The notes beneath the pieces were generated by a model. It did no database searches and was not told the DNA's origin. It saw nothing but the letters and a program-made list of their open reading frames with translations. The translations under genes and the position numbers were made by a program. Shown here in pieces: positions 1 to 64,000 of a stretch of DNA of 64,000 nucleotides. The stretch is taken from assembly GCF_000304335.1 (NCBI RefSeq), contig NZ_CAJF01000011.1:1-64000 (forward strand). Reading direction: 5' to 3'. Numbering within the stretch: the stretch's first letter is position 1; each line of letters starts with the position of its first letter. This stretch comes from Microbacterium yannicii PS01 (GTDB lineage Bacteria; Actinomycetota; Actinomycetes; Actinomycetales; Microbacteriaceae).

Positions 1-466
1 ATGGGGCCCTGGCGGCGGGCACGGGGGATTGCATGGCGCGGGCCACGCTCCCGGCGACGGCCCCGGGCACGGTCCCTCCGGCTGGGGTCGGGGGCGCGGC
101 GGTCCGCCGTGGGCGGGGGCCGCGCGCATAGGCGGTCCGGCGCGCATGAGACTGCTCGAAGCGCTGGCCGCGGCATCCCACCCGCTCTCGGTCGGTGAGA
201 TCGCCGACGCCGTCGGCGTCGATCAACCGCGGGCCTCTCGGCTCGTGCAGCAGTCGGTCGAGCTCGACCTGGTGCGGCGCGAGGCCGATCCCGACGACGC
301 GCGGCGCACGCGTGTGGCGCTGACGGATGCCGGGGCCCGCCTGGTGCGAGGCTTTCGCGGCGAGCGCCGTGAGGCGATCGATGCGGCTCTCGCGCCCTTC
401 AGCGATGCCGAGCGCGCCGAGCTCGCGCGCCTGCTGACCAAGCTCGCCGACTCCTGGCCCCGGTGA
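1..466 (+). CDS. MarR-family transcriptional regulator, 5' end outside window
   Basis: The frame is open from the left edge (position 2) to the TGA at 464-466, so the start is probably upstream or among the first codons. The first ~45 residues are rich in Gly, His and Trp (WGPGGGHGG and similar runs) and do not look like a MarR fold. From about 147 onward the product is a typical winged helix: LLEALAAASHPLSVGEIADA, then the recognition helix QPRASRLVQQ, the wing with the DPDDARRTRVALT signature, and a C-terminal dimer helix. Members bind palindromic operators and respond to small ligands or oxidants. The TGA overlaps the GTG of the BCCT gene (GTGA at 463-466), so the two may be co-translated and this protein may control that transporter; that is inference. 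The His/Gly tail could bind metal. Confidence 0.8.
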   Translation, partial: WGPGGGHGGLHGAGHAPGDGPGHGPSGWGRGRGGPPWAGAARIGGPARMRLLEALAAASHPLSVGEIADAVGVDQPRASRLVQQSVELDLVRREADPDDARRTRVALTDAGARLVRGFRGERREAIDAALAPFSDAERAELARLLTKLADSWPR

Positions 467-2253
467 TCTCCAACGGAACACGAAGTGCTCCGGTCGGCGC
501 GCGCAACCCCCTGGCCGGACGGGGCGTCGTGAGCAACCGTGGAGCCGTGACGCACGACGCCGTGGCACCAGATTCCTCTGCGCAGTCCGTGCCGTCGGAC
601 GCCAGCGCCCCCGACCCGGTCCGCACACGCTGGGGTGTCCAGTCGTGGGTGTTCTGGCCGGCAGCCGGCATCGTGCTCGTGTTCAGCGCCTTCGCCATCT
701 TGGCGCCGAGAGCGGCGGAGTCGCTGTTCGACGCCATTCAAGGCTCGATCGTCGATGCCTTCAGCTGGTACTACGTGCTGATCGCGGCGATCTTCGTCGC
801 GATCGCCGTCGTGTTCGGCTTCTCCCGGTGGGGAGACATCAAGCTCGGTCGCGACGAAGACAAGCCCGAGTTCTCGATCGGCGCCTGGTTCTCGCTCCTG
901 TTCGCCGCCGGGATGGGCATCGGCCTGGTGTTCTACGGTGTGAGCGAGCCGCTCAGTCACTTCGTCTCACCCCGCCCCGGCGTGGTGGGCGAACCCCCGC
1001 AGCTCGCGCAGCAGGCGCTCACGCAGACATACCTGCACTGGGGGGTGACGGCGTGGTCGATCTACGTGATCGTCGGGCTCAGCCTCGCCTACGCCATCCA
1101 TCGGCGCGGTCGCCCGATCTCGATCCGCTGGACGCTCGAACCCGTGCTCGGCCGCAAGCGTGTGGAGGGACCCTGGGGCCACGCCATCGACGTCGTCGCA
1201 CTTGCCGGGACCGTCTTCGGCGTCGCCACCTCGCTCGGGCTGGGGGTGCTCCAGATCAGCGCCGGGCTGGAGTCCGCGGGGCTCGCCGAGCCCTCGGTCG
1301 GCCTTCAGGTGCTGATCATCGGAGTCATCACCGTCTGTGTGCTGGCCTCGGTGCTGTCGGGCGTCGCTCGCGGCATGAAGTGGCTCTCGTCCGCGAATCT
1401 CATGCTCGCGGGGCTCCTGCTCGTCTACATCCTCATCTTCGGCCAGACCGAATACCTTCTGCGCGAATGGGTGCAGTCCATCGGCGGCTACATCCAGAAC
1501 TTCGTCGGTCTGTCGTTCACCGTCAGCGCGTTCCAGGGCGCCGAGGGCGAGGCCTGGCAGGCGGCCTGGACCTCGTTCTACTGGGGCTGGTGGATCTCGT
1601 GGGCGCCCTTCGTCGGGATCTTCATCGCTCGCGTCTCGCGCGGGCGCACCGTGCGCCAGTTCGTGCTCGGCGTCATCGGCGTGCCGACCATGCTCGGCAT
1701 CCTGTGGTTCGCCGTCCTCGGCGGGTCGGCGCTGTACCTCGAGTTGACCGCGCCCGGGTCGATGACCACACCCGAGGGCACCGTCGACGTCGAGGGCGCG
1801 ATCTTCCAGCTGCTCGACTACTTCCCCGGGTCGACGCCGCTGACGCTCGGGGTGATTCTGCTCATCGCGATCTTCTTCATCACCTCGTCCGACTCCGGGG
1901 CTCTGGTGATGGGCATGATCGCCACGGGCGGGAATCCGGAACCTGCGCGCTGGGTGCGCACGTTCTTCACTCTGGTCACCGCGGTGCTGGCGATCTCGCT
2001 GTTGCTCACCGGAGGCCTCACCGCGCTGCAGACCGCCGCGGTCACGATCGCCCTGCCGTTCAGCGTGGTGATGCTGCTGATCTGCTGGTCGACGATCGTG
2101 GCGTTCCAGCGCGAGCATCGCGCGTACGAGCACGCCCGCCGCGCAGCGTTCGTGGAGCGCATCGGCGACTACTACGGCCTCGAAGTCGAGGAGCCCGACC
2201 AGGAGGGCGTGCACTGGCCGCAGCTGCCGGCGTGGATGCGCCGGCGACGCTGA
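463..2253 (+). CDS. BCCT family transporter (glycine betaine/choline/carnitine-type)
   Basis: The 596-residue product is a Na+-coupled or proton-coupled secondary transporter for quaternary ammonium osmolytes, with about 12 membrane segments of the LeuT fold. The GMGIGLVFYGVSEP stretch near residue 150 matches the glycine-rich helix of BetP that carries the sodium-coupled GMGIG sequence. The Trp-rich family signature (FYWGWWISWAPF) lies near residue 371. About 55 hydrophilic residues precede the first helix if the GTG at 463 is used; this start gives a GTGA overlap with the MarR gene. GTG at 529 (VSNRG) and 547 are shorter alternatives, and none has a clear Shine-Dalgarno. The tail after the last helix is charged, as in osmosensing BCCT proteins. 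Substrate cannot be read from sequence. Confidence 0.9.
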   Translation: MISNGTRSAPVGARNPLAGRGVVSNRGAVTHDAVAPDSSAQSVPSDASAPDPVRTRWGVQSWVFWPAAGIVLVFSAFAILAPRAAESLFDAIQGSIVDAFSWYYVLIAAIFVAIAVVFGFSRWGDIKLGRDEDKPEFSIGAWFSLLFAAGMGIGLVFYGVSEPLSHFVSPRPGVVGEPPQLAQQALTQTYLHWGVTAWSIYVIVGLSLAYAIHRRGRPISIRWTLEPVLGRKRVEGPWGHAIDVVALAGTVFGVATSLGLGVLQISAGLESAGLAEPSVGLQVLIIGVITVCVLASVLSGVARGMKWLSSANLMLAGLLLVYILIFGQTEYLLREWVQSIGGYIQNFVGLSFTVSAFQGAEGEAWQAAWTSFYWGWWISWAPFVGIFIARVSRGRTVRQFVLGVIGVPTMLGILWFAVLGGSALYLELTAPGSMTTPEGTVDVEGAIFQLLDYFPGSTPLTLGVILLIAIFFITSSDSGALVMGMIATGGNPEPARWVRTFFTLVTAVLAISLLLTGGLTALQTAAVTIALPFSVVMLLICWSTIVAFQREHRAYEHARRAAFVERIGDYYGLEVEEPDQEGVHWPQLPAWMRRRR

Positions 2254-2268
2254 GCCGCGGCATCCGTC

Positions 2269-4224
2269 TCAGAAGCTCGTGACGAGGTCGCCGAGCACCG
2301 CCTCGAGCATCGAGGGATCGGTGGCGTCGTAGTAGTGCGCGCCGGTCGCGCTCGCGATCGACTGCAGCGTGGCGACGTCCGCGTCGGCGCCGTAGGCCAG
2401 CGTGAAGACGAGCACCGGTGTGGCGTGGTGAAGGTGGTGCAGACCCTCGAGCATCCGGTCCGCGCTGATCGTCGGGGCGTTCGGGGTGTCGTTCTCGCCG
2501 TCGCTGAGCACGACGACCGCGTTGATGCGATCGGCCGCCCAGCGGGAAGCCTGCTGGGCGGCGAAGGTGTCGACCGCCTCGTAGAGCGGGGTGTCGCCCA
2601 TCGACGCGATGCCTCCGAGCGCGGCGATCAAGCCGTCGCGCGACGAGCCGATGTCGGCGACCGGTGACAGCAGGCCCGGCAGCAGCGCGCCGTCCGGTGC
2701 CTGCGCGAATGCGGCCAGCCCGACGTCGTCGCCGGTGGTGAAGTGGTCCAGAGCCGCTTCGATCGCCTTCTTCGCCTGCGTCAGCTTGGTGTCGCTCGGC
2801 GAGATCGACTCGTCCATCGAGCCCGACGCGTCCAGCAGGAACAGCACGTTCGCCCGCTTGCGCACGGCCGGGAACGCGTCCTGCACCGCCGCGACGACCT
2901 CCGCGGCGGGGAACGCGAGCACTCCGGCCTGACTCGTGGTCAGCCTGCCGACGCGCTCCACCTCGGGGTCGAGCTGACGATTGAGGTCGCGGTACCCCGA
3001 GGAGCGGACGCTCGCCTGACCCTGCACGGTGCGGGTGAAGCGGATGAAGTCGGCGGCGGCTTCGGACTCCACCGGGTCGATCCAGGCGCCGGTCAGCCGC
3101 ATCGCCGGGTTGTCGGCCGCGTAGTAGCCGTCGGCCGGATAGATCGGCACCAGCAGCTCGGCCGGCGGCGCCTCCAGGCTGCGGGTGACGCCGTCGCGGC
3201 TGGTCACACCACGGTTGTAGTCCCACACCGACTTCTCGTCGACGATGACCGCCGAGAGGAAGTCGGCGGCGGTTCCGGATGCCTCGGCCTGGCGTGCATG
3301 CCAGAGGAAGTGCTCCGGGGTGGCCATGTAGTGGCTGGTCGCGAGCTCGTGGTCGTGGACGGCCGCCAGCACCTCGGGGTCGGCGACATCCTCCGCCGAC
3401 AGACGGGTGATCGATCCGGCGGCGGTGCCGAACGAGGTGAACATGGCCGCCTCGCCCGAGGTCGCCACCAGCGGGCTGGTCTTGCCGAGCTTGAAGCTGC
3501 CCCACTCGGGATGGCCGAGTCCGCTCCACAGGTCGGGGTCGCCGGCGGCCTCGAAGATCTCTTCCCACGTCGGCGCCTGCTCGTCCCAGCCGACGGCCTC
3601 GGCGAGCGGCTCGGGCATCGCGAGCACGATGTCGGACGAGCCGACGCTCGTGCCCTCCGGTCGCAGTGCGGTGGCGCCCTGCGCCTGCGCGACGTCGACC
3701 CATGTCGACGAGTCGGGGAGCCACACGGTGGGCTTCTGATCGTCGGCGAGTGCGGAGAAGCCGGTCGCCACGACCGCCGCCGCGGCCCCCGACTTGTCTC
3801 TGCTCGACGTCACGACCACGCACGAGCCGGCGACGTTGCGCGGCTTGCCGTTGTACGCGGCGGCGAGATTCTCGACCATCTCGGCGTTCTCGTACGACGC
3901 CAGCACGCGCACGGTCGTGCAGGGTTCGGCGCCGGGGGAGGCGGCCGGCTCGTCCTGCGGCAGCTCGCGCAGCTCCGGCTGGGGCTCAGCAGTCGGCGCA
4001 GCGGCTGGCGCGACCTCGTCCTGCGCGGCCAGCGCTGAGACGATCATCGTCGAGACGGTGCCGATCGCGGTGACGAGGATCACGATGCTCACCACGCTCG
4101 CCCACACCGCGATCCGCCGGCGCCCGCGCCGGCGCCGAAGGCCCCGCTGCTCCCTCGCCGAGGCGCCGCGCCCGCTCACCGACGGCACCGCGACGACCGC
4201 TCCGGGCGACGACGGTTCGCGCAT
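2269..4224 (-). CDS. Membrane-anchored substrate-binding-like / von Willebrand A domain fusion protein
   Basis: The product has 651 residues. An Arg-rich cytoplasmic tail (residues ~24-37) is followed by one membrane segment (~38-66) and an acidic, Pro/Ala-rich linker, so the rest is predicted outside the cell. Residues ~100-430 resemble an extracellular solute-binding protein (VRVLASYENAEMVENLAAAY at the front, an NVAGSCVVV strand, a WLPDSSTW loop). A VWA domain follows with a complete MIDAS start, DASGS at about residue 465, and later a VVLSDGEND strand. Bacterial proteins with this binding-protein plus VWA order are known, but their ligand is not established. The gene is convergent with the BCCT transporter, 15 bp away. 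No ABC permease is adjacent, so classical transport is unlikely; a sensory, adhesive or cell-wall role is possible. Confidence 0.8.
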   Translation of the reverse strand: MREPSSPGAVVAVPSVSGRGASAREQRGLRRRRGRRRIAVWASVVSIVILVTAIGTVSTMIVSALAAQDEVAPAAAPTAEPQPELRELPQDEPAASPGAEPCTTVRVLASYENAEMVENLAAAYNGKPRNVAGSCVVVTSSRDKSGAAAAVVATGFSALADDQKPTVWLPDSSTWVDVAQAQGATALRPEGTSVGSSDIVLAMPEPLAEAVGWDEQAPTWEEIFEAAGDPDLWSGLGHPEWGSFKLGKTSPLVATSGEAAMFTSFGTAAGSITRLSAEDVADPEVLAAVHDHELATSHYMATPEHFLWHARQAEASGTAADFLSAVIVDEKSVWDYNRGVTSRDGVTRSLEAPPAELLVPIYPADGYYAADNPAMRLTGAWIDPVESEAAADFIRFTRTVQGQASVRSSGYRDLNRQLDPEVERVGRLTTSQAGVLAFPAAEVVAAVQDAFPAVRKRANVLFLLDASGSMDESISPSDTKLTQAKKAIEAALDHFTTGDDVGLAAFAQAPDGALLPGLLSPVADIGSSRDGLIAALGGIASMGDTPLYEAVDTFAAQQASRWAADRINAVVVLSDGENDTPNAPTISADRMLEGLHHLHHATPVLVFTLAYGADADVATLQSIASATGAHYYDATDPSMLEAVLGDLVTSF

Positions 4225-4455
4225 CGGTGAGCGGGGCGCACGGCGGGGTTTCCGCCGCGAGCGGAGTCGGGCATGACTGGACCTCAGGCCGGGGGGTACC
4301 TGAGCCGGATCGAGTTCCGGCGTTCGCCCGAAGCCTAACCCGTCGAGGCGTTGCCGCGCGAGGGTCGGTTCTCCGCCGCGAGGCCGTGTCCGGCATCCGG
4401 ATGAGAATCGGCCCCCACCAGCTCTTTGCGAGACGGGTGCGGTCCTGCGTCGTGG

Positions 4456-5847
4456 TCAGGAGGACAGCTTCTCCTGCGTCGCGCGCACCGGCAGGAGGAG
4501 CAGCAGTCCCACGAGGAGGACGAGCACGATGCCGAGGATGCCGTAGTACGCCTCGCCCGAGACGCCGACGAACACGGCGAACATCGTGGGGGCGAGGAAC
4601 GAGACGGCCCGACCGGTCGTCGCGTAGAGCCCGAAGACCTCGCCCTCCCGCCCCGCGGGGATGATGCGCGCGAGAAAGGTGCGCGATGCGGACTGTGCCG
4701 GGCCGACGAACAGGCACAGGGCCAGGCCCGCGGTCCAGAACACGATCTGGCCGCCGTCGTGCAGGAAGAAGACGAGCAGCCCCGAGATCACGAGCCCGAT
4801 GAGCGCCGCAACGATCACCGGCTTCGCGCCGAGCCGGTCGTCGAGGGCGCCGACCGCGATGGTCGAGACGCCCGCGACGACGTTCGCCGCGATGGCGAAG
4901 ATGATCACCTCGCCGGCCGAGAAGCCGAACACGGAGGCCGCGAGCACCCCGCCGAACGTGAAGACGCCCGCGAGACCGTCGCGGAAGACGGCGCTGGCGA
5001 GCAGGAACCACAGGGTCGGGCGGCTCTCGCGCCACAGGCGCGCGATGTCGCGGCCGAGGCGCGCATACGAGGCGAAGAACGAGACCTTCTCGCGTCTGGC
5101 GCCGGCTCCGCGGTACTCGGGCACGGTGAACAGCACCGGAAGCGCGAAGAGCCCGAACCACACCGCCGAGACGACCATCGCGAGTCGCACCGGCCAGCCG
5201 TCCTCGTCGGGCACACCGAACAGTCCCTGGATGAAGCCGAAGTACACGATGAGAAGCAGCACGATGCCGCCCACATACCCCATGCCCCAGCCGAAGCCGC
5301 TGACACGGCCGATGGAGCGGGGCGTCGACACCTGCGACAGCATCGCGTTGTAGTTGACGCCCGCGAACTCGAAGAACACGTTGCCCGCGGCGACCAGCAG
5401 CAGACCGAGCCACAGATAGCTCGGGTCGGGCACCACGAACACCATGGCGGCGGTCATCCCGACGACGATGTATGTGTTGACCGCGAGCCACAGCTTGCGG
5501 CGACCCGAGGTGTCGGACCGCTGGCCGGTGATGGGCGCGAGCACCGCGATCAGCAGCCCCGCGGCTGCGAGAGCCCAGCCGAGCTGTGCCTCGACCGTGC
5601 CGGCGGGTCCGAAGCTCGAGCTGGTCAGGTACACGGTGAAGACGAAGGTCGTGACGACGGCGTTGAACGCGGCGGAGCCCCAGTCCCACAATCCCCACGC
5701 CAGCACCGCGCGGCGGCTGGTGCGCTCGGGTCCCCTCGCGTGCGCGTCGGCAGCCACGGCGGCGGCAATCGCGTCGGTCGGCGTGACGCCGGAGAACTCG
5801 GGGGCGCCGGCGGGGGTGCGAGGCTCGGGCGGACTCATGTCGCTCAC
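4456..5847 (-). CDS. MFS transporter, UMF1/Atg22-like
   Basis: The product has 463 residues. The start is GTG at 5847 (VSDMSPPEPR), preceded by AAGGG seven bases upstream; the frame runs on much further upstream, but that part reads as antisense to the hydrolase gene. The N-terminal signature VLAWGLWDWGSAAFNAVVTTFVF is typical of the UMF1 branch of the major facilitator superfamily related to fungal vacuolar Atg22. About 12 membrane segments follow, with the loop ITGQRSDTSGRRK between helices 2 and 3 corresponding to the MFS A-like motif. Substrates of bacterial members are mostly unknown; amino acid efflux has been suggested for the fungal relative. The 231-bp gap between its stop and the start of the VWA gene holds only a weak hairpin. 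Confidence 0.85.
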   Translation of the reverse strand: MSDMSPPEPRTPAGAPEFSGVTPTDAIAAAVAADAHARGPERTSRRAVLAWGLWDWGSAAFNAVVTTFVFTVYLTSSSFGPAGTVEAQLGWALAAAGLLIAVLAPITGQRSDTSGRRKLWLAVNTYIVVGMTAAMVFVVPDPSYLWLGLLLVAAGNVFFEFAGVNYNAMLSQVSTPRSIGRVSGFGWGMGYVGGIVLLLIVYFGFIQGLFGVPDEDGWPVRLAMVVSAVWFGLFALPVLFTVPEYRGAGARREKVSFFASYARLGRDIARLWRESRPTLWFLLASAVFRDGLAGVFTFGGVLAASVFGFSAGEVIIFAIAANVVAGVSTIAVGALDDRLGAKPVIVAALIGLVISGLLVFFLHDGGQIVFWTAGLALCLFVGPAQSASRTFLARIIPAGREGEVFGLYATTGRAVSFLAPTMFAVFVGVSGEAYYGILGIVLVLLVGLLLLLPVRATQEKLSS

Positions 5848-6026
5848 GGTATGACCCTTCGGTGAACGGCCGGTGGCGCCGGCAGCATGTGCCGCGTCAT
5901 CGCGGCGCTCCGCCAGGCTACGGCACGTCGACGCGAGAGAGAGCGGATGCCGGGGCACAGGGCCGTGCCGAGGGTGGGCCGGCGCGCGATCGGCGCGAGC
6001 CGGCCCGCTCGGCAGGGACGACCCGC

Positions 6027-6755
6027 TCAGACGGCGACGGGCAGGGCGCTGCGTGCGGCGTCGTGGATGATGCCGGCGACGACCTCGGGCTGTGTCATGA
6101 AGACGGCGTGGCTCGCCGACACGGTCGCGATCTTCGCCCCGCTGCGGGTCGCCATGTGCTGCAGCATGGCCTGGTCGAACGACTTGTCCTCCGTCGCGAT
6201 GACGGCCCAGCTGGGCTTGGTGCGCCATGCGGCGTTCGTCAGCGCCGTGCCGAACGCCGACATGTTGATCGGGATCTGCGTGTCTCGCAGGAAGGCGGCG
6301 TCCGCGTCGCTGGCGTCGTGGGCGAAGCCGGCCTTGAACGTCGCCCGGTTGAGGAACCCGAACCCGTCGTCGGTGACATCGATGACGAAATCCGGCGTCG
6401 GCGCGAAGCCCTCGTACTGCTGGGCCGTGGTCTCGCCCGCATCCGGCGCGAGTGCGGAGACGTAGACCAGGCCCGCGACGTGGGGGTGCGTGCCCGCTTC
6501 GGTGATGACGGTTCCACCCCACGAATGACCGACGAGGATCGTGGGGCCGTCCTGTGCGTCCAGGATCCGGGTGGTCGCCGCCACGTCGTCTTCGAGCGAC
6601 GTCAGCGGATTCTGCACGATGGTGACGGCGTACCCGCGTGCCGTCAGGTTCTCGTAGACACCGCGCCACCCCGATCCATCAGCGAAGGCGCCGTGCACGA
6701 GCACGACGTTCTTGATCTGCGGGCTCGACGTCGTTGCGGATTCGGTGCTGCTCAT
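6027..6755 (-). CDS. Alpha/beta hydrolase (VHGAFADGS-type)
   Basis: The product has 242 residues. ATG at 6755 is chosen because GGAAAGGA lies eight bases upstream; the open frame extends 30 codons further without support. The oxyanion loop VLVHGAFADGSGW, the nucleophile elbow GHSWGG (Ser about residue 83) and a C-terminal SHAVFMTQPEVV segment supplying the catalytic His give a standard alpha/beta hydrolase. This subgroup is annotated as esterase or salicylate-esterase-like, but the substrate is not evident. It is divergent from the GntR gene at 6895. The shared intergenic region carries two near-identical palindromic sites, which suggests that the GntR protein represses it until an inducer is present. 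Confidence 0.9.
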   Translation of the reverse strand: MSSTESATTSSPQIKNVVLVHGAFADGSGWRGVYENLTARGYAVTIVQNPLTSLEDDVAATTRILDAQDGPTILVGHSWGGTVITEAGTHPHVAGLVYVSALAPDAGETTAQQYEGFAPTPDFVIDVTDDGFGFLNRATFKAGFAHDASDADAAFLRDTQIPINMSAFGTALTNAAWRTKPSWAVIATEDKSFDQAMLQHMATRSGAKIATVSASHAVFMTQPEVVAGIIHDAARSALPVAV

Positions 6756-6824
6756 GGTTCTGGTCCTTTCCGTTGCCGCTCCCGGCAGGAGCGAGGCTCG
6801 TGAAACTTCCAACGCTGGCGATAC

Positions 6825-6840
6825 GCAATATATTGCATGC
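6825..6840. promoter_or_regulatory. Putative GntR operator, hydrolase side
   Basis: GCAATATATTGC at 6825-6836 is a perfect 12-bp palindrome followed by ATGC. The same 16-base pattern recurs at 6883 with two changes. In a 70% GC genome such AT-rich palindromes between a regulator and its divergent neighbour are likely binding sites. Confidence 0.6.
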
Positions 6841-6882
6841 ATCACGCGCAGACAAGGGTGATCGAGAACGCGCTGCGTGTGT

Positions 6883-6898
6883 GCAATATGTTGTATGC
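6883..6898. promoter_or_regulatory. Putative GntR operator overlapping its own start codon and -10
   Basis: GCAATATGTTGTATGC matches the site at 6825 in 14 of 16 positions. It contains the CAATAT that would serve as the -10 hexamer (6884-6889) and overlaps the ATG at 6895, so binding here would give tight autorepression. Confidence 0.55.
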
Positions 6899-7575
6899 CG
6901 ATTCCCCAGCAAAGCTCCGTCGTCGGTCGCGCTCTCTTGCGGGACGACGTCTATCGACGCCTCCGCGACGCGATCGTCGACGGGACGTTCACGCCCGGCG
7001 AGCAGCTGAAAGACGGCGAGCTCGCTGAGTGGCTGGGCGTGAGCCGCACGCCCGTTCGCGAAGCGCTGCTGCGTCTCGCAGTGAGCGGGCTGGTCGTGGC
7101 GCTGCCGGGTCGGTCCACGACCGTGAGCGCCATCGACGCTCCGATGGTGCGCGACGCGAGGGATGTCGTCGCCGCGATGCATGAACTGGCCGTCCGCGAA
7201 GTGGTCGGGAGGCTCAGCGCGCAGCACATCCGCGGCATGCGCGAGGCGAACCGCCGGTTCGCTGCGGCCCTGCGCTCAGGTGATGTCGAAGCCGCCCTGG
7301 CAGCGGACGAGGAGCTTCATGGCATTCCCGTCGCGGCGTCGGGCAATCAGGCGCTCGACGCGGTGCTGGAGCAGTTCGGCCCACTCGTGCGCCGCGCCGA
7401 GCGGGTGCGATTCGGCGGAGACGGCGGAGCATCGGTCGAACAGCACGACCGCCTCATCGATCTGCTGGAGGCGGGGGACGCCGACGGCGCGGCGTCGTTG
7501 GCATTCGATATCTGGCGCAGCCTGCCTGCGGATGCCGGGTCTGAGGAAGCGGCCGAAGAGGGGCGTCCGGCTTAG
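6895..7575 (+). CDS. GntR-family transcriptional regulator, FCD-like
   Basis: The product has 226 residues from ATG 6895. The winged helix reads YRRLRDAIVDGTFTPGEQL, then LAEWLGVSRTPVREALLRL, the standard GntR recognition helix, followed by the wing. The C-terminal ~140 residues are all-helical, as in FadR/FCD ligand-sensing domains, though the metal-binding His set is not obvious. There is no Shine-Dalgarno; CAATAT lies five bases before the ATG, so the transcript is probably leaderless. An upstream in-frame GTG at 6877 is possible. Its likely target is the divergent hydrolase gene, given the two matching palindromes between them. Confidence 0.85.
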   Translation: MPIPQQSSVVGRALLRDDVYRRLRDAIVDGTFTPGEQLKDGELAEWLGVSRTPVREALLRLAVSGLVVALPGRSTTVSAIDAPMVRDARDVVAAMHELAVREVVGRLSAQHIRGMREANRRFAAALRSGDVEAALAADEELHGIPVAASGNQALDAVLEQFGPLVRRAERVRFGGDGGASVEQHDRLIDLLEAGDADGAASLAFDIWRSLPADAGSEEAAEEGRPA

Positions 7576-7633
7576 AACGGCGGCGCGCGCGGCGACGAAC
7601 GCCGGCGGAGCATCGGCTCCCGTCGAGATCGGA

Positions 7634-7843
7634 CTATCGATCCTGTTCGTCCGTGATGGCGCCGGTGGGCTCCGCCTCCTCGACGACGTGCTCGACGCCG
7701 AGTTCGTCGGCGACCGTGCGACCCCCGTCGACGGCCTCCTCGCGGCTGGCGTAGCTCCGCGAGAGATCGGGGCGTCCCTCGACCGACACCTCCCACTGTC
7801 CACGGTTCGAGCGGGTCACGACGGTGCGGGTGGTGTCGTCCAT
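7634..7843 (-). CDS. Small DUF2188-like protein
   Basis: This 69-residue protein reads as a short beta-alpha-beta unit: TRTVVTRSNRGQWEVSVEG, then RSYASREEAVDGGRTVADEL, then an acidic tail (VEEAEPTGAITDEQDR). The pattern of a beta hairpin with a Gly-x-Trp followed by a helix beginning ASREEAV is that of DUF2188, whose function is unknown. The start ATG 7843 has GGAG four bases upstream. It is convergent with the GntR gene and 185 bp from the lysozyme-like gene on the other strand. Confidence 0.75.
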   Translation of the reverse strand: MDDTTRTVVTRSNRGQWEVSVEGRPDLSRSYASREEAVDGGRTVADELGVEHVVEEAEPTGAITDEQDR

Positions 7844-8028
7844 GGTTCTCCAGTCCTCGGGATCTCCATGGTGTGCACAGTGGGCACGTCCGCGCAGGGG
7901 CTTGACGAAGCGGCGCGGCCGGCGCACGCACCCGTCCGCCCGTCGACATCCCTCGGCGCACCCAGGGGCGGCGCCTCGGAGGGGCGCCCGCGGGGCCCGC
8001 TCCCAGCCGCGGCTGCAAGACTCCCGCC

Positions 8029-8793
8029 ATGTCGCCTGCCGCCTCGTCACGTGCCGGTGCGCGTCGACCCGGCTCCGGAGGAAAGCGACGCCCACCACCC
8101 TCTCAGCACAACGCCCGACGCGCGCGGGCGAAAAACCGCCGCACGGGGGCGTCGCGCGCTCGGCATCTGCGCACGGCGACCATCACCGCCCTCGCGACCG
8201 TCGCCGTCATCGCCGTCGTCGGCGTCTTCGCGCTGGTGAGCGCGAGCGTCCGCGGCTTCGACGGGTGCCGGCTGGACGCGTTCGCCCCCGGCGAGGCCCC
8301 CGCAGCGACCAGCCGCTGGGACGCCGAGCAGCTCGCGCACGCGTCGGTCATCATGTCCGCCGGCCGCGATCTCGGTCTGTCGGTCCGTGATCAGGCCATC
8401 GGCGTCATGACCGCGATGGGCGAATCGTCGCTGCGGAACCTCGACTACGGCGACTGGGAGACCAGCGGCGTCACCAACCCGGACGGCAGCCGCACCACCT
8501 CGATCGGGCTCTTCCAGCAGCAGGACGGGTGGGGTGCGCGCGAGCAGCGGCTCGATCCCTACAGCGCGGCCACGCTGTTCTACCGCGCGATGACGCTCGC
8601 CGTGCCCGAGAGCGAACGGCACGCGACGGCGCCGACGCTCGTGGCGCACCGCACGCAGATCAACGCCGATCCGCAGCACTACGCGCGGTACTGGCCGCTG
8701 GCCGTCGACGTCGTCGAGCACCTCTCGAACGCCGACACGGGGTTGGACGTCACGACCGGCGTACAGGGATGCCGACAGGGTCCATCAACTTGA
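8029..8793 (+). CDS. Membrane-anchored lysozyme-like domain protein
   Basis: The product has 254 residues. The first 49 are very basic (RRARAKNRR, RARHLR), then one membrane segment spans ~52-72, placing the rest outside the cell. The external domain contains IGVMTAMGESSLRNLDYGDW, with Glu132 in the position of a lysozyme/transglycosylase catalytic acid, and later TTSIGLFQQQDGWG. This combination occurs in actinobacterial cell-wall hydrolase and conjugation-associated lysozyme-like domains. The family assignment is by motif only. The TGA stop at 8791-8793 lies inside the first HAIR-like element of the dnaK promoter. Confidence 0.75.
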   Translation: MSPAASSRAGARRPGSGGKRRPPPSQHNARRARAKNRRTGASRARHLRTATITALATVAVIAVVGVFALVSASVRGFDGCRLDAFAPGEAPAATSRWDAEQLAHASVIMSAGRDLGLSVRDQAIGVMTAMGESSLRNLDYGDWETSGVTNPDGSRTTSIGLFQQQDGWGAREQRLDPYSAATLFYRAMTLAVPESERHATAPTLVAHRTQINADPQHYARYWPLAVDVVEHLSNADTGLDVTTGVQGCRQGPST

Positions 8794-8809
8794 GCCGGGT
8801 CATATCAAC
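8789..8809. promoter_or_regulatory. HAIR-like HspR site 1 upstream of dnaK
   Basis: CTTGAGC, seven bases, then TATCAAC. Ten of the 14 arm bases match the HspR consensus CTTGAGT-N7-ACTCAAG. The left arm contains the stop codon of the preceding gene. Confidence 0.55.
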
Positions 8810-8815
8810 TTTGAT

Positions 8816-8844
8816 TTGACGGATCCGGGGCTCCGGCGTATCGT
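8816..8844 (+). promoter_or_regulatory. dnaK operon promoter
   Basis: TTGACG at 8816-8821 and TATCGT at 8839-8844 are separated by exactly 17 bp. The expected transcript start is near 8851, inside HAIR site 2, about 95 bases before the dnaK ATG. Confidence 0.75.
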
Positions 8845-8863
8845 TGAGTCATCGCGGCTCAAC
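8843..8863. promoter_or_regulatory. HAIR-like HspR site 2 of the dnaK operon
   Basis: GTTGAGT, CATCGCG, GCTCAAC: an inverted repeat with a 7-bp spacer, 11 of 14 arm bases matching the HspR consensus. It begins inside the -10 hexamer and covers the expected transcript start, so bound HspR would block initiation. Confidence 0.8.
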
Positions 8864-8945
8864 CTTCTGGTCTGGGCCGCGAGAAGACTTCCCCACCGAC
8901 CCCGGGCCGCGGCATCCGTCGTCGCCCACACGAAGGAGAGAACAC

Positions 8946-10829
8946 ATGGCACGTGCTGTTGGAATCGACCTCGGTACGACCAACTCGGTCGTCAGCGTCC
9001 TCGAGGGCGGCGAGCCCAAGGTCATCGCGAACGCCGAGGGCTTCCGGACGACCCCGTCCGTCGTCGCATTCACCAAGGACGGCGAGGTCCTCGTCGGCGA
9101 GACCGCCAAGCGGCAGGCCGTCACGAACGTCGACCGCACCGTCTCGTCGGTCAAGCGCCACATGGGCACCGACTGGGGCTTCGATGTCGACGGCAAGAAG
9201 TGGACGCCCCAGGAGATCTCGGCCCGCATTCTGCAGAAGCTGAAGCGCGACGCTGAGCAGTACCTCGGCGACACCGTGACGGATGCCGTCATCACGGTCC
9301 CCGCGTACTTCAACGACGCTGAGCGCCAGGCCACCAAGGAGGCCGGCGAGATCGCGGGCCTGAACGTCCTGCGCATCATCAACGAGCCCACCGCCGCCGC
9401 ACTCGCGTACGGCCTCGACAAGGGCAAGGAGGACGAGCTCATCCTCGTCTTCGACCTCGGTGGCGGCACCTTCGACGTCTCCCTCCTCGAAGTGGGCAAG
9501 GACGATGACTTCTCGACCATCCAGGTGCGCTCCACCGCCGGTGACAACCGCCTCGGCGGCGACGACTGGGACCAGCGCCTCGTCGACTACTTCATCAAGC
9601 AGTTCAAGGACACCACCGGCGTCGACGTCTCGGGCGACAAGATCGCGCTGCAGCGCCTCAAGGAGGCCGCCGAGCAGGCGAAGAAGGAACTCTCGTCGTC
9701 GACCTCGACGAGCGTCAACCTGCCGTACCTGTCGCTGACGGACTCGGGCCCGGTGTCGCTTTCCGAGACCATCTCGCGCGCGAAGTTCGAGGACCTCACC
9801 AAGGACCTGCTCGACCGCACCAAGAAGCCCTTCGAGGACGTCATCCGCGAGGCCGGCATCAAGGTGTCCGACATCGACCACGTCGTCCTCGTCGGCGGCT
9901 CGACCCGCATGCCCGCCGTCTCCGAGCTGGTGAAGCAGGAGGCCGGCAAGGAGGCGAACAAGGGCGTCAACCCCGATGAGGTCGTCGCCGTGGGCGCCGC
10001 CCTTCAGGCCGGCGTCCTCAAGGGCGAGCGCAAGGACGTCCTTCTCATCGACGTGACCCCCCTGAGCCTCGGCATCGAGACCAAGGGCGGCATCATGACG
10101 AAGCTCATCGAGCGCAACACCGCCATCCCCACCAAGCGCAGCGAGACCTTCACGACCGCCGACGACAACCAGCCGTCGGTCGCGATCCAGGTCTTCCAGG
10201 GCGAGCGTGAGTTCACCCGCGACAACAAGCCGCTGGGCACCTTCGAGCTGACCGGCATCGCGCCGGCGCCGCGGGGCATCCCGCAGGTCGAGGTGACCTT
10301 CGACATCGACGCGAACGGCATCGTCCACGTGTCGGCGAAGGACAAGGGCACCGGCAAGGAGCAGTCGATGACCATCACGGGCGGCTCGTCGCTGCCCAAG
10401 GAGGACATCGAGCGCATGGTGCGCGAGGCCGAAGAGAACGCCGCCGATGACAAGAAGCGCCGCGAGGCCGCCGAGGTGCGCAACCAGGCCGAGACCCTGT
10501 CGTACTCGATCGAGAAGCTGATCAAGGAGAACGAGGACAAGCTTCCCGAGGACGTCAAGACCGAGGTCCAGGGCGATGTCGACGCGCTCAAGACGGCGCT
10601 CGCCGGCGACGACGACGAGGCTGTGAAGTCGGCGTTCGACAAGCTGAGCCAGAGCCAGGGCAAGCTGGGCGAGGCGATCTACGCATCGGGCCAGGCGTCG
10701 CAGGCGGCGCCGGACGCTTCGGCAGGCTCGGCGACCGGCTCTGACGGCGCGGGCGACCAGGGCGCGACGACCTCTGACGAGGACGTCGTCGACGCCGAGG
10801 TCGTCGAGGACGAGGACGAGAAGAAGTAA
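8946..10829 (+). CDS. dnaK: Molecular chaperone DnaK (Hsp70)
   Basis: The product has 627 residues. ATG 8946 is fixed by AAGGAG at 8933-8938, seven bases upstream, and by the family N-terminus [17 protein letters not shown]. The nucleotide-binding domain (~1-370) has the phosphate loops [21 protein letters not shown] and [12 protein letters not shown]. The substrate-binding domain starts after the linker [12 protein letters not shown] and includes [20 protein letters not shown]. The Gly/Asp/Glu-rich tail ends in DEDEKK. The protein binds exposed hydrophobic peptides in the cytoplasm, with DnaJ stimulating ATP hydrolysis and GrpE releasing ADP; both are encoded directly downstream. The operon is under probable HspR repression through the two sites upstream. 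Confidence 0.98.
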
Positions 10830-10831
10830 CC

Positions 10832-11431
10832 ATGGCTGACAAGGACTTCGAGAACACCGAGGTCCCCGGTGGCGAGGACCCGGAAGCGCAGGCTTCCGGG
10901 TCCGACCCGCAGGAGGGCCAGGGCAACGCCGAGGGCGAAGAGCTGACCGTGGACGACATCCTCGGCGCCTCTCAGAACGCCGACGCCGCGGCCGAGGACG
11001 CCGTCCTGGCCGACCTGGAGTCGCAGCTGCTCGACGATCTCAAGCGGCTGCAGGCGGAGTACGCCAACTACCGCCGCCGCACCGAGGAGCAGCGCGAGGT
11101 CGAGATCGAGCGCGCGAAGGGCGCCGTCGCCAAGGGGCTGCTCCCCGTGCTCGACGATCTGGACCGCGCCGAGAAGCACGGCGATCTGGAGGAGGGCACG
11201 CCCTTCGCCGCCATCGCCGTCAAGCTCCGCGGGGTGGCCGAGCGCATCGGCTTGATCACGTACGGGGCCGCGGGCGAGGTGTTCGACCCGCAGCAGCACG
11301 AGGCGATCTTCCAGGCACCGACCCCCGGGGCCACCGAGCCGACGATTCTCGAGGTCGTCGAGATCGGCTACCGTCTGGGCTCGGTCGAGCTGCGTCCGGC
11401 GAAGGTCGTCGTCGCCGTGCCGGCCGAGTAG
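10832..11431 (+). CDS. grpE: Nucleotide exchange factor GrpE
   Basis: The product has 199 residues, starting two bases after the dnaK stop, so translation is probably coupled. An acidic N-terminus is followed by the long dimerization helix with LDDLKRLQAEYANYRRRTEEQREVE, then the family core LLPVLDDLDRAEKHGDLEEG and a beta domain ending EIGYRLGSVELRPAKVVVAV. GrpE opens the DnaK nucleotide cleft to release ADP. Length and domain order are normal. Confidence 0.97.
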   Translation: MADKDFENTEVPGGEDPEAQASGSDPQEGQGNAEGEELTVDDILGASQNADAAAEDAVLADLESQLLDDLKRLQAEYANYRRRTEEQREVEIERAKGAVAKGLLPVLDDLDRAEKHGDLEEGTPFAAIAVKLRGVAERIGLITYGAAGEVFDPQQHEAIFQAPTPGATEPTILEVVEIGYRLGSVELRPAKVVVAVPAE

Positions 11432-11446
11432 CACCGGAGGAGATGC

Positions 11447-12442
11447 ATGGCCAGCCAGGACTGGTTCGACAAGGACTTCTACTCGGTGCTCGGCGTCTCG
11501 AAGGACGTCTCGGACGCGGACCTGAAGAAGACGTATCGCAAGCTCGCCCGCACTTATCACCCTGATTCGAACCAGGGTGACCCCAAGGCGGAGGCGAAGT
11601 TCAAGGAGGTCAGCGAGGCGTACTCGGTTCTCTCCGATGCGGAGCAGCGCAAGGAGTACGACCAGATCCGTGCGATGGGCTCGGGCGCTCGCTTCACCGC
11701 GGCCGGGTCCGGCGGGGCCGGCGGATTCGAGGATGTCTTCAGCGCCTTCAACCAGGGCCGTGGGGGGCGCCCCCAGTCGGCCGAGGACTTCGAAGACATC
11801 TTCGCGATGTTCAACCAGCAGCCGGGCGGCAGCTTCGGCAGCGGCCGGTTCGGCCAGTCGACCGGCGGGTTCCGCGGCTACGGAGGTCCGACCCGCGGGG
11901 CTGATGTCACCGCTCGCACCACGATCGACTTCATCACCGCGACCAAGGGCGAGACCATCACCCTCCAGGGCGAGGACGGCAAGCCGTTCAAGGTGAAGAT
12001 CCCGGCCGGGGTCGCCGACGGTCAGAAGATCCGGCTGCGCGGCCGCGGCCGCCCGTCGCCCGACGGCGGCGAGGCGGGCGATGTCGTGGTGCAGGTGGCC
12101 GTGCGGCCGCACCCGGTGTTTTCGCGCGACGGCCTCAACCTGCGGGTCACCGTGCCGGTCACGTTCACCGAGGCCGCCCTCGGCGCCACCATCGAGGTGC
12201 CCACGCTCGGGGGAGACCCGGTGAAGCTGCGCGTCGCGCCCGGCACGCCGTCGGGCCGCGTGCTGCGCGTCAAGGGACGCGGCGTCGAGACGCAGAAGGG
12301 CACCGGTGATCTCCTCGCCGAGGTGCAGGTGGCCGTGCCGTCGCACCTCGACGAGGCTGCGCGCGAGGCGCTGCAGCGGTTCCACGATCTCGAGCCCAAG
12401 GAGAACCCCCGCGCCGACCTGATGGCGAAGGCGCGGGGCTGA
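11447..12442 (+). CDS. dnaJ: J-domain co-chaperone DnaJ, zinc-finger-less (CbpA-like)
   Basis: The product has 331 residues. The J domain (~8-75) contains the HPD tripeptide in LARTYHPDSNQGDPKAEAKF, which triggers DnaK ATPase. A Gly/Phe-rich linker follows (GGFEDVFSAFNQGRGG, GGSFGSGRFGQSTGGF). The two C-terminal beta domains are present (GETITLQGEDGKPFKVKIPA; VAPGTPSGRVLRVKGRGV), but there are no CxxCxGxG zinc-finger repeats; the protein has no Cys pairs. It is therefore a class B J-protein in the position usually held by class A DnaJ. The start has GGAGGAG upstream at 11436-11442. Confidence 0.93.
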   Translation: MASQDWFDKDFYSVLGVSKDVSDADLKKTYRKLARTYHPDSNQGDPKAEAKFKEVSEAYSVLSDAEQRKEYDQIRAMGSGARFTAAGSGGAGGFEDVFSAFNQGRGGRPQSAEDFEDIFAMFNQQPGGSFGSGRFGQSTGGFRGYGGPTRGADVTARTTIDFITATKGETITLQGEDGKPFKVKIPAGVADGQKIRLRGRGRPSPDGGEAGDVVVQVAVRPHPVFSRDGLNLRVTVPVTFTEAALGATIEVPTLGGDPVKLRVAPGTPSGRVLRVKGRGVETQKGTGDLLAEVQVAVPSHLDEAAREALQRFHDLEPKENPRADLMAKARG

Positions 12443-12509
12443 CACTCCGCCCGTCGGAGCAGCGAAGCGGGACCCGAAGCGGTAGACCGGAAGCACAGCG
12501 GAGGAGGGG

Positions 12510-12986
12510 ATGAGGATGGGCGAGCAGCACGAGATCGACGACGACGCCCCGATCTTCGCGATCGCCGTCGCCGCGGAGCTCTCCGGCATGCACCCGCAGA
12601 CGCTCCGGCAGTACGACCGCCTCGGACTCGTCGTGCCCGCCCGCACGCAGGGCGGCTCGCGCCGCTACTCGCTGCGGCACGTGGCGCAGCTGCGCGAAGT
12701 CTCCCGCATGTCGGCCGAGGGCATCGGCCTTCCGGCGATCGCCCGCATCCTCGAGCTCGAAGACCGGGTCCGCGAGCTGCACGGCCGCGTGCGCGACCTC
12801 GAGGAGCGTGTGCGGGTCGAGCTGGAGCGCCGCCCCGGTGCACGGGTGTTCGCCGCCGGCTCCACGGGTGCCGTGGTGACACTGCGCCACGGCACGCGCG
12901 TGCGCCGCGCCACCGAGCTGGTCGTCTGGCGTCCGCGCCAGCCGATCGAGTCCCCCCAGCCGGAGCACGACGAAGAGCCCGACTGA
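12510..12986 (+). CDS. hspR: Heat-shock repressor HspR (MerR family)
   Basis: The product has 158 residues (156 if ATG 12516 is used; the AGGAGG at 12500-12507 fits both). The MerR-type winged helix is clear: FAIAVAAELSGMHPQTLRQYDRLGLV, then GGSRRYSLRHVAQLREV. A coiled-coil region (ELEDRVRELHGRVRDLEERV) mediates dimerization. HspR binds CTTGAGT-N7-ACTCAAG elements, often with DnaK as co-repressor; such sites precede dnaK (8789-8863) and clpB (43202-43222). As the last gene of the operon it is autoregulated. The tail RRATELVVWRPRQP is usual for the family. Confidence 0.95.
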   Translation: MRMGEQHEIDDDAPIFAIAVAAELSGMHPQTLRQYDRLGLVVPARTQGGSRRYSLRHVAQLREVSRMSAEGIGLPAIARILELEDRVRELHGRVRDLEERVRVELERRPGARVFAAGSTGAVVTLRHGTRVRRATELVVWRPRQPIESPQPEHDEEPD

Positions 12987-13032
12987 CGCGCATCACTAGC
13001 GGATGCCCCGCCGACGCGCGCATCATGAGGCC

Positions 13033-13437
13033 ATGGCGACTCTCGACGACGTCCGCACCCTCGCCCTCGCCCTGCCCGGCGTCGAGGAGCGGGTCGACGG
13101 CCATCGCGGGGGCGCGACCTGGCGGACGACGGCCGCGGCGTTCGTGTGGCAGCGCGGACCGAGCGGACGCGACCTCGAGCAGCTCGCCGAGCTCGGCCGC
13201 GAGTGGCCGCCCGGCGAGATCGTCGGCGTGCGCACCGACGGCGAGCAGGTGAAGAACGCCCTGATCGAGACCTACCCGGACGTCTTCTTCACCATCCCGC
13301 ACTTCGACGGCTTCCCCGCGGTGCTGCTGCGCCTCGACGCGATCCAGTCCGATCTCCTGCGCGAGGTGGTCATCGACGCGTGGCTGCTGAAGGCCCCCAA
13401 GCGCGTCGCGGCGGCGTGGCTCGCCGAGAATGGTTGA
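13033..13437 (+). CDS. MmcQ/YjbR-like protein
   Basis: The product has 134 residues. It fits the YjbR/MmcQ fold family: LDDVRTLALALPGVEERVDG at the front, a central VWQRGPS strand, then PDVFFTIPHFDGFPAVLLRLDAI and a C-terminal helix with VVIDAWLLKAPKRVAAAWLA. Members have a CyaY-like fold and are sometimes called DNA-binding, but function is unproven. ATG 13033 is preferred over the in-frame 13003 because the family starts at MATLDDV. The final TGA lies within the TTGAGT that serves as the -35 of the next gene. Confidence 0.85.
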   Translation: MATLDDVRTLALALPGVEERVDGHRGGATWRTTAAAFVWQRGPSGRDLEQLAELGREWPPGEIVGVRTDGEQVKNALIETYPDVFFTIPHFDGFPAVLLRLDAIQSDLLREVVIDAWLLKAPKRVAAAWLAENG

Positions 13438-13462
13438 GTCCTCACACGGGCGCCCATAGGAT
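13434..13462 (+). promoter_or_regulatory. Promoter of the LuxR-type regulator
   Basis: TTGAGT at 13434-13439 and TAGGAT at 13457-13462 are 17 bp apart, and the GTG start is six bases after the -10, which predicts a leaderless mRNA. The -35 overlaps the stop codon of the YjbR-like gene. Confidence 0.65.
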
Positions 13463-13468
13463 CCAGCT

Positions 13469-15712
13469 GTGGCGGACTCGTCTTCTGCCGCGGCTTCGCT
13501 CACGCACGACCTCGATGCGCTGCTGCTGGATACCAAGCTCACGGCGCCTTCGCCGAGGGCCGGTCTGGTGAGTCGTGCACAGGCGATCGCCGACGCTCGG
13601 GAGAGCGGCCGCCGGGTCGTGGCGATCTCGGCTCCCGCCGGTTACGGCAAGTCGAGCCTTCTCGCCGAGTGGGCCGCCGCCGAGCGACGGCCGGTGGCCT
13701 GGGTCTCGCTGGACCAGTACGACGACGACCCGGTGGCGCTGCTCTCGCTCGTGTCGGCGGCCTACATCCGTGCGGTCGGCGGCGATGCTCGCCTCGCGAG
13801 CGAGCGGAGCAGTCACGGCCTCACCGCGCTGGGTCGTGCCGCTCCGCGGCTGGCTTCGGCGATGCGCAGCAGCCCCACTCCGTTCGTGCTCATGATCGAC
13901 GACCTCCACGAGCTGCGGGCACCAGCGTGCCATGACGTCCTGACGGTGCTGGTGGGCGGCATCCCGGAGGGTTCGCAGCTGGTCGCGGCGAGTCGCCACG
14001 ACCAGCCGCACGTGCCCTGGCTCCGCGCCTCCGACGACGTGAAGGAGCTGCACGCCGACGACCTCGCCCTGAACGCAGCCGGCGCCGTGCAGATCTTCGC
14101 CGAGGCGCATGTCGCACTGTCACCGGCGCTGGCCGAGGCGGTGGTCGGGCGCACCGAGGGCTGGCCCGTCGGGCTGCATCTGGCCGCACTGATCGCCAGG
14201 AACGGGGCGGATGCCGCGGCAGCCGTCTCGGGCGACGACCCGTACGTGACGGACTACCTCTATCGGGAGTCGCTGACTTCGCTTGGTGAGGAGACCCGGC
14301 GCTTCCTGCGTCGCACGGCGCTGTTGGACATGCTCTCTGCGGAGCTCTGCGACAGCCTCTTGCAGACGACGGAATCGCAGCGGATCCTTCAGGAGCTCGA
14401 GGCGTCCCACGCCTTCATCGTTCCCCTTGATCGCCGGCGCGGCTGGTACCGCTATCACGGGCTCTTCCGCGAGTTCCTCGAGGGTGAACTGAGACGGATC
14501 GAGCCGGAGAGCGTTGAGCAGCTGCACATCCGCGCGGCCGATTGGTACGAGGCGAACGCCTCGGCACCGACGGCGGCGGAGCACCTGTTGCGCACCACGC
14601 AGCGCGACCGCGCCACACGGCTCGTGACGATGCTCGCGCTGCCCACTTACGAGTCCGGGCACGTCGCCACCCTGCAGCGGTGGCTCCGCGACCTCGGTGA
14701 CGCCGTGATCGCGGACTATCCGCCCCTGGCGGTCCTGGCGTGCTGGGTGGCGGGGCTCACCGGGCAGGAGCGCGACGCCGACCGGTGGGCGGCGGTCGTC
14801 GAGGACGCCGAGTTCGACGAGACCCCCGCGGACGGCAGCGCGTCCTTCGCCTCAGCGCGGGCGATGATGCGCGCCTTCCGGTGCCCGGCAGGTGCCGCCG
14901 AGTCACTGGCCGATGCGCAGTTCGCCCTCGCGCACGAGCCGTCGTGGAGTCCGTGGCGGGACCTGGCGCTCGCGGTCGCCGGCGAGGCGCTGCTCATCAA
15001 CGGCGACGCCACGACGGCCGACGAGCGCTTCGCCGAGGCATCCGCCATCGCCACCGCCGCGGGAAATCACGAGATCCAGGCGGTCTCGGACGCGGAGCGG
15101 GCGCTGCTCGCGATGGGCCGCGGGGCGTGGGATGACGCGGCGGACCTGGTCGAGCGGGCGCGATCGACCGTGGAGGAGTTCCAGCTGCACGACTATGCGG
15201 CTGCGTCGGTCGCCTTTCCCGCCGCCGCGCGGCTCGCCCTGCACACGGGTGACCGCAAGCTCGCCGAGCGCGAGCTCGCCTGGGCCATGCGCGCCCGGGC
15301 TGTGTGCACAGCGGCCCTGCCCATCCTTGCGGTGCGTCTGCGCCTGCATACCGCGATGGCGTACGTCGCGGCCGGCGATCCGACCACGGCGCGTCATCTC
15401 ATGCGCGAGATCGATGACATCGCCGTCCGCCGGCCCGACCTGGGGACGCTGCGAGAGGAGGTACGGCAGTTCGCTGAGACGCTCGACGCGAGCACCAGCG
15501 ACGGATTCTCGGGGCCGCCCCTCACGCCTGCCGAGCTTCGGCTGCTGCCGTACCTGCAGACCCACCTGTCGTACCCCGAGATCGGCGCGCGCCTTTTCGT
15601 GTCACGCAACACCGTCAGCACGGAGGTGAGCGCCATCTATCGCAAGCTCGGCGTCTCGTCCCGCACCGAAGCCGTCGAGCGCGCGACCGCCATCGGTCTG
15701 CTCGGCGGCTGA
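13469..15712 (+). CDS. LuxR-family regulator with STAND ATPase (MalT-like)
   Basis: The product has 747 residues. A P-loop NTPase sits at the front (Walker A SAPAGYGKSSLL, ~54-65; Walker B-like FVLMIDDLHELR), as in MalT and LAL regulators. A helical region with TPR-like repeats follows (~370-660) and presumably senses a ligand. The C-terminal LuxR helix-turn-helix (~685-747) reads LTPAELRLLPYLQTHLSYPE then RLFVSRNTVSTEVSAIYRKL. It lies upstream of the CMD-like and sulfatase genes, a plausible but unproven target region. GTG 13469 is placed by the leaderless promoter just upstream. Confidence 0.9.
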   Translation: MADSSSAAASLTHDLDALLLDTKLTAPSPRAGLVSRAQAIADARESGRRVVAISAPAGYGKSSLLAEWAAAERRPVAWVSLDQYDDDPVALLSLVSAAYIRAVGGDARLASERSSHGLTALGRAAPRLASAMRSSPTPFVLMIDDLHELRAPACHDVLTVLVGGIPEGSQLVAASRHDQPHVPWLRASDDVKELHADDLALNAAGAVQIFAEAHVALSPALAEAVVGRTEGWPVGLHLAALIARNGADAAAAVSGDDPYVTDYLYRESLTSLGEETRRFLRRTALLDMLSAELCDSLLQTTESQRILQELEASHAFIVPLDRRRGWYRYHGLFREFLEGELRRIEPESVEQLHIRAADWYEANASAPTAAEHLLRTTQRDRATRLVTMLALPTYESGHVATLQRWLRDLGDAVIADYPPLAVLACWVAGLTGQERDADRWAAVVEDAEFDETPADGSASFASARAMMRAFRCPAGAAESLADAQFALAHEPSWSPWRDLALAVAGEALLINGDATTADERFAEASAIATAAGNHEIQAVSDAERALLAMGRGAWDDAADLVERARSTVEEFQLHDYAAASVAFPAAARLALHTGDRKLAERELAWAMRARAVCTAALPILAVRLRLHTAMAYVAAGDPTTARHLMREIDDIAVRRPDLGTLREEVRQFAETLDASTSDGFSGPPLTPAELRLLPYLQTHLSYPEIGARLFVSRNTVSTEVSAIYRKLGVSSRTEAVERATAIGLLGG

Positions 15713-15714
15713 GC

Positions 15715-16038
15715 TCACAGGTCGGTCGCCTCGAGGTCGTACCCCAGAGCGAGTGCGATCTGCGGCGCCGCGGCGACGACTCGAGGGGCTCCGACGACGA
15801 GACGTACGCCGACCAGGACGTCCACGATCTCGTCCGCTCCCGCGCCCGCGCTGATCGCGGCGTCCACATGCTCTCCGAACGAGGGATCCGGGCCCCCGAC
15901 GGCGATCAGCGCCGACAGGCGGGCCAGTGCGACAGTCTTCGCGTCGAGGTGCGGAGAGTCGTCGGCCGTCCCGGCGTCGGCCAGCAGGGTGTCGCTGATG
16001 GCGAGTTGCCGGAGGCGGTCGCGGTACGTCGCAGTCAC
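15715..16038 (-). CDS. Carboxymuconolactone decarboxylase (AhpD-like) family protein
   Basis: The product has 107 residues, all helical. The core LDAKTVALARLSALIAVGG, then FGEHVDAAISAGAGADEIVDVLVGV and VVAAAPQIALALG, is the CMD repeat. There is no Cys, so the CxxC peroxidase site of AhpD is absent and a disulfide-reductase role is unlikely. The gene ends two bases from the stop of the LuxR regulator and is divergent from the first sulfatase. The start is GTG 16038; a slightly later start is possible. Confidence 0.8.
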   Translation of the reverse strand: MTATYRDRLRQLAISDTLLADAGTADDSPHLDAKTVALARLSALIAVGGPDPSFGEHVDAAISAGAGADEIVDVLVGVRLVVGAPRVVAAAPQIALALGYDLEATDL

Positions 16039-16169
16039 GGCATCCTCGTTCCGTTCGTCGTGCGTCGAGAGTATGCCGGGCGCAACGGGCAGACATCACC
16101 CGGTTCGCATGACGATTCCGGCGGCCGTGCGGAGTTGGGTGGAACCGCAGCCATTCGCGAGGAGATGCC

Positions 16170-18536
16170 ATGAACCCTGACCGTCACGCGCGCACGATGC
16201 TTCCCGTCCCCGACCGCCCCCGGCCGGGGCTCACCACGTACGACGCGAAGGATCCGGCGACGTCATTTCCGCCGATCGAGCCGTTGCTGCCGCCGGAAGG
16301 TGCACCCAACGTGCTGATCGTCCTCCTGGACGACGTCGGATTCGGCGCGTCCAGCGCGTTCGGCGGGCCCTGCGCGACCCCGGTCGCGGAACGGCTCGCG
16401 GGGGAGGGCCTGCGGTTCAACCGCTTCCATACGACGGCGCTGTGCGCACCGACCCGCCAGGCACTGCTGACCGGCCGGAACCATCACTCCGTCGGCATGG
16501 GCAGCATCACCGAGACTGCGACGTCCGCGCCTGGTCAGAGCTCGCTCCGACCGAACACGAAGGCGCCGCTGGCGATGACGCTGAAGCTCAACGGCTACTC
16601 CACCGCGCAGTTCGGCAAGTGCCACGAAGTCCCCGTGTGGCAGACATCACCCATCGGTCCGTTCGACGCCTGGCCGTCCGCCGGCGGCGGGTTCGAGCAC
16701 TTCTACGGCTTCATCGGAGGTGAGAACAACCAGTGGGATCCTGCTCTCTACGAGGGCACCACTCCCATCGAGCCGCCGGCCGGACCCGAGGACGGCTACC
16801 ACCTGACAGAGGACCTCGCCGATCGGGCGATCGGCTGGATACATACCCAGAAGGCCCTCGCACCCGACCGGCCGTTCTTCGTCTACTTCGCACCGGGCGC
16901 CACTCACGCGCCGCATCATGTGCCGCTGGAGTGGGCCGACAAGTACAAGGGAGCTTTCGCCGAAGGCTGGGACGTGCAGCGCGAGCGGACCTTCGCGAAG
17001 CAGAAGGAGCTCGGCGTCATCCCGCAGGATGCCGAACTCACGCCACGGCATGACGAGATACCCGCCTGGGACGACATGCCCGACGAGCTCAAGCCGGTCC
17101 TCGAACGCGAGATGGAGGTGTACGCCGGGTTCCTCGAGCACACCGACTTCCATGTCGGTCGAGTGGTCGATGCGATCGAAGAGCTGGGCGCCCTCGAGAA
17201 CACGATCGTCTACTACATCATCGGCGACAACGGCGCGTCCGCCGAGGGCACGCTCAACGGCGCCTTCAACGAGATGGCGAACTTCAACGGCATGGCCGCG
17301 CTGGAGACCCCTGAGTTCATGGTCTCCAAGATGTCCGAGTTCGGCACGCCGACCTCGTACAACCACTACGCCGTCGGATGGGCGTGGGCGATGGACACCC
17401 CGTTCCAGTGGACCAAGCAGGTCGCCTCGCACTGGGGCGGCACCCGGAACGGCACGATCGTGCACTGGCCGCAGGGCATCGCCGAGCCGGGTGGGCTGCG
17501 CTCGCAGTTCACGCACGTCATCGACGTGGCGCCGACGATCCTCGAGGCGGCCGGGCTGCCGGAGCCGGCCATGGTCAACGGCGTACAGCAGTCGCCGATG
17601 GAGGGTACGAGCATGCTCTACGCCTTCGCCGAGGCGGATGCCGCGGAGCGCCACGACCTGCAGTACTTCGAGATGTTCGGCAACCGGGGCATCTACCACC
17701 AAGGCTGGAGCGCCGTCACGAAGCACCGCACCCCGTGGGTCATGGTCGGAGGAACGATGCCGGCGTTCGACGACGACGTCTGGGAGCTGTACGACGGATC
17801 GTCGGATTTCAGCCAGGCTCGCGATCTCGCGGCCGAGGACCCCGAGCGGCTGCGGCAGCTCCAGCGTCTCTGGCTGATCGAAGCGGTGAAGTACAACGTC
17901 CTGCCGCTCGATGACCGCACGGCCGACCGCCTCAACGCGGACACGGCCGGCCGCCCGACGCTCATCCGCGGCACCTCGCAGATGCTCTATGCCGGCATGG
18001 GGCGGCTGTCGGAGAACAGCGTCGTGAGCATCAAGAACAAGTCCTTCGCCGTGACGGCGGAGGTCGACATCCCGGCCGGCGGTGCGAGCGGTGTGATCGT
18101 GGCGCAGGGCGGCCGTTTCGGCGGCTGGAGCCTCTACCTGCACGAGGGCAGAGCGAAGTTCGTCTACAACGTGCTCGGCATCCGTGAATTCGCGATCGAG
18201 TCCGACGTGGTCGTCCCCGAGGGCCGGCACCAGGTGCGGATGGAGTTCGCCTATGACGGCGGAGGACTGGCCAAGGGCGGCGACGTCACGCTGTACTACG
18301 ACGGCGAGAGCGTCGGCTCGGGACGCGTCGAGGCGACGCAGGCGATGGTCTTCTCCGCCGACGAGACGACCGACGTGGGCTACGAGTCCGGAACGACGGT
18401 CAGCGCCGACTACAGCACCCACTCCGGGCGCTTCACCGGCACGATCGCCTGGGTGCGCATCGACACCGGCGAGGACGACCACGATCACTTCATCACTCCC
18501 GAAGAGCGGATGCGCGTCGCCATGGCGCGCCAGTGA
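16170..18536 (+). CDS. Arylsulfatase, type I (Cys-type CAPTR), large
   Basis: The product has 788 residues. It hydrolyses sulfate esters using a formylglycine made from Cys92 in LCAPTRQALLTGRNHH, a complete CxPxR signature. The N-terminal metal site is VLIVLLDDVGFG (Asp54, Asp55), and IIGDNGAS supplies later ligands. After the catalytic region (~45-560) comes a beta-sandwich tail (AVTAEVDIPAGGASGVIVAQ; GGWSLYLHEGRAKFVYNV) as in Pseudomonas AtsA-type enzymes of this size. No signal peptide is visible, so it is probably cytoplasmic. ATG 16170 has GAGGAG at 16159-16164. It is a paralogue of the convergent gene at 18603-20972 and needs the FGE encoded at 34265-35179. Confidence 0.93.
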   Translation: MNPDRHARTMLPVPDRPRPGLTTYDAKDPATSFPPIEPLLPPEGAPNVLIVLLDDVGFGASSAFGGPCATPVAERLAGEGLRFNRFHTTALCAPTRQALLTGRNHHSVGMGSITETATSAPGQSSLRPNTKAPLAMTLKLNGYSTAQFGKCHEVPVWQTSPIGPFDAWPSAGGGFEHFYGFIGGENNQWDPALYEGTTPIEPPAGPEDGYHLTEDLADRAIGWIHTQKALAPDRPFFVYFAPGATHAPHHVPLEWADKYKGAFAEGWDVQRERTFAKQKELGVIPQDAELTPRHDEIPAWDDMPDELKPVLEREMEVYAGFLEHTDFHVGRVVDAIEELGALENTIVYYIIGDNGASAEGTLNGAFNEMANFNGMAALETPEFMVSKMSEFGTPTSYNHYAVGWAWAMDTPFQWTKQVASHWGGTRNGTIVHWPQGIAEPGGLRSQFTHVIDVAPTILEAAGLPEPAMVNGVQQSPMEGTSMLYAFAEADAAERHDLQYFEMFGNRGIYHQGWSAVTKHRTPWVMVGGTMPAFDDDVWELYDGSSDFSQARDLAAEDPERLRQLQRLWLIEAVKYNVLPLDDRTADRLNADTAGRPTLIRGTSQMLYAGMGRLSENSVVSIKNKSFAVTAEVDIPAGGASGVIVAQGGRFGGWSLYLHEGRAKFVYNVLGIREFAIESDVVVPEGRHQVRMEFAYDGGGLAKGGDVTLYYDGESVGSGRVEATQAMVFSADETTDVGYESGTTVSADYSTHSGRFTGTIAWVRIDTGEDDHDHFITPEERMRVAMARQ

Positions 18537-18547
18537 TCGGCAGCTGA

Positions 18548-18577
18548 AACGGCCCGCGGCGATCGCCGCGGGCCGTT
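18548..18577. terminator. Bidirectional terminator between the paired sulfatases
   Basis: The 30 bases form a perfect palindrome (left half AACGGCCCGCGGCGA) centred between the two convergent stop codons. The outer AA/TT ends give a short T-run in each direction. Confidence 0.75.
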
Positions 18578-18602
18578 CTGCCTGCTCCGGGCTGGTTCGC
18601 CG

Positions 18603-20972
18603 TCACTGCCTCGTCATCACGACCCGGAGCCGCTCCTCGGGAGTGATGAAGTGGTCGGCGTCGCCGGCGTCTTCGCCGAGATCGATCTGGACCCACGCGA
18701 CGCGCCCGGTGAACTGACTGTCACGCGGCCCGTAGTCGTCGCTGACCGGCGTGGCGCTGTCGGCGCCGAGGTCGGTCGTCTCGTCGGCGGAGAACACCAT
18801 CGGCTGGGTGCGCTCGATACGGCCACCACCGGCTGACTGGCCGTCGACGTAAAGCGAGACGGTGCCGCCCTTCGCGAGCCCCCCGCCGTCGTACGCGAAC
18901 TCCATGCGCAGCTGGTGCTCTCCCGCCTCGACCGTCCGGTCGGCATAGATCTTCGTGAGCTCGATGCCGCACAGGTTGTAGCAGAACGCGGGCCTGCCCT
19001 CGTGGAGATACAGCGACCATCCGCCGAACGCGCCGCCTTGGGCGATGACGACGCCCGTCCCCGGCGATGCGGCGAGATCGACCTCCGCCGTCACGGCGAA
19101 GGACTTGTTCTTCACGTTCACGACGACGTTCTCGGTGAGTCGTCCCATTCCCGAGAACAGCAGCTGGCTGTTGCCCCGGATCAAGACGGGCCGGCCGGCG
19201 AGGTCGGGATTGAACCGTTCGATGCGGCGGTCATCGAGCGGGAACACGTTGTACTTCGCCGCCTCGATCACGAAGAGCTGCTGCAGACGGCGGAGTTGGT
19301 CCGGATGCCGTGTGGCGAGGTTGCGGGACTGCGTCCAGTCCTCGGGTCCGTAGAGCTCCCACGCGTCGTCGTCGAACGAGGGCAGCTCCTGATGGAACGC
19401 CCAGGGCGTGCTGTGCCGCGTCACTGCCGTCCAGCCCTTGTGATAAATGCCGCGGTTTCCCATGATCTCGAAGTACTGCGTCTCGTGGCGGTCGGGGGCG
19501 TCGACGTCGTCGAAGCTGTAGGTCATGCTCACGCCTTCGAGTGGCCGCTGCTGAACGCCGTGGACCGCCGTCGGCTCTGGCAGCCCCGCGACGTCGAGGA
19601 CGGTCGCCGCGACATCGATCACGTGGTGGAACTGATGCCGCATCTCACCCTTCGAGGCGATGCCGCCGGGCCACGACACGATCGTGCCGTTGCGCGTGCC
19701 ACCCCAGTGGGAGGCGACCTGCTTCGTCCACTGGTATGGGGTGTCCATGGCATGCGCCCATCCGACGGCGTAGTGGTTGTACGCCGCCGGCGTGCCGAAC
19801 TTGTCGATCCTCTCGGCGAGGAAATCGATCGTCTCCATGTCGGCGAGGCCGTTCAGGCTCAACAGCTCGTTGAAAGTGCCGTTGATGGTGCCCTCGGCCG
19901 ACGCGCCGTTGTCGCCGATGATCACCATGACCAGCGTGTCATCGAGCGCGTCGAGCGCGTCGAGTGCGTCGATCACGCGTCCGATGTGGTGGTCCACGTG
20001 CGACAGGTAGCCGGCATACACCTCCATCTGGCGAGCCAGAATCGCGTGGAGACCGTCGGGCATGTCGTCCCAGGAGGGGATCTCTTCCGGACGCGTGGTG
20101 AGCTCGGCATCCGGCGGGATGACACCCAGTTCCCGTTGGCGAACGACGATCTCTTCTCGCAGGACATCCCAGCCGTCGTCGAATCGCCCGCGGTATCGAT
20201 CCGACCACTCCGTAGGGCAATGGTGCGGGGCGTGCGTCGCGCCCGGTGCGAGGTAGATGAAGAAGGGCTTGTCGGGCATGAGCGCTCTCTGCTGCTGGAT
20301 CCACCCGATCGCGTGGTCGGCCAGGTCCTCGGTGAGGTGGTAGCCCTCATCGGCGGTGAGATCCGGCTCGACGGGAACCGTGTCGCGGTACAGGGCGGGC
20401 GCGTACTGATTCGTCTCGGCCCCGATGAAGCCGTAGAAGTGCTCGAACCCGGCGCCGGTCGGCCAGGCGTCGAACGGCCCCATCGGACTCGACTGCCAGA
20501 CCGGCACCTCGTGGCACTTGCCGAACTGCGCGGTGGAGTAGCCGTTCAGCCGCAGCACGTCGGCCAGCGGCGCGCACGAGTTGGGACGCAGAGAGGAATA
20601 GCCCGGCGCGGAGGTGGCCAGCTCGGTGAGGGAGCCCATGCCCACGGAATGATGGTTGCGACCGGTCAGCAGCGCCTGGCGAGTGGGGGCGCAGAGCGCG
20701 GTCGTATGAAATCGCGTGTACTTCAGGCCCGCTGACGCGAGGCGGTCGAACGTCGGCGTCGCGATCGGCCCGCCGAACGAGCTCGACGCCCCGAATCCCA
20801 CGTCGTCGAGAAGCACCACGAGCACGTTCGGCGCCCCCGCCGGCGGGCGCAGCGGCACGATCGGTGCGAAGAAGGTGTCGGGATCCTTCGCATCGAACGT
20901 CGTGAGTCCGGGAACGGCGCGGTCCGGGATCGGGAGGTTCTCGCGGCCCAACGCCGCCATGGAATCGGTCAT
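18603..20972 (-). CDS. Arylsulfatase, type I (Cys-type CAPTR), paralogue
   Basis: The product has 789 residues and is collinear with the sulfatase at 16170 over its whole length. The formylglycine site is LCAPTRQALLTGRNHH with Cys94; the metal motif is VVLLDDVGFG, and IIGDNGASAEG is conserved. The C-terminal beta domain is retained (GGWSLYLHEGRPAFCYNL). There is no signal peptide. The two genes are tail to tail, so they are an inverted duplication rather than an operon. An 18-bp palindrome with 7-bp arms lies 29 bp upstream of the start and could be an operator. The substrate (aromatic or aliphatic sulfate) cannot be told from sequence. Confidence 0.93.
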   Translation of the reverse strand: MTDSMAALGRENLPIPDRAVPGLTTFDAKDPDTFFAPIVPLRPPAGAPNVLVVLLDDVGFGASSSFGGPIATPTFDRLASAGLKYTRFHTTALCAPTRQALLTGRNHHSVGMGSLTELATSAPGYSSLRPNSCAPLADVLRLNGYSTAQFGKCHEVPVWQSSPMGPFDAWPTGAGFEHFYGFIGAETNQYAPALYRDTVPVEPDLTADEGYHLTEDLADHAIGWIQQQRALMPDKPFFIYLAPGATHAPHHCPTEWSDRYRGRFDDGWDVLREEIVVRQRELGVIPPDAELTTRPEEIPSWDDMPDGLHAILARQMEVYAGYLSHVDHHIGRVIDALDALDALDDTLVMVIIGDNGASAEGTINGTFNELLSLNGLADMETIDFLAERIDKFGTPAAYNHYAVGWAHAMDTPYQWTKQVASHWGGTRNGTIVSWPGGIASKGEMRHQFHHVIDVAATVLDVAGLPEPTAVHGVQQRPLEGVSMTYSFDDVDAPDRHETQYFEIMGNRGIYHKGWTAVTRHSTPWAFHQELPSFDDDAWELYGPEDWTQSRNLATRHPDQLRRLQQLFVIEAAKYNVFPLDDRRIERFNPDLAGRPVLIRGNSQLLFSGMGRLTENVVVNVKNKSFAVTAEVDLAASPGTGVVIAQGGAFGGWSLYLHEGRPAFCYNLCGIELTKIYADRTVEAGEHQLRMEFAYDGGGLAKGGTVSLYVDGQSAGGGRIERTQPMVFSADETTDLGADSATPVSDDYGPRDSQFTGRVAWVQIDLGEDAGDADHFITPEERLRVVMTRQ

Positions 20973-21000
20973 GCGCTGAGCATCCCCCTCCCCGAGGCGT

Positions 21001-21018
21001 CGGTCATCACCATGACCG
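21001..21018. promoter_or_regulatory. Palindrome upstream of the second sulfatase
   Basis: CGGTCAT-CACC-ATGACCG, with 7-bp arms, lies 28 bp upstream of the ATG at 20972. The half-site CGGTCAT recurs at the start codon itself (20966-20972). Possible operator; no matching copy was found before the other sulfatase. Confidence 0.35.
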
Positions 21019-21101
21019 CGTGATCATCCTCAGGGGTGCCGCACCACCCTGGGATCCCGTCGAAGCCGGACGGGATTCCAGGGATGTCGAAGAGGCGACG
21101 T

Positions 21102-21485
21102 CTAGGCCGCGAGCGCCTTCGCCTTCAGCGACTCGAACTCGGCCGGGGTGATGGCGCCGGTGTCGAGCAGCGACTTCGCCTTGGCGATGTCGTCGACGCC
21201 GCTGGTGGTGGTGCCGGCGGTCTGCCGGATGTAGTCGTCCTGCGCTTCCCGCATGGCGCGTGCACTGGCAGCGGACCGCTGCGACATCCCCCGGCCGCGG
21301 GCGATGAGATAGACGAGGGCGGTCAGAATCGGCACGAAGATCAGGAAGATGATCCACACCGCCTTCAGCCAGCCGTTCAGCTCGGAGTCGCGGAAGATGT
21401 CGCCGATGATCGAGAAGAGCACCATCAGGTATGCGATGAAGACGTAGATCCAGAAGAACCACGCCAGCCAAGACCACAGGTCCAT
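21102..21485 (-). CDS. SHOCT-domain membrane protein with PLDc_N-like helices
   Basis: The product has 127 residues: two membrane segments (WLAWFFWIYVFIAYLMVLFS; WLKAVWIIFLIFVPILTALV), a linker with an alternating Arg/Ala helix, and a C-terminal SHOCT domain (VDDIAKAKSLLDTGAITPAEFESLKAKAL). The helical pair resembles the PLDc_N region found at the start of cardiolipin synthases. Function unknown; SHOCT domains are thought to mediate oligomerization. It is divergent from the AI-2E family permease gene. Confidence 0.85.
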   Translation of the reverse strand: MDLWSWLAWFFWIYVFIAYLMVLFSIIGDIFRDSELNGWLKAVWIIFLIFVPILTALVYLIARGRGMSQRSAASARAMREAQDDYIRQTAGTTTSGVDDIAKAKSLLDTGAITPAEFESLKAKALAA

Positions 21486-21658
21486 GTCGTTCCCATTCGT
21501 TCGGGGCTGGGCTCGAGCGCCCGCCGTCGTTGGTCACGCTATGGTTCCCGAGCGTCGACCGCGTCACCCGAGTCGTGTGAGATCCCCGGCCGGCATGTGG
21601 TGAACAATCGCCCGGATCGCATGACGCGCCCGCGCGCGCGTCCGCCCTACCGTGGACC

Positions 21659-22792
21659 ATGACCGGAATCCCGCCCGTCCACAGCGAACCCGTCCCCGAG
21701 CCGGTCGACGATCCGCCCGGCCCGCGTCAGCGACGGCTCGGCGTCCACGCGCTCGTGGAGCACCCCCTTGTGGGCGCCTTCGCCGCGACCCTCGGTGTGC
21801 TCGGCGCCCTCGTCATCGGCTCGGCCGTCGCCTCCATCGCCGCGATCATCGCCTACATCGTGCTCGCCCTCTTCATCGCGCTGGGGCTCGATCCGGTGGT
21901 GCGCGCGCTCGAGCGCCGGGGTATGAAGCGGGGCGCCGGGATCGGGATCGTGTTCGGCTGCTTCGCGGTGATCGTCCTTGCCTTCGCGGTGTTCGTCCTT
22001 CCCCCGGTTATCGCGCAGATCGGAGCCTTCATCGCGACCATCCCCACGGCGATGATCGACATCCAGCAATCAGACTGGTTTTTGGATCTGCCCGCCGACA
22101 CCCAGGTGGCGCTCGGGGCGGGCCTGGATCAGGCCGCCCGGACGCTGAGCCAACCAGAGACGATCGCTGCCATCGGCGGCGGCGCGCTCGCCGTGGCGGT
22201 GGGTGTCGCCGGTGCGATCACGGCAGGTTTCATCATCGTCGCGCTGACGCTGTATTTCCTCGCATCGCTCACGGCCATGAAGGGGGCGCTCTACGCGCTC
22301 GCCCCCGCCCGCAACCGTCCGCGGCTGTCGGCGCTCACCGAGCGGGTCACGGCGTCGGTGGGCAGCTCTCTCATCGGGTCTGTGACCCTCTCGGCGCTCA
22401 ACGCCGCGGTCGTGTTCGTCCTTCACCTCGTGATCGGGCTGCCGTTCCCCGCGCTCATGGCGGTGATCGCCTTCGTCGTGACGCTCATCCCCCTGTTCGG
22501 CTCGGTGATCTTCCTGGTCGTCGGGAGCATCGTGGCGCTGTTCTCGAGCCCGCCGCAGGCCTTGGCCTTCGCCCTGGCGTACCTCGTCTACATCCAGATC
22601 GAGTCGTACGTCGTGAGCCCGAGGGTCATGAACCGCGCCGTCGCGATCCCCGCTGCCCTCGTGCTCATCGGAGCGCTCGCGGGCGGGACGCTGATGGGAG
22701 TGCTCGGTGTCCTCGTCGCACTGCCGGTGGTGGCATCCCTGCTGCTGATCCTGCGCGAGGTGGTCGTCCCCCGGCAGGACCTCAAGGTCTGA
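21659..22792 (+). CDS. AI-2E family transporter (permease)
   Basis: The product has 377 residues with about eight membrane segments. It has the family order: an N-terminal hairpin (AAIIAYIVLALFIALGLDPVV), a long central loop, then conserved C-terminal helices with FVVTLIPLFGSVIFLVVGSI and SYVVSPRVMNRAVAIPAALVL. The family includes TqsA and several Na+/H+ antiporters, so the AI-2 name is not proof of signal transport. TACCGT ends five bases before the ATG, so a leaderless mRNA is expected. A second member of the family lies at 25356. Confidence 0.9.
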   Translation: MTGIPPVHSEPVPEPVDDPPGPRQRRLGVHALVEHPLVGAFAATLGVLGALVIGSAVASIAAIIAYIVLALFIALGLDPVVRALERRGMKRGAGIGIVFGCFAVIVLAFAVFVLPPVIAQIGAFIATIPTAMIDIQQSDWFLDLPADTQVALGAGLDQAARTLSQPETIAAIGGGALAVAVGVAGAITAGFIIVALTLYFLASLTAMKGALYALAPARNRPRLSALTERVTASVGSSLIGSVTLSALNAAVVFVLHLVIGLPFPALMAVIAFVVTLIPLFGSVIFLVVGSIVALFSSPPQALAFALAYLVYIQIESYVVSPRVMNRAVAIPAALVLIGALAGGTLMGVLGVLVALPVVASLLLILREVVVPRQDLKV

Positions 22793-22798
22793 CGTCCG

Positions 22799-24199
22799 TC
22801 AGGCGAGCGGGTCGAGCCCGCGATGCCGGCGGAACTGCGCCCAGTCCGCCCGCGAGACATCCGCGTACGCGTATGCCCACTCGAGGATCGCCTCGCCCGC
22901 GACGCGACCGCCGCCGAGGTAGCCGACGACGGTCGACGACAGCGGTGACTGACCGTGTGCGCGGGCGAGTGTGGCCGCGCAGGCGTCGGCGTACCAGCGG
23001 AAGGCGGGGTCCTCGAGTGTGTCCATGTCGAACCCGCCCTTCTTGTCGTGGAACTGCCGCACGTAGAAGGAGCGGGGCGGCCCGCCCTCGACAGGCGTTC
23101 CGCGCACGTGGCCGAGGAACGGGTCCGAGACGGCCTGAAGGATCCGCTGCATCGCGACGACCCGGTCGCCGTCGCCGTTCTGCTCGATGTAGCGCCCCAC
23201 CGAGGGGGGCTGCTCGGCGTTGCCGTGCTCGATCAGGACGCTGGCGCCTGCCTCTTTCGCCTGCATCAGCAGCACGTTCCCGTCGCCGTCTTGCAAGGCG
23301 ATGAGATAACACCGCGTGCCGACGCTGCCCACGCCGACGACCCGGCGCACGACGTCCGAGATGACATAGTTCTGCATCAGCACACGGATGTCGATCTTCG
23401 CCGAGAAGACGTAGTCCCGAAAGACCTCGTCCACGCGTCGGACGATCGCGGGGTCGGCGTGCGTCATCGTCGGCGGCTGCTCGACGAAGCCGACGCGACC
23501 ATCGGCCCCCCGCAGCGTGAGTTTGCGCACCGCGCGTGCGGTGGTGCGCTTCTCGGCATCCTTGATCGCCTTGCGCAACGCCTCACGCGACTCCGAATCG
23601 TCGGACCGCGCGGCGGCCTCGGCGTCGAAGTGCTCGAAGTACCGTTCCAACGGCGACCGCTGCGCGCCGTTCTCGAGCGCCCGCGCGTACGTGCGCACGG
23701 CGCCGAGCGCCGCATCCCGCACGACGCCCTCATCGCGGGATGTCGACTGCCCCGCGATGACGATGCTCGTGACGAGTCGCTTGAGATCCCACTCCCACGG
23801 CGCCCACGCGGCTTCGTCGAAGTCGTTGAGGTCGAAGACGAGGGTCCGCTGCGGGGATGCGTAGAGGCCGAAGTTCGAGACGTGCGCATCGCCGCACGAC
23901 CCGACCGATAGCCCCGTGCTCGGCGAGCGCCCGAGGTCGGACGCCATGATCGCCGCCGTACCGCGGTAGAACGCGAACGCGCTCGCCGCCATGCGCTCGG
24001 TGCGGAGCGGGACGAGCTCGGCGACCCGATGCTCGTCCTGGGCGTCGAGGATCGCCATCGGATCGCGCCCGTCGGTGACAAGCGCGGCGAGCGACTCGCG
24101 GGGGACCCGCTCCCGCTCGGCCTGACCGCGGGCACGCTGCTCGGTGCGCGAGGGCGGCGGCGCCCAGTCCTGCTGCGAAGTCACCTCGGTCGTGGACAT
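22799..24199 (-). CDS. DUF2252 protein, kinase-like motifs
   Basis: The product has 466 residues from ATG 24199 (MSTTEVTSQQ); the frame continues 47 codons upstream without a plausible start. DUF2252 is recognized by FAFYRGTAAIMASDLG, SCGDAHVSNFGLYASP and TLVFDLNDFDEA. The pair GDxHxxN and DFDEA has the spacing of the catalytic and metal loops of aminoglycoside phosphotransferase-like kinases, so a phosphotransfer activity is conceivable. No substrate is known. It is convergent with the AI-2E family gene, 6 bp apart. Confidence 0.85.
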   Translation of the reverse strand: MSTTEVTSQQDWAPPPSRTEQRARGQAERERVPRESLAALVTDGRDPMAILDAQDEHRVAELVPLRTERMAASAFAFYRGTAAIMASDLGRSPSTGLSVGSCGDAHVSNFGLYASPQRTLVFDLNDFDEAAWAPWEWDLKRLVTSIVIAGQSTSRDEGVVRDAALGAVRTYARALENGAQRSPLERYFEHFDAEAAARSDDSESREALRKAIKDAEKRTTARAVRKLTLRGADGRVGFVEQPPTMTHADPAIVRRVDEVFRDYVFSAKIDIRVLMQNYVISDVVRRVVGVGSVGTRCYLIALQDGDGNVLLMQAKEAGASVLIEHGNAEQPPSVGRYIEQNGDGDRVVAMQRILQAVSDPFLGHVRGTPVEGGPPRSFYVRQFHDKKGGFDMDTLEDPAFRWYADACAATLARAHGQSPLSSTVVGYLGGGRVAGEAILEWAYAYADVSRADWAQFRRHRGLDPLA

Positions 24200-24306
24200 G
24201 CGCTCAGTGTGGCACCGAACCACTGCCGGATCTTCGCCTTGTTCGGGTGAGATCTCAGCGCGGACAGCGGATGCCGCGGCCCGGCCGCGGCCGGTAGGTT
24301 CAGGCT

Positions 24307-25278
24307 GTGACCTCGATCGTCCAAGCCCGGAAGGCGACACCTGTGATCAACACTCTGCTCTCCTGGCGCGACACCGGCACGCGTGCCGCGATCCTCGACT
24401 TCGTCTCGGCCGTCACAGACGAGACGTCGCCCGATTTCGTTTCGCACGAGGGTCGGATCGCCGTTTTCGACAACGACGGGACGCTGTGGACCGAGAAGCC
24501 GATGCCGACGCAGCTGCACTATCTGCTCGAGCAGTGGAAGCTGGCTGCGGCCGCCGACCCGTCGCTCGCGGAGCGTCAGCCGTACCGCGCGGCGGTCGAC
24601 GGCGACTACGCGTGGCTCGGAGCCGCCATCGACAAGCACTACGCCGGCGACGACTCCGATCTCGGGCTGCTGATCGGCGCGGTGGCGGCGTCGTCCGCGG
24701 GCGCGAGCGTAGAGGAGTACGAGGCATCCGTCGCCGCCTTCTATCGCGAGGCGCGCCACCTGACGCTCGGCAGCTCGTACGCGCACACCGTCTATCAGCC
24801 CATGGTCGAGCTGATCCGGCTGCTCGACGCCCACGACTTCCGCACCTATATCGTCTCGGGGGGCGAGCGCGACTTCATGCGCCCGATGACGGTGGACTAC
24901 TACGGCATCCCGGTGCAGCGCGTCATCGGGACCGGGATGTCGCTCGAGTACGACGCCGAGGCGAACGTGGTGCGCTACGGCAAGGCCCTGTCGTTCTTCG
25001 ACGACGGCCCCGAGAAACCGGTCCGGATCTGGATGCGTACGGGCCGGCGCCCGATCCTCGCGGCCGGGAACTCGAACGGCGACATCCCGATGCTGCGCTT
25101 CGCGCAGGGGAGCCCGCGCAGCCTGAGCCTGCTGGTGCACCACGACGACGACACCGGCCGCGGGGACGCGCCCTACGACAAGGGAGCCGAGAAGGCACTC
25201 GAGGTCGCGCCCGCACACGGATTCACGGTCGTGAGCGTGCGGGACGACTGGTCGCAGGTCTTCCCCACGTCGGACTGA
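24307..25278 (+). CDS. HAD-superfamily phosphatase
   Basis: The product has 323 residues. Motif I is VFDNDGTLWTEK with nucleophile Asp55 and acid Asp57; motif II is YIVSGGERDFMRPM; motif III/IV is PILAAGNSNGDIPML. A large helical cap (~70-190) lies between motifs I and II, like phosphoserine phosphatase relatives. It probably dephosphorylates a small metabolite in the cytoplasm. TAGGTT ends six bases before GTG 24307, which supports this start; GTG 24343 is an alternative. Confidence 0.87.
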   Translation: MTSIVQARKATPVINTLLSWRDTGTRAAILDFVSAVTDETSPDFVSHEGRIAVFDNDGTLWTEKPMPTQLHYLLEQWKLAAAADPSLAERQPYRAAVDGDYAWLGAAIDKHYAGDDSDLGLLIGAVAASSAGASVEEYEASVAAFYREARHLTLGSSYAHTVYQPMVELIRLLDAHDFRTYIVSGGERDFMRPMTVDYYGIPVQRVIGTGMSLEYDAEANVVRYGKALSFFDDGPEKPVRIWMRTGRRPILAAGNSNGDIPMLRFAQGSPRSLSLLVHHDDDTGRGDAPYDKGAEKALEVAPAHGFTVVSVRDDWSQVFPTSD

Positions 25279-25355
25279 TGTCGGCGCAGATCCGAGCGCG
25301 CGTTCTTCAGCGCGTCCGCGGCGCCACCCGCACTGCGGCCCCCTAGCCTGACCAC

Positions 25356-26471
25356 GTGACCCGCGCCGCACCTGCCGCTCCGCCGCCCGCGCTCTCGCCG
25401 AGCCTGCGGACCGTGCTGGGCTTGGCGGCGACGGCGGTTCTGCTCGCGGGGGTCTTCTTCGCGCGCGACATCTTCGGGCCGCTGGCGCTGGCGATCGTGC
25501 TCGTCGTCATCTGCGAGCCGGTGCGGCGTCCGCTCGAGCGCCGCCGGTGGCCCCGCTGGACGCGGACGACCGCCGTGATCGTCGTGGCCTACCTGGTGCT
25601 GATCGGCATGGCGGCCCTGCTCTGGCTGGCCGGCACGCAGTTCGCGCGCCTCGTCGCCGACTTCGCCGACGAGCTGCGCGATCAGGTGCAGGGCGTGCTG
25701 TCGTGGCTGCAGTCCGCCGGGCTGGACCAGGAGGCATCGGATGCCGCGGCATCCGTCCTCGACCCGCAGACGCTGGTCGGGCTGGCCTCGAGCCTGGGCG
25801 GCACCGTCCTCTCCGTCGCGACGGCGCTGTTCTTCGTCTTCGCCTACGTCATCTTCATGGCCGTCGACGCCGCGAGGTACCGGGGCGCTGAGAGGGTCTT
25901 CGGCCCCGAGCGCCGGCCCGTCATCGACCGGATCGGACACCTCAACGCCGGCATCCGCCGCTATTACGTCGTCAACGCCAGCTTCGGTGCGATCGTCGCG
26001 ATCATCGACGGCCTCGCGCTGTGGGCGCTCGGCGTGCCGGCGCCGGTGGTCTGGGCGATCCTCGCGTTCGTCACGAACTTCATCCCGAACATCGGGTTCG
26101 TGCTCGGACTCGTGCCGCCGGCCGTGCTGGCGTTCGTCGTCGGCGGGTGGCCGATGCTGCTGGCCGTCATCGCCATCTACAGCGTCGTGAACGTCGTGCT
26201 GCAGGTGCTCGTGCAGCCGAAGTTCGTCAGCGACGCTGTCGATCTGAGCCTCACTCTGAGCTTCTTCTCGGTGGTGTTCTGGACGTTCGTGATCGGCCCG
26301 CTCGGCGCCATCCTCTCGATCCCCCTCACGCTGTTCGTGCGGGCGCTCGTTCTCGAGGGCGACCCCGGCGCGCTCTGGCTGCGCTGGGTCACGGGCGACA
26401 GATCGGCGACGCCGGCGAACGCCCGGGCCGAGGCGGCGGCCGCGGCGAGGTCGGGTTCGTCAGCGAGCTGA
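25356..26471 (+). CDS. AI-2E family transporter, second copy
   Basis: The product has 371 residues with the same helix order as the protein at 21659, including NFIPNIGFVLGLVPPAVLAFVV and LVQPKFVSDAVDLSLTLSF near the C-terminus, but it is only distantly similar. The palindrome GGATGCCGCGGCATCC at 25739-25754 is inside the gene and encodes Asp-Ala-Ala-Ala-Ser. TAGCCT ends six bases before GTG 25356, so it is probably leaderless. The last 12 bases overlap the 3' end of the ClC-type gene on the other strand. Confidence 0.88.
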   Translation: MTRAAPAAPPPALSPSLRTVLGLAATAVLLAGVFFARDIFGPLALAIVLVVICEPVRRPLERRRWPRWTRTTAVIVVAYLVLIGMAALLWLAGTQFARLVADFADELRDQVQGVLSWLQSAGLDQEASDAAASVLDPQTLVGLASSLGGTVLSVATALFFVFAYVIFMAVDAARYRGAERVFGPERRPVIDRIGHLNAGIRRYYVVNASFGAIVAIIDGLALWALGVPAPVVWAILAFVTNFIPNIGFVLGLVPPAVLAFVVGGWPMLLAVIAIYSVVNVVLQVLVQPKFVSDAVDLSLTLSFFSVVFWTFVIGPLGAILSIPLTLFVRALVLEGDPGALWLRWVTGDRSATPANARAEAAAAARSGSSAS

Positions 26472-27773
26472 GGCGGCGAAGTCCGTGCCGCGCTCGCGGG
26501 CGAGGTCGGCGGGGGTGATGAGCATCGGCCGTGCCCAGGTGACAGTCAGCCATGCGGGCAGCACGATGATGCACAGCATCGGCAGCACGGTGACGTCGCC
26601 CACGATGGCCACCGCCACGAAGAGCGCGATCCAGCCGTCGCGCGCGATGGCGAGCACGAGGCCGAGCACCCCGCATGCCACGGCGAGGCCGAACGGCAGC
26701 CCCGGCAGGAGCGCACCGCCGAGCATGCCCGCGGCAACGCCGAGGAAGACCGCCGGGAAGATGCGGCCGCCGCGGAAGCCCGCGGAGGCGGCCACGACGA
26801 GCGCCGCGAGCTTCACGAGCAGGATCACGGCGAGCTGCGCGGGTGTGTACGCGCTCGGATCCGACAGCAGCTCGGCGCTCTGCTCGAGGCCCTTGAACAG
26901 CGTGATCGGTCCACCGATCATGCCGAGCAGGCCCAGCACCATTCCGCCGAGCACGATGTAGAGCATCGGGTGGCGAAGTGCGTGGAACGCGCGATGGACC
27001 AGCGGGAAGAGGTAGACGCCGATCAGGCCGAACGCGGCGGCGAGGCAGGCGACGACCGAGCCCAGCAGCAGATCGAACGGCTGCGGGGAACCGTAGGGGT
27101 CGAGCGGCTGTGCCGCGCCGAAGCCGCCGCCCAGGAGGTACGTCGTCACCGAGCCCGCACCCGCGGCGACGAGGGGCAGGAACAGCTTGTCCCATAGCGA
27201 GCCGCCGGCCTTGAGCTGGCCGACGACGCCGGTGAAGACCAGGGCGGCGGCGACGGGCGTGCCGAAGAGCGCCCCGATGGTGGCCGAGATCGCGAGCACG
27301 CCGATCATCTCGGCCGGCACGGCCTTGGCGATGCGGGCCACGAGGGCCACCGCGAGCGAGACGTTGATGGCGATGATCGGGTTCTCGGGGCCGAGGCTCA
27401 CACCTCCGGCGAGACCGAGGATGACGACCACGGCGAGGCCCGGGAGCACCGAGAGCTTGAGAGGATGCGGCTCGAGCTCGGTGGTCGCCGAGTCCGGGCC
27501 TGCGTGTCCCGGGGCAAGCCACACGACGAGTCCGACCGCGATGCCCGTGAAGGTGAGGACGGCGAAGATCCACCAGGGCGAGTCCGGCGAGATGCCCATT
27601 GCGCCCGGGGCACCGGTCCACAGCGCGTCCTCGAGGAACGAGGCGACCCACTCGAGCAGCCGCAGCGACACCGCCGAGAGGACCCCGATGACGAGCGCCG
27701 GAATCGACAGGAGCACCAGCCGTCGCACGGTGAGCGCCACGTCGGGCGACGGGACTGCGGGGGAGCCGGACAT
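26460..27773 (-). CDS. ClC-type voltage-gated chloride channel family protein (YfeO-like)
   Basis: The product has 437 residues with 10-12 membrane segments. GGVSLGPENPIIAIN replaces the canonical GREGP selectivity segment of ClC proteins and matches the divergent YfeO-type branch; FRGGRIFPAVFLGVAAG corresponds to the second conserved loop (GxFxP). Ion selectivity is uncertain. On the minus strand TAGTGT ends seven bases before the ATG at 27773, giving a leaderless start, and the K+ channel gene starts 76 bp away on the other strand. Confidence 0.85.
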   Translation of the reverse strand: MSGSPAVPSPDVALTVRRLVLLSIPALVIGVLSAVSLRLLEWVASFLEDALWTGAPGAMGISPDSPWWIFAVLTFTGIAVGLVVWLAPGHAGPDSATTELEPHPLKLSVLPGLAVVVILGLAGGVSLGPENPIIAINVSLAVALVARIAKAVPAEMIGVLAISATIGALFGTPVAAALVFTGVVGQLKAGGSLWDKLFLPLVAAGAGSVTTYLLGGGFGAAQPLDPYGSPQPFDLLLGSVVACLAAAFGLIGVYLFPLVHRAFHALRHPMLYIVLGGMVLGLLGMIGGPITLFKGLEQSAELLSDPSAYTPAQLAVILLVKLAALVVAASAGFRGGRIFPAVFLGVAAGMLGGALLPGLPFGLAVACGVLGLVLAIARDGWIALFVAVAIVGDVTVLPMLCIIVLPAWLTVTWARPMLITPADLARERGTDFAASAR

Positions 27774-27849
27774 GCGCGCAACACTAGCGGTCGCGCCCCG
27801 TCCCGCGCGCCCTCGGGCGGCGGGCGCCGCCGTGCGGGATGATGCGCCT

Positions 27850-28614
27850 GTGGACGAGCGCGCGTGGCATCAGCACACCCGGACGCTGCTGATGATCGCC
27901 TCGCTGCTGTACCTCGTGGCGTACTCGTGGCGGGTGATCGGCGACCTCACGGGACCGGCTCGCATCGTCGCCTCCGCGGTGATCGCCGTCACCTGGGCGC
28001 TGTTCATCGCCGACTATCTCGTGCGACTCCTGCTCGCCGAGCAGAAGTGGACGTGGTTCCGCACCCACCTCTCCGCTCTGGCCTTCGCACTGGTTCCCGT
28101 GCTGCGCCTGGTCCGCCTGCTGCGGGTGCTGACGAGCATGCCCGGCCTGCGGCGCAGCGCGGGCGGGGTGCTGCGCAATCAGATCCTGGTCTACGGCATC
28201 GGCTCGGCTCTCGTGCTCATCTACATCTGCTCGCTGGCCGTGCTCGAGGTCGAGCGACATGCGCCCGACGCCAACATCACGACGTTCGGCATCGCGATCT
28301 GGTGGGCCTGCGTGACGGTGACGACCACAGGCTACGGCGACTACTTCCCGGTCACGGATTCCGGACGCTGGGTCAGCGTCGGGCTCATGTTCGGCGGTGT
28401 GGCGCTCGCGGGCATCATCACGGCGACGCTCGCTTCGTGGGTGGTGGAGCGGGCCGGACGCGGCCACGACGACGAGCAGCCGGCCACGCGTGCCCAGATC
28501 CGCGAGCTGACGGCGAGGCTGGAAGCCCTCACCTCGGGCGGCCCGGGGACTCCGAAGGGCGACGGCAGCGGCACCGGACTGGGCGACGGAGGCGATCGCC
28601 GCCCCGGAGGATGA
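27850..28614 (+). CDS. Potassium channel, voltage-gated-like
   Basis: The product has 254 residues. It has four transmembrane helices resembling a voltage-sensor domain (an Arg-containing segment VPVLRLVRLLRVLTSMPGLR resembles S4), then the pore with selectivity filter TVTTTGYGDYFPVT (~157-170) and the inner helix GVALAGIITATLASWVV. A Gln/Arg-rich coiled-coil tail and a Gly-rich end follow. GTG 27850 is chosen because the reading frame upstream is antisense to the ClC gene. The channel would pass K+ across the cytoplasmic membrane. Confidence 0.9.
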   Translation: MDERAWHQHTRTLLMIASLLYLVAYSWRVIGDLTGPARIVASAVIAVTWALFIADYLVRLLLAEQKWTWFRTHLSALAFALVPVLRLVRLLRVLTSMPGLRRSAGGVLRNQILVYGIGSALVLIYICSLAVLEVERHAPDANITTFGIAIWWACVTVTTTGYGDYFPVTDSGRWVSVGLMFGGVALAGIITATLASWVVERAGRGHDDEQPATRAQIRELTARLEALTSGGPGTPKGDGSGTGLGDGGDRRPGG

Positions 28615-28620
28615 CAGCGA

Positions 28621-28655
28621 GATGACGGATGCCGCGGCCCGCGGCATCCGTCATC
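28621..28655. terminator. Bidirectional terminator with clade palindrome
   Basis: Arms of 15 bp (GATGACGGATGCCGC and its complement) flank a 5-base loop, between the convergent K+ channel and SHOCT genes. It contains the recurring GGATGCCGC/GCGGCATCC pair. Confidence 0.7.
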
Positions 28656-28663
28656 GCTTCGTG

Positions 28664-29005
28664 TCAGGACAGCAGCTTCGCCTTCGCGGCGGCAAATTCG
28701 TCGTCCGACAGAATGCCCTGCGCGTGCAGCTGCGCGAGCTGCGTGAGCTTGGCCATCATGTCGTCGCCGGCCGCGGGGGCCGCGGGTGCGGCGGCGGGCT
28801 GTGCGTTCGCGACGGCCTGCTGAGCCGCGGCATCCATCGCCGCCTGCTGCTGCTGGGCCTCGTACGCCTGTGCCTCCTGCGCCTGGTTGGCCTTGTCCTG
28901 CTGCCGGCGCTGCATGCCGCCCGACACGGCGGTCGCCGTTCCCGCCACGACGGCGGTTCGCGCGGCCATGCCGATCAGGCCGGGGCGCCCCATTCTGCGG
29001 ATCAT
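28664..29005 (-). CDS. SHOCT-domain protein with Gln/Ala-rich linker
   Basis: The product has 113 residues. A short basic/hydrophobic N-terminus (MIRRMGRPGLIGMAARTAVVAGTA) is followed by a Gln- and Ala-rich low-complexity stretch (~45-90) and a terminal SHOCT helix pair (AKLTQLAQLHAQGILSDDEF). ATG 29005 has AAGGAGG five bases upstream. Function unknown. It is eleven bases downstream of the DUF6325 gene and probably in an operon with it. Confidence 0.85.
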   Translation of the reverse strand: MIRRMGRPGLIGMAARTAVVAGTATAVSGGMQRRQQDKANQAQEAQAYEAQQQQAAMDAAAQQAVANAQPAAAPAAPAAGDDMMAKLTQLAQLHAQGILSDDEFAAAKAKLLS

Positions 29006-29016
29006 GTCGTCCTCCT

Positions 29017-29436
29017 TCAGTCGGCGTGCTCGGACAGGAATGCGTTGACGATCGGCGCCGGGATGCTCTGGCGAGCGATCACCGCTCCGCCCGCGTCGTA
29101 CAGCGCGGCGGCGAAGGACTTCGCCCACAGCAGCTCCACCACGAGGATCGCCGCGGACGAGCCGGGCTCGAGCCCTTCGGCCAGCGCGAGGATGTCTTCT
29201 TCGCCGGCGAGGCCCTCGAGGTCGAGCGCCGGCGCTCCACCGTCGTCGATCGTGTCCGAGAGCTCGAGGATCTCGAGCTCACCCTCGGGTGAGCGCCGTG
29301 CGAATACGAGGTCGAGCACGTTGACCGTGCCCGATGCGACGAGGTCGTCCACCGCCGCGAGCACCGCCGGACCGGGTCGGTCGCCGTCGAAGCCGATGGC
29401 GTAGAACTCGATCGGGCCGTAGTCGAATGTCGTCAT
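29017..29436 (-). CDS. DUF6325-type protein
   Basis: The product has 139 residues. It has alternating strands and helices typical of the DUF1269/DUF6325 group: DYGPIEFYAIGFDGDRPGPA, VNVLDLVFARRSPEGELEI, SAAILVVELLWAKSFAAALYDAGG, and IPAPIVNAFLSEHA. ATG 29436 has GGAGA four bases upstream; 16 codons further upstream are open but unsupported. Such genes are often next to SHOCT proteins, as here, which suggests a shared role in membrane or stress physiology; that is inference. Confidence 0.8.
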   Translation of the reverse strand: MTTFDYGPIEFYAIGFDGDRPGPAVLAAVDDLVASGTVNVLDLVFARRSPEGELEILELSDTIDDGGAPALDLEGLAGEEDILALAEGLEPGSSAAILVVELLWAKSFAAALYDAGGAVIARQSIPAPIVNAFLSEHAD

Positions 29437-29566
29437 TTCATCTCCAGGTCCCACACGGGCGGCCGCCCACGTTGTGAAGAACATATCGCCGCCGGTGTCG
29501 CGGCGGCATCCCCTGATCAGGATGAAATCGCGGTGAACGTGCGGCGACTCGTACGCCGTTCCCGCG

Positions 29567-31039
29567 TCAGTTCAGTGCCGAGGTGAGTCGGGCCACGCCA
29601 TCGAGGAACGTCGCCTTCGCCGGCTCCCGACGCCACTCCTCCAGAGTGAGCTCGCGGCCGGCGGCGCGGTAGCCCTGCTCGACCTCGCGCATCGCCCGCA
29701 CGAACGATTCGCCGCGCACCATCATCGAGACCTCCGAGTTGAGGCTGAAGGACCGGATGTCCATGTTGCTCGAACCGATCACCGCGACGTCGTCGTCGAT
29801 CGAGAAGTGCTTGGAGTGCAGGATGAACGGCGGCGGGTAGAGGAAGATCCGCACTCCGGCCTCGAGCAGCGTCGTGTAGTACGAGCGCTGCGCGTGGTAG
29901 ACGAGCCCCTGGTCGCCGATCTCGGAGACGAACAGCTGCACCTCGAGTCCGCGCTGGCAGGCGGTCGTGATCGCGTAGACCATCGCCTCGTCGGGCACGA
30001 AGTAGGGGCTCGTCAGGATGACACGCTCGGTCGCGCCGTGAATCAGCGAGAGGAACAGCCGCAGGTTGTTCTCGGTCTCGTAGCCCGGTCCGCTCGGCAC
30101 GACCTGGCACAGCAGGCCATCCGCTGATGCCGACGGCTGGAGCTCGGCGGCCGGCACGCGTTCCGCCGTGAGCTCCTCTCCGGTCTCGATGAGCCAGTCG
30201 GACTGGAACACCGCGTCGATGGTCGCCACGACGGGACCCGTGACCCGGGTGACCAGTTCCTGCCACTGCAGTCCCCGCTCGATGTTCTTGGGCGCGTCGT
30301 ACGAGCGGGCGATGAGGTTCTGCGAGCCCAGGAAGCCGACGCGGCCGTCGACGACGACGATCTTGCGGTGATTGCGCAGGTCGGGGCGCTGGTACTCGCC
30401 CTTCAGCGGCCGCACCGGCAGCATGTACGCCCACGTGACCCCGATGCGGTCGAGCTCCGCCACGGTGGCGGCGCTGACCGTCGCCTTGCGCGACGCGATG
30501 TAGTCCAGCAGCACCCGCACCGATACCCCTCGCGCGACGGCGCGCTCCATCGCTGCGAAGAAGCCGCGCGTCGTGTCGTCGAGCCCGATGATGAAGAACT
30601 CGACGTGGACCCAGTGCCGGGCGTCGTCGATGGCGGCCGCCATCGCGTCGATCGACGCCTGGTAGTCGCCGTACAGCGTCGCATCGTTGCCGGTCGTCGC
30701 CGGAAGGGCGGTGAGCAGCTGATTCTGCTGCACCACTCGTCGGAACCACAGCGGTGCGTCGGCCGCCGGCGATTCGATACCGGCCTGCGCGACGGCCTGG
30801 CGGATGATGCCGTCGATGCGCGCCTGTTCGGCCATGCGCTTCTTCGGAAGCTTGACATTGCCGATGAGGAGGTACAGCACGATGCCGACGACGGGCAGCA
30901 GGAAGATCAGCAGCAGCCACGCCATCGCCGCCGTGGGCTTGCGGCCCCGTGGGATGACGATGAGTGCGGTGATGTTGATGGCGAGGATGACGAGCGCGCC
31001 GAGGGTCCACCCCAGGTTGGCGCCGAAGGCGGAGTCCAT
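29567..31039 (-). CDS. cls: Cardiolipin synthase (phospholipase D family)
   Basis: The product has 490 residues. Two N-terminal membrane helices (PLDc_N) are followed by two PLD domains. The HKD motifs are HRKIVVVDGRVGFLGSQN (His ~224) and HSKHFSIDDDVAVIGSSNMD (His ~408). The enzyme joins phosphatidyl groups to make cardiolipin at the membrane. Length is normal. CAGACT ends six bases before the ATG at 31039, so the transcript is probably leaderless. The sulfatase gene downstream on the same strand starts only after a separate promoter region. Confidence 0.92.
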   Translation of the reverse strand: MDSAFGANLGWTLGALVILAINITALIVIPRGRKPTAAMAWLLLIFLLPVVGIVLYLLIGNVKLPKKRMAEQARIDGIIRQAVAQAGIESPAADAPLWFRRVVQQNQLLTALPATTGNDATLYGDYQASIDAMAAAIDDARHWVHVEFFIIGLDDTTRGFFAAMERAVARGVSVRVLLDYIASRKATVSAATVAELDRIGVTWAYMLPVRPLKGEYQRPDLRNHRKIVVVDGRVGFLGSQNLIARSYDAPKNIERGLQWQELVTRVTGPVVATIDAVFQSDWLIETGEELTAERVPAAELQPSASADGLLCQVVPSGPGYETENNLRLFLSLIHGATERVILTSPYFVPDEAMVYAITTACQRGLEVQLFVSEIGDQGLVYHAQRSYYTTLLEAGVRIFLYPPPFILHSKHFSIDDDVAVIGSSNMDIRSFSLNSEVSMMVRGESFVRAMREVEQGYRAAGRELTLEEWRREPAKATFLDGVARLTSALN

Positions 31040-31103
31040 GTGGTGAGTCTGCCCCAGTCTGGTGATGTCGGCGTCGTGCAGTTCGCACTATTCCCGTCGC
31101 GAG

Positions 31104-32603
31104 CTACGACTCGCCGTGCGAGCTCTTCAGCTTCTCCATGACGCGATCGAGATTGAACGCGGCGGGCTCCTGCCGTGGCGGGAACTCGGCCAGGCTCTGC
31201 AGCATCCGTGCCACGTACGTCTGCGCAGGGACGAACAGGAAGACGCGGTCGAGCATCCAGTCGAAGTAGGTGTTCGACGTGATGTCGGCGCGCTCGAACG
31301 GGTCGGTGCGCAGGTTGAACAGCTTCGGGGCCCGCAGCACCGTGTACGGCTCGAGCCACACGTTGAGGGTGCCCACCGCCCGCTGCTCGAGGAACACGAT
31401 CTTCCAGTTGTCGAAGCGGAGGGCGGTGAGGTCGCCGTCGTCCGAGACGTAGAAGAAGTGCCTGCGGGCGCTCTCGTCGACCTCGCCGGTGATGTAGTCG
31501 AGCTGGTTGTGCCCGTCGAGGTGGACCTTGTACTCGGTCCCGTCGAGTTCCGCGCCCTGCTTCAGGCGGTCCGCGACGTCGGTGTCACCGGCGGCGGCGA
31601 GGAGGGTCACGAACCAGTCGCTGTGGCTCACGATCCCGTTGAGGGTGGTGCCGGCGGGGATCCGTCCCGGCCAGCGCACCATGCACGGCACGCGGTACGC
31701 GCCCTCCCAGTTGGAGTTCTTCTCGTTGCGGAACGGCGTCATGCCGGCGTCGGGCCAGCTGTTCATATGCGGGCCGTTGTCGGTCGAGTACATGACGATC
31801 GTGTCTTCGGCGAGCCCCAGCTCGTCGAGCAGGTCGAGCAGGCTTCCGACGACGTCGTCGTGGTCGAGCATCGTGTCGTGGTACTCCGACTGCCACCGTC
31901 CGGCGCGACCCTTGCTCTCCTCCTTGGTGTGCGTGCGGAAGTGCATGTGCGTCGAGTTGAACCACACGAAGAACGGGGTGTCGTCCTCGGCCTGCCGGCG
32001 GATGAAGTCGGCGGCCGCGTCACGGAACTCTTCGTCGCATGTCTCCATGCGCTTCTTGGTCAGGGGGCCGGTGTCTTCGATGCGCTGGGTGCCGTCGTCG
32101 CTCGCCCACGAGTGGATCACCCCGCGCGGCCGGAACTTCTCGCTGAACCCGGGGAATTCGTCGTCGGTCGGGTAATCGGGGTGCTCGGGCTCCTCTTCTG
32201 CGTTGAGGTGATAGAGGTTGCCGAAGAACTCGTCGAAGCCATGGGCGGTGGGAAGGAACTCGTCACGGTCGCCGAGGTGGTTCTTGCCGAACTGGCCCGT
32301 CGCATACCCGACGTTCTTCAGCGCGGTCGCGATGGTCGGGTCCTCGGCGCGCAGGCCGATGTCGGCTCCCGGCATGCCGACCTTGGTGAGGCCGGTGCGG
32401 TAGGGGTTCTGCCCGGTGATGAAGGCGGCCCGCCCGGCCGTGCAGCTCTGCTCGCCGTAGTAGTCGGTGAACTTGACGCCCTCGTTCGCGACCCGGTCGA
32501 TGTTCGGCGTGCGGTAGCCCATCAGCCCGTCGGAGTACGTGCTGAGGTTCGAGATGCCGATGTCGTCGCCCCAGATGATGAGGATGTTGGGCTGCGTGGC
32601 CAT
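31104..32603 (-). CDS. Arylsulfatase with non-canonical CTAGR site
   Basis: The product has 499 residues. ATG 32603 has AGGAG upstream; the open frame continues a further 215 codons as an antisense artefact. Metal ligands are in ILIIWGDDIGISN and YSTDNGPHMNSW. The formylglycine site is QSCTAGRAAFITGQNPYRTG (Cys54): the usual Pro of CxPxR is Ala. The Arg and downstream TGQ..R are intact, so the site may still be converted by FGE. No signal peptide and no C-terminal beta domain are present. It is only distantly related to the sulfatases at 16 and 18.6 kb. Confidence 0.9.
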   Translation of the reverse strand: MATQPNILIIWGDDIGISNLSTYSDGLMGYRTPNIDRVANEGVKFTDYYGEQSCTAGRAAFITGQNPYRTGLTKVGMPGADIGLRAEDPTIATALKNVGYATGQFGKNHLGDRDEFLPTAHGFDEFFGNLYHLNAEEEPEHPDYPTDDEFPGFSEKFRPRGVIHSWASDDGTQRIEDTGPLTKKRMETCDEEFRDAAADFIRRQAEDDTPFFVWFNSTHMHFRTHTKEESKGRAGRWQSEYHDTMLDHDDVVGSLLDLLDELGLAEDTIVMYSTDNGPHMNSWPDAGMTPFRNEKNSNWEGAYRVPCMVRWPGRIPAGTTLNGIVSHSDWFVTLLAAAGDTDVADRLKQGAELDGTEYKVHLDGHNQLDYITGEVDESARRHFFYVSDDGDLTALRFDNWKIVFLEQRAVGTLNVWLEPYTVLRAPKLFNLRTDPFERADITSNTYFDWMLDRVFLFVPAQTYVARMLQSLAEFPPRQEPAAFNLDRVMEKLKSSHGES

Positions 32604-32828
32604 GTTGCTCCTGACGACGAGTGGGTGAAGGAGGCGTACGTCATGATCAAAACAGGTCGGAGGGTCCGAGGGATAGAGGCGGGCGCAAACCCATTCCCGG
32701 TCGTCCGACCCGTCGCGAATGGTCCCGCTGCGCTGATCCGAGCGGCCGAACGCGACGGCTGGATGGCGTGGCATCGCTCTCCACAGGCGGCGTGCGGCGG
32801 CGATCTGTCCACGGATGACGAGCTCGGC

Positions 32829-32850
32829 GGATGCCGCGGCTGCGGCATCC
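32829..32850. repeat. GGATGCCGC/GCGGCATCC hairpin
   Basis: Nine-bp arms with a 4-base loop, 51 bp upstream of the DUF559 gene start. Another copy of the recurring palindrome; role unknown. The 297-bp gap around it (32604-32900) otherwise shows no gene. Confidence 0.7.
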
Positions 32851-32900
32851 TTCAAGATTCGGGGATACCGCGCCCTCGACCTCTGCCCCCGCAACTGAAC

Positions 32901-33782
32901 GTGCACGGCTTCGCCGTCGCCGACGCGTACGCAGCGGGTGTCTCGCGCCGTCGGCTGAGAGCGGCGGATCTTCGGGCACCTTTCCACGGCGTGCGCGCAG
33001 GCAGGATCCCCGACGACACCCGGGCGCTCGCGCAGGCCTACGCGGCCGGACTCCGGCACAGCGACGCCTTCAGTCATGGCACGGCGCTCGAGCTGGTCGG
33101 TGTCGCGGTGCCACCTCGGAGCACCTCCGACCTGCACGTGACGAGCATGGGCGGCGCGCAGCGAGCCCGTGGCCGCGGCGTCCGCGGGCATGAAGCCGCG
33201 ACCGGATCTGTCCGCCTCGGCCTCGTCGCCGGTCTCCCGACCGTTCACCCCGTCGACGCCTGGTGTCAGCTCGGCTCGAGCCTCACGACGCGAGAGCTGG
33301 TGGCCGTCGGAGACGCCCTCGTCAGACGCGTCGACCCGATCGCAACGCTCGACGAGCTCGCGGTCGCGGTGCGGCGATGGGCGCCGCGTCGGGGTGTGAG
33401 GAGCCTTCGCGAGGCCCTGCCGCTCGTCCGCGAGCGCACCGACTCACGCCAGGAGACGGAGCTGCGCTTGGATGCCGCCGAGGCCGGGCTTCCTGAGCCC
33501 GAGGTCAACGGCATCATCGTCGACGACGACGGCCGCTTCGTCGCGTACGGCGATCTCGTCTACCGCGAGTACCGCACCGTGCTCGAGTACGACGGCGAAC
33601 AGCATCGCGTCGACGATGTTCAGTTCGCTCGCGATGTCGGCCGGCTCGACGACCTCGCACGCCTCGGATGGCGCGTGATCCGCGTCACCAAGCAGCACCG
33701 GGGCCCCGGCCGCGGTGGCAGGCTCGCGCGACTGCGCGAGGCCCTGATGGACCGCGGCTGGAGGCCCGACGCTTCGTCGTGA
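32901..33782 (+). CDS. AbiEi-type N-terminus / DUF559-type endonuclease-fold protein
   Basis: The product has 293 residues from GTG 32901. The N-terminal winged helix reads FAVADAYAAGVSRRRLRAAD, common to AbiEi-like proteins of actinobacteria. The C-terminus has a Vsr/DUF559-like signature: VLEYDGEQHRVDDVQFARDV then LARLGWRVIRVTKQH, which carries the acidic and basic residues of a PD-(D/E)xK fold. Function is unknown; no toxin gene is adjacent. The start is uncertain: the residues before GTG (IPRPRPLPPQLN) resemble the usual family leader, but the matching start codon would be ATA. Upstream frame is antisense to the sulfatase. Confidence 0.7.
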   Translation: MHGFAVADAYAAGVSRRRLRAADLRAPFHGVRAGRIPDDTRALAQAYAAGLRHSDAFSHGTALELVGVAVPPRSTSDLHVTSMGGAQRARGRGVRGHEAATGSVRLGLVAGLPTVHPVDAWCQLGSSLTTRELVAVGDALVRRVDPIATLDELAVAVRRWAPRRGVRSLREALPLVRERTDSRQETELRLDAAEAGLPEPEVNGIIVDDDGRFVAYGDLVYREYRTVLEYDGEQHRVDDVQFARDVGRLDDLARLGWRVIRVTKQHRGPGRGGRLARLREALMDRGWRPDASS

Positions 33783-34264
33783 CACCGCGCGCCTGCCGCG
33801 AGCCGAGGCGTCGCCATCGGCCGCATCGTTCGCGGACGAGGAGTCGCAAGTGGCCGCAGCGCTCAGCGATGTCCAGGCGTCGCAAGTGGGCCGCAGCGCT
33901 CCGCGATGTCCAGGCGTCGCAAGTGGCCGCAGCGTCGCTCCGCGATGTCCAGGCGTCGCAAGTGGCCGCGGCGACCGTGGCGTTCAGGCCGTTTGCGACG
34001 GCTCAGGGAGGAACCCGGCCATTCGGGACGGTTCGGGGAGGAACCCGGCCATTCGAGACGGTTCGCGGAAGGAAACCCGCGCCGGCCCAGCCAGGCGTCG
34101 CGAATGGCCGCATCAACCCGGGCGCTCCGGCCGTTTGTGACGGTTCGGGGAGGAGCCCCGGCCGTTCGCGACGGTTCGGGCTCCGGTCGCGCGGACTCAA
34201 GCCCCGCGCGAACTCAGGCCCCGCGCGGACTCACGCCCCGCGCGAACGCGGGCCCCGCGCGGAC
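33783..34264. repeat. 482-bp intergenic repeat field between convergent genes
   Basis: No gene is seen. Three separate tandem arrays follow each other: a 36-39-bp unit beginning GTCGCAAGTGGCCGCAGCG (33843-33989, about 3.9 copies), a 30-bp unit with GGTTCGGGGAGGAACCCGGC (33997-34056, two copies; a diverged copy at 34139-34169), and a 17-bp unit GCGCGGACTCAAGCCCC (34189-34273, five copies). The last 17-bp unit overlaps the FGE stop codon. Confidence 0.85.
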
Positions 34265-35179
34265 TCAGGCGTCGCGCGCGCAGCGGAAGCCGATGTGCGA
34301 CATGCCGGTGTCTTCCGCCTGCGGCGAGCGGGCCGCGGGCCGGAAGCGCAGGCAGTAGTCCGGTGAGCACAGATGCGATCCGCCCTTGAGCACCCGCCGG
34401 GCGGTTTCGGGGAAGCCCTCCTGCGCGCTCGCCGCGGCCAGCAGGTTCGCGCGCTTGCCGGCGTCGACCGGCTTGTCCGACAGGCGCAGATGCCGGGGGG
34501 TGTAGTAGTCGGTCGTCCACTCCCACACGTTGCCGGTCATGTCGAAGAGCCCGAAGCCGTTGGCGGGGTACGAGCCGACGGCTGCGGCATCCCCCACTCC
34601 CTGGTTGTCGTACGGGAACCGACCCAGCCACGAGTTCGCCTGCGCGACGCCGCCGGGGTAGGGCTCATCGCCCCACGCGAAGCGGGCGCCGTCGACGCCG
34701 CCGCGCGCGGCATACTCGTGCTCGGCCTCGGTCGGCAGCCGCAGCCCCGCCCAGGCGGCGTAGGCCGAGGCGTCCTCGAACGAGATGTGGACGACCGGAT
34801 GCCGCAGCCTGTCGTCGATCGACGACTCCGGTCCGAACGGCGCCCGCCAGTGGGCTCCCGGCTGCCAGCGCCACCAGTTGCGCCAGTTGCGCAGGTCGAC
34901 CGGCCCGGGGGTCGGCGTGAAGACCATGGCGCCGGGGACGAGCGCCGACGGATCGGCGCCGGGGAAGGCGGCGGGATCGAGCTCGCGCTCGGCGACCGTG
35001 ACGTACCCGGTCTCGTCGACGAACGCCGCGTACTGCTCGTTGGTGACCTCGTACCTGTCCATCCAGAACGACGCCACCTCACGCTCGTGCACCGGCTTCT
35101 CGTCGGGATAGAACTCGTCCGAGCCCATGCGGAAGGTGCCGCCCTCGAGGAGCACCATGTCGTGGTTCGGCGACGTCAC
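34265..35179 (-). CDS. Formylglycine-generating enzyme (sulfatase-modifying factor)
   Basis: The product has 304 residues. It oxidizes the Cys of CxPxR sulfatases to formylglycine using O2 and Cu(I). The family front is MVLLEGGTFRMGSDEFYPDEK, then SFWMDRYEVTNEQYAAFVDE. The active-site pair is present in GGSHLCSPDYCLRFRPAAR: Cys271 and Cys276, the spacing of Streptomyces coelicolor Cys272/Cys277. GFRCA closes the fold. No signal peptide, consistent with cytoplasmic maturation. TACGGT ends six bases before GTG 35179 on the minus strand (leaderless). It would serve the three sulfatases of this window. Its stop codon lies in a 17-bp tandem repeat. Confidence 0.96.
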   Translation of the reverse strand: MTSPNHDMVLLEGGTFRMGSDEFYPDEKPVHEREVASFWMDRYEVTNEQYAAFVDETGYVTVAERELDPAAFPGADPSALVPGAMVFTPTPGPVDLRNWRNWWRWQPGAHWRAPFGPESSIDDRLRHPVVHISFEDASAYAAWAGLRLPTEAEHEYAARGGVDGARFAWGDEPYPGGVAQANSWLGRFPYDNQGVGDAAAVGSYPANGFGLFDMTGNVWEWTTDYYTPRHLRLSDKPVDAGKRANLLAAASAQEGFPETARRVLKGGSHLCSPDYCLRFRPAARSPQAEDTGMSHIGFRCARDA

Positions 35180-35206
35180 GCCTTTACCGTAGCCCGCGTG
35201 TCGGCG

Positions 35207-35878
35207 TCAGAAGCTGCCGATGCCCTTGCCGATCAGCGAGACGCCGATGACCAGCAGCAGCACGGCCATGATGACGGCGTTCTCCTTGGCGAGCCATCCG
35301 CGCAGGGCGTCGAGCGGGCCGCGGAGCTTCTCGGCGGCGATGAGGTAGCCGAGCACCGGAACCAGGACGGTGGATGCCGCGATCAGCGTGAAGACGGCGA
35401 TCACGACCACGATCGAGCCGGTGTCGAGGCCGGCGGCGCCGATCGTGACGCCTGCGCTCGCGGCGAGGAGCAGGTTCTTCGGGTTGGCCGCCGACAGCAG
35501 GAAGCCGAGCCCGAGCGCCTTGGGGAAGTTGACGGAGTCGATGGCGCGCATCCACGTGGGCATCGCCGGCTCGACGCCCGGCTTCGGGCGCCCGCGCCAC
35601 TGGCGCAGGGCGAGCAGAAGCAGCAGAACGCCGAGGACGAGCTGGATCACGCCCTTGGTCGGCTGGCCGCCCTCTGTCTCGTCCTCGGGAAGGACCGACG
35701 ACAGCAGGGTGAAGACGGTGACCGCGACGACGATTCCGAATACCCAGCCGAGCAGGAAGCCGGTGCCGGTGACACGCGCCTTCGGCGAGAGCAGCATCAG
35801 GATCGCCGCGATGATCGGGATCGGGCTGATCGCCACACCCAGCGCGAGGGTGAGGATGTCTCCGATGACGGCGCCCAT
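35207..35878 (-). CDS. GAP family membrane protein (Sap-like)
   Basis: The product has 223 residues and six membrane segments. ILTLALGVAISPIPIIAAIL at the front and SVNFPKALGLGFLLSAANPK in the middle match the GAP family, which includes the mycobacterial sulfolipid-1-addressing protein Sap and is related to LysE-type exporters. ATG 35878 has AGGAGG five bases upstream; the first 13 codons of the longer frame are not supported. It lies 27 bp upstream of the FGE gene on the same strand, but FGE has its own promoter. A link to a sulfated lipid is tempting but unproven. Confidence 0.85.
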   Translation of the reverse strand: MGAVIGDILTLALGVAISPIPIIAAILMLLSPKARVTGTGFLLGWVFGIVVAVTVFTLLSSVLPEDETEGGQPTKGVIQLVLGVLLLLLALRQWRGRPKPGVEPAMPTWMRAIDSVNFPKALGLGFLLSAANPKNLLLAASAGVTIGAAGLDTGSIVVVIAVFTLIAASTVLVPVLGYLIAAEKLRGPLDALRGWLAKENAVIMAVLLLVIGVSLIGKGIGSF

Positions 35879-35935
35879 GGCGGCCTCCTGGTGGTGTGGC
35901 GGGGAAGTACTCCACACCGTAGCGCCGGAGCGGAA

Positions 35936-36787
35936 TCAGGCGCCGTTCATCCGATCGCGCCACTCCAGCAGCGGCCGCAGCGAAGACAGGTCGTAGTCGG
36001 GGCCGTCGATGGCGGGGATGACGAGGCGGAAACCCAGCTCGAACAGGCGGGCCGGGGCATCCGTCTCCAGCAGGGGACCGAAGCCGCGGATGGTGTACCC
36101 GGTCGACAGCTCGATCTCGGCCGGGTCGCGCCCTTCACGCGCGCACCACTCGTGCAGCACGCCGATCTTGCGCGCCATGTCGTCCAGGCGCGTGAAGGTG
36201 TGCCAGATGTCGGCGTGCTGGGCGACGAGCCGCAGCGTCTTGCGCTCGCCCTGCCCGCCGATCAGCACCGGGATGCGGCGGGTCGGCGCGGGCGTCAGCC
36301 GGTCCCAGCGCGCGCGGATGCGCGGCAGATCGGCAGCGAGGGCGTCCAGGCGCGATCCGACCGTGCCGAACTCGTAGCCGTACTCGTCGTAGTCCTGCTC
36401 GGCCCATCCCGATCCCGTGCCGAAGATGAGCCGCCCGGTGCCGGCCGAGCCGGCGCTGATGTGATCGACGGTGCGCGCCATGTCGGCCTGCAGATCCGGG
36501 TTGCGGTACGAGCTGCAGTTGACCAGGGGCCCGAACTCCACCCGCTCGGTGATCTCGGCCATCGCGGCGAGCATCGTCCAGGCCTCGAAGTGCTCCGCCT
36601 CGAGCGGCTCGGTCAGCGGGAAGAAGTGGTCCCAGTTGAAGATCGCGTCGACGCCGAGGTCTTCGGCGCGCAGCACGGCGTCTCGGTAGGCCCCGTACGA
36701 CCCGTGCTGGGGGGCGAGCTGCACGCCGATCCGCACCGGGCGATGAGCGGCCGGATGCCTCGGCTCGGCGTGGGCGGCACCGGTCAT
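35936..36787 (-). CDS. LLM-class (luciferase-like) F420-dependent oxidoreductase
   Basis: The product has 283 residues. RIGVQLAPQHGSYGAYRDAV starts the TIM barrel; FNWDHFFPL, FGPLVNCSSYRNPDLQADMA and PVLIGGQGERKTLRLVAQHA are the conserved segments of F420/FMN-binding LLM proteins. The ATG at 36787 has GGAGGAG seven bases upstream. Its start overlaps the stop of the upstream gene (ATGA), so the pair is translationally coupled. The substrate is unknown. Confidence 0.9.
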   Translation of the reverse strand: MTGAAHAEPRHPAAHRPVRIGVQLAPQHGSYGAYRDAVLRAEDLGVDAIFNWDHFFPLTEPLEAEHFEAWTMLAAMAEITERVEFGPLVNCSSYRNPDLQADMARTVDHISAGSAGTGRLIFGTGSGWAEQDYDEYGYEFGTVGSRLDALAADLPRIRARWDRLTPAPTRRIPVLIGGQGERKTLRLVAQHADIWHTFTRLDDMARKIGVLHEWCAREGRDPAEIELSTGYTIRGFGPLLETDAPARLFELGFRLVIPAIDGPDYDLSSLRPLLEWRDRMNGA

Positions 36788-37494
36788 GGGCGGTCTCCTC
36801 CGTTGTTCGGGGCGATGCGCAGCACCTCGGGCGACTCGCCCACGGCGAGGTCGTCGACGACGCGGACCGTGCGGGCCACGTCGTCGATGGACCCGATCAC
36901 GGTGCCGAAGCGCTCGCGGTCGGAGCACACCGCGGTGACGGTCACGAAGTGCGAGCCGGTGTCCCACGTGTAGGTCGCGAACGGGGGCTGGCGCGGATCG
37001 GAAGGCAGCGCCATCTCGAGCTTCTCGCCGACGCCGAGGTAGGGGTTCGGGAATGACTGGGTGTCGTCGTACTCCATCGGCATCATCGCGCGGGCGGCGC
37101 GCAGCTCGTGCGTGGCCTGCTGCAGCTGCGCCATGACGACCACGAGCTCGGCATCCGCCTTCCAGACCCACACCAGCACGCGGCCGGCGGCCCGGCGCAT
37201 GAGGAGCGGGGCGGCCTGGCTCATCGCCCACGCGGCGAAGCCGCTTCCGGGGCGCGTGCCGTTGGAAGAGCCGGCTGCACCGGCGGGCAGCTCACCTCGG
37301 CCGCCGGTCGCTGAGCCGCCTCCGGTCGCTGAGCCGCCTCCGGTCGCTGAGCCTGTCGAAGCGCCGAGCACTCCGCCGGCCTGGTTCAGCAGCATCCGGA
37401 TCGCCGCCTTGCGGTGACGGCGGCCGCGGAAGCCGAGGGATTCGGTCACCGGCACCCACAGGGTCGGGTCGGCGTCGGCCTGAAGTCGGGGCAT
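36784..37494 (-). CDS. Hypothetical protein with Gly/Ser/Ala-Thr repeat linker
   Basis: The product has 236 residues and matches no family I recognize. A basic N-terminal domain (FRGRRHRKAAIRMLLNQAGG) is followed by a repeat linker (GSATGGGSATGGGSATGG, ~48-65) created by 18-bp DNA repeats at 37304-37356, then a hydrophobic helical segment (LLMRRAAGRVLVWVWKADAELVVV) and a beta-rich end with FATYTWDTGSHFVTVTAV. TACGCT ends six bases before the ATG (leaderless). It is co-translated with the LLM oxidoreductase, which suggests a shared role. Confidence 0.8.
   Translation of the reverse strand: MPRLQADADPTLWVPVTESLGFRGRRHRKAAIRMLLNQAGGVLGASTGSATGGGSATGGGSATGGRGELPAGAAGSSNGTRPGSGFAAWAMSQAAPLLMRRAAGRVLVWVWKADAELVVVMAQLQQATHELRAARAMMPMEYDDTQSFPNPYLGVGEKLEMALPSDPRQPPFATYTWDTGSHFVTVTAVCSDRERFGTVIGSIDDVARTVRVVDDLAVGESPEVLRIAPNNGGDRP
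37304..37361. repeat. 18-bp tandem repeat running into a dispersed CTGAGCCTGTCGAAG element
   Basis: Two copies of CCGGTCGCTGAGCCGCCT (37304-37321, 37322-37339) are followed by a third that changes into CTGAGCCTGTCGAAG (37347-37361). The same 15-mer is at 62799-62813. The array is inside the coding sequence of the hypothetical protein. Confidence 0.85.
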
Positions 37495-37646
37495 GCTTCC
37501 AGCGTACGAGAGCCCTTCGGGATCGTCGCTGCGCGGCCTCCCGGGCTTGGCAGACCCCTCGGGTACAGTGGACCCGCGCGTGAACCGAGTTCCCCACCGA
37601 CCCCGCCCGCCCGCCGCGCCCGCCGCACAGACAGGCCTCTCATCCC

Positions 37647-38885
37647 GTGACCGATCCTGCGACGCCCGTTGACCTGCCCGCGGATTCGACCCGCGAAGAG
37701 CGCCCCGGCGACGATCCCCGGGCGCTGAAGATCCTGATCGGCGCCGACACCTTCCTTCCCCATGTCAACGGCGCCGCGCGCTTCGCCGAGCGGCTCGCCG
37801 CCGGACTCGTCGGCCGCGGGCACCACGTCGAGGTCATGGCACCCAGCGCCGGCCACCGCAATCACGGCACGTTCACCGAGGTGATCGAAGGGCAGCAGAT
37901 GGTCGTGCATCGCCTGCCCTCCTGGCGCTGGCCTCCGCACGACTGGCTGACCTTCGTGCTGCCGTGGATGTCGAAGCACTACGCACGCCGTGTGCTCGAC
38001 AGCACCCGGCCCGATGTCGTGCACATCCAGTCGCACATCGTGATCGGTCGCGGGCTCGCGCGCGAGGCGCGCAAGCGCGGCATCCCCGTCGTCGCGACCA
38101 ACCACGTCATGGCCGAGAACATCGTCGACTTCACGACGCTGCCGCCCTTCCTCGACAAGATCGCGATCAAGCTCGCGTGGGACGACGCCAAGCGCACCTT
38201 CGACCTCACGCGCGCCGTGACCACCCCTACGCGCCGAGCCGCCGACTTCCTCGAGAAGACGATCGACATCCACAACGTGATCCCGATCAGCTGCGGCATC
38301 GAGGCGGCCAACTACACGCCCGACCTGACCCCACGCGACGCCCACCGCATGGTGTTCGTGGGCCGGCTCACCACCGAGAAGCAGATCGACGTGGTCCTCC
38401 GGGCGATCGCCCGCCTCGACCCGGCGTTCGAGGTCACCTTCGACATCGTCGGCAACGGCGATCAGCGGCGCAACCTCGAGGAGCTCGCCACCGAGCTCGG
38501 GCTCGACGGCCGCGTCACCTTCCACGGGCACACCACCGACGAGGAGCTGCGAGGGTTCCTCTCGCGCGCAAGCCTGTTCGTCATCGCCTCGATCGCCGAG
38601 CTCCAGTCGATCGCCACGATGGAGGCCATGGCGTCGGGGCTCCCGATCGTGGCCGCCGACGCCGTCGCGCTCCCGCACCTCGTGCACGACGGAGAGAACG
38701 GCTACCTCTTCCGGCCGGGTGACGTCGACGACCTCACGGCGAAGCTCACCACAGTCCTGACGCAGGCTCCGGAAGAGCGCCTGCGCATGCAGCGGGCGTC
38801 GCTCGAGGGCGTCAAGGTGCACGACATGCGCCGCACCCTCGACACCTTCGAGGCGCTCTACCGCGACGAACCGCTCCCGGAGTAA
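37647..38885 (+). CDS. GT4-family glycosyltransferase
   Basis: The product has 412 residues. The N-domain opens LIGADTFLPHVNGAARFAERLAAGL; the C-domain has FVGRLTTEKQIDVVLRAIA and the EX7E motif in IAELQSIATMEAMASGLPIV, so it is a retaining nucleotide-sugar transferase of family GT4. It resembles enzymes that glycosylate phosphatidylinositol or diacylglycerol (PimB, MgtA-like), but acceptor and sugar are not shown. GTG 37647 is the first plausible start. The second GT4 gene follows after 6 bp, so they are probably one operon making a multi-sugar glycolipid. Confidence 0.88.
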   Translation: MTDPATPVDLPADSTREERPGDDPRALKILIGADTFLPHVNGAARFAERLAAGLVGRGHHVEVMAPSAGHRNHGTFTEVIEGQQMVVHRLPSWRWPPHDWLTFVLPWMSKHYARRVLDSTRPDVVHIQSHIVIGRGLAREARKRGIPVVATNHVMAENIVDFTTLPPFLDKIAIKLAWDDAKRTFDLTRAVTTPTRRAADFLEKTIDIHNVIPISCGIEAANYTPDLTPRDAHRMVFVGRLTTEKQIDVVLRAIARLDPAFEVTFDIVGNGDQRRNLEELATELGLDGRVTFHGHTTDEELRGFLSRASLFVIASIAELQSIATMEAMASGLPIVAADAVALPHLVHDGENGYLFRPGDVDDLTAKLTTVLTQAPEERLRMQRASLEGVKVHDMRRTLDTFEALYRDEPLPE

Positions 38886-38891
38886 CGGCTC

Positions 38892-40133
38892 GTGCACGTC
38901 GTGATGTTCGGCGACCAGCACGCCGAGACCCTCGGCGGGGCGCAGGTCTCGATGCGGCTGCAACGACGATTCCTCGAGAAGGCCGGACACACCGTCACCA
39001 TGGTCGCGCCGGCGATGCACGGCGCCCGCGGTCGTGCGGTACCGGCGGACCCGGCGTACGTCGACCTCCCCTCGGTGCCGATCACCGTCGATCGCGAGTA
39101 TTCGATGTCATGGCCGGGCCGCCGCACGGATCGGCGGCTGGATGCCTGGTTCCTGAACCTGTCGAAGGACCGCTCCCGACCGCCGGTCGACGTCGTGCAC
39201 GTGCAGGCCGACTTCTGGGGCGCGTTCATCGGGCACCGATTCGCCCGCCGCCACGGTCTGCCCGTCGTGCACACCATGCACAACCGCGTCGACGTCGGCA
39301 TCGAGGCGACCGCCCCGTTCCCGGGGCTGGTGCTGCGGGTGCTCAACGCTTGGCAGCGAACGGCCCTGGGTTCGGAGGCGACCGGTTCGGACGGGTGGGC
39401 CTACCTGCGCGGCCTCGCCGCCGGGGCATCCGCCGTCACCGCGCCGTCCTCGCACTTCGCGCGCCGCCTCGAGCAGCACCGCGTCTTCCCCGGAGTCGAC
39501 GTGATCTGGAACGGCATCGACGACGACCTCCTCGACGAGGCCCTCTCCTCGACCGAGGAGGCTCGCATCCCGGAACGGCCGAGATTCGTGTGGCTCGGAC
39601 GGATGAGCCCCGAGAAGCGGCTGCTGCCCTTCCTCGAGGCCGTCGCGGCATCGGGCATCGACGCCGACGTCGAGGTGATCGGCGGCGGGGGCCAGCTCCG
39701 TGCAGCTCGGCGCCTGGTCGAGCGCACTCGCCCGCGTGCGACGGTGCGCTTCGCGGGACGGATGCCGTACGCCGAGACCCTGCGGCGGATCGCGGCCGCC
39801 GATGCCGTCGTGCAGACCTCGATCGGCTTCGAGACGCAGGGGATGACGATCTTCGAGGCGGCCTCACTCGGGACGCCCGCCGTGGTGAGCGACCCGGATC
39901 TCGGCGCTGAGCTGGGCTCGGGCTTCTGGCCCGTGGGCGATGCGGGGGCGTTCGACCGCGGCGAGGCCGACCCCTCGGTGGCGGCGCTGGCCGACGCGCT
40001 GCGGGCCGCGGCATCCGATATCGCCGCCGGAGCACCGCGCCAGCCCGATCCCTCGATCCGCGAGCGGTTCCGGCAGTCGTCGCGGACGGCCGCGATGATC
40101 GAGGTCTACGAGCGCGTCACCGCGCGCCGCTGA
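38892..40133 (+). CDS. GT4-family glycosyltransferase, second
   Basis: The product has 413 residues. VVMFGDQHAETLGGAQVSMR is the N-terminal nucleotide loop; RFVWLGRMSPEKRLLPFLEAV and the EX7E motif in FETQGMTIFEAASLGTPAVV confirm GT4. It begins with GTG seven bases after the stop of the first GT4 gene and has the same orientation, so both are likely used in one pathway. The acceptor is unknown. The gene is convergent with a 38-residue membrane peptide. Confidence 0.88.
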   Translation: MHVVMFGDQHAETLGGAQVSMRLQRRFLEKAGHTVTMVAPAMHGARGRAVPADPAYVDLPSVPITVDREYSMSWPGRRTDRRLDAWFLNLSKDRSRPPVDVVHVQADFWGAFIGHRFARRHGLPVVHTMHNRVDVGIEATAPFPGLVLRVLNAWQRTALGSEATGSDGWAYLRGLAAGASAVTAPSSHFARRLEQHRVFPGVDVIWNGIDDDLLDEALSSTEEARIPERPRFVWLGRMSPEKRLLPFLEAVAASGIDADVEVIGGGGQLRAARRLVERTRPRATVRFAGRMPYAETLRRIAAADAVVQTSIGFETQGMTIFEAASLGTPAVVSDPDLGAELGSGFWPVGDAGAFDRGEADPSVAALADALRAAASDIAAGAPRQPDPSIRERFRQSSRTAAMIEVYERVTARR

Positions 40134-40181
40134 CCTGCGCAGCTTCGAGGAGTCGCGCTCGGCCGGCGCGTTTCGGGAGTG

Positions 40182-40298
40182 TCAGGGCAGGCGGGTGAGG
40201 TCGGTCGGCGTGCGGTGGTAGCCGTCCTTGCGGAGGGCGACGACCGACGAGGCGAGGGCGAAGGCAGACAGGACGGCGAAGGCGATGGCGATGAACAT
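40182..40298 (-). CDS. Small single-pass membrane protein, 38 residues
   Basis: The frame encodes MFIAIAFAVLSAFALASSVV, then ALRKDGYHRTPTDLTRLP: a hydrophobic helix with a positive-inside tail. TAGCGT (40306-40311, minus strand) ends seven bases before the ATG, which gives a leaderless promoter and supports a real gene despite its size. It is divergent from the GlxA regulator, and the palindrome between them (40326) could regulate both. Function unknown. Confidence 0.6.
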   Translation of the reverse strand: MFIAIAFAVLSAFALASSVVALRKDGYHRTPTDLTRLP

Positions 40299-40325
40299 GG
40301 CAGAAACGCTACGCTTGCGTGATGA

Positions 40326-40371
40326 CTGCCACGAGTGGCAGGATGGACACACATCGTAAGAAAACTGCCAC
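40326..40371. promoter_or_regulatory. Putative operator of the GlxA regulator and the small membrane gene
   Basis: CTGCCAC-GA-GTGGCAG is a perfect 16-bp palindrome at 40326-40341, and a third half-site ACTGCCAC lies at 40364-40371. It is upstream of the AraC-type gene at 40397 and of the -10 of the minus-strand peptide gene. Confidence 0.55.
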
Positions 40372-40396
40372 CTCCGGCATCCCGACAGGAGTCGCC

Positions 40397-41407
40397 ATGA
40401 AGACCGTCGCGTGCATCGTCCAGGACGGGTTCGCCCCCTTCGAGTTCGGCGTCGCCTGCGAGGCCTTCGGCCTCGACCGCACCGACGACGGCATCCCCAA
40501 TTTCGACTTCCGCATCGTGACGCCCGATCCCGGAGCGGTGTCGTCGAAGATGGGCTTCTCGATCAACGTCGACGCCGATCTCTCGTTCGCGTACGAGGCC
40601 GACCTGGTCGTCGTCTCGCCGGTCCCGCACCAGTACTGGGCGCACACCGACGAGCGCGTGCTCGACGTCATCCGCGCCGCCGTCGCGCGCGATGCCTGGG
40701 TGCTGAGCGTGTGCAGCGGCTCGTTCGTCGTCGCCGCGTCCGGTGTGCTCGACGGGCGCAAGGCGACCACGCACTGGATGTACGCGCAGAAGATGGCCGA
40801 GATGTACCCGAGGATCGACGTCGATCCCGACGTGCTCTACGTGCAGGACGGCCGCATCATCACGAGCGCCGGCACCGCCGCGGGCCTCGACGCGTGCCTG
40901 CATCTGCTCCGGCAGGAGCTGGGCGCCGAGCTGACCAACAAGATCGCCCGCCGCATGGTCGTGCCGCCGCAGCGCGACGGCGGCCAGGCGCAGTTCATCG
41001 ACAAGCCGCTTCCCGCCACGACCTCGCTGTCGCTCGCGCCGGTCACCGACTGGATGCTCGACAACCTGCGCCTCGACCTCACCGTCGACCAGCTGGCATC
41101 CAAGGCGCACATGTCGCCGCGCACCTTCGCTCGCCGCTTCAAGGCCGACCATGGCGCGACTCCCGCAGCCTGGCTGGCGCGCCAGCGCATCATCCACGCC
41201 CAGCGGCTGCTCGAGTCCACCGACCTCGGGCTGGACCGCATCGCGTACGAGAGCGGCTTCGGGTCGGCGGCGGTGCTGCGCCAGAACTTCGCCCGCGTGC
41301 TGGGCATCACGCCGACCGCCTACCGCGCGCGCTTCTGCTGCACCCGCGAGGGGATGGCGACCGAGACCGCCGAGTCTGCGCCGGCCGCGCTCGTCTCCGT
41401 CGCGTAG
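40397..41407 (+). CDS. GlxA-family transcriptional regulator (DJ-1/PfpI + AraC HTH)
   Basis: The product has 336 residues. The DJ-1/PfpI-like domain (~1-190) includes SVCSGSFVVAASGVLDGRKATTHW with a Cys in the nucleophile elbow position. The AraC helix-turn-helix pair follows: LDLTVDQLASKAHMSPRTFA and DLGLDRIAYESGFGSAAVLR. ATG 40397 has AGGAG five bases upstream; the open frame begins 26 codons earlier. The regulated gene is not evident, but the ligand domain suggests control of a catabolic or stress function. Confidence 0.9.
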   Translation: MKTVACIVQDGFAPFEFGVACEAFGLDRTDDGIPNFDFRIVTPDPGAVSSKMGFSINVDADLSFAYEADLVVVSPVPHQYWAHTDERVLDVIRAAVARDAWVLSVCSGSFVVAASGVLDGRKATTHWMYAQKMAEMYPRIDVDPDVLYVQDGRIITSAGTAAGLDACLHLLRQELGAELTNKIARRMVVPPQRDGGQAQFIDKPLPATTSLSLAPVTDWMLDNLRLDLTVDQLASKAHMSPRTFARRFKADHGATPAAWLARQRIIHAQRLLESTDLGLDRIAYESGFGSAAVLRQNFARVLGITPTAYRARFCCTREGMATETAESAPAALVSVA

Positions 41408-41412
41408 CGCGC

Positions 41413-41452
41413 AGAGACGGCGGGGGCCCGGGCTCGGGCCTCCGCCGTCTCT
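41413..41452. terminator. Bidirectional terminator between GlxA and aminopeptidase genes
   Basis: Arms AGAGACGGCGG and its complement close an inner GGGCCCG/CGGGCC stem. It sits between two convergent stop codons. Confidence 0.75.
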
Positions 41453-41458
41453 CGTGGA

Positions 41459-43075
41459 CTATCGCAGTGCGCGGTCGCGCAGCGCGTCGAGATCGACCGC
41501 TCCGCCCGCCGACTTCGCGCTGAACGCCTCGACGGAGCCGGTCGCGGTCGACGTCGCGCCGTTCACGCTCGACGTGTCGAACGCGAAGGTGATGACAGCC
41601 GCCGCCAGCGCGTCGGAGTTGACGTCGAGGGCGATGCGGTTGACGTTGCCTGTCAGCCGGCGCTTGTAGGCGTCGTTCAGAGCGTCGTACAGTGCCTCGT
41701 CCTGGCCGTCCCCGGTGAGGTTGTCACAGGGCTGGTGGTAGCACGGGTCGTAGGCCGCGTCGGGCACGCCCCCGTACAGCACTGCCTCGTCGGCCGTCTT
41801 GATGTCTTCCGCGCCGGTGAACAGGCCGCCGGCGGGGATGCCCACCTCGATGAACGGGCCGTAGTCCGAACGTCCCGAGAAGTCGGTGTCCTGGTACGGC
41901 AGCTCCCTGGAGTCGTAGAATTGCTCGAACACGTCCTCGATCGCCGCGGAGCCTTCCGGGATGAAGCCTGCCGGAGCCGTGCCGCTGGAGTTGTCACCGT
42001 CGTAGACGCCGTAGAAGTAGTTCGGCGAGCCGATCATGTCGAAGTTGAGGTACAGCGCGATGTTGCTCGCCTCTTCGTCCGTCAGGTCGGCGACGTAGTA
42101 CTCCGAGCCCAGAAGGCCTTCCTCCTCGGCGCCCCACCACGCGAAGCGCACCGTGTTCGTCGGCTTGACCCGCTGCATCTGGATCGCCGTCTCGAGCAGC
42201 GCCGCGCTGCCCGTGCCGTTGTCGTTGATGCCTGCGCCGTCCTGCACGCTGTCGAGGTGAGCGCCGGCCATCACGACGTTGCCGTCATCTCCGGTGCCGG
42301 TCTCGGCGATGACGTTGTAGCTCGTCCGCTCCTCGGCGAAGTAGTCGACGGTCACCGTGACCTGCGCGTTCGGAGTCGACGCGAGGTCGATTCCCACCTC
42401 GGATGCCGCGAAGACGGCCGGGATGGTCAGTCCGGGCGCCGCGCCGATCATGCCCACGAGCCCCGGGCGTCCGTCGTTGGAGACGATGACCGCAGAGGCA
42501 CCGGCCGCCTGCGCGTTGAGCGCCTTGAGCGAGAAGTCGCACGATCCGCGCTGCACGAGCGCGACCCCGCCCTGGGGGAAGCCGGTGAAGTCCGCGGCTT
42601 CACAGCCGCTCGTGCTCATTCCGTCCGCGGGGAAGGGGACGACGAGATCGACCGGGATGAGGGGACCGGTCGCGGTGCCCTCCGGGCTGCCGGTGTCGAA
42701 GTTGTTGCGCAGGAAGTCCTGCCCGTCGACCCACGTGGTGGCGGGCTCCTGACGGCTGAGAGCGTTGTTCTCCTCGGCGTACGTGAAGGGGAACTCCTGC
42801 ACTTCCGGGGTGTACCCGGCGCGTTCCAGCTGCTCGACGACGTAGTCGACGGATGCCGCGTACCCGGGGCGCCCCGCGGCACGGTCGCCGTTGTCGTCGG
42901 CGATGTCCTGCAGTTCTTTCAGGTGGTTCATGACCTGGCTGATCTTCACCGCTTTGGTCAGCTTGTCGACGGTGTCGGCGACGGGCACGGCAGACGCCGG
43001 CGACGCCAGACCCATCGTTGCCAAGAGTGCGGAGGCGGCCACGACCGCCCCCACCGTGTGCTTTTTGAGCGACAT
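41459..43075 (-). CDS. Secreted M28-family zinc aminopeptidase with PA domain
   Basis: The product has 538 residues. A Sec signal peptide (VGAVVAASALLATMGLASPASA, cleavage near residue 29) directs export. A protease-associated insert (GCEAADFTGFPQGGVALVQR) precedes the metallopeptidase core: VVMAGAHLDSVQDGAGINDN (first His/Asp ligands), WWGAEEEGLLGSEYYV (catalytic and metal Glu), YLNFDMIG and GRSDYGPFIEVGIPAGGLFT. It resembles the Streptomyces griseus aminopeptidase and releases N-terminal residues of peptides outside the cell. The start has GGAAAG upstream. Confidence 0.95.
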   Translation of the reverse strand: MSLKKHTVGAVVAASALLATMGLASPASAVPVADTVDKLTKAVKISQVMNHLKELQDIADDNGDRAAGRPGYAASVDYVVEQLERAGYTPEVQEFPFTYAEENNALSRQEPATTWVDGQDFLRNNFDTGSPEGTATGPLIPVDLVVPFPADGMSTSGCEAADFTGFPQGGVALVQRGSCDFSLKALNAQAAGASAVIVSNDGRPGLVGMIGAAPGLTIPAVFAASEVGIDLASTPNAQVTVTVDYFAEERTSYNVIAETGTGDDGNVVMAGAHLDSVQDGAGINDNGTGSAALLETAIQMQRVKPTNTVRFAWWGAEEEGLLGSEYYVADLTDEEASNIALYLNFDMIGSPNYFYGVYDGDNSSGTAPAGFIPEGSAAIEDVFEQFYDSRELPYQDTDFSGRSDYGPFIEVGIPAGGLFTGAEDIKTADEAVLYGGVPDAAYDPCYHQPCDNLTGDGQDEALYDALNDAYKRRLTGNVNRIALDVNSDALAAAVITFAFDTSSVNGATSTATGSVEAFSAKSAGGAVDLDALRDRALR

Positions 43076-43174
43076 GGCTTTCCTTTCGGACCCGGCGACC
43101 TCGTTGACGCCGATTCTCCGACGCTAGTCATCTCGATTGCTCATGACCAGAGTTTTGTGATCCGCGATTCCCCG

Positions 43175-43203
43175 TTGCCGCGGCATCCAGTGCCTGCTAA
43201 ACT
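43175..43203 (+). promoter_or_regulatory. clpB promoter
   Basis: TTGCCG (43175-43180) and TAAACT (43198-43203) are 17 bp apart. The last two bases of the -10 are the first two of the HAIR site, exactly as in the dnaK promoter. Confidence 0.75.
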
Positions 43204-43222
43204 TGAGCCATCACGACTCAAC
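43202..43222. promoter_or_regulatory. HAIR site (HspR operator) of clpB
   Basis: CTTGAGC, CATCACG, ACTCAAC: 12 of 14 arm bases match the HspR consensus, the best of the three sites in the window. The clpB start is 30 bp downstream. Confidence 0.85.
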
Positions 43223-43251
43223 TTTGACCGTGAGCAGATTTCAGGAGACAT

Positions 43252-45465
<2,214 letters not shown>

Positions 45466-45548
45466 CGCGGAGTCCGACGACACGCGCGGTCGGGGTTCGG
45501 CGGGTTCGCCTGGTGCGGGCCGTGTGGAATCCGGACCGGGGCCGCGGC

Positions 45549-46406
45549 GTGAGAGCATCGAGTGTGCGGACGGTGCGGGGATTGTGGGGGTCGTCGCACC
45601 CCGGACCGACGCTCGTCGTGACCGCTCTGGCCCTCGCCCTCGGCCTGTCGATCGGGCTGGAGCCATGGCGACTCGTCCTGCTGACGGTCGCGGTCTTCGC
45701 CGGACAGCTGTCGATCGGCATCTCGAACGATGCGCTCGACGCGGCCCGCGATCGCGCGGTCGGCCGCACCGACAAGCCCCTCGCCCGCGGCGATGTGAGC
45801 CTTCGGGCCGCGTGCGTGGCGGCATCCGTCTGTCTTCTCCTGGCGCTCGCGCTGTCGGCACCGCTGGGATGGCGGATGCTGGCGGCCCATGCCCTCTTCC
45901 TCGGATCCGCGTGGGCGTACAACGCCGGGCTGAAGTCCACGCCGCTGTCGCTCGTGCCGTTCCTGGTGAGCTTCGGCACGTTCCCGTCGCTCGCGACGCT
46001 GTCGGCTACCGAGCCCGCGTTCGCTCCCGGCTGGGCCTGGGTCGCGGGAGCCGTGCTCGGCGCCGCGGTGCACTTGACCAACGTGCTGCCCGATCTCGCC
46101 GACGATGAGCGCACCGGCGTGCGGGGACTGCCGCACCGGCTCGGGCCGCGCGCCTCGGCGGTGATCGCTGCGATCGCGTTGATCCTCGGTGCGGTGGCCG
46201 TGCTGCTCGGGCCGGCGGGCGGCGACATCGCTGCGGTCGGAGTGCTGTCGTGGGTGTTCTTCGCCGCCGTCGTGGCGGTGGCGGTCGCCACGGTCGTGCT
46301 GGCGGTCGTGCGGCCGCCGTCGCGCGTACTGTTCCGTCTCGTGATGCTCGCGTCGCTGCTGCTCGCCGCGCAGCTCGTGGCCTCGGGCGGAGCACTCGCG
46401 GGCTGA
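45549..46406 (+). CDS. UbiA-family prenyltransferase
   Basis: The product has 285 residues with about nine membrane segments. The two Asp-rich motifs that hold the prenyl diphosphate via Mg2+ are NDALDAARDRAVGRTDKPLA and NVLPDLADDERTGVRGLPHR. Such enzymes prenylate aromatic or quinone acceptors in the membrane. The GTG at 45549 is the first start free of the clpB region; GTG 45564 is an alternative. It faces the type III polyketide operon (46750-49980) across a repeat-filled gap, so it may act on its product. Confidence 0.85.
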   Translation: MRASSVRTVRGLWGSSHPGPTLVVTALALALGLSIGLEPWRLVLLTVAVFAGQLSIGISNDALDAARDRAVGRTDKPLARGDVSLRAACVAASVCLLLALALSAPLGWRMLAAHALFLGSAWAYNAGLKSTPLSLVPFLVSFGTFPSLATLSATEPAFAPGWAWVAGAVLGAAVHLTNVLPDLADDERTGVRGLPHRLGPRASAVIAAIALILGAVAVLLGPAGGDIAAVGVLSWVFFAAVVAVAVATVVLAVVRPPSRVLFRLVMLASLLLAAQLVASGGALAG

Positions 46407-46749
46407 GCTCGCTTCGCTCGCCCGGTCGGTCCCAACAGGTCGACCGGCCTTCTACAGGAGGTTCGACCTCGCCGATCTCCTGTGAAAGCGCGGTTGACCT
46501 GTGCAACGGGCGCCCTTCCCGGCTCTGCCCCGGGTTGGACTGAGGCCGCCCCGCGAGGCGAAGTCACGGCGGCGCCGGTCGTGCCCCACAGGTCAACCGG
46601 CCCTCCACAGGAGCTTCGTGCGCTCAAGCCTCCTGCGGAAGCCTGGTTGACCTGTCGGCGAGCCAGCGGGGGGGGGGTTTCACGCAGGCCGCAAGGGCTC
46701 ACGCAGGCCGCAAGAGCGCACGCATTCCGGGAGGGCTCACGCAGGCGGG
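46407..46749. repeat. 343-bp intergenic repeat field between convergent genes
   Basis: No gene is seen. Two similar hairpin units lie at 46435-46503 and 46588-46655; each is bounded by ACAGGTCRACC and GGTTGACCTGT with an inner ACAGGAG/CTCCTGY pair. A run of ten G (46668-46677) follows, then a 19-bp tandem repeat TCACGCAGGCCGCAAGGGC (46680-46750, three full copies and a part). The last repeat supplies the first base of the stop codon of the FAD gene. Confidence 0.85.
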
Positions 46750-47883
46750 TCACGCGTCGGCGTCGAGGCCCATCGTGTACGCGTGGGCGAAGAGCCGGCT
46801 CGCGGGCGGGGTGAGCATCGCGCGCACCGCGGTGCGCCGTGTCACGTCGAGCGCGCGGGGGAGTGCGCGCCCCAGGGCGGTGTTCACCGCCGCGAGTCGT
46901 CCCGCCGCCCGCGCCGAGGCCACCCGCCGGGCCTCCCATCGGCGAAGCTCGGCGTCCGGCGCCCGCCCGGTGCGCGTCCACTCGGCCAGCAGCGGGGCGA
47001 GCGTCGCGGCGTCGAGCAGCCCGAGGTTCATGCCCTGGCCGCCGATCGGGCTCACCTCGTGCGCGGCATCGCCGATGACGAACACCCGTCCGTTGCGCAT
47101 CCGCGGCGCCACCGCACGACGCACCCCGAACGACGAGACCTCGGCGGGTTCGGCCTCCTCGCCGCGCCGGGTGAGGGCCGTCCGCATGCGCTCGACGCGC
47201 GCCGCCGGGTCGGCGTCGCCGCCCGGCGGGTCCCAGGTGACGAACCGGCGCCTCCCGCCCGGGAGCGGGAAGGACTCGAGCACCCCGGCTCGGTCGAGGT
47301 GCACCACGGCCACCTCGGCGTCGGCGCGGGCGCCGGTCTCGGCATCCGTCATCAGATAGCGGTCGCGGTACTCGCGCACGGCGATCGCGCCAGGCCGGTA
47401 GACGAGGTCGCGTCCGCCGGATCCGGATGCCACGACCACCAGTCCGCTCGTGCGCTCGACGGGGCGGCCCAGAACTCCCGCCCGCAGGTGCACGCCGTTG
47501 GGTCGGGAGAGGAGCGCGGTGACGTGCGCGCCGCGCAGCGGCTCGGGCGCGCCTTCTGCGAGCACGGCCTCGGTCGCCGCCTGCGGAAGGGTCGCCACGA
47601 ACGGGAACCGCGTCGACAGCCGGTCGAACCGCACCGTGCCGAGCACCCGCCCGCCCGAGCGTGCCTCGCCCCGGCGCACCCGCACCGCGCCGTCGAGCAG
47701 TCGCTCCGTCACGCCGGAGTCTTCGAGGGCTGCCAGCACGGGGGCATGGACCCCGATCGCGCGCGATCCGTCGCCGGGCTCGGGCCGCCGCTCGAGCACG
47801 TCGACCTCGACGCCGCGGCGCGCGAGCTCGCCGGCGAGCAGCATGCCCACGGGGCCCGCGCCGACGATGGTGACCTCAGCCAC
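46750..47883 (-). CDS. FAD-dependent monooxygenase (aromatic hydroxylase-like)
   Basis: The product has 377 residues. The FAD fold starts AEVTIVGAGPVGMLLAGELA (GxGPxG) with the acidic end VLERRPEPGDGSR, and the second FAD motif is VFVIGDAAHEVSPIGGQGMN (GD motif). It is a group A flavin monooxygenase, expected to hydroxylate an aromatic ring with NAD(P)H and O2. In the srs operon of Streptomyces griseus such a protein (SrsC) hydroxylates an alkylresorcinol. GTG 47883 is the start; a degenerate copy of this start region lies just upstream. It is the third gene of the type III polyketide operon. Confidence 0.88.
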   Translation of the reverse strand: MAEVTIVGAGPVGMLLAGELARRGVEVDVLERRPEPGDGSRAIGVHAPVLAALEDSGVTERLLDGAVRVRRGEARSGGRVLGTVRFDRLSTRFPFVATLPQAATEAVLAEGAPEPLRGAHVTALLSRPNGVHLRAGVLGRPVERTSGLVVVASGSGGRDLVYRPGAIAVREYRDRYLMTDAETGARADAEVAVVHLDRAGVLESFPLPGGRRRFVTWDPPGGDADPAARVERMRTALTRRGEEAEPAEVSSFGVRRAVAPRMRNGRVFVIGDAAHEVSPIGGQGMNLGLLDAATLAPLLAEWTRTGRAPDAELRRWEARRVASARAAGRLAAVNTALGRALPRALDVTRRTAVRAMLTPPASRLFAHAYTMGLDADA

Positions 47884-48116
47884 GGCCGCGCCCGACTTCT
47901 GCCGGTTCGCGGGGCAGGTCGCGCCGCTTCCCACGCGCTGTGCCCGCAGGACCTGCCCCCCGAGCAGTGGCGCTGCGGGGTTCGCGATGTTCCGGGGGCG
48001 GTTCCCGCCGCATCCTGGGCGCCGTAGCAGCAGGACGCGTCCCCCGAGCACCGCGCCGACGATGGGGACGGATGCCGCGGCTCATGGCCCTGACCTCAGC
48101 CACGGCCGCGCCCGAC
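47871..48116. repeat. Degenerate duplication of the FAD gene start region
   Basis: The 26 bases at 47871-47896 are repeated exactly at 48091-48116, both reading GTGGCTGAGGTCA on the minus strand. Behind the outer copy, after a 25-base insert with the clade palindrome half, CCATCGTCGGCGCGG follows as in the real gene. The ~200 bases between also contain two related GC-rich segments (GCTCGGGGG...GTCCTGC). It separates the methyltransferase stop from the FAD start. Confidence 0.7.
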
Positions 48117-48800
48117 GGCGAGCAGGCGGAAGGGTGCCGGCTTCTCGACCCGCCACTCATCCGACGCCCTCTCGGCGAGCGCGCCCGCCAGCTCGGCGCG
48201 TGTGAAACTGCGGCGGATCGAGCGCAGGCCGTCGGTCCGCAGGAAGGTACCCGGCGCCAACGGGGTGATGCCGGCGGTATAGAGCGCATAGGCGAGGCGG
48301 CTCCGCTCGATGTCGCCGTGCAGCACCAGACCCCGCGACAGCTGCAGGGACTCCGCCGCGAAGTCCGAGAGCTCCGGACCGAGGTGGTGCAGCACGTGAT
48401 TGGACAGCACCACGTCGAACCGCGCGCCCTCGTCGAGGAGGGTCGCGGCATCCGCGCACCGGAACCTTACGGTCTCGGGCAGCTCGCGCTCCACGGCGAC
48501 CTCGTGCGCGCGGGGATCGGGGTCGACTCCCGTCCACGTGACGTCGAGCCCGTCGCGGTCCGCGAGCGCGGAGAGGCGTGCGACGAGGTCGCCGCCGCCG
48601 GCGCCCAGATCGAGCACGTGCGCGGGTCGCCCGAGCGATGCCAGGTACGGCGCGAGGGTGGTGCGGTACACCGTCCCCCAGCCCGACACGAGCCGGTTCA
48701 CCGTGCCGAAGCGGCGCAGCGTCGCCTTGAGCCGGCGGGCGTCGCACTCGGGGTCGTCCATGAGCTCGACGACGGCCAGATCGCGCACGGCGAGGCTCAT
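48096..48800 (-). CDS. SAM-dependent class I methyltransferase
   Basis: The product has 234 residues. Motif I is VLDLGAGGGDLVARL with the acidic VDPDPRA end of strand 2; motif IV is FDVVLSNHVLHHLGP. It is a small-molecule O- or C-methyltransferase, the counterpart of SrsB in the Streptomyces griseus phenolic-lipid operon. It starts 16 bp after the type III PKS stop and no terminator is seen between them. Its stop (GGC TGA) originally overlapped the GTG of the FAD gene, before the duplication described at 47871-48116; that order is inference. Confidence 0.88.
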   Translation of the reverse strand: MSLAVRDLAVVELMDDPECDARRLKATLRRFGTVNRLVSGWGTVYRTTLAPYLASLGRPAHVLDLGAGGGDLVARLSALADRDGLDVTWTGVDPDPRAHEVAVERELPETVRFRCADAATLLDEGARFDVVLSNHVLHHLGPELSDFAAESLQLSRGLVLHGDIERSRLAYALYTAGITPLAPGTFLRTDGLRSIRRSFTRAELAGALAERASDEWRVEKPAPFRLLAVGRGRG

Positions 48801-48816
48801 CGCGTCACCGCCGCGG

Positions 48817-49980
48817 TCATGCGCGAACGGCCAGGACAGGGGCGGCCTCAGCCGCGGCCACCGTCCGACCCGCGGTCGTGCTTGCGCGTTTGGTCATGAG
48901 CGCCGACTCCACGGTGAGCCCGGGGCCGAACGCGAGGCCCGCCACCCGCGCGCCGTCGGCGAGCGTGTCATCGTGCAGCAGCTCGCGCAGGATGAACAGG
49001 ATCGTCGCGCTCGACATGTTCCCGTAGTCGCGCAGCACTCCGCGCGACCGCTCGAGCGCGGCCGGGTCGAGCTCGAGCCCCGTCTCCACACGGTCGAGCA
49101 CACTGCGTCCGCCAGGGTGGACCGCCCAGGCATCGGGGGCATCGTCCAGGCCTACGAAGCGGTCGACGGCGGCGCGGATCTCACGCCCGATGATGCGCGG
49201 CACCTCGGCGGAGAGCACCATCTCGAACCCGTGATCGCCGATGGTCCACACCATGTCGGTCTCTCCCTCGGCGGTCAGGGCGGTGCCGAAGCGGTCGAGG
49301 TCGAGACCGCCGGCGTCGCGTGCACCCTCCGAGCCGGTGACGATCGCGGCCGCGGCCCCGTCGGCGAAGACGGATGCCGCGACGATCTGCTGCGGGTCGG
49401 CCGACGCCCGGATGTGCAGCGAGCACAGCTCGACGCAGACGACCAGCACGACCGCGTCGGGCTGCGCGTCGGTGATGCGAGCCGCCAGCCGCAGTCCGGG
49501 CAGGGCGGCCGCGCAGCCGATGAAGCCGAGGTGATAGCGCTCGGTCGTGGTCGGCAGTCCGAGATCGCGCACCAGCCGGTAGTCGGGGCCGGGCGCGAAG
49601 AAGCCGGTGCACGAGACGGTGACCACGTGGGTGATGGCGGATGCCGCGAGCCCGGCATCCGTGAGGGCCTGCCGCGCCGCCTCGGCGCACAGTCCCGGTG
49701 CCATGCGGGTGTACAGGTCGTTGCGCGGTCCGGTCGTCGGCGCGAGCACGACCCGCTCCGCGTCGAGGAATGCCGGGGCGTCCGGCGCCGGCGGCAGACC
49801 GGCCAGCTCGGAAAGCACGGTGTGCCGGTGCTCGATCGCTGAGGCGTCGAACACGGCCTGGATGCGCCGCCGCGTGAGCCGGTCCACGCCCGGCTGCGCG
49901 GCGAAGAGCTCGCGCACGCCGTCCTGCGGAAGCCGGGTCGGCGGAACCGCGGTGCCGATGGAGACGATGCGGGCCGTCAT
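48817..49980 (-). CDS. Type III polyketide synthase
   Basis: The product has 387 residues. The catalytic triad is complete: Cys156 in YHLGFIGCAAALPGLRLA, His288 in DAWAVHPGGRSVL and Asn321 in LRDYGNMSSATILF. The chalcone-synthase-family front THVVTVSCTGFFAPGPDYR is present. It condenses malonyl-CoA onto a starter acyl-CoA to give alkylresorcinol-, pyrone- or similar aromatic products. The start is ATG 49980; TTG 49992 is possible. It leads an operon with a methyltransferase and an FAD monooxygenase, as in srsABC, and faces a UbiA prenyltransferase. Confidence 0.93.
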   Translation of the reverse strand: MTARIVSIGTAVPPTRLPQDGVRELFAAQPGVDRLTRRRIQAVFDASAIEHRHTVLSELAGLPPAPDAPAFLDAERVVLAPTTGPRNDLYTRMAPGLCAEAARQALTDAGLAASAITHVVTVSCTGFFAPGPDYRLVRDLGLPTTTERYHLGFIGCAAALPGLRLAARITDAQPDAVVLVVCVELCSLHIRASADPQQIVAASVFADGAAAAIVTGSEGARDAGGLDLDRFGTALTAEGETDMVWTIGDHGFEMVLSAEVPRIIGREIRAAVDRFVGLDDAPDAWAVHPGGRSVLDRVETGLELDPAALERSRGVLRDYGNMSSATILFILRELLHDDTLADGARVAGLAFGPGLTVESALMTKRASTTAGRTVAAAEAAPVLAVRA

Positions 49981-50043
49981 GGAGCCACCCAATCACGCCC
50001 GGCCCCGTGGCGGCAGTGCTTGCGCGATATCCGCCGCCCGGGT

Positions 50044-50059
50044 AGAAGAACTTTCTTCT
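50044..50059. promoter_or_regulatory. AT-rich palindrome upstream of the type III PKS
   Basis: AGAAGAA-CT-TTCTTCT, a perfect 16-bp palindrome with 7-bp arms, ends at the stop codon of the MFS gene and lies 64 bp before the PKS start. It may be an operator or a weak terminator. Confidence 0.4.
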
Positions 50060-51468
50060 CAGGCGGGAGTCGAGTCGTCCGGCGCACCGGGCAGGTCGCG
50101 CATGCGCCAGAACGGGCCGATGACGACGAAGAGACAGGCGAGCAGCTCGCCGGCAGCCGCGATCCACAGCGTCGGCACGGTGCCGATCCAGGTGCCGAGG
50201 GCGCCGGCGATGAGCGCGCCGACCGGCATGACGCCCCACACGACGAAGCGGATGGAGGCGTTCATGCGGCCCAGGAGCCGCCGCGGAGTGATCCGCTGGC
50301 GGAAGGTGACCTGCGTGATGTTGTACAGCAGCACGGTGAAGCTCATCACGAAGGACTGGGCCACCAGCAGCGGAAAGGCTAGCGCCGGCACGAGCGAGAT
50401 CGCGGGGAGGAAGAAGGGGACGACGCAGAACGCGATGGCACTCAGCGGGATGGCGCGCGCCTCGCCGATGCGGGCGACGATGCGCGGAGTCGCGATGGCC
50501 CCGATGAGCCCGCCGACCGCCGACAGCGAGAACACGATGCCGAGCATCACCGGGGTGAGGCCCAGTTCGCGGAGCACGAAGACCGGCAGGAGGGTCGTCG
50601 CGATGGTGCCGAAGAAATTGGCCATGCCGGTGGTGCCCACGATCCGCCTCAGCAGCGGGTTGCCGAACACCCACCGCAGTCCCTCGCCGATCTCGGTCAG
50701 CAGCGGCTGGTGGTCCTCGGGTGCGCGGCGGATCTCGTGATCCTTCGTGAACAGCAGCGCGATGAACGAGGCGACGTACGTGCACACGGTCAGCAAGATG
50801 GCGAGTGGAGCGGCGAGGGCGCCGACGAGCCATCCTCCGACGGCCGGGCCGGCCAGGCCCGCCAGCTGCTCGGTGGACTGCAGCTTGCCGTTGGCCTCGG
50901 CGATCTGATCGCTGCGCACGAGCGAGGGGATGATGCTCTGGTTCGAGACGTCGAAGAACACCGTCGCGACGCCCATCACGAGCGCGACGGCGATCATGTG
51001 CCAGATCTCGAGCATGCCGAGCACCGCGAGCAGGGGAAGGGCGGCCAGCGCCACTGCTCGGATGACATCGGCCCAGATCATGACATGGCGCTTGCGCATG
51101 CGGTCGATCCAGGCCCCGGCGGGCAGCCCCACGATCAGGAAGGCGGCGACCTGAGCGGCGCCGAGCAGCCCGACCTCCCACTCGGTCGCCTGCAGGGTCA
51201 GCACCGCCAGGACCGGCAGGGCGAGCTCGGTGATCTGCGCGCCGAACTGGCTGAGCGCCTGCCCGCTCCACATCGTGACGAAGTTGCGGTCGCGCCACAG
51301 CGACCCCTTCGGCGCCGTGGTCACCGGGGCGGGGGCCGCGGCATCCTGATCCGCCTCGACGGCGTCCTCGGCACTCGCACGCGAGTCCGGCGTCATGCTC
51401 TCGGCGCGCGCTTCAGCGAGCACGCCGGCCTCGACGTCGCCCGCCGTCGAGTCCTCTGATTGAGACAT
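50059..51468 (-). CDS. MFS exporter (DHA3/MFS_3-like)
   Basis: The product has 469 residues. A Ser/Asp/Ala-rich N-terminus (~1-50) is followed by 12 membrane helices. LWRDRNFVTMWSGQALSQFG and PAGAWIDRMRKRHVMIWADV (loop 2-3 motif) place it in the branch with EntS and macrolide exporters. It probably extrudes a drug-like or siderophore-like compound. CAGACT ends seven bases before ATG 51468, predicting a leaderless mRNA. It is divergent from a winged-helix regulator and both promoters overlap two copies of the same palindrome. Confidence 0.9.
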   Translation of the reverse strand: MSQSEDSTAGDVEAGVLAEARAESMTPDSRASAEDAVEADQDAAAPAPVTTAPKGSLWRDRNFVTMWSGQALSQFGAQITELALPVLAVLTLQATEWEVGLLGAAQVAAFLIVGLPAGAWIDRMRKRHVMIWADVIRAVALAALPLLAVLGMLEIWHMIAVALVMGVATVFFDVSNQSIIPSLVRSDQIAEANGKLQSTEQLAGLAGPAVGGWLVGALAAPLAILLTVCTYVASFIALLFTKDHEIRRAPEDHQPLLTEIGEGLRWVFGNPLLRRIVGTTGMANFFGTIATTLLPVFVLRELGLTPVMLGIVFSLSAVGGLIGAIATPRIVARIGEARAIPLSAIAFCVVPFFLPAISLVPALAFPLLVAQSFVMSFTVLLYNITQVTFRQRITPRRLLGRMNASIRFVVWGVMPVGALIAGALGTWIGTVPTLWIAAAGELLACLFVVIGPFWRMRDLPGAPDDSTPA

Positions 51469-51508
51469 GTCAATCAGTCTGCGCGGCCGATTGAGAGTTG
51501 TCAATCAG
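51456..51508. promoter_or_regulatory. Two operators in the MFS/regulator divergent region
   Basis: CTGATTGA-GACATG-TCAATCAG (51456-51477) and GATTGA-GAGTTG-TCAATC (51489-51506, with CAG beyond) are centred 31 bp apart, three helical turns. Site 1 covers the MFS start codon and -10, site 2 the -35 boxes of both promoters. Confidence 0.75.
51476..51504 (-). promoter_or_regulatory. Leaderless promoter of the MFS exporter
   Basis: On the minus strand TTGACA (51499-51504) and CAGACT (51476-51481) are 17 bp apart, and the ATG is seven bases beyond the -10. Confidence 0.65.
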
Positions 51509-51519
51509 TTGGCTAGGCT
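51491..51519 (+). promoter_or_regulatory. Leaderless promoter of the winged-helix regulator
   Basis: TTGAGA (51491-51496) and TAGGCT (51514-51519) are 17 bp apart; GTG 51527 begins seven bases after the -10. Confidence 0.65.
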
Positions 51520-51526
51520 CAGGAAC

Positions 51527-52063
51527 GTGGTCGAGCATCGCGAAGAGCGCGTGGAGCTTCGTCCGGGGGATCCCGAGGCCGAAGCGCGCATGAAGGCGCT
51601 GAGCTCTCCGCTGCGTCTGCGCGTGCTGCGTCTGTGCGCGTTCGAGGCGCGGACCAACAAAGAGCTGGCCGAGCTGCTCGAAGTGAACCCGGGCACGATG
51701 CTGCACCACGTGCGTACCCTGGTGTCGACCGGCTACCTCGCCGCCGAGCCGGAGCGCGCCGGGGCGCAGGGCGCCCGCGAGGTGCCGTATCGCGCGACCG
51801 GGCTCTCGTGGCGCACGTCGATGCCGGGCGGCAGCACCGTGCTCGTCGAGACCTTCCTGCAGCAGATCGAGGGCCTCACCGACGAGGAGCTCGACACCAC
51901 CTGGCTCGGGCTCAAGCTCAACGCCGAGCACAAGGCCGAGCTCGAACAGCGGCTCTACGACCTCACCCAGGAGTTCAAGGAGCGCGGCCCCGACGCCGAC
52001 GGCGAGACCTACTCGCTGTTCACGGCGTTCCATCCCGACCGCAATCCGCCCGCGGGCCGCTGA
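51527..52063 (+). CDS. ArsR-like winged-helix transcriptional regulator
   Basis: The product has 178 residues from GTG 51527. An in-frame ATG at 51467 exists, but it would start inside operator 1 and upstream of the promoter. The helix-turn-helix is LSSPLRLRVLRLCAFEARTN, then KELAELLEVNPGTMLHHVRT and the wing LVSTGYLAAEPERA. The C-terminal half is helical and acidic (LEQRLYDLTQEFKERGPDAD). It probably represses its own gene and the divergent MFS exporter by binding TGATTGA-N6-TCAATCA; the inducer is unknown. Confidence 0.88.
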   Translation: MVEHREERVELRPGDPEAEARMKALSSPLRLRVLRLCAFEARTNKELAELLEVNPGTMLHHVRTLVSTGYLAAEPERAGAQGAREVPYRATGLSWRTSMPGGSTVLVETFLQQIEGLTDEELDTTWLGLKLNAEHKAELEQRLYDLTQEFKERGPDADGETYSLFTAFHPDRNPPAGR

Positions 52064-52152
52064 CCGGCGCTTCTTGCGGCGGGCAGAACCATCGGCGGAA
52101 TTCACGGCCGGACGGATGCCGCGGCCCGGCCGGCGCGCCTACGGTGAGGTCC

Positions 52153-52620
52153 ATGAGCACAGCCACGGCCGACCTCTACGACGAGCGCGGCGACGACCTC
52201 GACTCGCTCGCACTGCAGCTGCAGGACATCGGCGGGCTCACGGCCTTCGACGGTCCGATCCGCACGGTGCGATGCCATCGCGACAACGCGCTGGTGAAGT
52301 CCGTGCTGGCCACACCGGGCGGCGGCGCCGTCCTCGTGGTCGACGGCGGCGGCTCGCTGGAATCCGCCCTCGTGGGCGACCTCATCGCCGCGTCGGCTGT
52401 CGCGAACGGGTGGGCGGGCGTCATCGTCAACGGCGCGGTCCGCGATCGCGAGGCGCTCGCCGGCCTGCCGCTCGGAGTCAAGGCCCTCGGCTCGAATCCG
52501 CGCAAGAGCGCGAAGGAGGGCGCCGGCGAGATCGACGTCGAGGTGCTGATCGCCGGTGTCCGGTTCGCGCCGGGCCGGCACGTATGGGCCGACGCCGACG
52601 GCGTGCTCGTCGAGCGCTGA
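52153..52620 (+). CDS. RraA-like protein (aldolase / RNase E regulator family)
   Basis: The product has 155 residues. TADLYDERGDDLDSLALQLQ, then VDGGGSLESALVGDLIAASA, VIVNGAVRDREALAGLPLGV and LGSNPRKSAKEGAGEIDVEV are the RraA/HMG-aldolase core; the metal-site Arg/Asp pair (GAVRDRE) is kept. Some members act as 4-hydroxy-4-methyl-2-oxoglutarate aldolases rather than as RNase E inhibitors, so the name is not a function. TACGGT ends seven bases before the ATG at 52153 (leaderless). Confidence 0.88.
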   Translation: MSTATADLYDERGDDLDSLALQLQDIGGLTAFDGPIRTVRCHRDNALVKSVLATPGGGAVLVVDGGGSLESALVGDLIAASAVANGWAGVIVNGAVRDREALAGLPLGVKALGSNPRKSAKEGAGEIDVEVLIAGVRFAPGRHVWADADGVLVER

Positions 52621-52631
52621 CCGAACTCGGC

Positions 52632-54002
52632 TCAGGAGGGGAGCCGGCGCCAGCCGTCCGGTCCCACCGAGCCGGCGCGATACTCGTCGAGCGGCACCGT
52701 GCCGTCGCGCCAGGCGGCGATGACCGGGGCGACGATGCGCCAGGACTGCTCGGCGGCGTCGCCGCGCACCGACAGCGCGGCATCGGCGTCGAGGATGCCG
52801 GAGAGCACCTCGCCGTACGCCTTGAGTGCACCCGGACCGAGGTCTGCCTCGAGGATCGCGCGTTCGAGCTCCCACGGGTCGTCGCCCCCGTTGACGTTGA
52901 GCTCGAGCTCCATGCGGTCGGGGCCGAGCGAGAAGCGCAGCACCGAACCCGGGGCATCGCCGGTCAGGCCTGTAGGCACGTGGTTGACCGGCCGGAAGGT
53001 CACGACGATCTCGCCGTTCTTGCCGGCGAGCGCCTTGCCCGAGCGCAGCGTGATGGGCACGCCCGTCCAGCGGTCGTTGCGCACTTCGCACGTCATCTCG
53101 GCGAGGGTCTCTGTCTCACGTGCCGAGTCGACGCCGGGCTCATCGGCGTAGGAGGGAAGCTTCCGCTCGCCCACGGTTCCCTCGGTGTAGCGCGCGCGGC
53201 GTGACGAGGCGACGGGATCGTCGCCCCAGACGTGCGTGGCGCGCAGCACCGCGCCGGTCGCGTCGCGGAGGTCGCGCTCGTTCAGCGAGGTAGGAGGTTC
53301 CATCGCGAGCACCGCGAGCACCTGCAGCAGGTGGCTCTGGATCATGTCGATCAGCGCGCCCGCCTTGTCGTAGTAGCCGGCGCGCGCCTCCAGGCCCAGG
53401 GTCTCGTCGTAGCGGATCACGACCGACTCGATGTGCTCGGCCGACCACACCGGCGCGAACACGCGATTCGCGAAGCGGACGCCCAGCACGTTGAGCAGAG
53501 TGGAGCGGCCGAGGAAGTGGTCGACACGGAACACCTGCTCCTCGGGCACCAGCCTCGCGACTGTCGCATTCAGCGCGCGGGCGCTCTCTTCGTCGACGCC
53601 GAACGGCTTTTCGAGCGCCAGCACGGTTCCCTCCGGGATGTCCACGCCCCCGAGAGCCACGCACGCCGCGGCGGCGACCGCGGGGGGCACCGCGAAGTAC
53701 AGCGCGATGCGATCGCCGGGGTCGGCGAGCAGTCGCTCGAGGTCGGCCGCGGCGGTGATGTCGGCGCGCACGTAGGTGGTCTCGGCCACCCGCTCGAACG
53801 CGGTCTCCGAGCCGCTGGACGCGAACGCCGCGCGCACCGTCTCGCGCCAGCGGGCGTCGTCCCAGTCCTCCACGCCTGAACCGCGCAGGCGCACCCGCCG
53901 CTCCGGTTCCAGCGTGAGCAGCTGGCCGAGGGCAGGCAGCAGCAGCCGCGAGGCGAGGTCGCCGGTGGCGCCGAGGATGAGAAGCGTGGTCTCCGTGGCC
54001 AT
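52632..54002 (-). CDS. zwf: Glucose-6-phosphate dehydrogenase
   Basis: The product has 456 residues. The NADP fold is LLILGATGDLASRLLLPALG, the substrate motif FRVDHFLGRSTLLNVLGVRF stands for the usual RIDHYLGK, and PSYADEPGVDSARETETLA and PITLRSGKALAGKNGEIVVT are the conserved C-terminal segments. It makes 6-phosphogluconolactone and NADPH. The Tyr to Phe and Lys to Arg changes in the signature make it a divergent member, perhaps a second zwf, and no gnd, opcA or pgl is adjacent. TAGCTT ends six bases before the ATG (leaderless). Confidence 0.88.
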   Translation of the reverse strand: MATETTLLILGATGDLASRLLLPALGQLLTLEPERRVRLRGSGVEDWDDARWRETVRAAFASSGSETAFERVAETTYVRADITAAADLERLLADPGDRIALYFAVPPAVAAAACVALGGVDIPEGTVLALEKPFGVDEESARALNATVARLVPEEQVFRVDHFLGRSTLLNVLGVRFANRVFAPVWSAEHIESVVIRYDETLGLEARAGYYDKAGALIDMIQSHLLQVLAVLAMEPPTSLNERDLRDATGAVLRATHVWGDDPVASSRRARYTEGTVGERKLPSYADEPGVDSARETETLAEMTCEVRNDRWTGVPITLRSGKALAGKNGEIVVTFRPVNHVPTGLTGDAPGSVLRFSLGPDRMELELNVNGGDDPWELERAILEADLGPGALKAYGEVLSGILDADAALSVRGDAAEQSWRIVAPVIAAWRDGTVPLDEYRAGSVGPDGWRRLPS

Positions 54003-54104
54003 GCCGCCAAGCTACCCGGCCTTGCGGCGTGCGGGAGGGCTCTGGACAGGGGATTCGCCCAGGAGGATCGTGACTGTGGGGACACTCTCACCTTGGAGGC
54101 GGAC

Positions 54105-54515
54105 ATGTTCACACCCGACCGACCGTTCTCGAGCTTCGCCGTCCCGGATGTCGGCGAAGCGGCCACGTTCTACCGCGACACGCTCGGACTCGCTGTCACC
54201 GAGTACGAGGAGATGGGAGGTGGCTTCACCATCGCCTTGCCGGGCGGCGGCCACGTCTTCGTCTATCCCAAACCCGATCACCAGCCGGCCGTTTTCACGG
54301 TGCTGAACTTCGATGTGGATGACGTCGATGCAGCCGTCGACGACCTGAATTCGCGCGGGGTCGTGACGAAGATCTACACCGATCCGGATTACGGCACCGA
54401 TGAGAAGGGCATCTCTCGCGGCTTCGAGGGAGGGCCCGACATCGCCTGGTTCCGCGACCCGGCCGGCAATGTCATCGCCGTGGGCCGCATGGACCCGCGG
54501 ATGATGGGCGGCTGA
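54105..54515 (+). CDS. VOC-superfamily (glyoxalase-like) protein
   Basis: The product has 136 residues. The two beta-alpha-beta-beta-beta modules begin PFSSFAVPDVGEAATFYRDT and FTVLNFDVDDVDAAVDDLNS and end in ISRGFEGGPDIAWFRDPAGN. ATG 54105 has GGAGG five bases upstream. Many such proteins are dioxygenases, glyoxalases or resistance proteins; the metal ligand set is not clear enough to choose. Confidence 0.85.
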   Translation: MFTPDRPFSSFAVPDVGEAATFYRDTLGLAVTEYEEMGGGFTIALPGGGHVFVYPKPDHQPAVFTVLNFDVDDVDAAVDDLNSRGVVTKIYTDPDYGTDEKGISRGFEGGPDIAWFRDPAGNVIAVGRMDPRMMGG

Positions 54516-54537
54516 TCGACGCGCAGCTGAGACGGCG

Positions 54538-54572
54538 AACGGATGCCGCGACACGTGGTCGCGGCATCCGTT
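54538..54572. terminator. Terminator with GGATGCCGC palindrome
   Basis: Fifteen-bp arms (AACGGATGCCGCGAC and its complement) with loop ACGTG, between the convergent VOC and ABC permease genes; TT ends the stem on both sides. Confidence 0.75.
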
Positions 54573-54597
54573 CCCGTTCGTCGGGCCGGCCCTCGGA

Positions 54598-55713
54598 TCA
54601 GCGCGCGAGCGCCTCCGAGAGCTTGACGCGCCCACCCATGCGCAACAGCGAGTTCTCGTAGATGCGCGCCCCCACGAGGATCGCGCCCACGCACGTGGCG
54701 ATGAGGATGACCAGCGACAGCAGCGGCTCCCACCACTGCGCCTGGCCGAGGAAGATGCGCATGGGCATGCCGACGGGGGCCGAGAACGGCACGTACGACA
54801 TGACGCCCAGCACCAGCGGGTTGTCGTTGAAGAAGATCACCAGGAAGTACGGCGCCATGATGAGCAGCGTCAGCGGCGTCGTGGTCGAGCCGATGTCTTC
54901 CTGGCGCGACACCATCGCCGCGGCGGCCGCGAACAGCGACGCGAGCAGGATGAAGCCGAACAGGAAGAACACCGCGAACCAGGCGATCGGCGCCCCGAGG
55001 CCCTGCAGCAGAGCCGTCTGGTCGGTCACCGTGAGTCCGACCACGGCGACCGCCGCCAGCAGCAGGATCTGACCCATGGCGAGGATGGTGTTGCCGATCA
55101 CCTTGCCCGCCAGGAGCGAGCGCACCGGGATCGCCGAGATCAGCAGCTCGACCACGCGGGTCTGCTTCTCTTCGACGACGCTCTGCGCGATGGTGCCGCC
55201 GAACATCGAGGCGGCGAAGAGGAACACGATGCCGAAGCCCAGCGCAGCGACGTAGCCGAGAGCGCCGTCGACCTCGTCGGGACTGAGCAGCTCGACCGGC
55301 GGCAGCTGCGCGAGCTGCAGCATCAGCTGCGTCGGGGCCTCCGAGTCGGCGAGGATCGTGAAGCCGGTCGGCGAGGAGGTGTCGCCGACGATCGCGGCAT
55401 CGACGTCACCGCTCTCGACGAGCTGCTCGGCTGCGGCGCGGTCCGACGCGTCGGTGACGTCGAGGCCCTGGGCCTCGGAAACGTACTGCGAGGCGTCGGG
55501 GGTGACCGCCACCGGGGTGCCGCTCGAATTCGACGCCGCGAAGCCGCCCCAGATCACGGCCGCCAGGGCGCCCAGGATCAGGATCGCCGTCGAGATGACG
55601 AACGCCTTGCTGCGCAGCTTCGAGCCGATCTCGCGCTCGGCGACGAGCCAGATGCCCTGGGCGGCGCTCAGCCCGTGCGCGGGGGCCGCACTGCTCTTGA
55701 CGGGGGTGCTCAT
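54598..55713 (-). CDS. ABC-2 type permease (NatB-like)
   Basis: The product has 371 residues. One N-terminal membrane segment (FVISTAILILGALAAVIWGG) precedes a large external domain (~50-165), then five to six helices with FGGTIAQSVVEEKQTRVVEL and LLISAIPVRSLLAGKVIGNT, the conserved loop of NatB/ABC-2 permeases. The ATG overlaps the stop of the ATPase gene (ATGA), with AAGGAGG upstream, so the two subunits are made together. Substrate is unknown; Na+ export and antibiotic resistance are known for relatives. Confidence 0.9.
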   Translation of the reverse strand: MSTPVKSSAAPAHGLSAAQGIWLVAEREIGSKLRSKAFVISTAILILGALAAVIWGGFAASNSSGTPVAVTPDASQYVSEAQGLDVTDASDRAAAEQLVESGDVDAAIVGDTSSPTGFTILADSEAPTQLMLQLAQLPPVELLSPDEVDGALGYVAALGFGIVFLFAASMFGGTIAQSVVEEKQTRVVELLISAIPVRSLLAGKVIGNTILAMGQILLLAAVAVVGLTVTDQTALLQGLGAPIAWFAVFFLFGFILLASLFAAAAAMVSRQEDIGSTTTPLTLLIMAPYFLVIFFNDNPLVLGVMSYVPFSAPVGMPMRIFLGQAQWWEPLLSLVILIATCVGAILVGARIYENSLLRMGGRVKLSEALAR

Positions 55714-56594
55714 TGGATGACCTCCTTGAAGATCTGGGCGAGGGTGGGATGCTGCGGCGCGAAGCTGGCGACATCGCCCTGGGCGACGGCGCGGCGCAGC
55801 ACGCGCTGCGCGGTCTCGTCGGTGTCGGCGTCGAAGACGGCGTAGCCGCCGTCGAAGTCGAGCACCTCGACACCGGGCTCGGCGCGGAGCCAGCCGGCGT
55901 CGCCCGCGGAGACGAGCTCGAAACGGCGGGTCGAGTGCTGGGCGCGCAGGGTGTCGCGCGCGCCGGCCGCCCGGATCGTGCCGCCGGCGATGATGACGAG
56001 GTCGTCGCACAGGCGCTCGACGACGTCGAGCTGGTGCGACGAGAACAGCACGGCGGTCCCCGCAGCGGCGCGCTCCTGCAGCACACCGGCGACGACGTCG
56101 ACCGCGAGCGGGTCCAGGCCCGAGAACGGCTCGTCGAGGATCAGCACCTGCGGGTCGTGCACGAGGGCCGCCGCGATCTGGGCGCGCTGCTGGTTGCCCA
56201 GCGACAGCGTCTCGACGTTGTCTTCGAGGCGCTCGCCGAGTCCGAGCTGCTGGAGCAGCGCGGTGGCGCGGTCCGCGGCATTCGTCTTCGAGAAGCCGTG
56301 CAGCCGCGCGAGGTACACGATGTGCTCGAGCACCTTCATCTTCGGGTACAGGCCGCGCTCCTCGGGCATGTAGCCGAAGCGCCGGCGATCGGATGCCGTC
56401 ACCTCGGTGCCGTCGAGCGTCACAGCGCCGCCGTCCCGGGCGAGCACGCCCAGCACGATGCGCATGGTGGTGGTCTTGCCGGCGCCGTTTCCTCCGACGA
56501 AACCGGTCAGTCGTCCTGGCTTGACCTCGAACGACACGTCGTCGAGCACGCGGCGTCCGCCGTAGCTCTTGGTGATCCCGCTCAGCTGCAGCAT
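55710..56594 (-). CDS. ABC transporter ATP-binding subunit (NatA-like)
   Basis: The product has 294 residues. Walker A GGNGAGKTTTMRIVLG (~36), signature SLGNQQRAQIAAAL, Walker B VLILDEPFSGLDPLA and the switch His in VLFSSHQLDVVERL are intact. The C-terminal ~80 residues form a regulatory tail. ATG 56594 has AAGGAG five bases upstream. It powers the permease encoded next to it. Confidence 0.94.
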   Translation of the reverse strand: MLQLSGITKSYGGRRVLDDVSFEVKPGRLTGFVGGNGAGKTTTMRIVLGVLARDGGAVTLDGTEVTASDRRRFGYMPEERGLYPKMKVLEHIVYLARLHGFSKTNAADRATALLQQLGLGERLEDNVETLSLGNQQRAQIAAALVHDPQVLILDEPFSGLDPLAVDVVAGVLQERAAAGTAVLFSSHQLDVVERLCDDLVIIAGGTIRAAGARDTLRAQHSTRRFELVSAGDAGWLRAEPGVEVLDFDGGYAVFDADTDETAQRVLRRAVAQGDVASFAPQHPTLAQIFKEVIQ

Positions 56595-56806
56595 CCTGTC
56601 TCCTTTCGCTCGATATCAGGCTAGGGAGATGCGGTTCGAAGGGCCTCCCCCTGGGGGTGGAGACCGATCCGATCCGCCGTGGGGAGGAGGGGATGACGCT
56701 GTCTTGCATGCTCAGGAATAGATCTCAGGTCCATGTGCTTGCATCGAACTGGAACGTCCACGGTGGTCCCCGCCGGGGACCGCACTGCGTTAAGGAGCAC
56801 TACCAC

Positions 56807-57376
56807 ATGACCGATCGGACCATCGGCTACATCGTCGGCAGCATCTCGTCGACCTCGCTCAACCGTCGCCTGGCCAAGGCGCTGGAGCGTCTCGCACCCG
56901 AGGGCACGACCCTCGTCGAGATCCCGATCAAGGACCTGCCGTTCTACACCCCCGACTTCGACGGCGGCTTCCCCGAGGCGGCGCGCGACTTCAAGCAGGC
57001 GATCGACGATGTCGACGGCGTCGTCATCGTGACCCCCGAGTACAGCCGCTCGATCCCGGGCGTGCTGAAGAACGCCCTCGACTGGTCGGCCCGTCCGTAC
57101 GGCCAGATGTCGTTCAACGGCAAGCCCACCGCCGTGATCGGCACGTCGCAGGGCGGGATCGCCACCGCCGCGGCCCAGCAGCACCTCAAGGCGATCCTCA
57201 GCCACTACAACGCCCCCACGCTCGGCCAGCCCGAGGGTTACGTGCAGGCGACGCCCGGACTCTTCTCCGAGACCGGCGAGGTCACCAACGACCAGACCGC
57301 CGACTTCCTCGTCGCCTACCTCCAGGCCTTCAACGCCCTGATCGACCGCTACGCGCACGTCCCCGTCGCCGCCTGA
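56807..57376 (+). CDS. NADPH-dependent FMN reductase
   Basis: The product has 189 residues. Flavodoxin-like fold: TIGYIVGSISSTSLNRRLAK, DDVDGVVIVTPEYSRSIPGVLKNALDW and FNGKPTAVIGTSQGGIATAA are the FMN and NAD(P)H segments; PEYSRSIPG matches the family signature. It reduces flavins, quinones or azo compounds in the cytoplasm. AAGGAG lies nine bases before ATG 56807. It is 212 bp from the ABC gene pair on the other strand. Confidence 0.92.
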   Translation: MTDRTIGYIVGSISSTSLNRRLAKALERLAPEGTTLVEIPIKDLPFYTPDFDGGFPEAARDFKQAIDDVDGVVIVTPEYSRSIPGVLKNALDWSARPYGQMSFNGKPTAVIGTSQGGIATAAAQQHLKAILSHYNAPTLGQPEGYVQATPGLFSETGEVTNDQTADFLVAYLQAFNALIDRYAHVPVAA

Positions 57377-57396
57377 CATCTCAGGCCTCTGACGAT

Positions 57397-57445
57397 CGGA
57401 TGCCCCGATCCGAGCCCATCTGCGGGCTGAGGGTCGGGGCATCCG
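57397..57445. terminator. Terminator of the FMN reductase gene
   Basis: CGGATGCCCCGA (57397-57408) pairs with TCGGGGCATCCG (57434-57445); an inner AGCCC/GGGCT stem lies in the loop. Confidence 0.7.
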
Positions 57446-57471
57446 TCGTTCGCGGGCGGTTCACCCGCTGA

Positions 57472-57602
57472 TCCGCAGTCACTTCCTGCGGTCTTCGGTC
57501 GCCTCGTCCCGCATCTCCTGACTGCGGAACGAGAGGGCCCGATGCTCCGCAGTCAGGAAGCGCGGAGTTCGCGGGTTCGGACGCGCAGATTGTGACTGCG
57601 GA
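57472..57602. repeat. Tandem pair of hairpin units with TCCGCAGTCA ends
   Basis: Two 57-bp units (57472-57528, 57546-57602) each begin with TCCGCAGTCA and end with the complement TGACTGCGGA; the period is 74 bp. The interiors differ. They lie between the convergent FMN reductase and response-regulator genes (57377-57652), where no gene is seen. Confidence 0.85.
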
Positions 57603-57652
57603 GCGGGTGAGGGCGCGGCGCGGAGAGGGTACGGCGCGGCGGCGCGGGGGAC

Positions 57653-58366
57653 TCAGGCGAGGCCGTGGCGGTGGGCGTACACCACGGCGGCCACGCGGTC
57701 GCGAGCGCCGAGCTTCTGCAGCAGGTTCGAGACGTGCGTCTTCACCGTGGCCTCGCCGATGTACAGGCGCTGCGCGATCTCGGCGTTGCTCATCGCCTGC
57801 GCCACGAGCCGCAGCACCTCGGACTCGCGCTCGGTCAGCTCGACTCCGTGAGCCCCCATCGCCCGCAGCTCGCCCGTCACGGGCTTGCGGTCGGTGCCGC
57901 CGTCGGCGACCGGCGAGGGCCGGCTCTCGCTGCTCGACGCGAATCGCGCGATCACCCGCCGCGTCACCTCCGGAGCGAGCAGCGCGTCGCCGGCCGCGGC
58001 GACGCGCACGGCGGCGAGGAGCTCCTCGGGCCCGGCGTTCTTGAGCAGGAACCCGCTCGCCCCGGCCGCGAGGGCGTCGAAGAGGTAGTCGTCGCGGTCG
58101 AACGTCGTGACCACGACGACGGCGGGCGATCCGGCGCCGTCCGCGACGATGCGCCGGGTGGCCTCGAGGCCGTCCATGTCGGGCATCTGCACGTCCATGC
58201 ACACCACGTCGGGACGGAGAGCGGATGCCGCGGCGACCGCTTCGACGCCGGTGGAGGCCTCGCCGACCACCGCGATGTCGCCCGCCGACTCGAGGATCAT
58301 CCGGAAGCCGGCACGCATCACGGCGTGATCGTCGACGAGCAGCACGCGGATCGGCGCGCCGCTCAC
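57653..58366 (-). CDS. NarL/LuxR-family response regulator
   Basis: The product has 237 residues. The receiver domain has the acidic pair VLLVDDHAVM, phospho-acceptor Asp in VVCMDVQMPDMDG (~58) and Lys in GFLLKNAGPEE. A variable linker (~140-170) leads to the LuxR helix-turn-helix ELTERESEVLRLVAQAMSNA then EIAQRLYIGEATVKTHVSNL. GTG 58366 overlaps the kinase stop (GTGA). The cognate sensor is the adjacent kinase; targets are unknown. Confidence 0.93.
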   Translation of the reverse strand: MSGAPIRVLLVDDHAVMRAGFRMILESAGDIAVVGEASTGVEAVAAASALRPDVVCMDVQMPDMDGLEATRRIVADGAGSPAVVVVTTFDRDDYLFDALAAGASGFLLKNAGPEELLAAVRVAAAGDALLAPEVTRRVIARFASSSESRPSPVADGGTDRKPVTGELRAMGAHGVELTERESEVLRLVAQAMSNAEIAQRLYIGEATVKTHVSNLLQKLGARDRVAAVVYAHRHGLA

Positions 58367-59652
58367 GAACGGGCTCCCTCACGCGCGCCCACGTCGGCCC
58401 CGGAAGGCACCGGCACCCGCAGGCGCACGAGGAACCCGCCGCGTGCCCGTGGGCCGGCGTCGAGCGTCCCGCCGGACGCGATGGCGCGCTCCCGCATGCC
58501 GACGAGTCCCAGGCCCGGTCGTGAGGCGACCACCGAGCGACCGGTGTTCGCGACCTCGAGCTCGATCGCGTCGTCCCCGTAGCGCAGGCGCACGTCGGCC
58601 GCGGCATCCGGCCCGCCGTGGCGGCGTGCATTCGTGAGCGACTCCTGGGCGACGCGGAAGACGTTGACCTGCACCAGCTCGGGCAGGTCGACGGGGTCGC
58701 CCACGATGGTGAGCGTCGTCGGAAGTCCGTTCTCATTGGCGTGCCGGACGAGGTCGGGCAGCCCGGAGAGGTGCACGGCCGAGCCGCCGTCGGCGTCGGC
58801 GGCGGGAGTGCGGAGGGTCTCGAGCAGCTGGCGCAGCTCATGCAGGGCCGAGCGAGCGGATGCCTCGACCCCGAGGAGCGTCGTGCGCGCGGCCTCGGGA
58901 TCCCGTTCGAGCACGGCTCGGGCCGCGCCCGCCTGCACGCCCATCGCCGACACGTGGTGCGCGACGACGTCATGAAGCTCGCGCGCGATGCGCACCCGGT
59001 CGAGCGCGACGGCCTGAGCGGCGGTGACTTCGCGCTCGCGCTCGAGCTCGAGCGTGCGCTCCTCGAGGGCGGCGCGCGAGAGCGCCGCAGCGTGCGCCCG
59101 GTCGCCCATGTAGTACGCGCCGCCGAAGAAGGCCGCGTTCACCAGGAACTGAATGAGCATGAACGCGGCGAACGGCGAGAAGAACCCGGCCTGCGAGAGC
59201 CCGTCGTCGGTGGGATCGATGGCGGCCTGGAAGGTCGTCACCAGCAGCCACACGAACATGGCGACGATGACTCCCGCCCGCACGTACAGAGCGCGGCGGC
59301 GGTCGTCGACCCAGGCGCCCACGGTGTAGACCGCGATGAAGATGGCGATGTTGCTGACGTAGAGCTCGGGGATGCGCGAGGAGACCCCGACGAAGAAGAC
59401 CAGGGCGATCGCCACCACGACGAGCTCGGGGAAGCGTCGGCGGACGGCGAGCGGCGCCGTGAGGCCGAACGCATAGAGGAGCGCCCACTGCATTCCCGGC
59501 GTGTCCTCGCCGTAGAACCCCGAGACGGCTCCGAGCGCCGCGCTCAGCACCGCGCCGACGAACAGTGCCGCCGCGAGCCACACGTCGTTGCGGAGATCGC
59601 GCGGCGTCGGCCGTGGGCGATGGTCGAGGCGCGCGGGTGTGAAGTCGGACAT
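58363..59652 (-). CDS. Two-component sensor histidine kinase (HisKA_3)
   Basis: The product has 429 residues. About six N-terminal membrane helices without a large external loop suggest sensing in or at the membrane. The phospho-acceptor helix is VRIARELHDVVAHHVSAMGV (His ~220), followed by the HATPase domain with FRVAQESLTNARRHGGPDAA and GLGLVGMRERAIASGG. TACCGT ends six bases before the ATG at 59652, and GGAGGA also lies there, so the start is secure. It pairs with the response regulator at 57653. Confidence 0.92.
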   Translation of the reverse strand: MSDFTPARLDHRPRPTPRDLRNDVWLAAALFVGAVLSAALGAVSGFYGEDTPGMQWALLYAFGLTAPLAVRRRFPELVVVAIALVFFVGVSSRIPELYVSNIAIFIAVYTVGAWVDDRRRALYVRAGVIVAMFVWLLVTTFQAAIDPTDDGLSQAGFFSPFAAFMLIQFLVNAAFFGGAYYMGDRAHAAALSRAALEERTLELEREREVTAAQAVALDRVRIARELHDVVAHHVSAMGVQAGAARAVLERDPEAARTTLLGVEASARSALHELRQLLETLRTPAADADGGSAVHLSGLPDLVRHANENGLPTTLTIVGDPVDLPELVQVNVFRVAQESLTNARRHGGPDAAADVRLRYGDDAIELEVANTGRSVVASRPGLGLVGMRERAIASGGTLDAGPRARGGFLVRLRVPVPSGADVGAREGARS

Positions 59653-59713
59653 TCCTCCACGGTACGGAGGACAGGCGCCGGCGGCATCCGCCGCACGGGG
59701 GAGAGACCTCGAA

Positions 59714-59750
59714 CTTGTTATTGACAAGCTTGCTTGTTATTTGCAACTAT
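59714..59750. promoter_or_regulatory. Promoter/operator region of the VOC-HxlR operon
   Basis: Two imperfect palindromes CTTGTTATTGACAAG (59714-59728) and CTTGTTATTTGCAAC (59733-59747), 19 bp apart, overlap TTGACA (59721-59726) and AACTAT (59745-59750, 18-bp spacer). The AT-rich block stands out from its surroundings. Confidence 0.7.
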
Positions 59751-59788
59751 GGTGCCAACGTCATCCATCACCGCGAAGGAGCCAGGAA

Positions 59789-60226
59789 ATGACCCACATC
59801 TTCGTCAACATCCCGACGAGCGACCTCGAGAAGGCGAAGGCGTTCTACACGTCTCTCGGGTGCGACATCAATCCGCTCTTCACCGACGAGAACGCCGCCT
59901 GCATCGTGTGGGACGAGAACGTGTACTTCATGGTGCTGACCAAGGAGTACTTCGCCACCTTCACCGACAAGCAGCTCGCCGATCCCAAGACGCACGCGCA
60001 GACTCTCATCGCCCTCAGCCGCGAGTCCCGCGACGACGTCGACGCGATCATCGCGGCCGGCGTCGCCAACGGCGGCACCGAACCGACCGAGCCCAAGGAC
60101 TACGGGTTCATGTACAGCCGCGACCTTGAGGACCCCGACGGCAACGGCATCGAGTTCGTCTTCATGGAGGCGCAGGCCGCCGAGCAGGGGCCCGACGTCT
60201 ACATGGCGGAGCAGGCTCAGGCGTAA
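59789..60226 (+). CDS. VOC-superfamily protein (glyoxalase/bleomycin-resistance-like)
   Basis: The product has 145 residues. HIFVNIPTSDLEKAKAFYTS starts the first module; SRDLEDPDGNGIEFVFMEAQ closes the second, with the Glu ligand in GIEF. ATG 59789 has AAGGAG seven bases upstream. It is the first gene of a two-gene operon with the HxlR regulator and would be induced when that regulator leaves the operator. Substrate unknown. Confidence 0.9.
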   Translation: MTHIFVNIPTSDLEKAKAFYTSLGCDINPLFTDENAACIVWDENVYFMVLTKEYFATFTDKQLADPKTHAQTLIALSRESRDDVDAIIAAGVANGGTEPTEPKDYGFMYSRDLEDPDGNGIEFVFMEAQAAEQGPDVYMAEQAQA

Positions 60227-60925
60227 GTGGCCTCGCGCAGCTACGGGCAGTACTGCGGTGTCACGACGGCCGTCGAGCTGATCGGCGAGCGGTGGGCGAT
60301 GCTCATCGTCCGCGATCTGCTCGTCGGCCCTCGCCGCTACACCGACCTCAAGCAGGGGCTGCCCAAGATCCCCACGAACATCCTCTCCACGCGGCTCAAG
60401 GAGCTGCAGGAGGGCGGTGTCGTGCGCCGTGTGCCGCTCATGAACTGCGGGCTCGTGTACGAGCTCACCGACTACGGCCGGCAGCTCGAGCCGGTCGTGC
60501 TGGCGCTCGGCCGATGGGGGTTCCAGCAGATGGGCGACCCACAGCCCGAGGACGTCGTCACGGCGGACTCGCTGACGATGGCGCTGCGCACGGCGTTCCG
60601 GGCGGAGGCGGCGACATCGCTGCCCGCAGCCGACTACGAGCTGCACGTGGCCGACGTCGCCCTCCGGGTGCAGGTCGACGGCGCCGGCCTGCGGGTCACG
60701 CAGCTGGCGCCTCCGGCCCCGCCTGTCGGAGGGAGAGTCCCCGATGGGGAGCCGGATCTCGTCTTCGCGGCCGGCCCGGGCATCCGCCGCGTCATCTCGG
60801 GTGAGCTGACACCCGCGCAGGCGATCGATGAGGATGTGCTCGCCGTGGTCTCGGGCGACGCCACCCTCCTCGAGCGCTTCGCCCAGACATTCCACATCGA
60901 CCCGGGGGTCGTGCTCGCCGCGTGA
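60227..60925 (+). CDS. HxlR-family regulator with SCP2-like C-terminal domain
   Basis: The product has 232 residues, about twice the usual HxlR length. The winged helix (~8-105) has GQYCGVTTAVELIGERWAML, DLLVGPRRYTDLKQGLPKIP and LSTRLKELQEGGVVRR. The second half (~125-230) resembles a sterol-carrier-protein-2 fold: ADYELHVADVALRVQVDG, PDLVFAAGPGIRRVISGELT and DEDVLAVVSGDATLLERFAQ. This suggests a hydrophobic ligand. GTG 60227 directly follows the TAA of the VOC gene. It probably represses the operon through the sites at 59714-59750. Confidence 0.88.
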   Translation: MASRSYGQYCGVTTAVELIGERWAMLIVRDLLVGPRRYTDLKQGLPKIPTNILSTRLKELQEGGVVRRVPLMNCGLVYELTDYGRQLEPVVLALGRWGFQQMGDPQPEDVVTADSLTMALRTAFRAEAATSLPAADYELHVADVALRVQVDGAGLRVTQLAPPAPPVGGRVPDGEPDLVFAAGPGIRRVISGELTPAQAIDEDVLAVVSGDATLLERFAQTFHIDPGVVLAA

Positions 60926-60932
60926 TCCCATC

Positions 60933-60954
60933 GACGGATGCCGCGGCATCCGTC
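60933..60954. repeat. Perfect GACGGATGCCG palindrome
   Basis: Twenty-two bases forming a perfect palindrome (left half GACGGATGCCG), the longest copy of the clade motif, in the short gap after the HxlR stop. Could act as a terminator for the HxlR operon. Confidence 0.7.
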
Positions 60955-60972
60955 CGACGAAAGGAGCCGGCG

Positions 60973-61611
60973 ATGGCCGGACGCATCACGATCGACCTGT
61001 TCGTCTCCCTCGACGGCGTCGCGCAGGCGCCGGGAGCCCCCGACGAGGACCCCTCGAGCGGTTTCCCGTACGGGGGCTGGCAGGCTCCTGTCGCCGGTGA
61101 GACCGACGGCCGCCAGATCGGCACGGGCATCGACGCCATGGATGCCCTCGTTCTCGGCCGCAAGACTTATGACATCTTCGCGGGGTACTGGCCGAAGCAC
61201 ACCGAGGGCGATGCCGAGGGCAGAATCGGGCGCAAGTTCGACGCGATCCCGAAGTACGTCGCGTCGCGGAATCGCCTCGAGCCGGCATGGCAGGGCACCA
61301 CCCAGCTCGGCACGGACGCGGTCGCCGCGGTCGCCGAGCTGCGCGAGCGCCACGACGACATCCACGTCATCGGCAGCGTCGACTTCGTGCAGTCGCTCCT
61401 GGCGGCGAATGCCTTCGACGAGCTCCTGCTGTGGGTGTATCCCGTGGTCATCGGCCAGGGCAAGAAGGTGTTCCCCGACGGTGCGGCGCCGGCGACCCTC
61501 GAACTCCTCGCGCCGCCGGTCGTCTCGGAGAAGGGCGCGGTGCTCCTTCGCTACGGCCCGGCCGGACCGCTGCGCACCGGCGACATGTCGGAGCCCGAGG
61601 GCGCCGCCTGA
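60973..61611 (+). CDS. DHFR/RibD C-terminal-like oxidoreductase
   Basis: The product has 212 residues. ITIDLFVSLDGVAQAPGAPD, DALVLGRKTYDIFAGYWP, KYVASRNRLEPAWQGT and IHVIGSVDFVQSLLAANAFDELLLWVYPVVIGQGK are typical of YyaP/YwjB-like RibD_C proteins. The reaction is NADPH-dependent reduction of an unknown pterin- or flavin-like compound. AAGGAG lies six bases before ATG 60973. Confidence 0.92.
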   Translation: MAGRITIDLFVSLDGVAQAPGAPDEDPSSGFPYGGWQAPVAGETDGRQIGTGIDAMDALVLGRKTYDIFAGYWPKHTEGDAEGRIGRKFDAIPKYVASRNRLEPAWQGTTQLGTDAVAAVAELRERHDDIHVIGSVDFVQSLLAANAFDELLLWVYPVVIGQGKKVFPDGAAPATLELLAPPVVSEKGAVLLRYGPAGPLRTGDMSEPEGAA

Positions 61612-61659
61612 ACCGCGTGTGAGCACGGATGCCGCGCACTCGCGCGCTACGGTTCGACC

Positions 61660-62223
61660 GTGAGCGAGGCATCCGCGCGGGACAGCAAGCGCCGTCGCGA
61701 CGTGCCGGTCGGCGTGATCATGGTCGGCATGGCGGCGATCGCATGGTGGCCGGCGTTCACGCTCGGCGCGTGGGAGGAGATCTTCTTCGACGACATCCTC
61801 GCGGTGTGGGCCGCCTCGACGGCAGCCTTCGTCTTCGTGCTGGTCGAGCGTCGCCCCGTGGGCGGGCGCCTGCTGCGGGCGTTCCTGCTGCTGCTGCCGT
61901 CGCTCTGGCTTCTGCTGAACTTCATCGTGGCCGACGACACCGAGGATCTCGGCGTCTTCGTCGTCGATCTGCTCGCCATCGCAGCCGTTCTCGTCGGCAT
62001 CCCCTTCACCCTCTGGGTGCTGGTGCGGATCGTCTGGCCCGACTTCTCGAACGACATGCCGCGGCGCACCAAGTGGCTCATCGCGCTCGTCGTGCTCGGC
62101 GTCGCCGTGGCGTCGTTCGTGCTGGGCCTGAACCAGGCGCACTTCCTCACGTGCGAGGACTTCGCGATCAGCGGCAACTCCGAACCCCCGGGGTGCACGC
62201 CGCTCGCACCCGACGAGGGCTGA
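61660..62223 (+). CDS. Hypothetical four-helix membrane protein
   Basis: The product has 187 residues with four predicted membrane segments (PVGVIMVGMAAIAWWPAFTL; LAVWAASTAAFVFVLVE; LLLLPSLWLLLNFIV with VDLLAIAAVLVGIPFTLWVL; WLIALVVLGVAVASFVLGL) and a short external tail with two Cys (TCEDFAI, PPGCTP). I do not recognize the family. TACGGT ends six bases before GTG 61660, giving a leaderless start. Confidence 0.75.
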   Translation: MSEASARDSKRRRDVPVGVIMVGMAAIAWWPAFTLGAWEEIFFDDILAVWAASTAAFVFVLVERRPVGGRLLRAFLLLLPSLWLLLNFIVADDTEDLGVFVVDLLAIAAVLVGIPFTLWVLVRIVWPDFSNDMPRRTKWLIALVVLGVAVASFVLGLNQAHFLTCEDFAISGNSEPPGCTPLAPDEG

Positions 62224-62226
62224 GTC

Positions 62227-63084
62227 TCAGAAGATCATCGGGCGGTCGTCGTCGTCCGGACCGGTGAGGTCCAGGTCGACGACGACGGGAACGTGATCGC
62301 TGGGAGCCTCACCCTTGCGCTCGTTCCGGTGGATCTCGGCGCCCGTCACGGCATTCGCGAACGCATCCGAGCCGAGCACGAAGTCGATCCGCATGCCCTG
62401 ATTTCGGGGGAAGCGCAGCTGCTTGTAGTCCCAGTACGTGTAGCCGGTCGGTACGAGCGGGCGGACGACGTCGTGAAGACCCGCCGCCTCCAGCGCGGCG
62501 AACGCCTCGCGCTCGGGCGGCGAGACGTGGGTCGAGAAGCCCTGGACGACCTCGGGGACGCCGTTGTCGGCATCCGTCGGAGCGATGTTGAAGTCTCCGA
62601 CCAGCGCGAGAGCGAGATCGGGGTTCGCGGCGAGCGCGCTCGAGGCGTACTCCTTCAGCGCCGACAGCCACTCCAGCTTGTAGAAGTAGTGCGGGTCGCC
62701 GAGCGAACGCCCGTTGGGGACGTAGAGGCTCCAGACCTCGACGCCGCCGACGGTCGCCCCGAGCGCCCGGGCCTCGAGCGGGGCGTCGAGCGCCTGCCCT
62801 GAGCCTGTCGAAGGGTCGCCCTTCTCGAAGCCGGGCATCCCGGGGAAGGCGGTGCGCACATCGGTCACCGGCTCACGGCTGGCGATCGCGACGCCGTTCC
62901 ACTGCGAGAACCCGTGAGCCTCGACGTGGAAGCCGGCGTCCTCGAAGCGGTCGAACGGGAACTGCTCGACCTTGCACTTGATCTCCTGCATCGCGAGCAC
63001 ATCGATGTGCTCACGCACCGCGAAGTCGACGATGCGGTCGACCCGGGCGCGGATGGAGTTGACGTTCCACGTGGCCAGGCGCAT
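62227..63084 (-). CDS. xth: Exodeoxyribonuclease III
   Basis: The product has 285 residues. MRLATWNVNSIRARVDRIVD, LAMQEIKCK (metal Glu34), VWSLYVPNGRSLGD, LVGDFNIAPTDADN and the catalytic end PSDHVPVVVDL give the full AP endonuclease/exonuclease III active site. It repairs abasic sites and degrades 3' ends. Residues ~89-98 (GDPSTGSGQALD) are an insertion compared with the normal loop and coincide with a dispersed DNA repeat at 62797-62815. TAGGCT ends six bases before the ATG. Divergent from pyrE. Confidence 0.94.
   Translation of the reverse strand: MRLATWNVNSIRARVDRIVDFAVREHIDVLAMQEIKCKVEQFPFDRFEDAGFHVEAHGFSQWNGVAIASREPVTDVRTAFPGMPGFEKGDPSTGSGQALDAPLEARALGATVGGVEVWSLYVPNGRSLGDPHYFYKLEWLSALKEYASSALAANPDLALALVGDFNIAPTDADNGVPEVVQGFSTHVSPPEREAFAALEAAGLHDVVRPLVPTGYTYWDYKQLRFPRNQGMRIDFVLGSDAFANAVTGAEIHRNERKGEAPSDHVPVVVDLDLTGPDDDDRPMIF
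62797..62815. repeat. Dispersed repeat CCCTGAGCCTGTCGAAGGG inside xth
   Basis: A 19-bp near-palindrome identical in its 15 central bases to the element at 37347-37361. On the coding strand it adds STGSGQA to exonuclease III without breaking the frame. Confidence 0.85.
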
Positions 63085-63243
63085 TCCTCCAGCCTACGGC
63101 GGGGCGCGGACGTGGTCGGCATGCCGCCGTCTTCAGACTTCGCAGGATGACGCGAGATTCGCAGCATCCGCCGCAAACCCTGCGATCTTCGTGCGCTTCT
63201 GCGAAGCCTGTGACGACGCGCGCGGCTCTCTAGACTCGGGGGC

Positions 63244-63822
63244 ATGACCGTCGCCTCCACGCCCGCGCTCGAAGCCGATCGCCAGTACCTCATCGCGCTC
63301 ATCCAGGACGAGGCGGTGTTCCACGGCGACTTCACGCTCTCGAGCGGCAAGAAGGCCACGTACTACGTGGACATGCGCAAGCTCACCCTCGACCACCGGG
63401 CGGCGCCCTCGATCGGGCGGATCATGCTCGACCTCATCAGCGAGGTCGACGGCATCGTCGCTGTCGGCGGTCTCACCCTCGGAGCCGACCCGATCGCGAA
63501 CGCCGTGATGCACGAGTCCGCGCGCACGCACACCCCGCTCGACGCGTTCGTCGTCCGCAAGGAGCCGAAGGACCACGGCCGCGGGCGTCAGGTCGAGGGG
63601 GCGGATGTCGCGGGCAAGCGCGTCGTCGTGCTCGAAGACACCTCGACCACCGGTCAGTCCGCCCTCAAGGCGGTCGAGGCGTTGCGGCGCGAGGGGGCCG
63701 AGCCCGTCGCGGTCGCCGTCATCGTCGATCGCAGGACCGGCGCGCAGGCCGCGGTCGAAGCCGAGGGTCTTCAGTGGCTCGCCGCGATCGATCTCGACGA
63801 CCTCGCCCTCGAACCCCAATAG
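63244..63822 (+). CDS. pyrE: Orotate phosphoribosyltransferase
   Basis: The product has 192 residues. FHGDFTLSSGKKATYYVDMR is the family signature, FVVRKEPKDHGRGRQVEG the flexible catalytic loop and RVVVLEDTSTTGQSALKAVEA the PRPP motif. It makes orotidine 5'-phosphate in pyrimidine synthesis. The other pyr genes are not in the window. TAGACT ends seven bases before the ATG, so the transcript is probably leaderless. Confidence 0.95.
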   Translation: MTVASTPALEADRQYLIALIQDEAVFHGDFTLSSGKKATYYVDMRKLTLDHRAAPSIGRIMLDLISEVDGIVAVGGLTLGADPIANAVMHESARTHTPLDAFVVRKEPKDHGRGRQVEGADVAGKRVVVLEDTSTTGQSALKAVEALRREGAEPVAVAVIVDRRTGAQAAVEAEGLQWLAAIDLDDLALEPQ

Positions 63823-63872
63823 CGAGCCGTCGCGGCGCCGACGTGGCGTCTCCGAACGGATGGTCGACGACG

Positions 63873-64000
63873 TCAGCGCGCGAGGATCTCGGCGTTGAGC
63901 GAGCGCTGCCACTCCCGCAACCGCCACATCGGGTGGTGCGGCGCGGCGTTGGAGCAGAGCACCACTCCCCACACGCCATGATCGAGCGCGGTCCGGACGC
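63873..64000 (-). CDS. Partial CDS running off the right edge
   Basis: The last 41 codons of a minus-strand gene: VRTALDHGVWGVVLCSNAAP, then HHPMWRLREWQRSLNAEILAR and TGA at 63873-63875. The amino acid mix and the closing charged helix look like a real protein end. I do not recognize the family from this piece. Confidence 0.6.
   Translation of the reverse strand, partial: VRTALDHGVWGVVLCSNAAPHHPMWRLREWQRSLNAEILAR

Follow-up and report, generated by a model that had tools for sequence, protein, structure and literature searches.

In the 64,000-nucleotide stretch of Microbacterium yannicii PS01 DNA analysed here (hereafter 'the window'), four genes probably encode a phenolic-lipid pathway like that of the agq genes of Actinoplanes missouriensis, with the tailoring enzymes exchanged. 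A type III polyketide synthase (PKS), a methyltransferase and a flavin enzyme face a UbiA-family prenyltransferase, and the assignment of this UbiA to the PKS pathway is strongly supported by how the genes are distributed and linked across genomes. The likely product is a prenylated, methylated, hydroxylated 5-alkylresorcinol. Directly established are the gene content, the conserved active-site residues, the folds and the lasting partnership between this UbiA and type III PKS. The four genes are as follows.

45564..46406, plus strand: UbiA-family membrane prenyltransferase, 280 aa (alternative start GTG 45549; PF01040 90.5 bits)
46750..47883, minus strand: FAD-dependent mono-oxygenase of the aromatic-hydroxylase type, 377 aa, GTG start (PF01494 137.7 bits)
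48096..48800, minus strand: class-I SAM methyltransferase, 234 aa (NF004851, PRK06202, 258.6 bits; PF13649)
48817..49980, minus strand: type III polyketide synthase, predicted alkylresorcinol former, 387 aa (PF00195 and PF02797)

All four reading frames of the initial annotation were confirmed in place, with the PKS, methyltransferase and FAD genes in that order on the minus strand, and the family matches support its account of a type III PKS operon that also encodes a methyltransferase and an oxidizing enzyme. The PKS gene runs from an ATG at 49980 to a stop at 48817 and is spaced 16 bp from the methyltransferase gene, which in turn lies 212 bp from the FAD gene; this second spacing is wide, given that 40 of 50 named four-gene relatives have less than 60 bp between the matched parts. 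The UbiA gene ends at 46406 and converges on the FAD gene across a 343-bp gap, and the alignment of relatives favours a start at GTG 45564 over the previously proposed GTG 45549, 15 bases upstream. The neighbouring genes that were scanned, which encode a Clp-type ATPase, an MFS protein and HTH and AraC-type regulators, include no isoprenoid gene. A palindrome 5′ of the PKS (AGAAGAA-NN-TTCTTCT) was rejected as unconserved, its best match in 18 relatives being 9 of 16 positions.

The PKS is the sole PF00195 match in its genome (PF00195 110.6 bits, PF02797 86.1 bits). Its catalytic triad, Cys156-His288-Asn321, is invariant in 31 of 31 near relatives and 18 of 18 sequences of a wider set, and Trp245 is present in 31 of 31 and 17 of 18, respectively. 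We take this residue to occupy the position of ArsB Trp281, having placed it by hand via chalcone synthase Gly256. Because of the family, the triad and this resorcinol-directing Trp, we infer closure to a 5-alkylresorcinol ring and predict the enzyme to be alkylresorcinol-forming; its best sequence match is Steely1, presumably an alkylresorcinol maker in vivo. The fold comparison (Z 48.5 to 4b0n, about 48 to PKS11 and Steely1) was undiscriminating, as the 50 matches listed all have Z of at least 46.3 and lie within about 2 of each other, and the table was rejected as a guide to product, on which it says nothing. That the PKS instead makes alkylpyrones, with the tailoring differing accordingly, seems to us quite improbable: PKS11, an alkylpyrone enzyme by its PDB title, and PKS18, which we take to be another, do appear among these closely spaced folds, but the Trp in every near relative and the Steely1 match both point to resorcinols. 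Moreover, PMC5916927, which with PMC9927152 is a source of the Trp281 rule for this position, places PKS11 itself among the Trp-bearing resorcinol formers in the text available.

The operon had been equated with srsABC of Streptomyces griseus, which stands as to gene order and role: srsABC and pkqABC share with the window the PKS–methyltransferase–FAD order, the Trp rule and the phenolic-lipid logic. For the enzymes themselves the equation is not supported. The window methyltransferase is a class I enzyme (NF004851 258.6 bits against a cut-off of 243) whose Pfam matches at E <= 0.01 are class-I families only, ICMT (PF04140) being absent, whereas SrsB is placed in the ICMT family by the relevant portion of PMC6669644 and the counterpart gene in an srs-type operon (L089) matches ICMT at 100.1 bits; an srsABC identity by methyltransferase descent was therefore rejected. 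The window FAD enzyme is a distant relative of the SrsC-like kind, 23% identical to the one such sequence compared (from L089, an srs-type stand-in for S. griseus SrsC), which matches best with the GG-reductase family, whereas the window enzyme matches best with mono-oxygenases and finds polyketide oxygenases, rifampin mono-oxygenase and p-hydroxybenzoate hydroxylase, among others, in solved chains. Srs-type PKS sequences are 28–32% identical to the window PKS, and srsABC and pkqABC are described without a UbiA in the accounts available, whereas in the window a UbiA faces the operon. The acid of the 'DG' motif is replaced in the window FAD enzyme and in all eight other UbiA-positive Microbacteriaceae sequences examined, and the enzyme may therefore be no hydroxylase, which is the weak point of our best explanation.

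As expected of a UbiA-superfamily member, the prenyltransferase combines a pair of Asp-rich motifs with the helical fold of these enzymes. The acids of NDxxDxxxD and NxxxDxxxD are invariant in 39 of 39 sequences and, because a sequence search of solved structures gave weak matches only, folds were compared: an AlphaFold model (pLDDT 93.6) matches 6m31, a DGGGP synthase, at Z 22.6 and two archaeal UbiA homologues at Z 19.4–20.9. These matches were rejected as evidence on the acceptor, which the fold does not tell. In the tree, the UbiA sequences of all three operon types described below form one group of 32 sequences with moderate support (85/87), four of them from PKS-free genomes, apart from MenA, CtaB, CrtEb and E. 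coli UbiA. The same genome carries MenA-, CtaB- and CrtEb-like genes on other contigs (labels read from sequence and neighbours, and for MenA also from the tree). Given the separate tree position and these other copies, the window UbiA was rejected as MenA, CtaB or CrtEb. For it to be any unrelated housekeeping or carotenoid prenyltransferase, convergent with the operon by chance, is highly improbable. The gene does lie on the strand opposite to the operon, and in many Microbacterium loci it adjoins a Clp gene, but it is also linked to the PKS in Nesterenkonia, Clavibacter, Serinibacter and further cases without a Clp match in the fetched flank, and the MenA-, CtaB- and CrtEb-like genes elsewhere in the genome argue against it, as does the co-occurrence with PKS when set beside a CrtEb control.

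In an order-level sample of 248 genomes, a PKS was present in 65 of 65 UbiA genomes and 48 of 183 others; for CrtEb, the control UbiA-family enzyme, the corresponding counts in the same 248 were 49 of 89 and 64 of 159 (Fisher tests on such counts treat related genomes as independent). UbiA and PKS lie at most 10 kb apart in 45 of the 65, in three orientations, and are not within 10 kb in the other 20, some of which are fragmented assemblies. The link is looser in a phylum-level sample of 326 genomes, where a PKS accompanies UbiA in 26 of 35 genomes and is absent from the other nine. In a large-genome genus, probably Streptomyces, UbiA was found in 64 of 150 genomes, and part or all of a PKS lay within about 1.5 kb in 29 of the 30 best-scoring UbiA loci. 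These genome searches scored the best first-look candidates only. Together with the PKS found in the genomes of all 80 named loci described next, the counts support the suggestion of the initial annotation that UbiA joins the PKS pathway.

The 80 named UbiA loci are the best 80 of 534 confirmed, found via two conserved peptide motifs. Among these best 80, all four window-type genes occur in the fetched flank of 50 loci, 48 of them in the conserved arrangement with PKS–methyltransferase–FAD converging on UbiA; the two exceptions are divergent (L210) or have all genes on one strand (L225). The other 30 lack a PKS in the fetched flank and have one elsewhere in the genome, beside an ICMT gene in 25 (24 of which also have an SrsC-like gene) and beside a window-type methyltransferase in five. 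Other families of the order carry true srs-type operons with the same UbiA family adjoining, and such operons are also found in another genus of the class. Some relatives' operons include a geranylgeranyl-reductase-family gene and an IPP isomerase: two loci (L270, L271) have a one-strand operon UbiA-GGR-PKS-ICMT-SrsC, and a third (L099) has the same with the isomerase added. The same UbiA family thus accompanies three tailoring sets, of the window, srs/pkq and los/agq types. Genes of relatives were called with a simple script that missed some (UbiA is uncalled in L274, L275, L277 and L282), and the presence or absence of the main genes was therefore checked by tblastn where conclusions depend on it.

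These distributions also bear on whether the end product is prenylated at all. The locus might make an srs- or pkq-like unprenylated, methylated alkyl-(hydro)quinone serving as envelope lipid or electron carrier, with UbiA acting on a different acceptor. Within the genus UbiA was found in 18 of 35 genomes and is absent from 12 of the 30 with a clear PKS match, so sister operons do without it; PMC9927152 derives polyketide quinones from a three-gene pkq operon, and neither 'prenyl' nor 'UbiA' occurs in the text of that paper available; and UbiA and PKS are apart in the 20 order-sample genomes mentioned above, in part through fragmented assemblies. Set against this are the unbroken co-occurrence in the order sample and among the best 80 of 534 loci, the repeated adjacency in three operon types, including one-strand operons that hold both UbiA and PKS, and the precedent of agq as it is summarized in later papers. 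We consider an unprenylated end product unlikely.

The original agq study is reportedly that of Awakawa et al. in 2011. The agqA-D genes yield alkyl-O-dihydrogeranyl-methoxyhydroquinones, according to citations in PMC10896814, PMC7692728, PMC4044012 and PMC9967187, and this sole characterized relative has a membrane O-prenyltransferase and a dihydrogeranyl group in its product. The losA locus of Micromonospora endolithica contains UbiA, a methyltransferase, an acyl-CoA-dehydrogenase-type flavoprotein and a PKS (PMC7587189, Table 1). In agq and los, as in the window, a type III PKS of the alkylresorcinol kind is paired with a membrane prenyltransferase, and the window holds the type III PKS, UbiA-type prenyltransferase, methyltransferase and flavin enzyme presumed to make up an agq-type cluster. 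Likeness to agq was judged on its published description and on los-like sequences, and the presumption that agq has the los gene set comes from the order of the los genes and the name of the agq product. In one los-like locus (G480) the UbiA is 46% identical to that of the window and belongs to the same tree group. The decorating enzymes differ: in place of the PRK06202 methyltransferase and PF01494 mono-oxygenase of the window, the los-like locus encodes a different class-I methyltransferase and an Acyl-CoA_dh protein, and the two methyltransferases match different Pfam models best. The window UbiA gene runs towards the FAD end of the operon; that of the los-like locus is divergent from the methyltransferase gene.

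The agq comparison tells against the 'menaquinone-like' product proposed initially, since this closest published pathway points to a short, O-linked prenyl group in preference to a menaquinone-type chain. We doubt that C-prenylation with a long polyprenyl chain yields a second menaquinone-like respiratory quinone. A quinone pathway would indeed have the same parts, namely an enzyme to make the aromatic ring, a UbiA, a methyltransferase and a flavin hydroxylase, and the UbiA fold is near those of DGGGP synthase and archaeal UbiA homologues, but the one characterized relative, as described in the sources available, O-prenylates and has a dihydrogeranyl group in its product.

Other published operons resemble the window in part. 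The hidABC (hierridin) genes and planctomycete methyltransferase–oxidoreductase–PKS operons have a PKS, a methyltransferase and an FAD oxidoreductase like the window, but in another gene order, and 'UbiA' is absent from the available text of PMC10896814, which describes them. The portion of PMC8086630 available reports a prenyltransferase in one cyanobacterial cluster. In Gephyromycinifex aptenodytis, a UbiA assigned to angucycline formation adjoins an srs-type PKS–ICMT–FAD operon whose tailoring set differs from that of the window, according to the relevant section of PMC8779670. For Microbacterium itself, PMC7438953 describes type III PKS clusters of types A–D, with a PKS in 79% of analysed genomes, and the available main text does not contain 'prenyltransferase'. 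Our literature search, which also missed the 2011 agq paper, brought to notice no paper on a window-type operon with UbiA and no report of a product for such an operon.

Because the agq product is already published, the logic of the window is a known one and the locus a variant of it. In the agq-like pathway that we favour, the PKS would load a fatty acyl-CoA, extend it with malonyl-type units and close the chain by aldol chemistry to a 5-alkylresorcinol. Hydroxylation of the ring by the FAD enzyme would give a hydroquinone or quinone, to which the class-I methyltransferase would add a methyl group. The membrane UbiA would prenylate the ring system with a prenyl diphosphate as donor; if agq is a guide, the donor would be C10 and the attachment to a phenolic oxygen. 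A geranylgeranyl-reductase-type enzyme whose gene lies outside this locus may afterwards reduce the prenyl chain. We infer each chemical step, as well as the step order, the prenyl length, the O- or C-attachment and the membrane role, whether redox or as an envelope lipid.

The analysis links a gene cluster common in Microbacterium with a specific class of lipids and presents this UbiA family as a frequent partner of type III PKS in actinobacteria, following an agq-like recipe with different decorating enzymes. It also suggests that many apparent three-gene srs or polyketide-quinone operons may have an overlooked fourth gene. More tentatively, and with the odds in our view somewhat against it, the actinobacterial type III PKS 'polyketide quinone' might, wherever this UbiA occurs, be a two-tailed lipid with an acyl-derived chain and a prenyl group, and so belong to a class of isoprenoid hydroquinones or quinones made without the shikimate pathway, in which PKS and UbiA are constant and three methyltransferase-plus-flavoprotein sets are arranged around them. 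If so, studies of polyketide quinones as electron carriers should seek prenylated masses, and the swaps of methyltransferase and flavoprotein around the PKS–UbiA core would provide a naturally occurring set of variants in which to test the function of the prenyl group.

The four genes reported in the initial annotation, which had proposed an srsABC-like type III polyketide synthase (PKS) operon facing a UbiA that could add a prenyl chain, are all present in the window (reading frames checked), which lies in a high-GC genome of 3.95 Mb:

45564-46406, plus strand, UbiA-family prenyltransferase
46750-47883, minus strand, FAD enzyme
48096-48800, minus strand, methyltransferase
48817-49980, minus strand, type III PKS

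We regard it as very probable that these four genes form one pathway, and our best guess at its product, a prenylated, methylated and oxidised alkylresorcinol, seems likely. The proposed likeness to srsABC held in part: the gene set stands, but the methyltransferase is a class I enzyme that matches NF004851 above its cut-off, with no ICMT match in the profile search. The FAD protein has its top scores with mono-oxygenases and polyketide oxygenases, and the predicted structure of UbiA is a confident UbiA fold, with both Asp-rich motifs in all 39 rows compared. A ‘DG’ motif with its Asp is a feature of flavin aromatic hydroxylases. This Asp is replaced in the window FAD enzyme and in eight other UbiA-positive Microbacteriaceae rows, and is retained in both f9/f14 rows and in three of four UbiA-negative rows; the window-type enzyme may catalyse an altered reaction.

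The PKS carries the Cys156-His288-Asn321 triad. In fold comparison, the structure predicted for it (mean pLDDT 87.9) scores Z ~48 against Ectocarpus PKS1, M. tuberculosis PKS11 and Steely1, and plant enzymes follow so closely (Z 46-47.5) that the product is not told by the fold alone. Trp245, present in 31/31 near and 17/18 wider rows, occupies what we take, from a placement made by hand via chalcone synthase Gly256, to be the position of ArsB Trp281. The accessible portions of two papers tie Trp281 of ArsB to resorcinol closure (PMC9927152, PMC5916927).

Among 58 genomes surveyed, the window's included, 35 belong to the same genus; 18 of these carry UbiA, with a PKS on the same contig in all 18 and at <2.5 kb in 17. 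Twelve more same-genus genomes carry a PKS (51-57% identity) without UbiA, a count that leaves out G004 for its weak match only (E 4.6e-4). In the one exception to close spacing (G006, loci L122/L123), UbiA lies ~20 kb from the PKS on the same contig, and short-chain-dehydrogenase-like genes, identified by eye, adjoin UbiA; this separation appears to be either an insertion between the two genes or a rearrangement.

An order-level sample (248 genomes, E <= 1e-10) held 65 genomes with UbiA, from 13 families, and all 65 have a PKS, against 48 of the 183 without UbiA. The two genes are <=10 kb apart in 45 of the 65 (12 convergent, 29 divergent, 4 tandem), and apart or on different contigs in the remaining 20. 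As a control, a CrtEb-like prenyltransferase had a weak PKS link in this sample (49/89 with vs 64/159 without). The window genome's own CrtEb-like carotenoid prenyltransferase gene (C7:34533-35274, L127) is split over two frames, apparently by a frameshift or an assembly error. Across a phylum sample of 326 genomes, a PKS occurs in 26 of 35 UbiA genomes vs 49 of 291 others. No PKS was found at E <= 1e-10 in nine of the 35 (G363, G416, G438, G489, G505, G522, G532, G580 and G588, all actinobacterial), where the UbiA family may have another or older function.

Among 80 named UbiA loci, the best of 534 confirmed, those closest to the window's are from Microbacterium, so its source is almost surely a member of this genus. 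All four genes lie in the fetched flank in 50 of the 80, and each of the remaining 30 genomes carries a PKS elsewhere, above the Pfam cut-off. Four Agromyces loci (L165, L171, L185, L188) have UbiA without a PKS in the flank and a window-type PKS-methyltransferase pair elsewhere in the genome; in L185 a FAD gene still adjoins UbiA. The genes PKS-methyltransferase-FAD-UbiA share one strand in Microbacterium sp. SCN 70-27 (L225), as though the UbiA gene had been flipped to join the operon.

A single UbiA family occurs with three tailoring sets:

Type 1 (window): PKS, PRK06202 methyltransferase and PF01494 FAD enzyme, UbiA mostly convergent
Type 2 (true srs/pkq-like): PKS, ICMT (PF04140) and SrsC-like FAD enzyme, UbiA adjoining
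Type 3 (as the Micromonospora endolithica losA locus): UbiA, a third methyltransferase, an acyl-CoA-dehydrogenase-type flavoprotein and PKS

Of the 30 named genomes with no PKS in the UbiA flank, 25 have their PKS next to an ICMT gene. UbiA is present in 64 of 150 genomes of one large-genome genus, taken to be Streptomyces, and a PKS stands beside it in 29 of the 30 best-scoring fetched loci, some of which show no more than the near end of the PKS. In a UbiA tree with weak deeper forks and two long outgroup rows, types 1-3 fall in one 32-row group (support 85/87), apart from MenA, CtaB, CrtEb and E. coli UbiA, and seven linked type-1 rows form one group (support 100/99). Four rows from PKS-free genomes lie inside the 32-row group, which argues against a strict one-to-one function.

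Isoprenoid genes accompany some relatives' operons. A geranylgeranyl-reductase-family gene lies between UbiA and PKS in L270 (overlapping UbiA by 4 bases), L271 and L099, scoring 171.7, 152.5 and 142.7, respectively, of which only the first exceeds the curated cut-off of 158.8. IPP isomerase genes above cut-off occur in both loci scanned, as the last operon gene in L099 and adjoining the operon in L093, and L100 has a gene of this family. Such reductase-family and isomerase genes are what a pathway to a reduced prenyl group would be expected to contain.

Repeats lie between the window genes. An imperfect palindrome of 81 nt (CAGGTCAACC...GGTTGACCTGT) occurs twice between the UbiA and FAD stops (46422-46502 and 46575-46655), the two copies being 77% alike; with 22 matches in the same genome, spread over 13 places on 7 contigs, and similar copies in Microbacterium loci L154 and L174, it appears to be a dispersed REP-like family. 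At 47871-48116, ~195 extra bases between the methyltransferase stop and the FAD start are bracketed by identical copies of a 26-nt direct repeat and include, by eye, a further palindrome-like stretch (GGGGCAGGTC...GACCTGCCCC); the two genes are <60 bp apart in 40 of 50 named relatives (from the best 80 of 534 loci).

In working logic the window can be likened to the agq cluster of Actinoplanes missouriensis where, in the accessible portions of the reports, AgqA forms alkylresorcinols, which next undergo prenylation and hydroxylation (PMC10896814), the product being alkyl-O-dihydrogeranyl-methoxyhydroquinones (PMC7692728), and the enzyme of the agq work is classed with membrane prenyltransferases, with O-prenylation of a small polyketide (PMC4044012). 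We infer the roles of individual agq genes from gene order and product name. Phytohabitans is described, in the part seen, as having agqA-D orthologues, with agq-product masses absent from its cultures (PMC7692728). In the losA study, according to the available text, a promoter was inserted ahead of losA, and the alkylresorcinols detected were unprenylated, with branched and hydroxylated chains (PMC7587189). The window differs from the los/agq type by its tailoring enzymes and from srsABC by its methyltransferase. The Streptomyces polyketide-quinone operon is given as three genes, and neither ‘prenyl’ nor ‘UbiA’ occurs in the accessible text of that paper (PMC9927152); a UbiA beside an srs-type operon is in print, but assigned to angucyclines in the portion available (PMC8779670). 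More broadly, this UbiA family often accompanies type III PKSs in actinobacteria, those of many srs/pkq-type operons among them, a generalisation that a literature search of open-licence papers met in no report.
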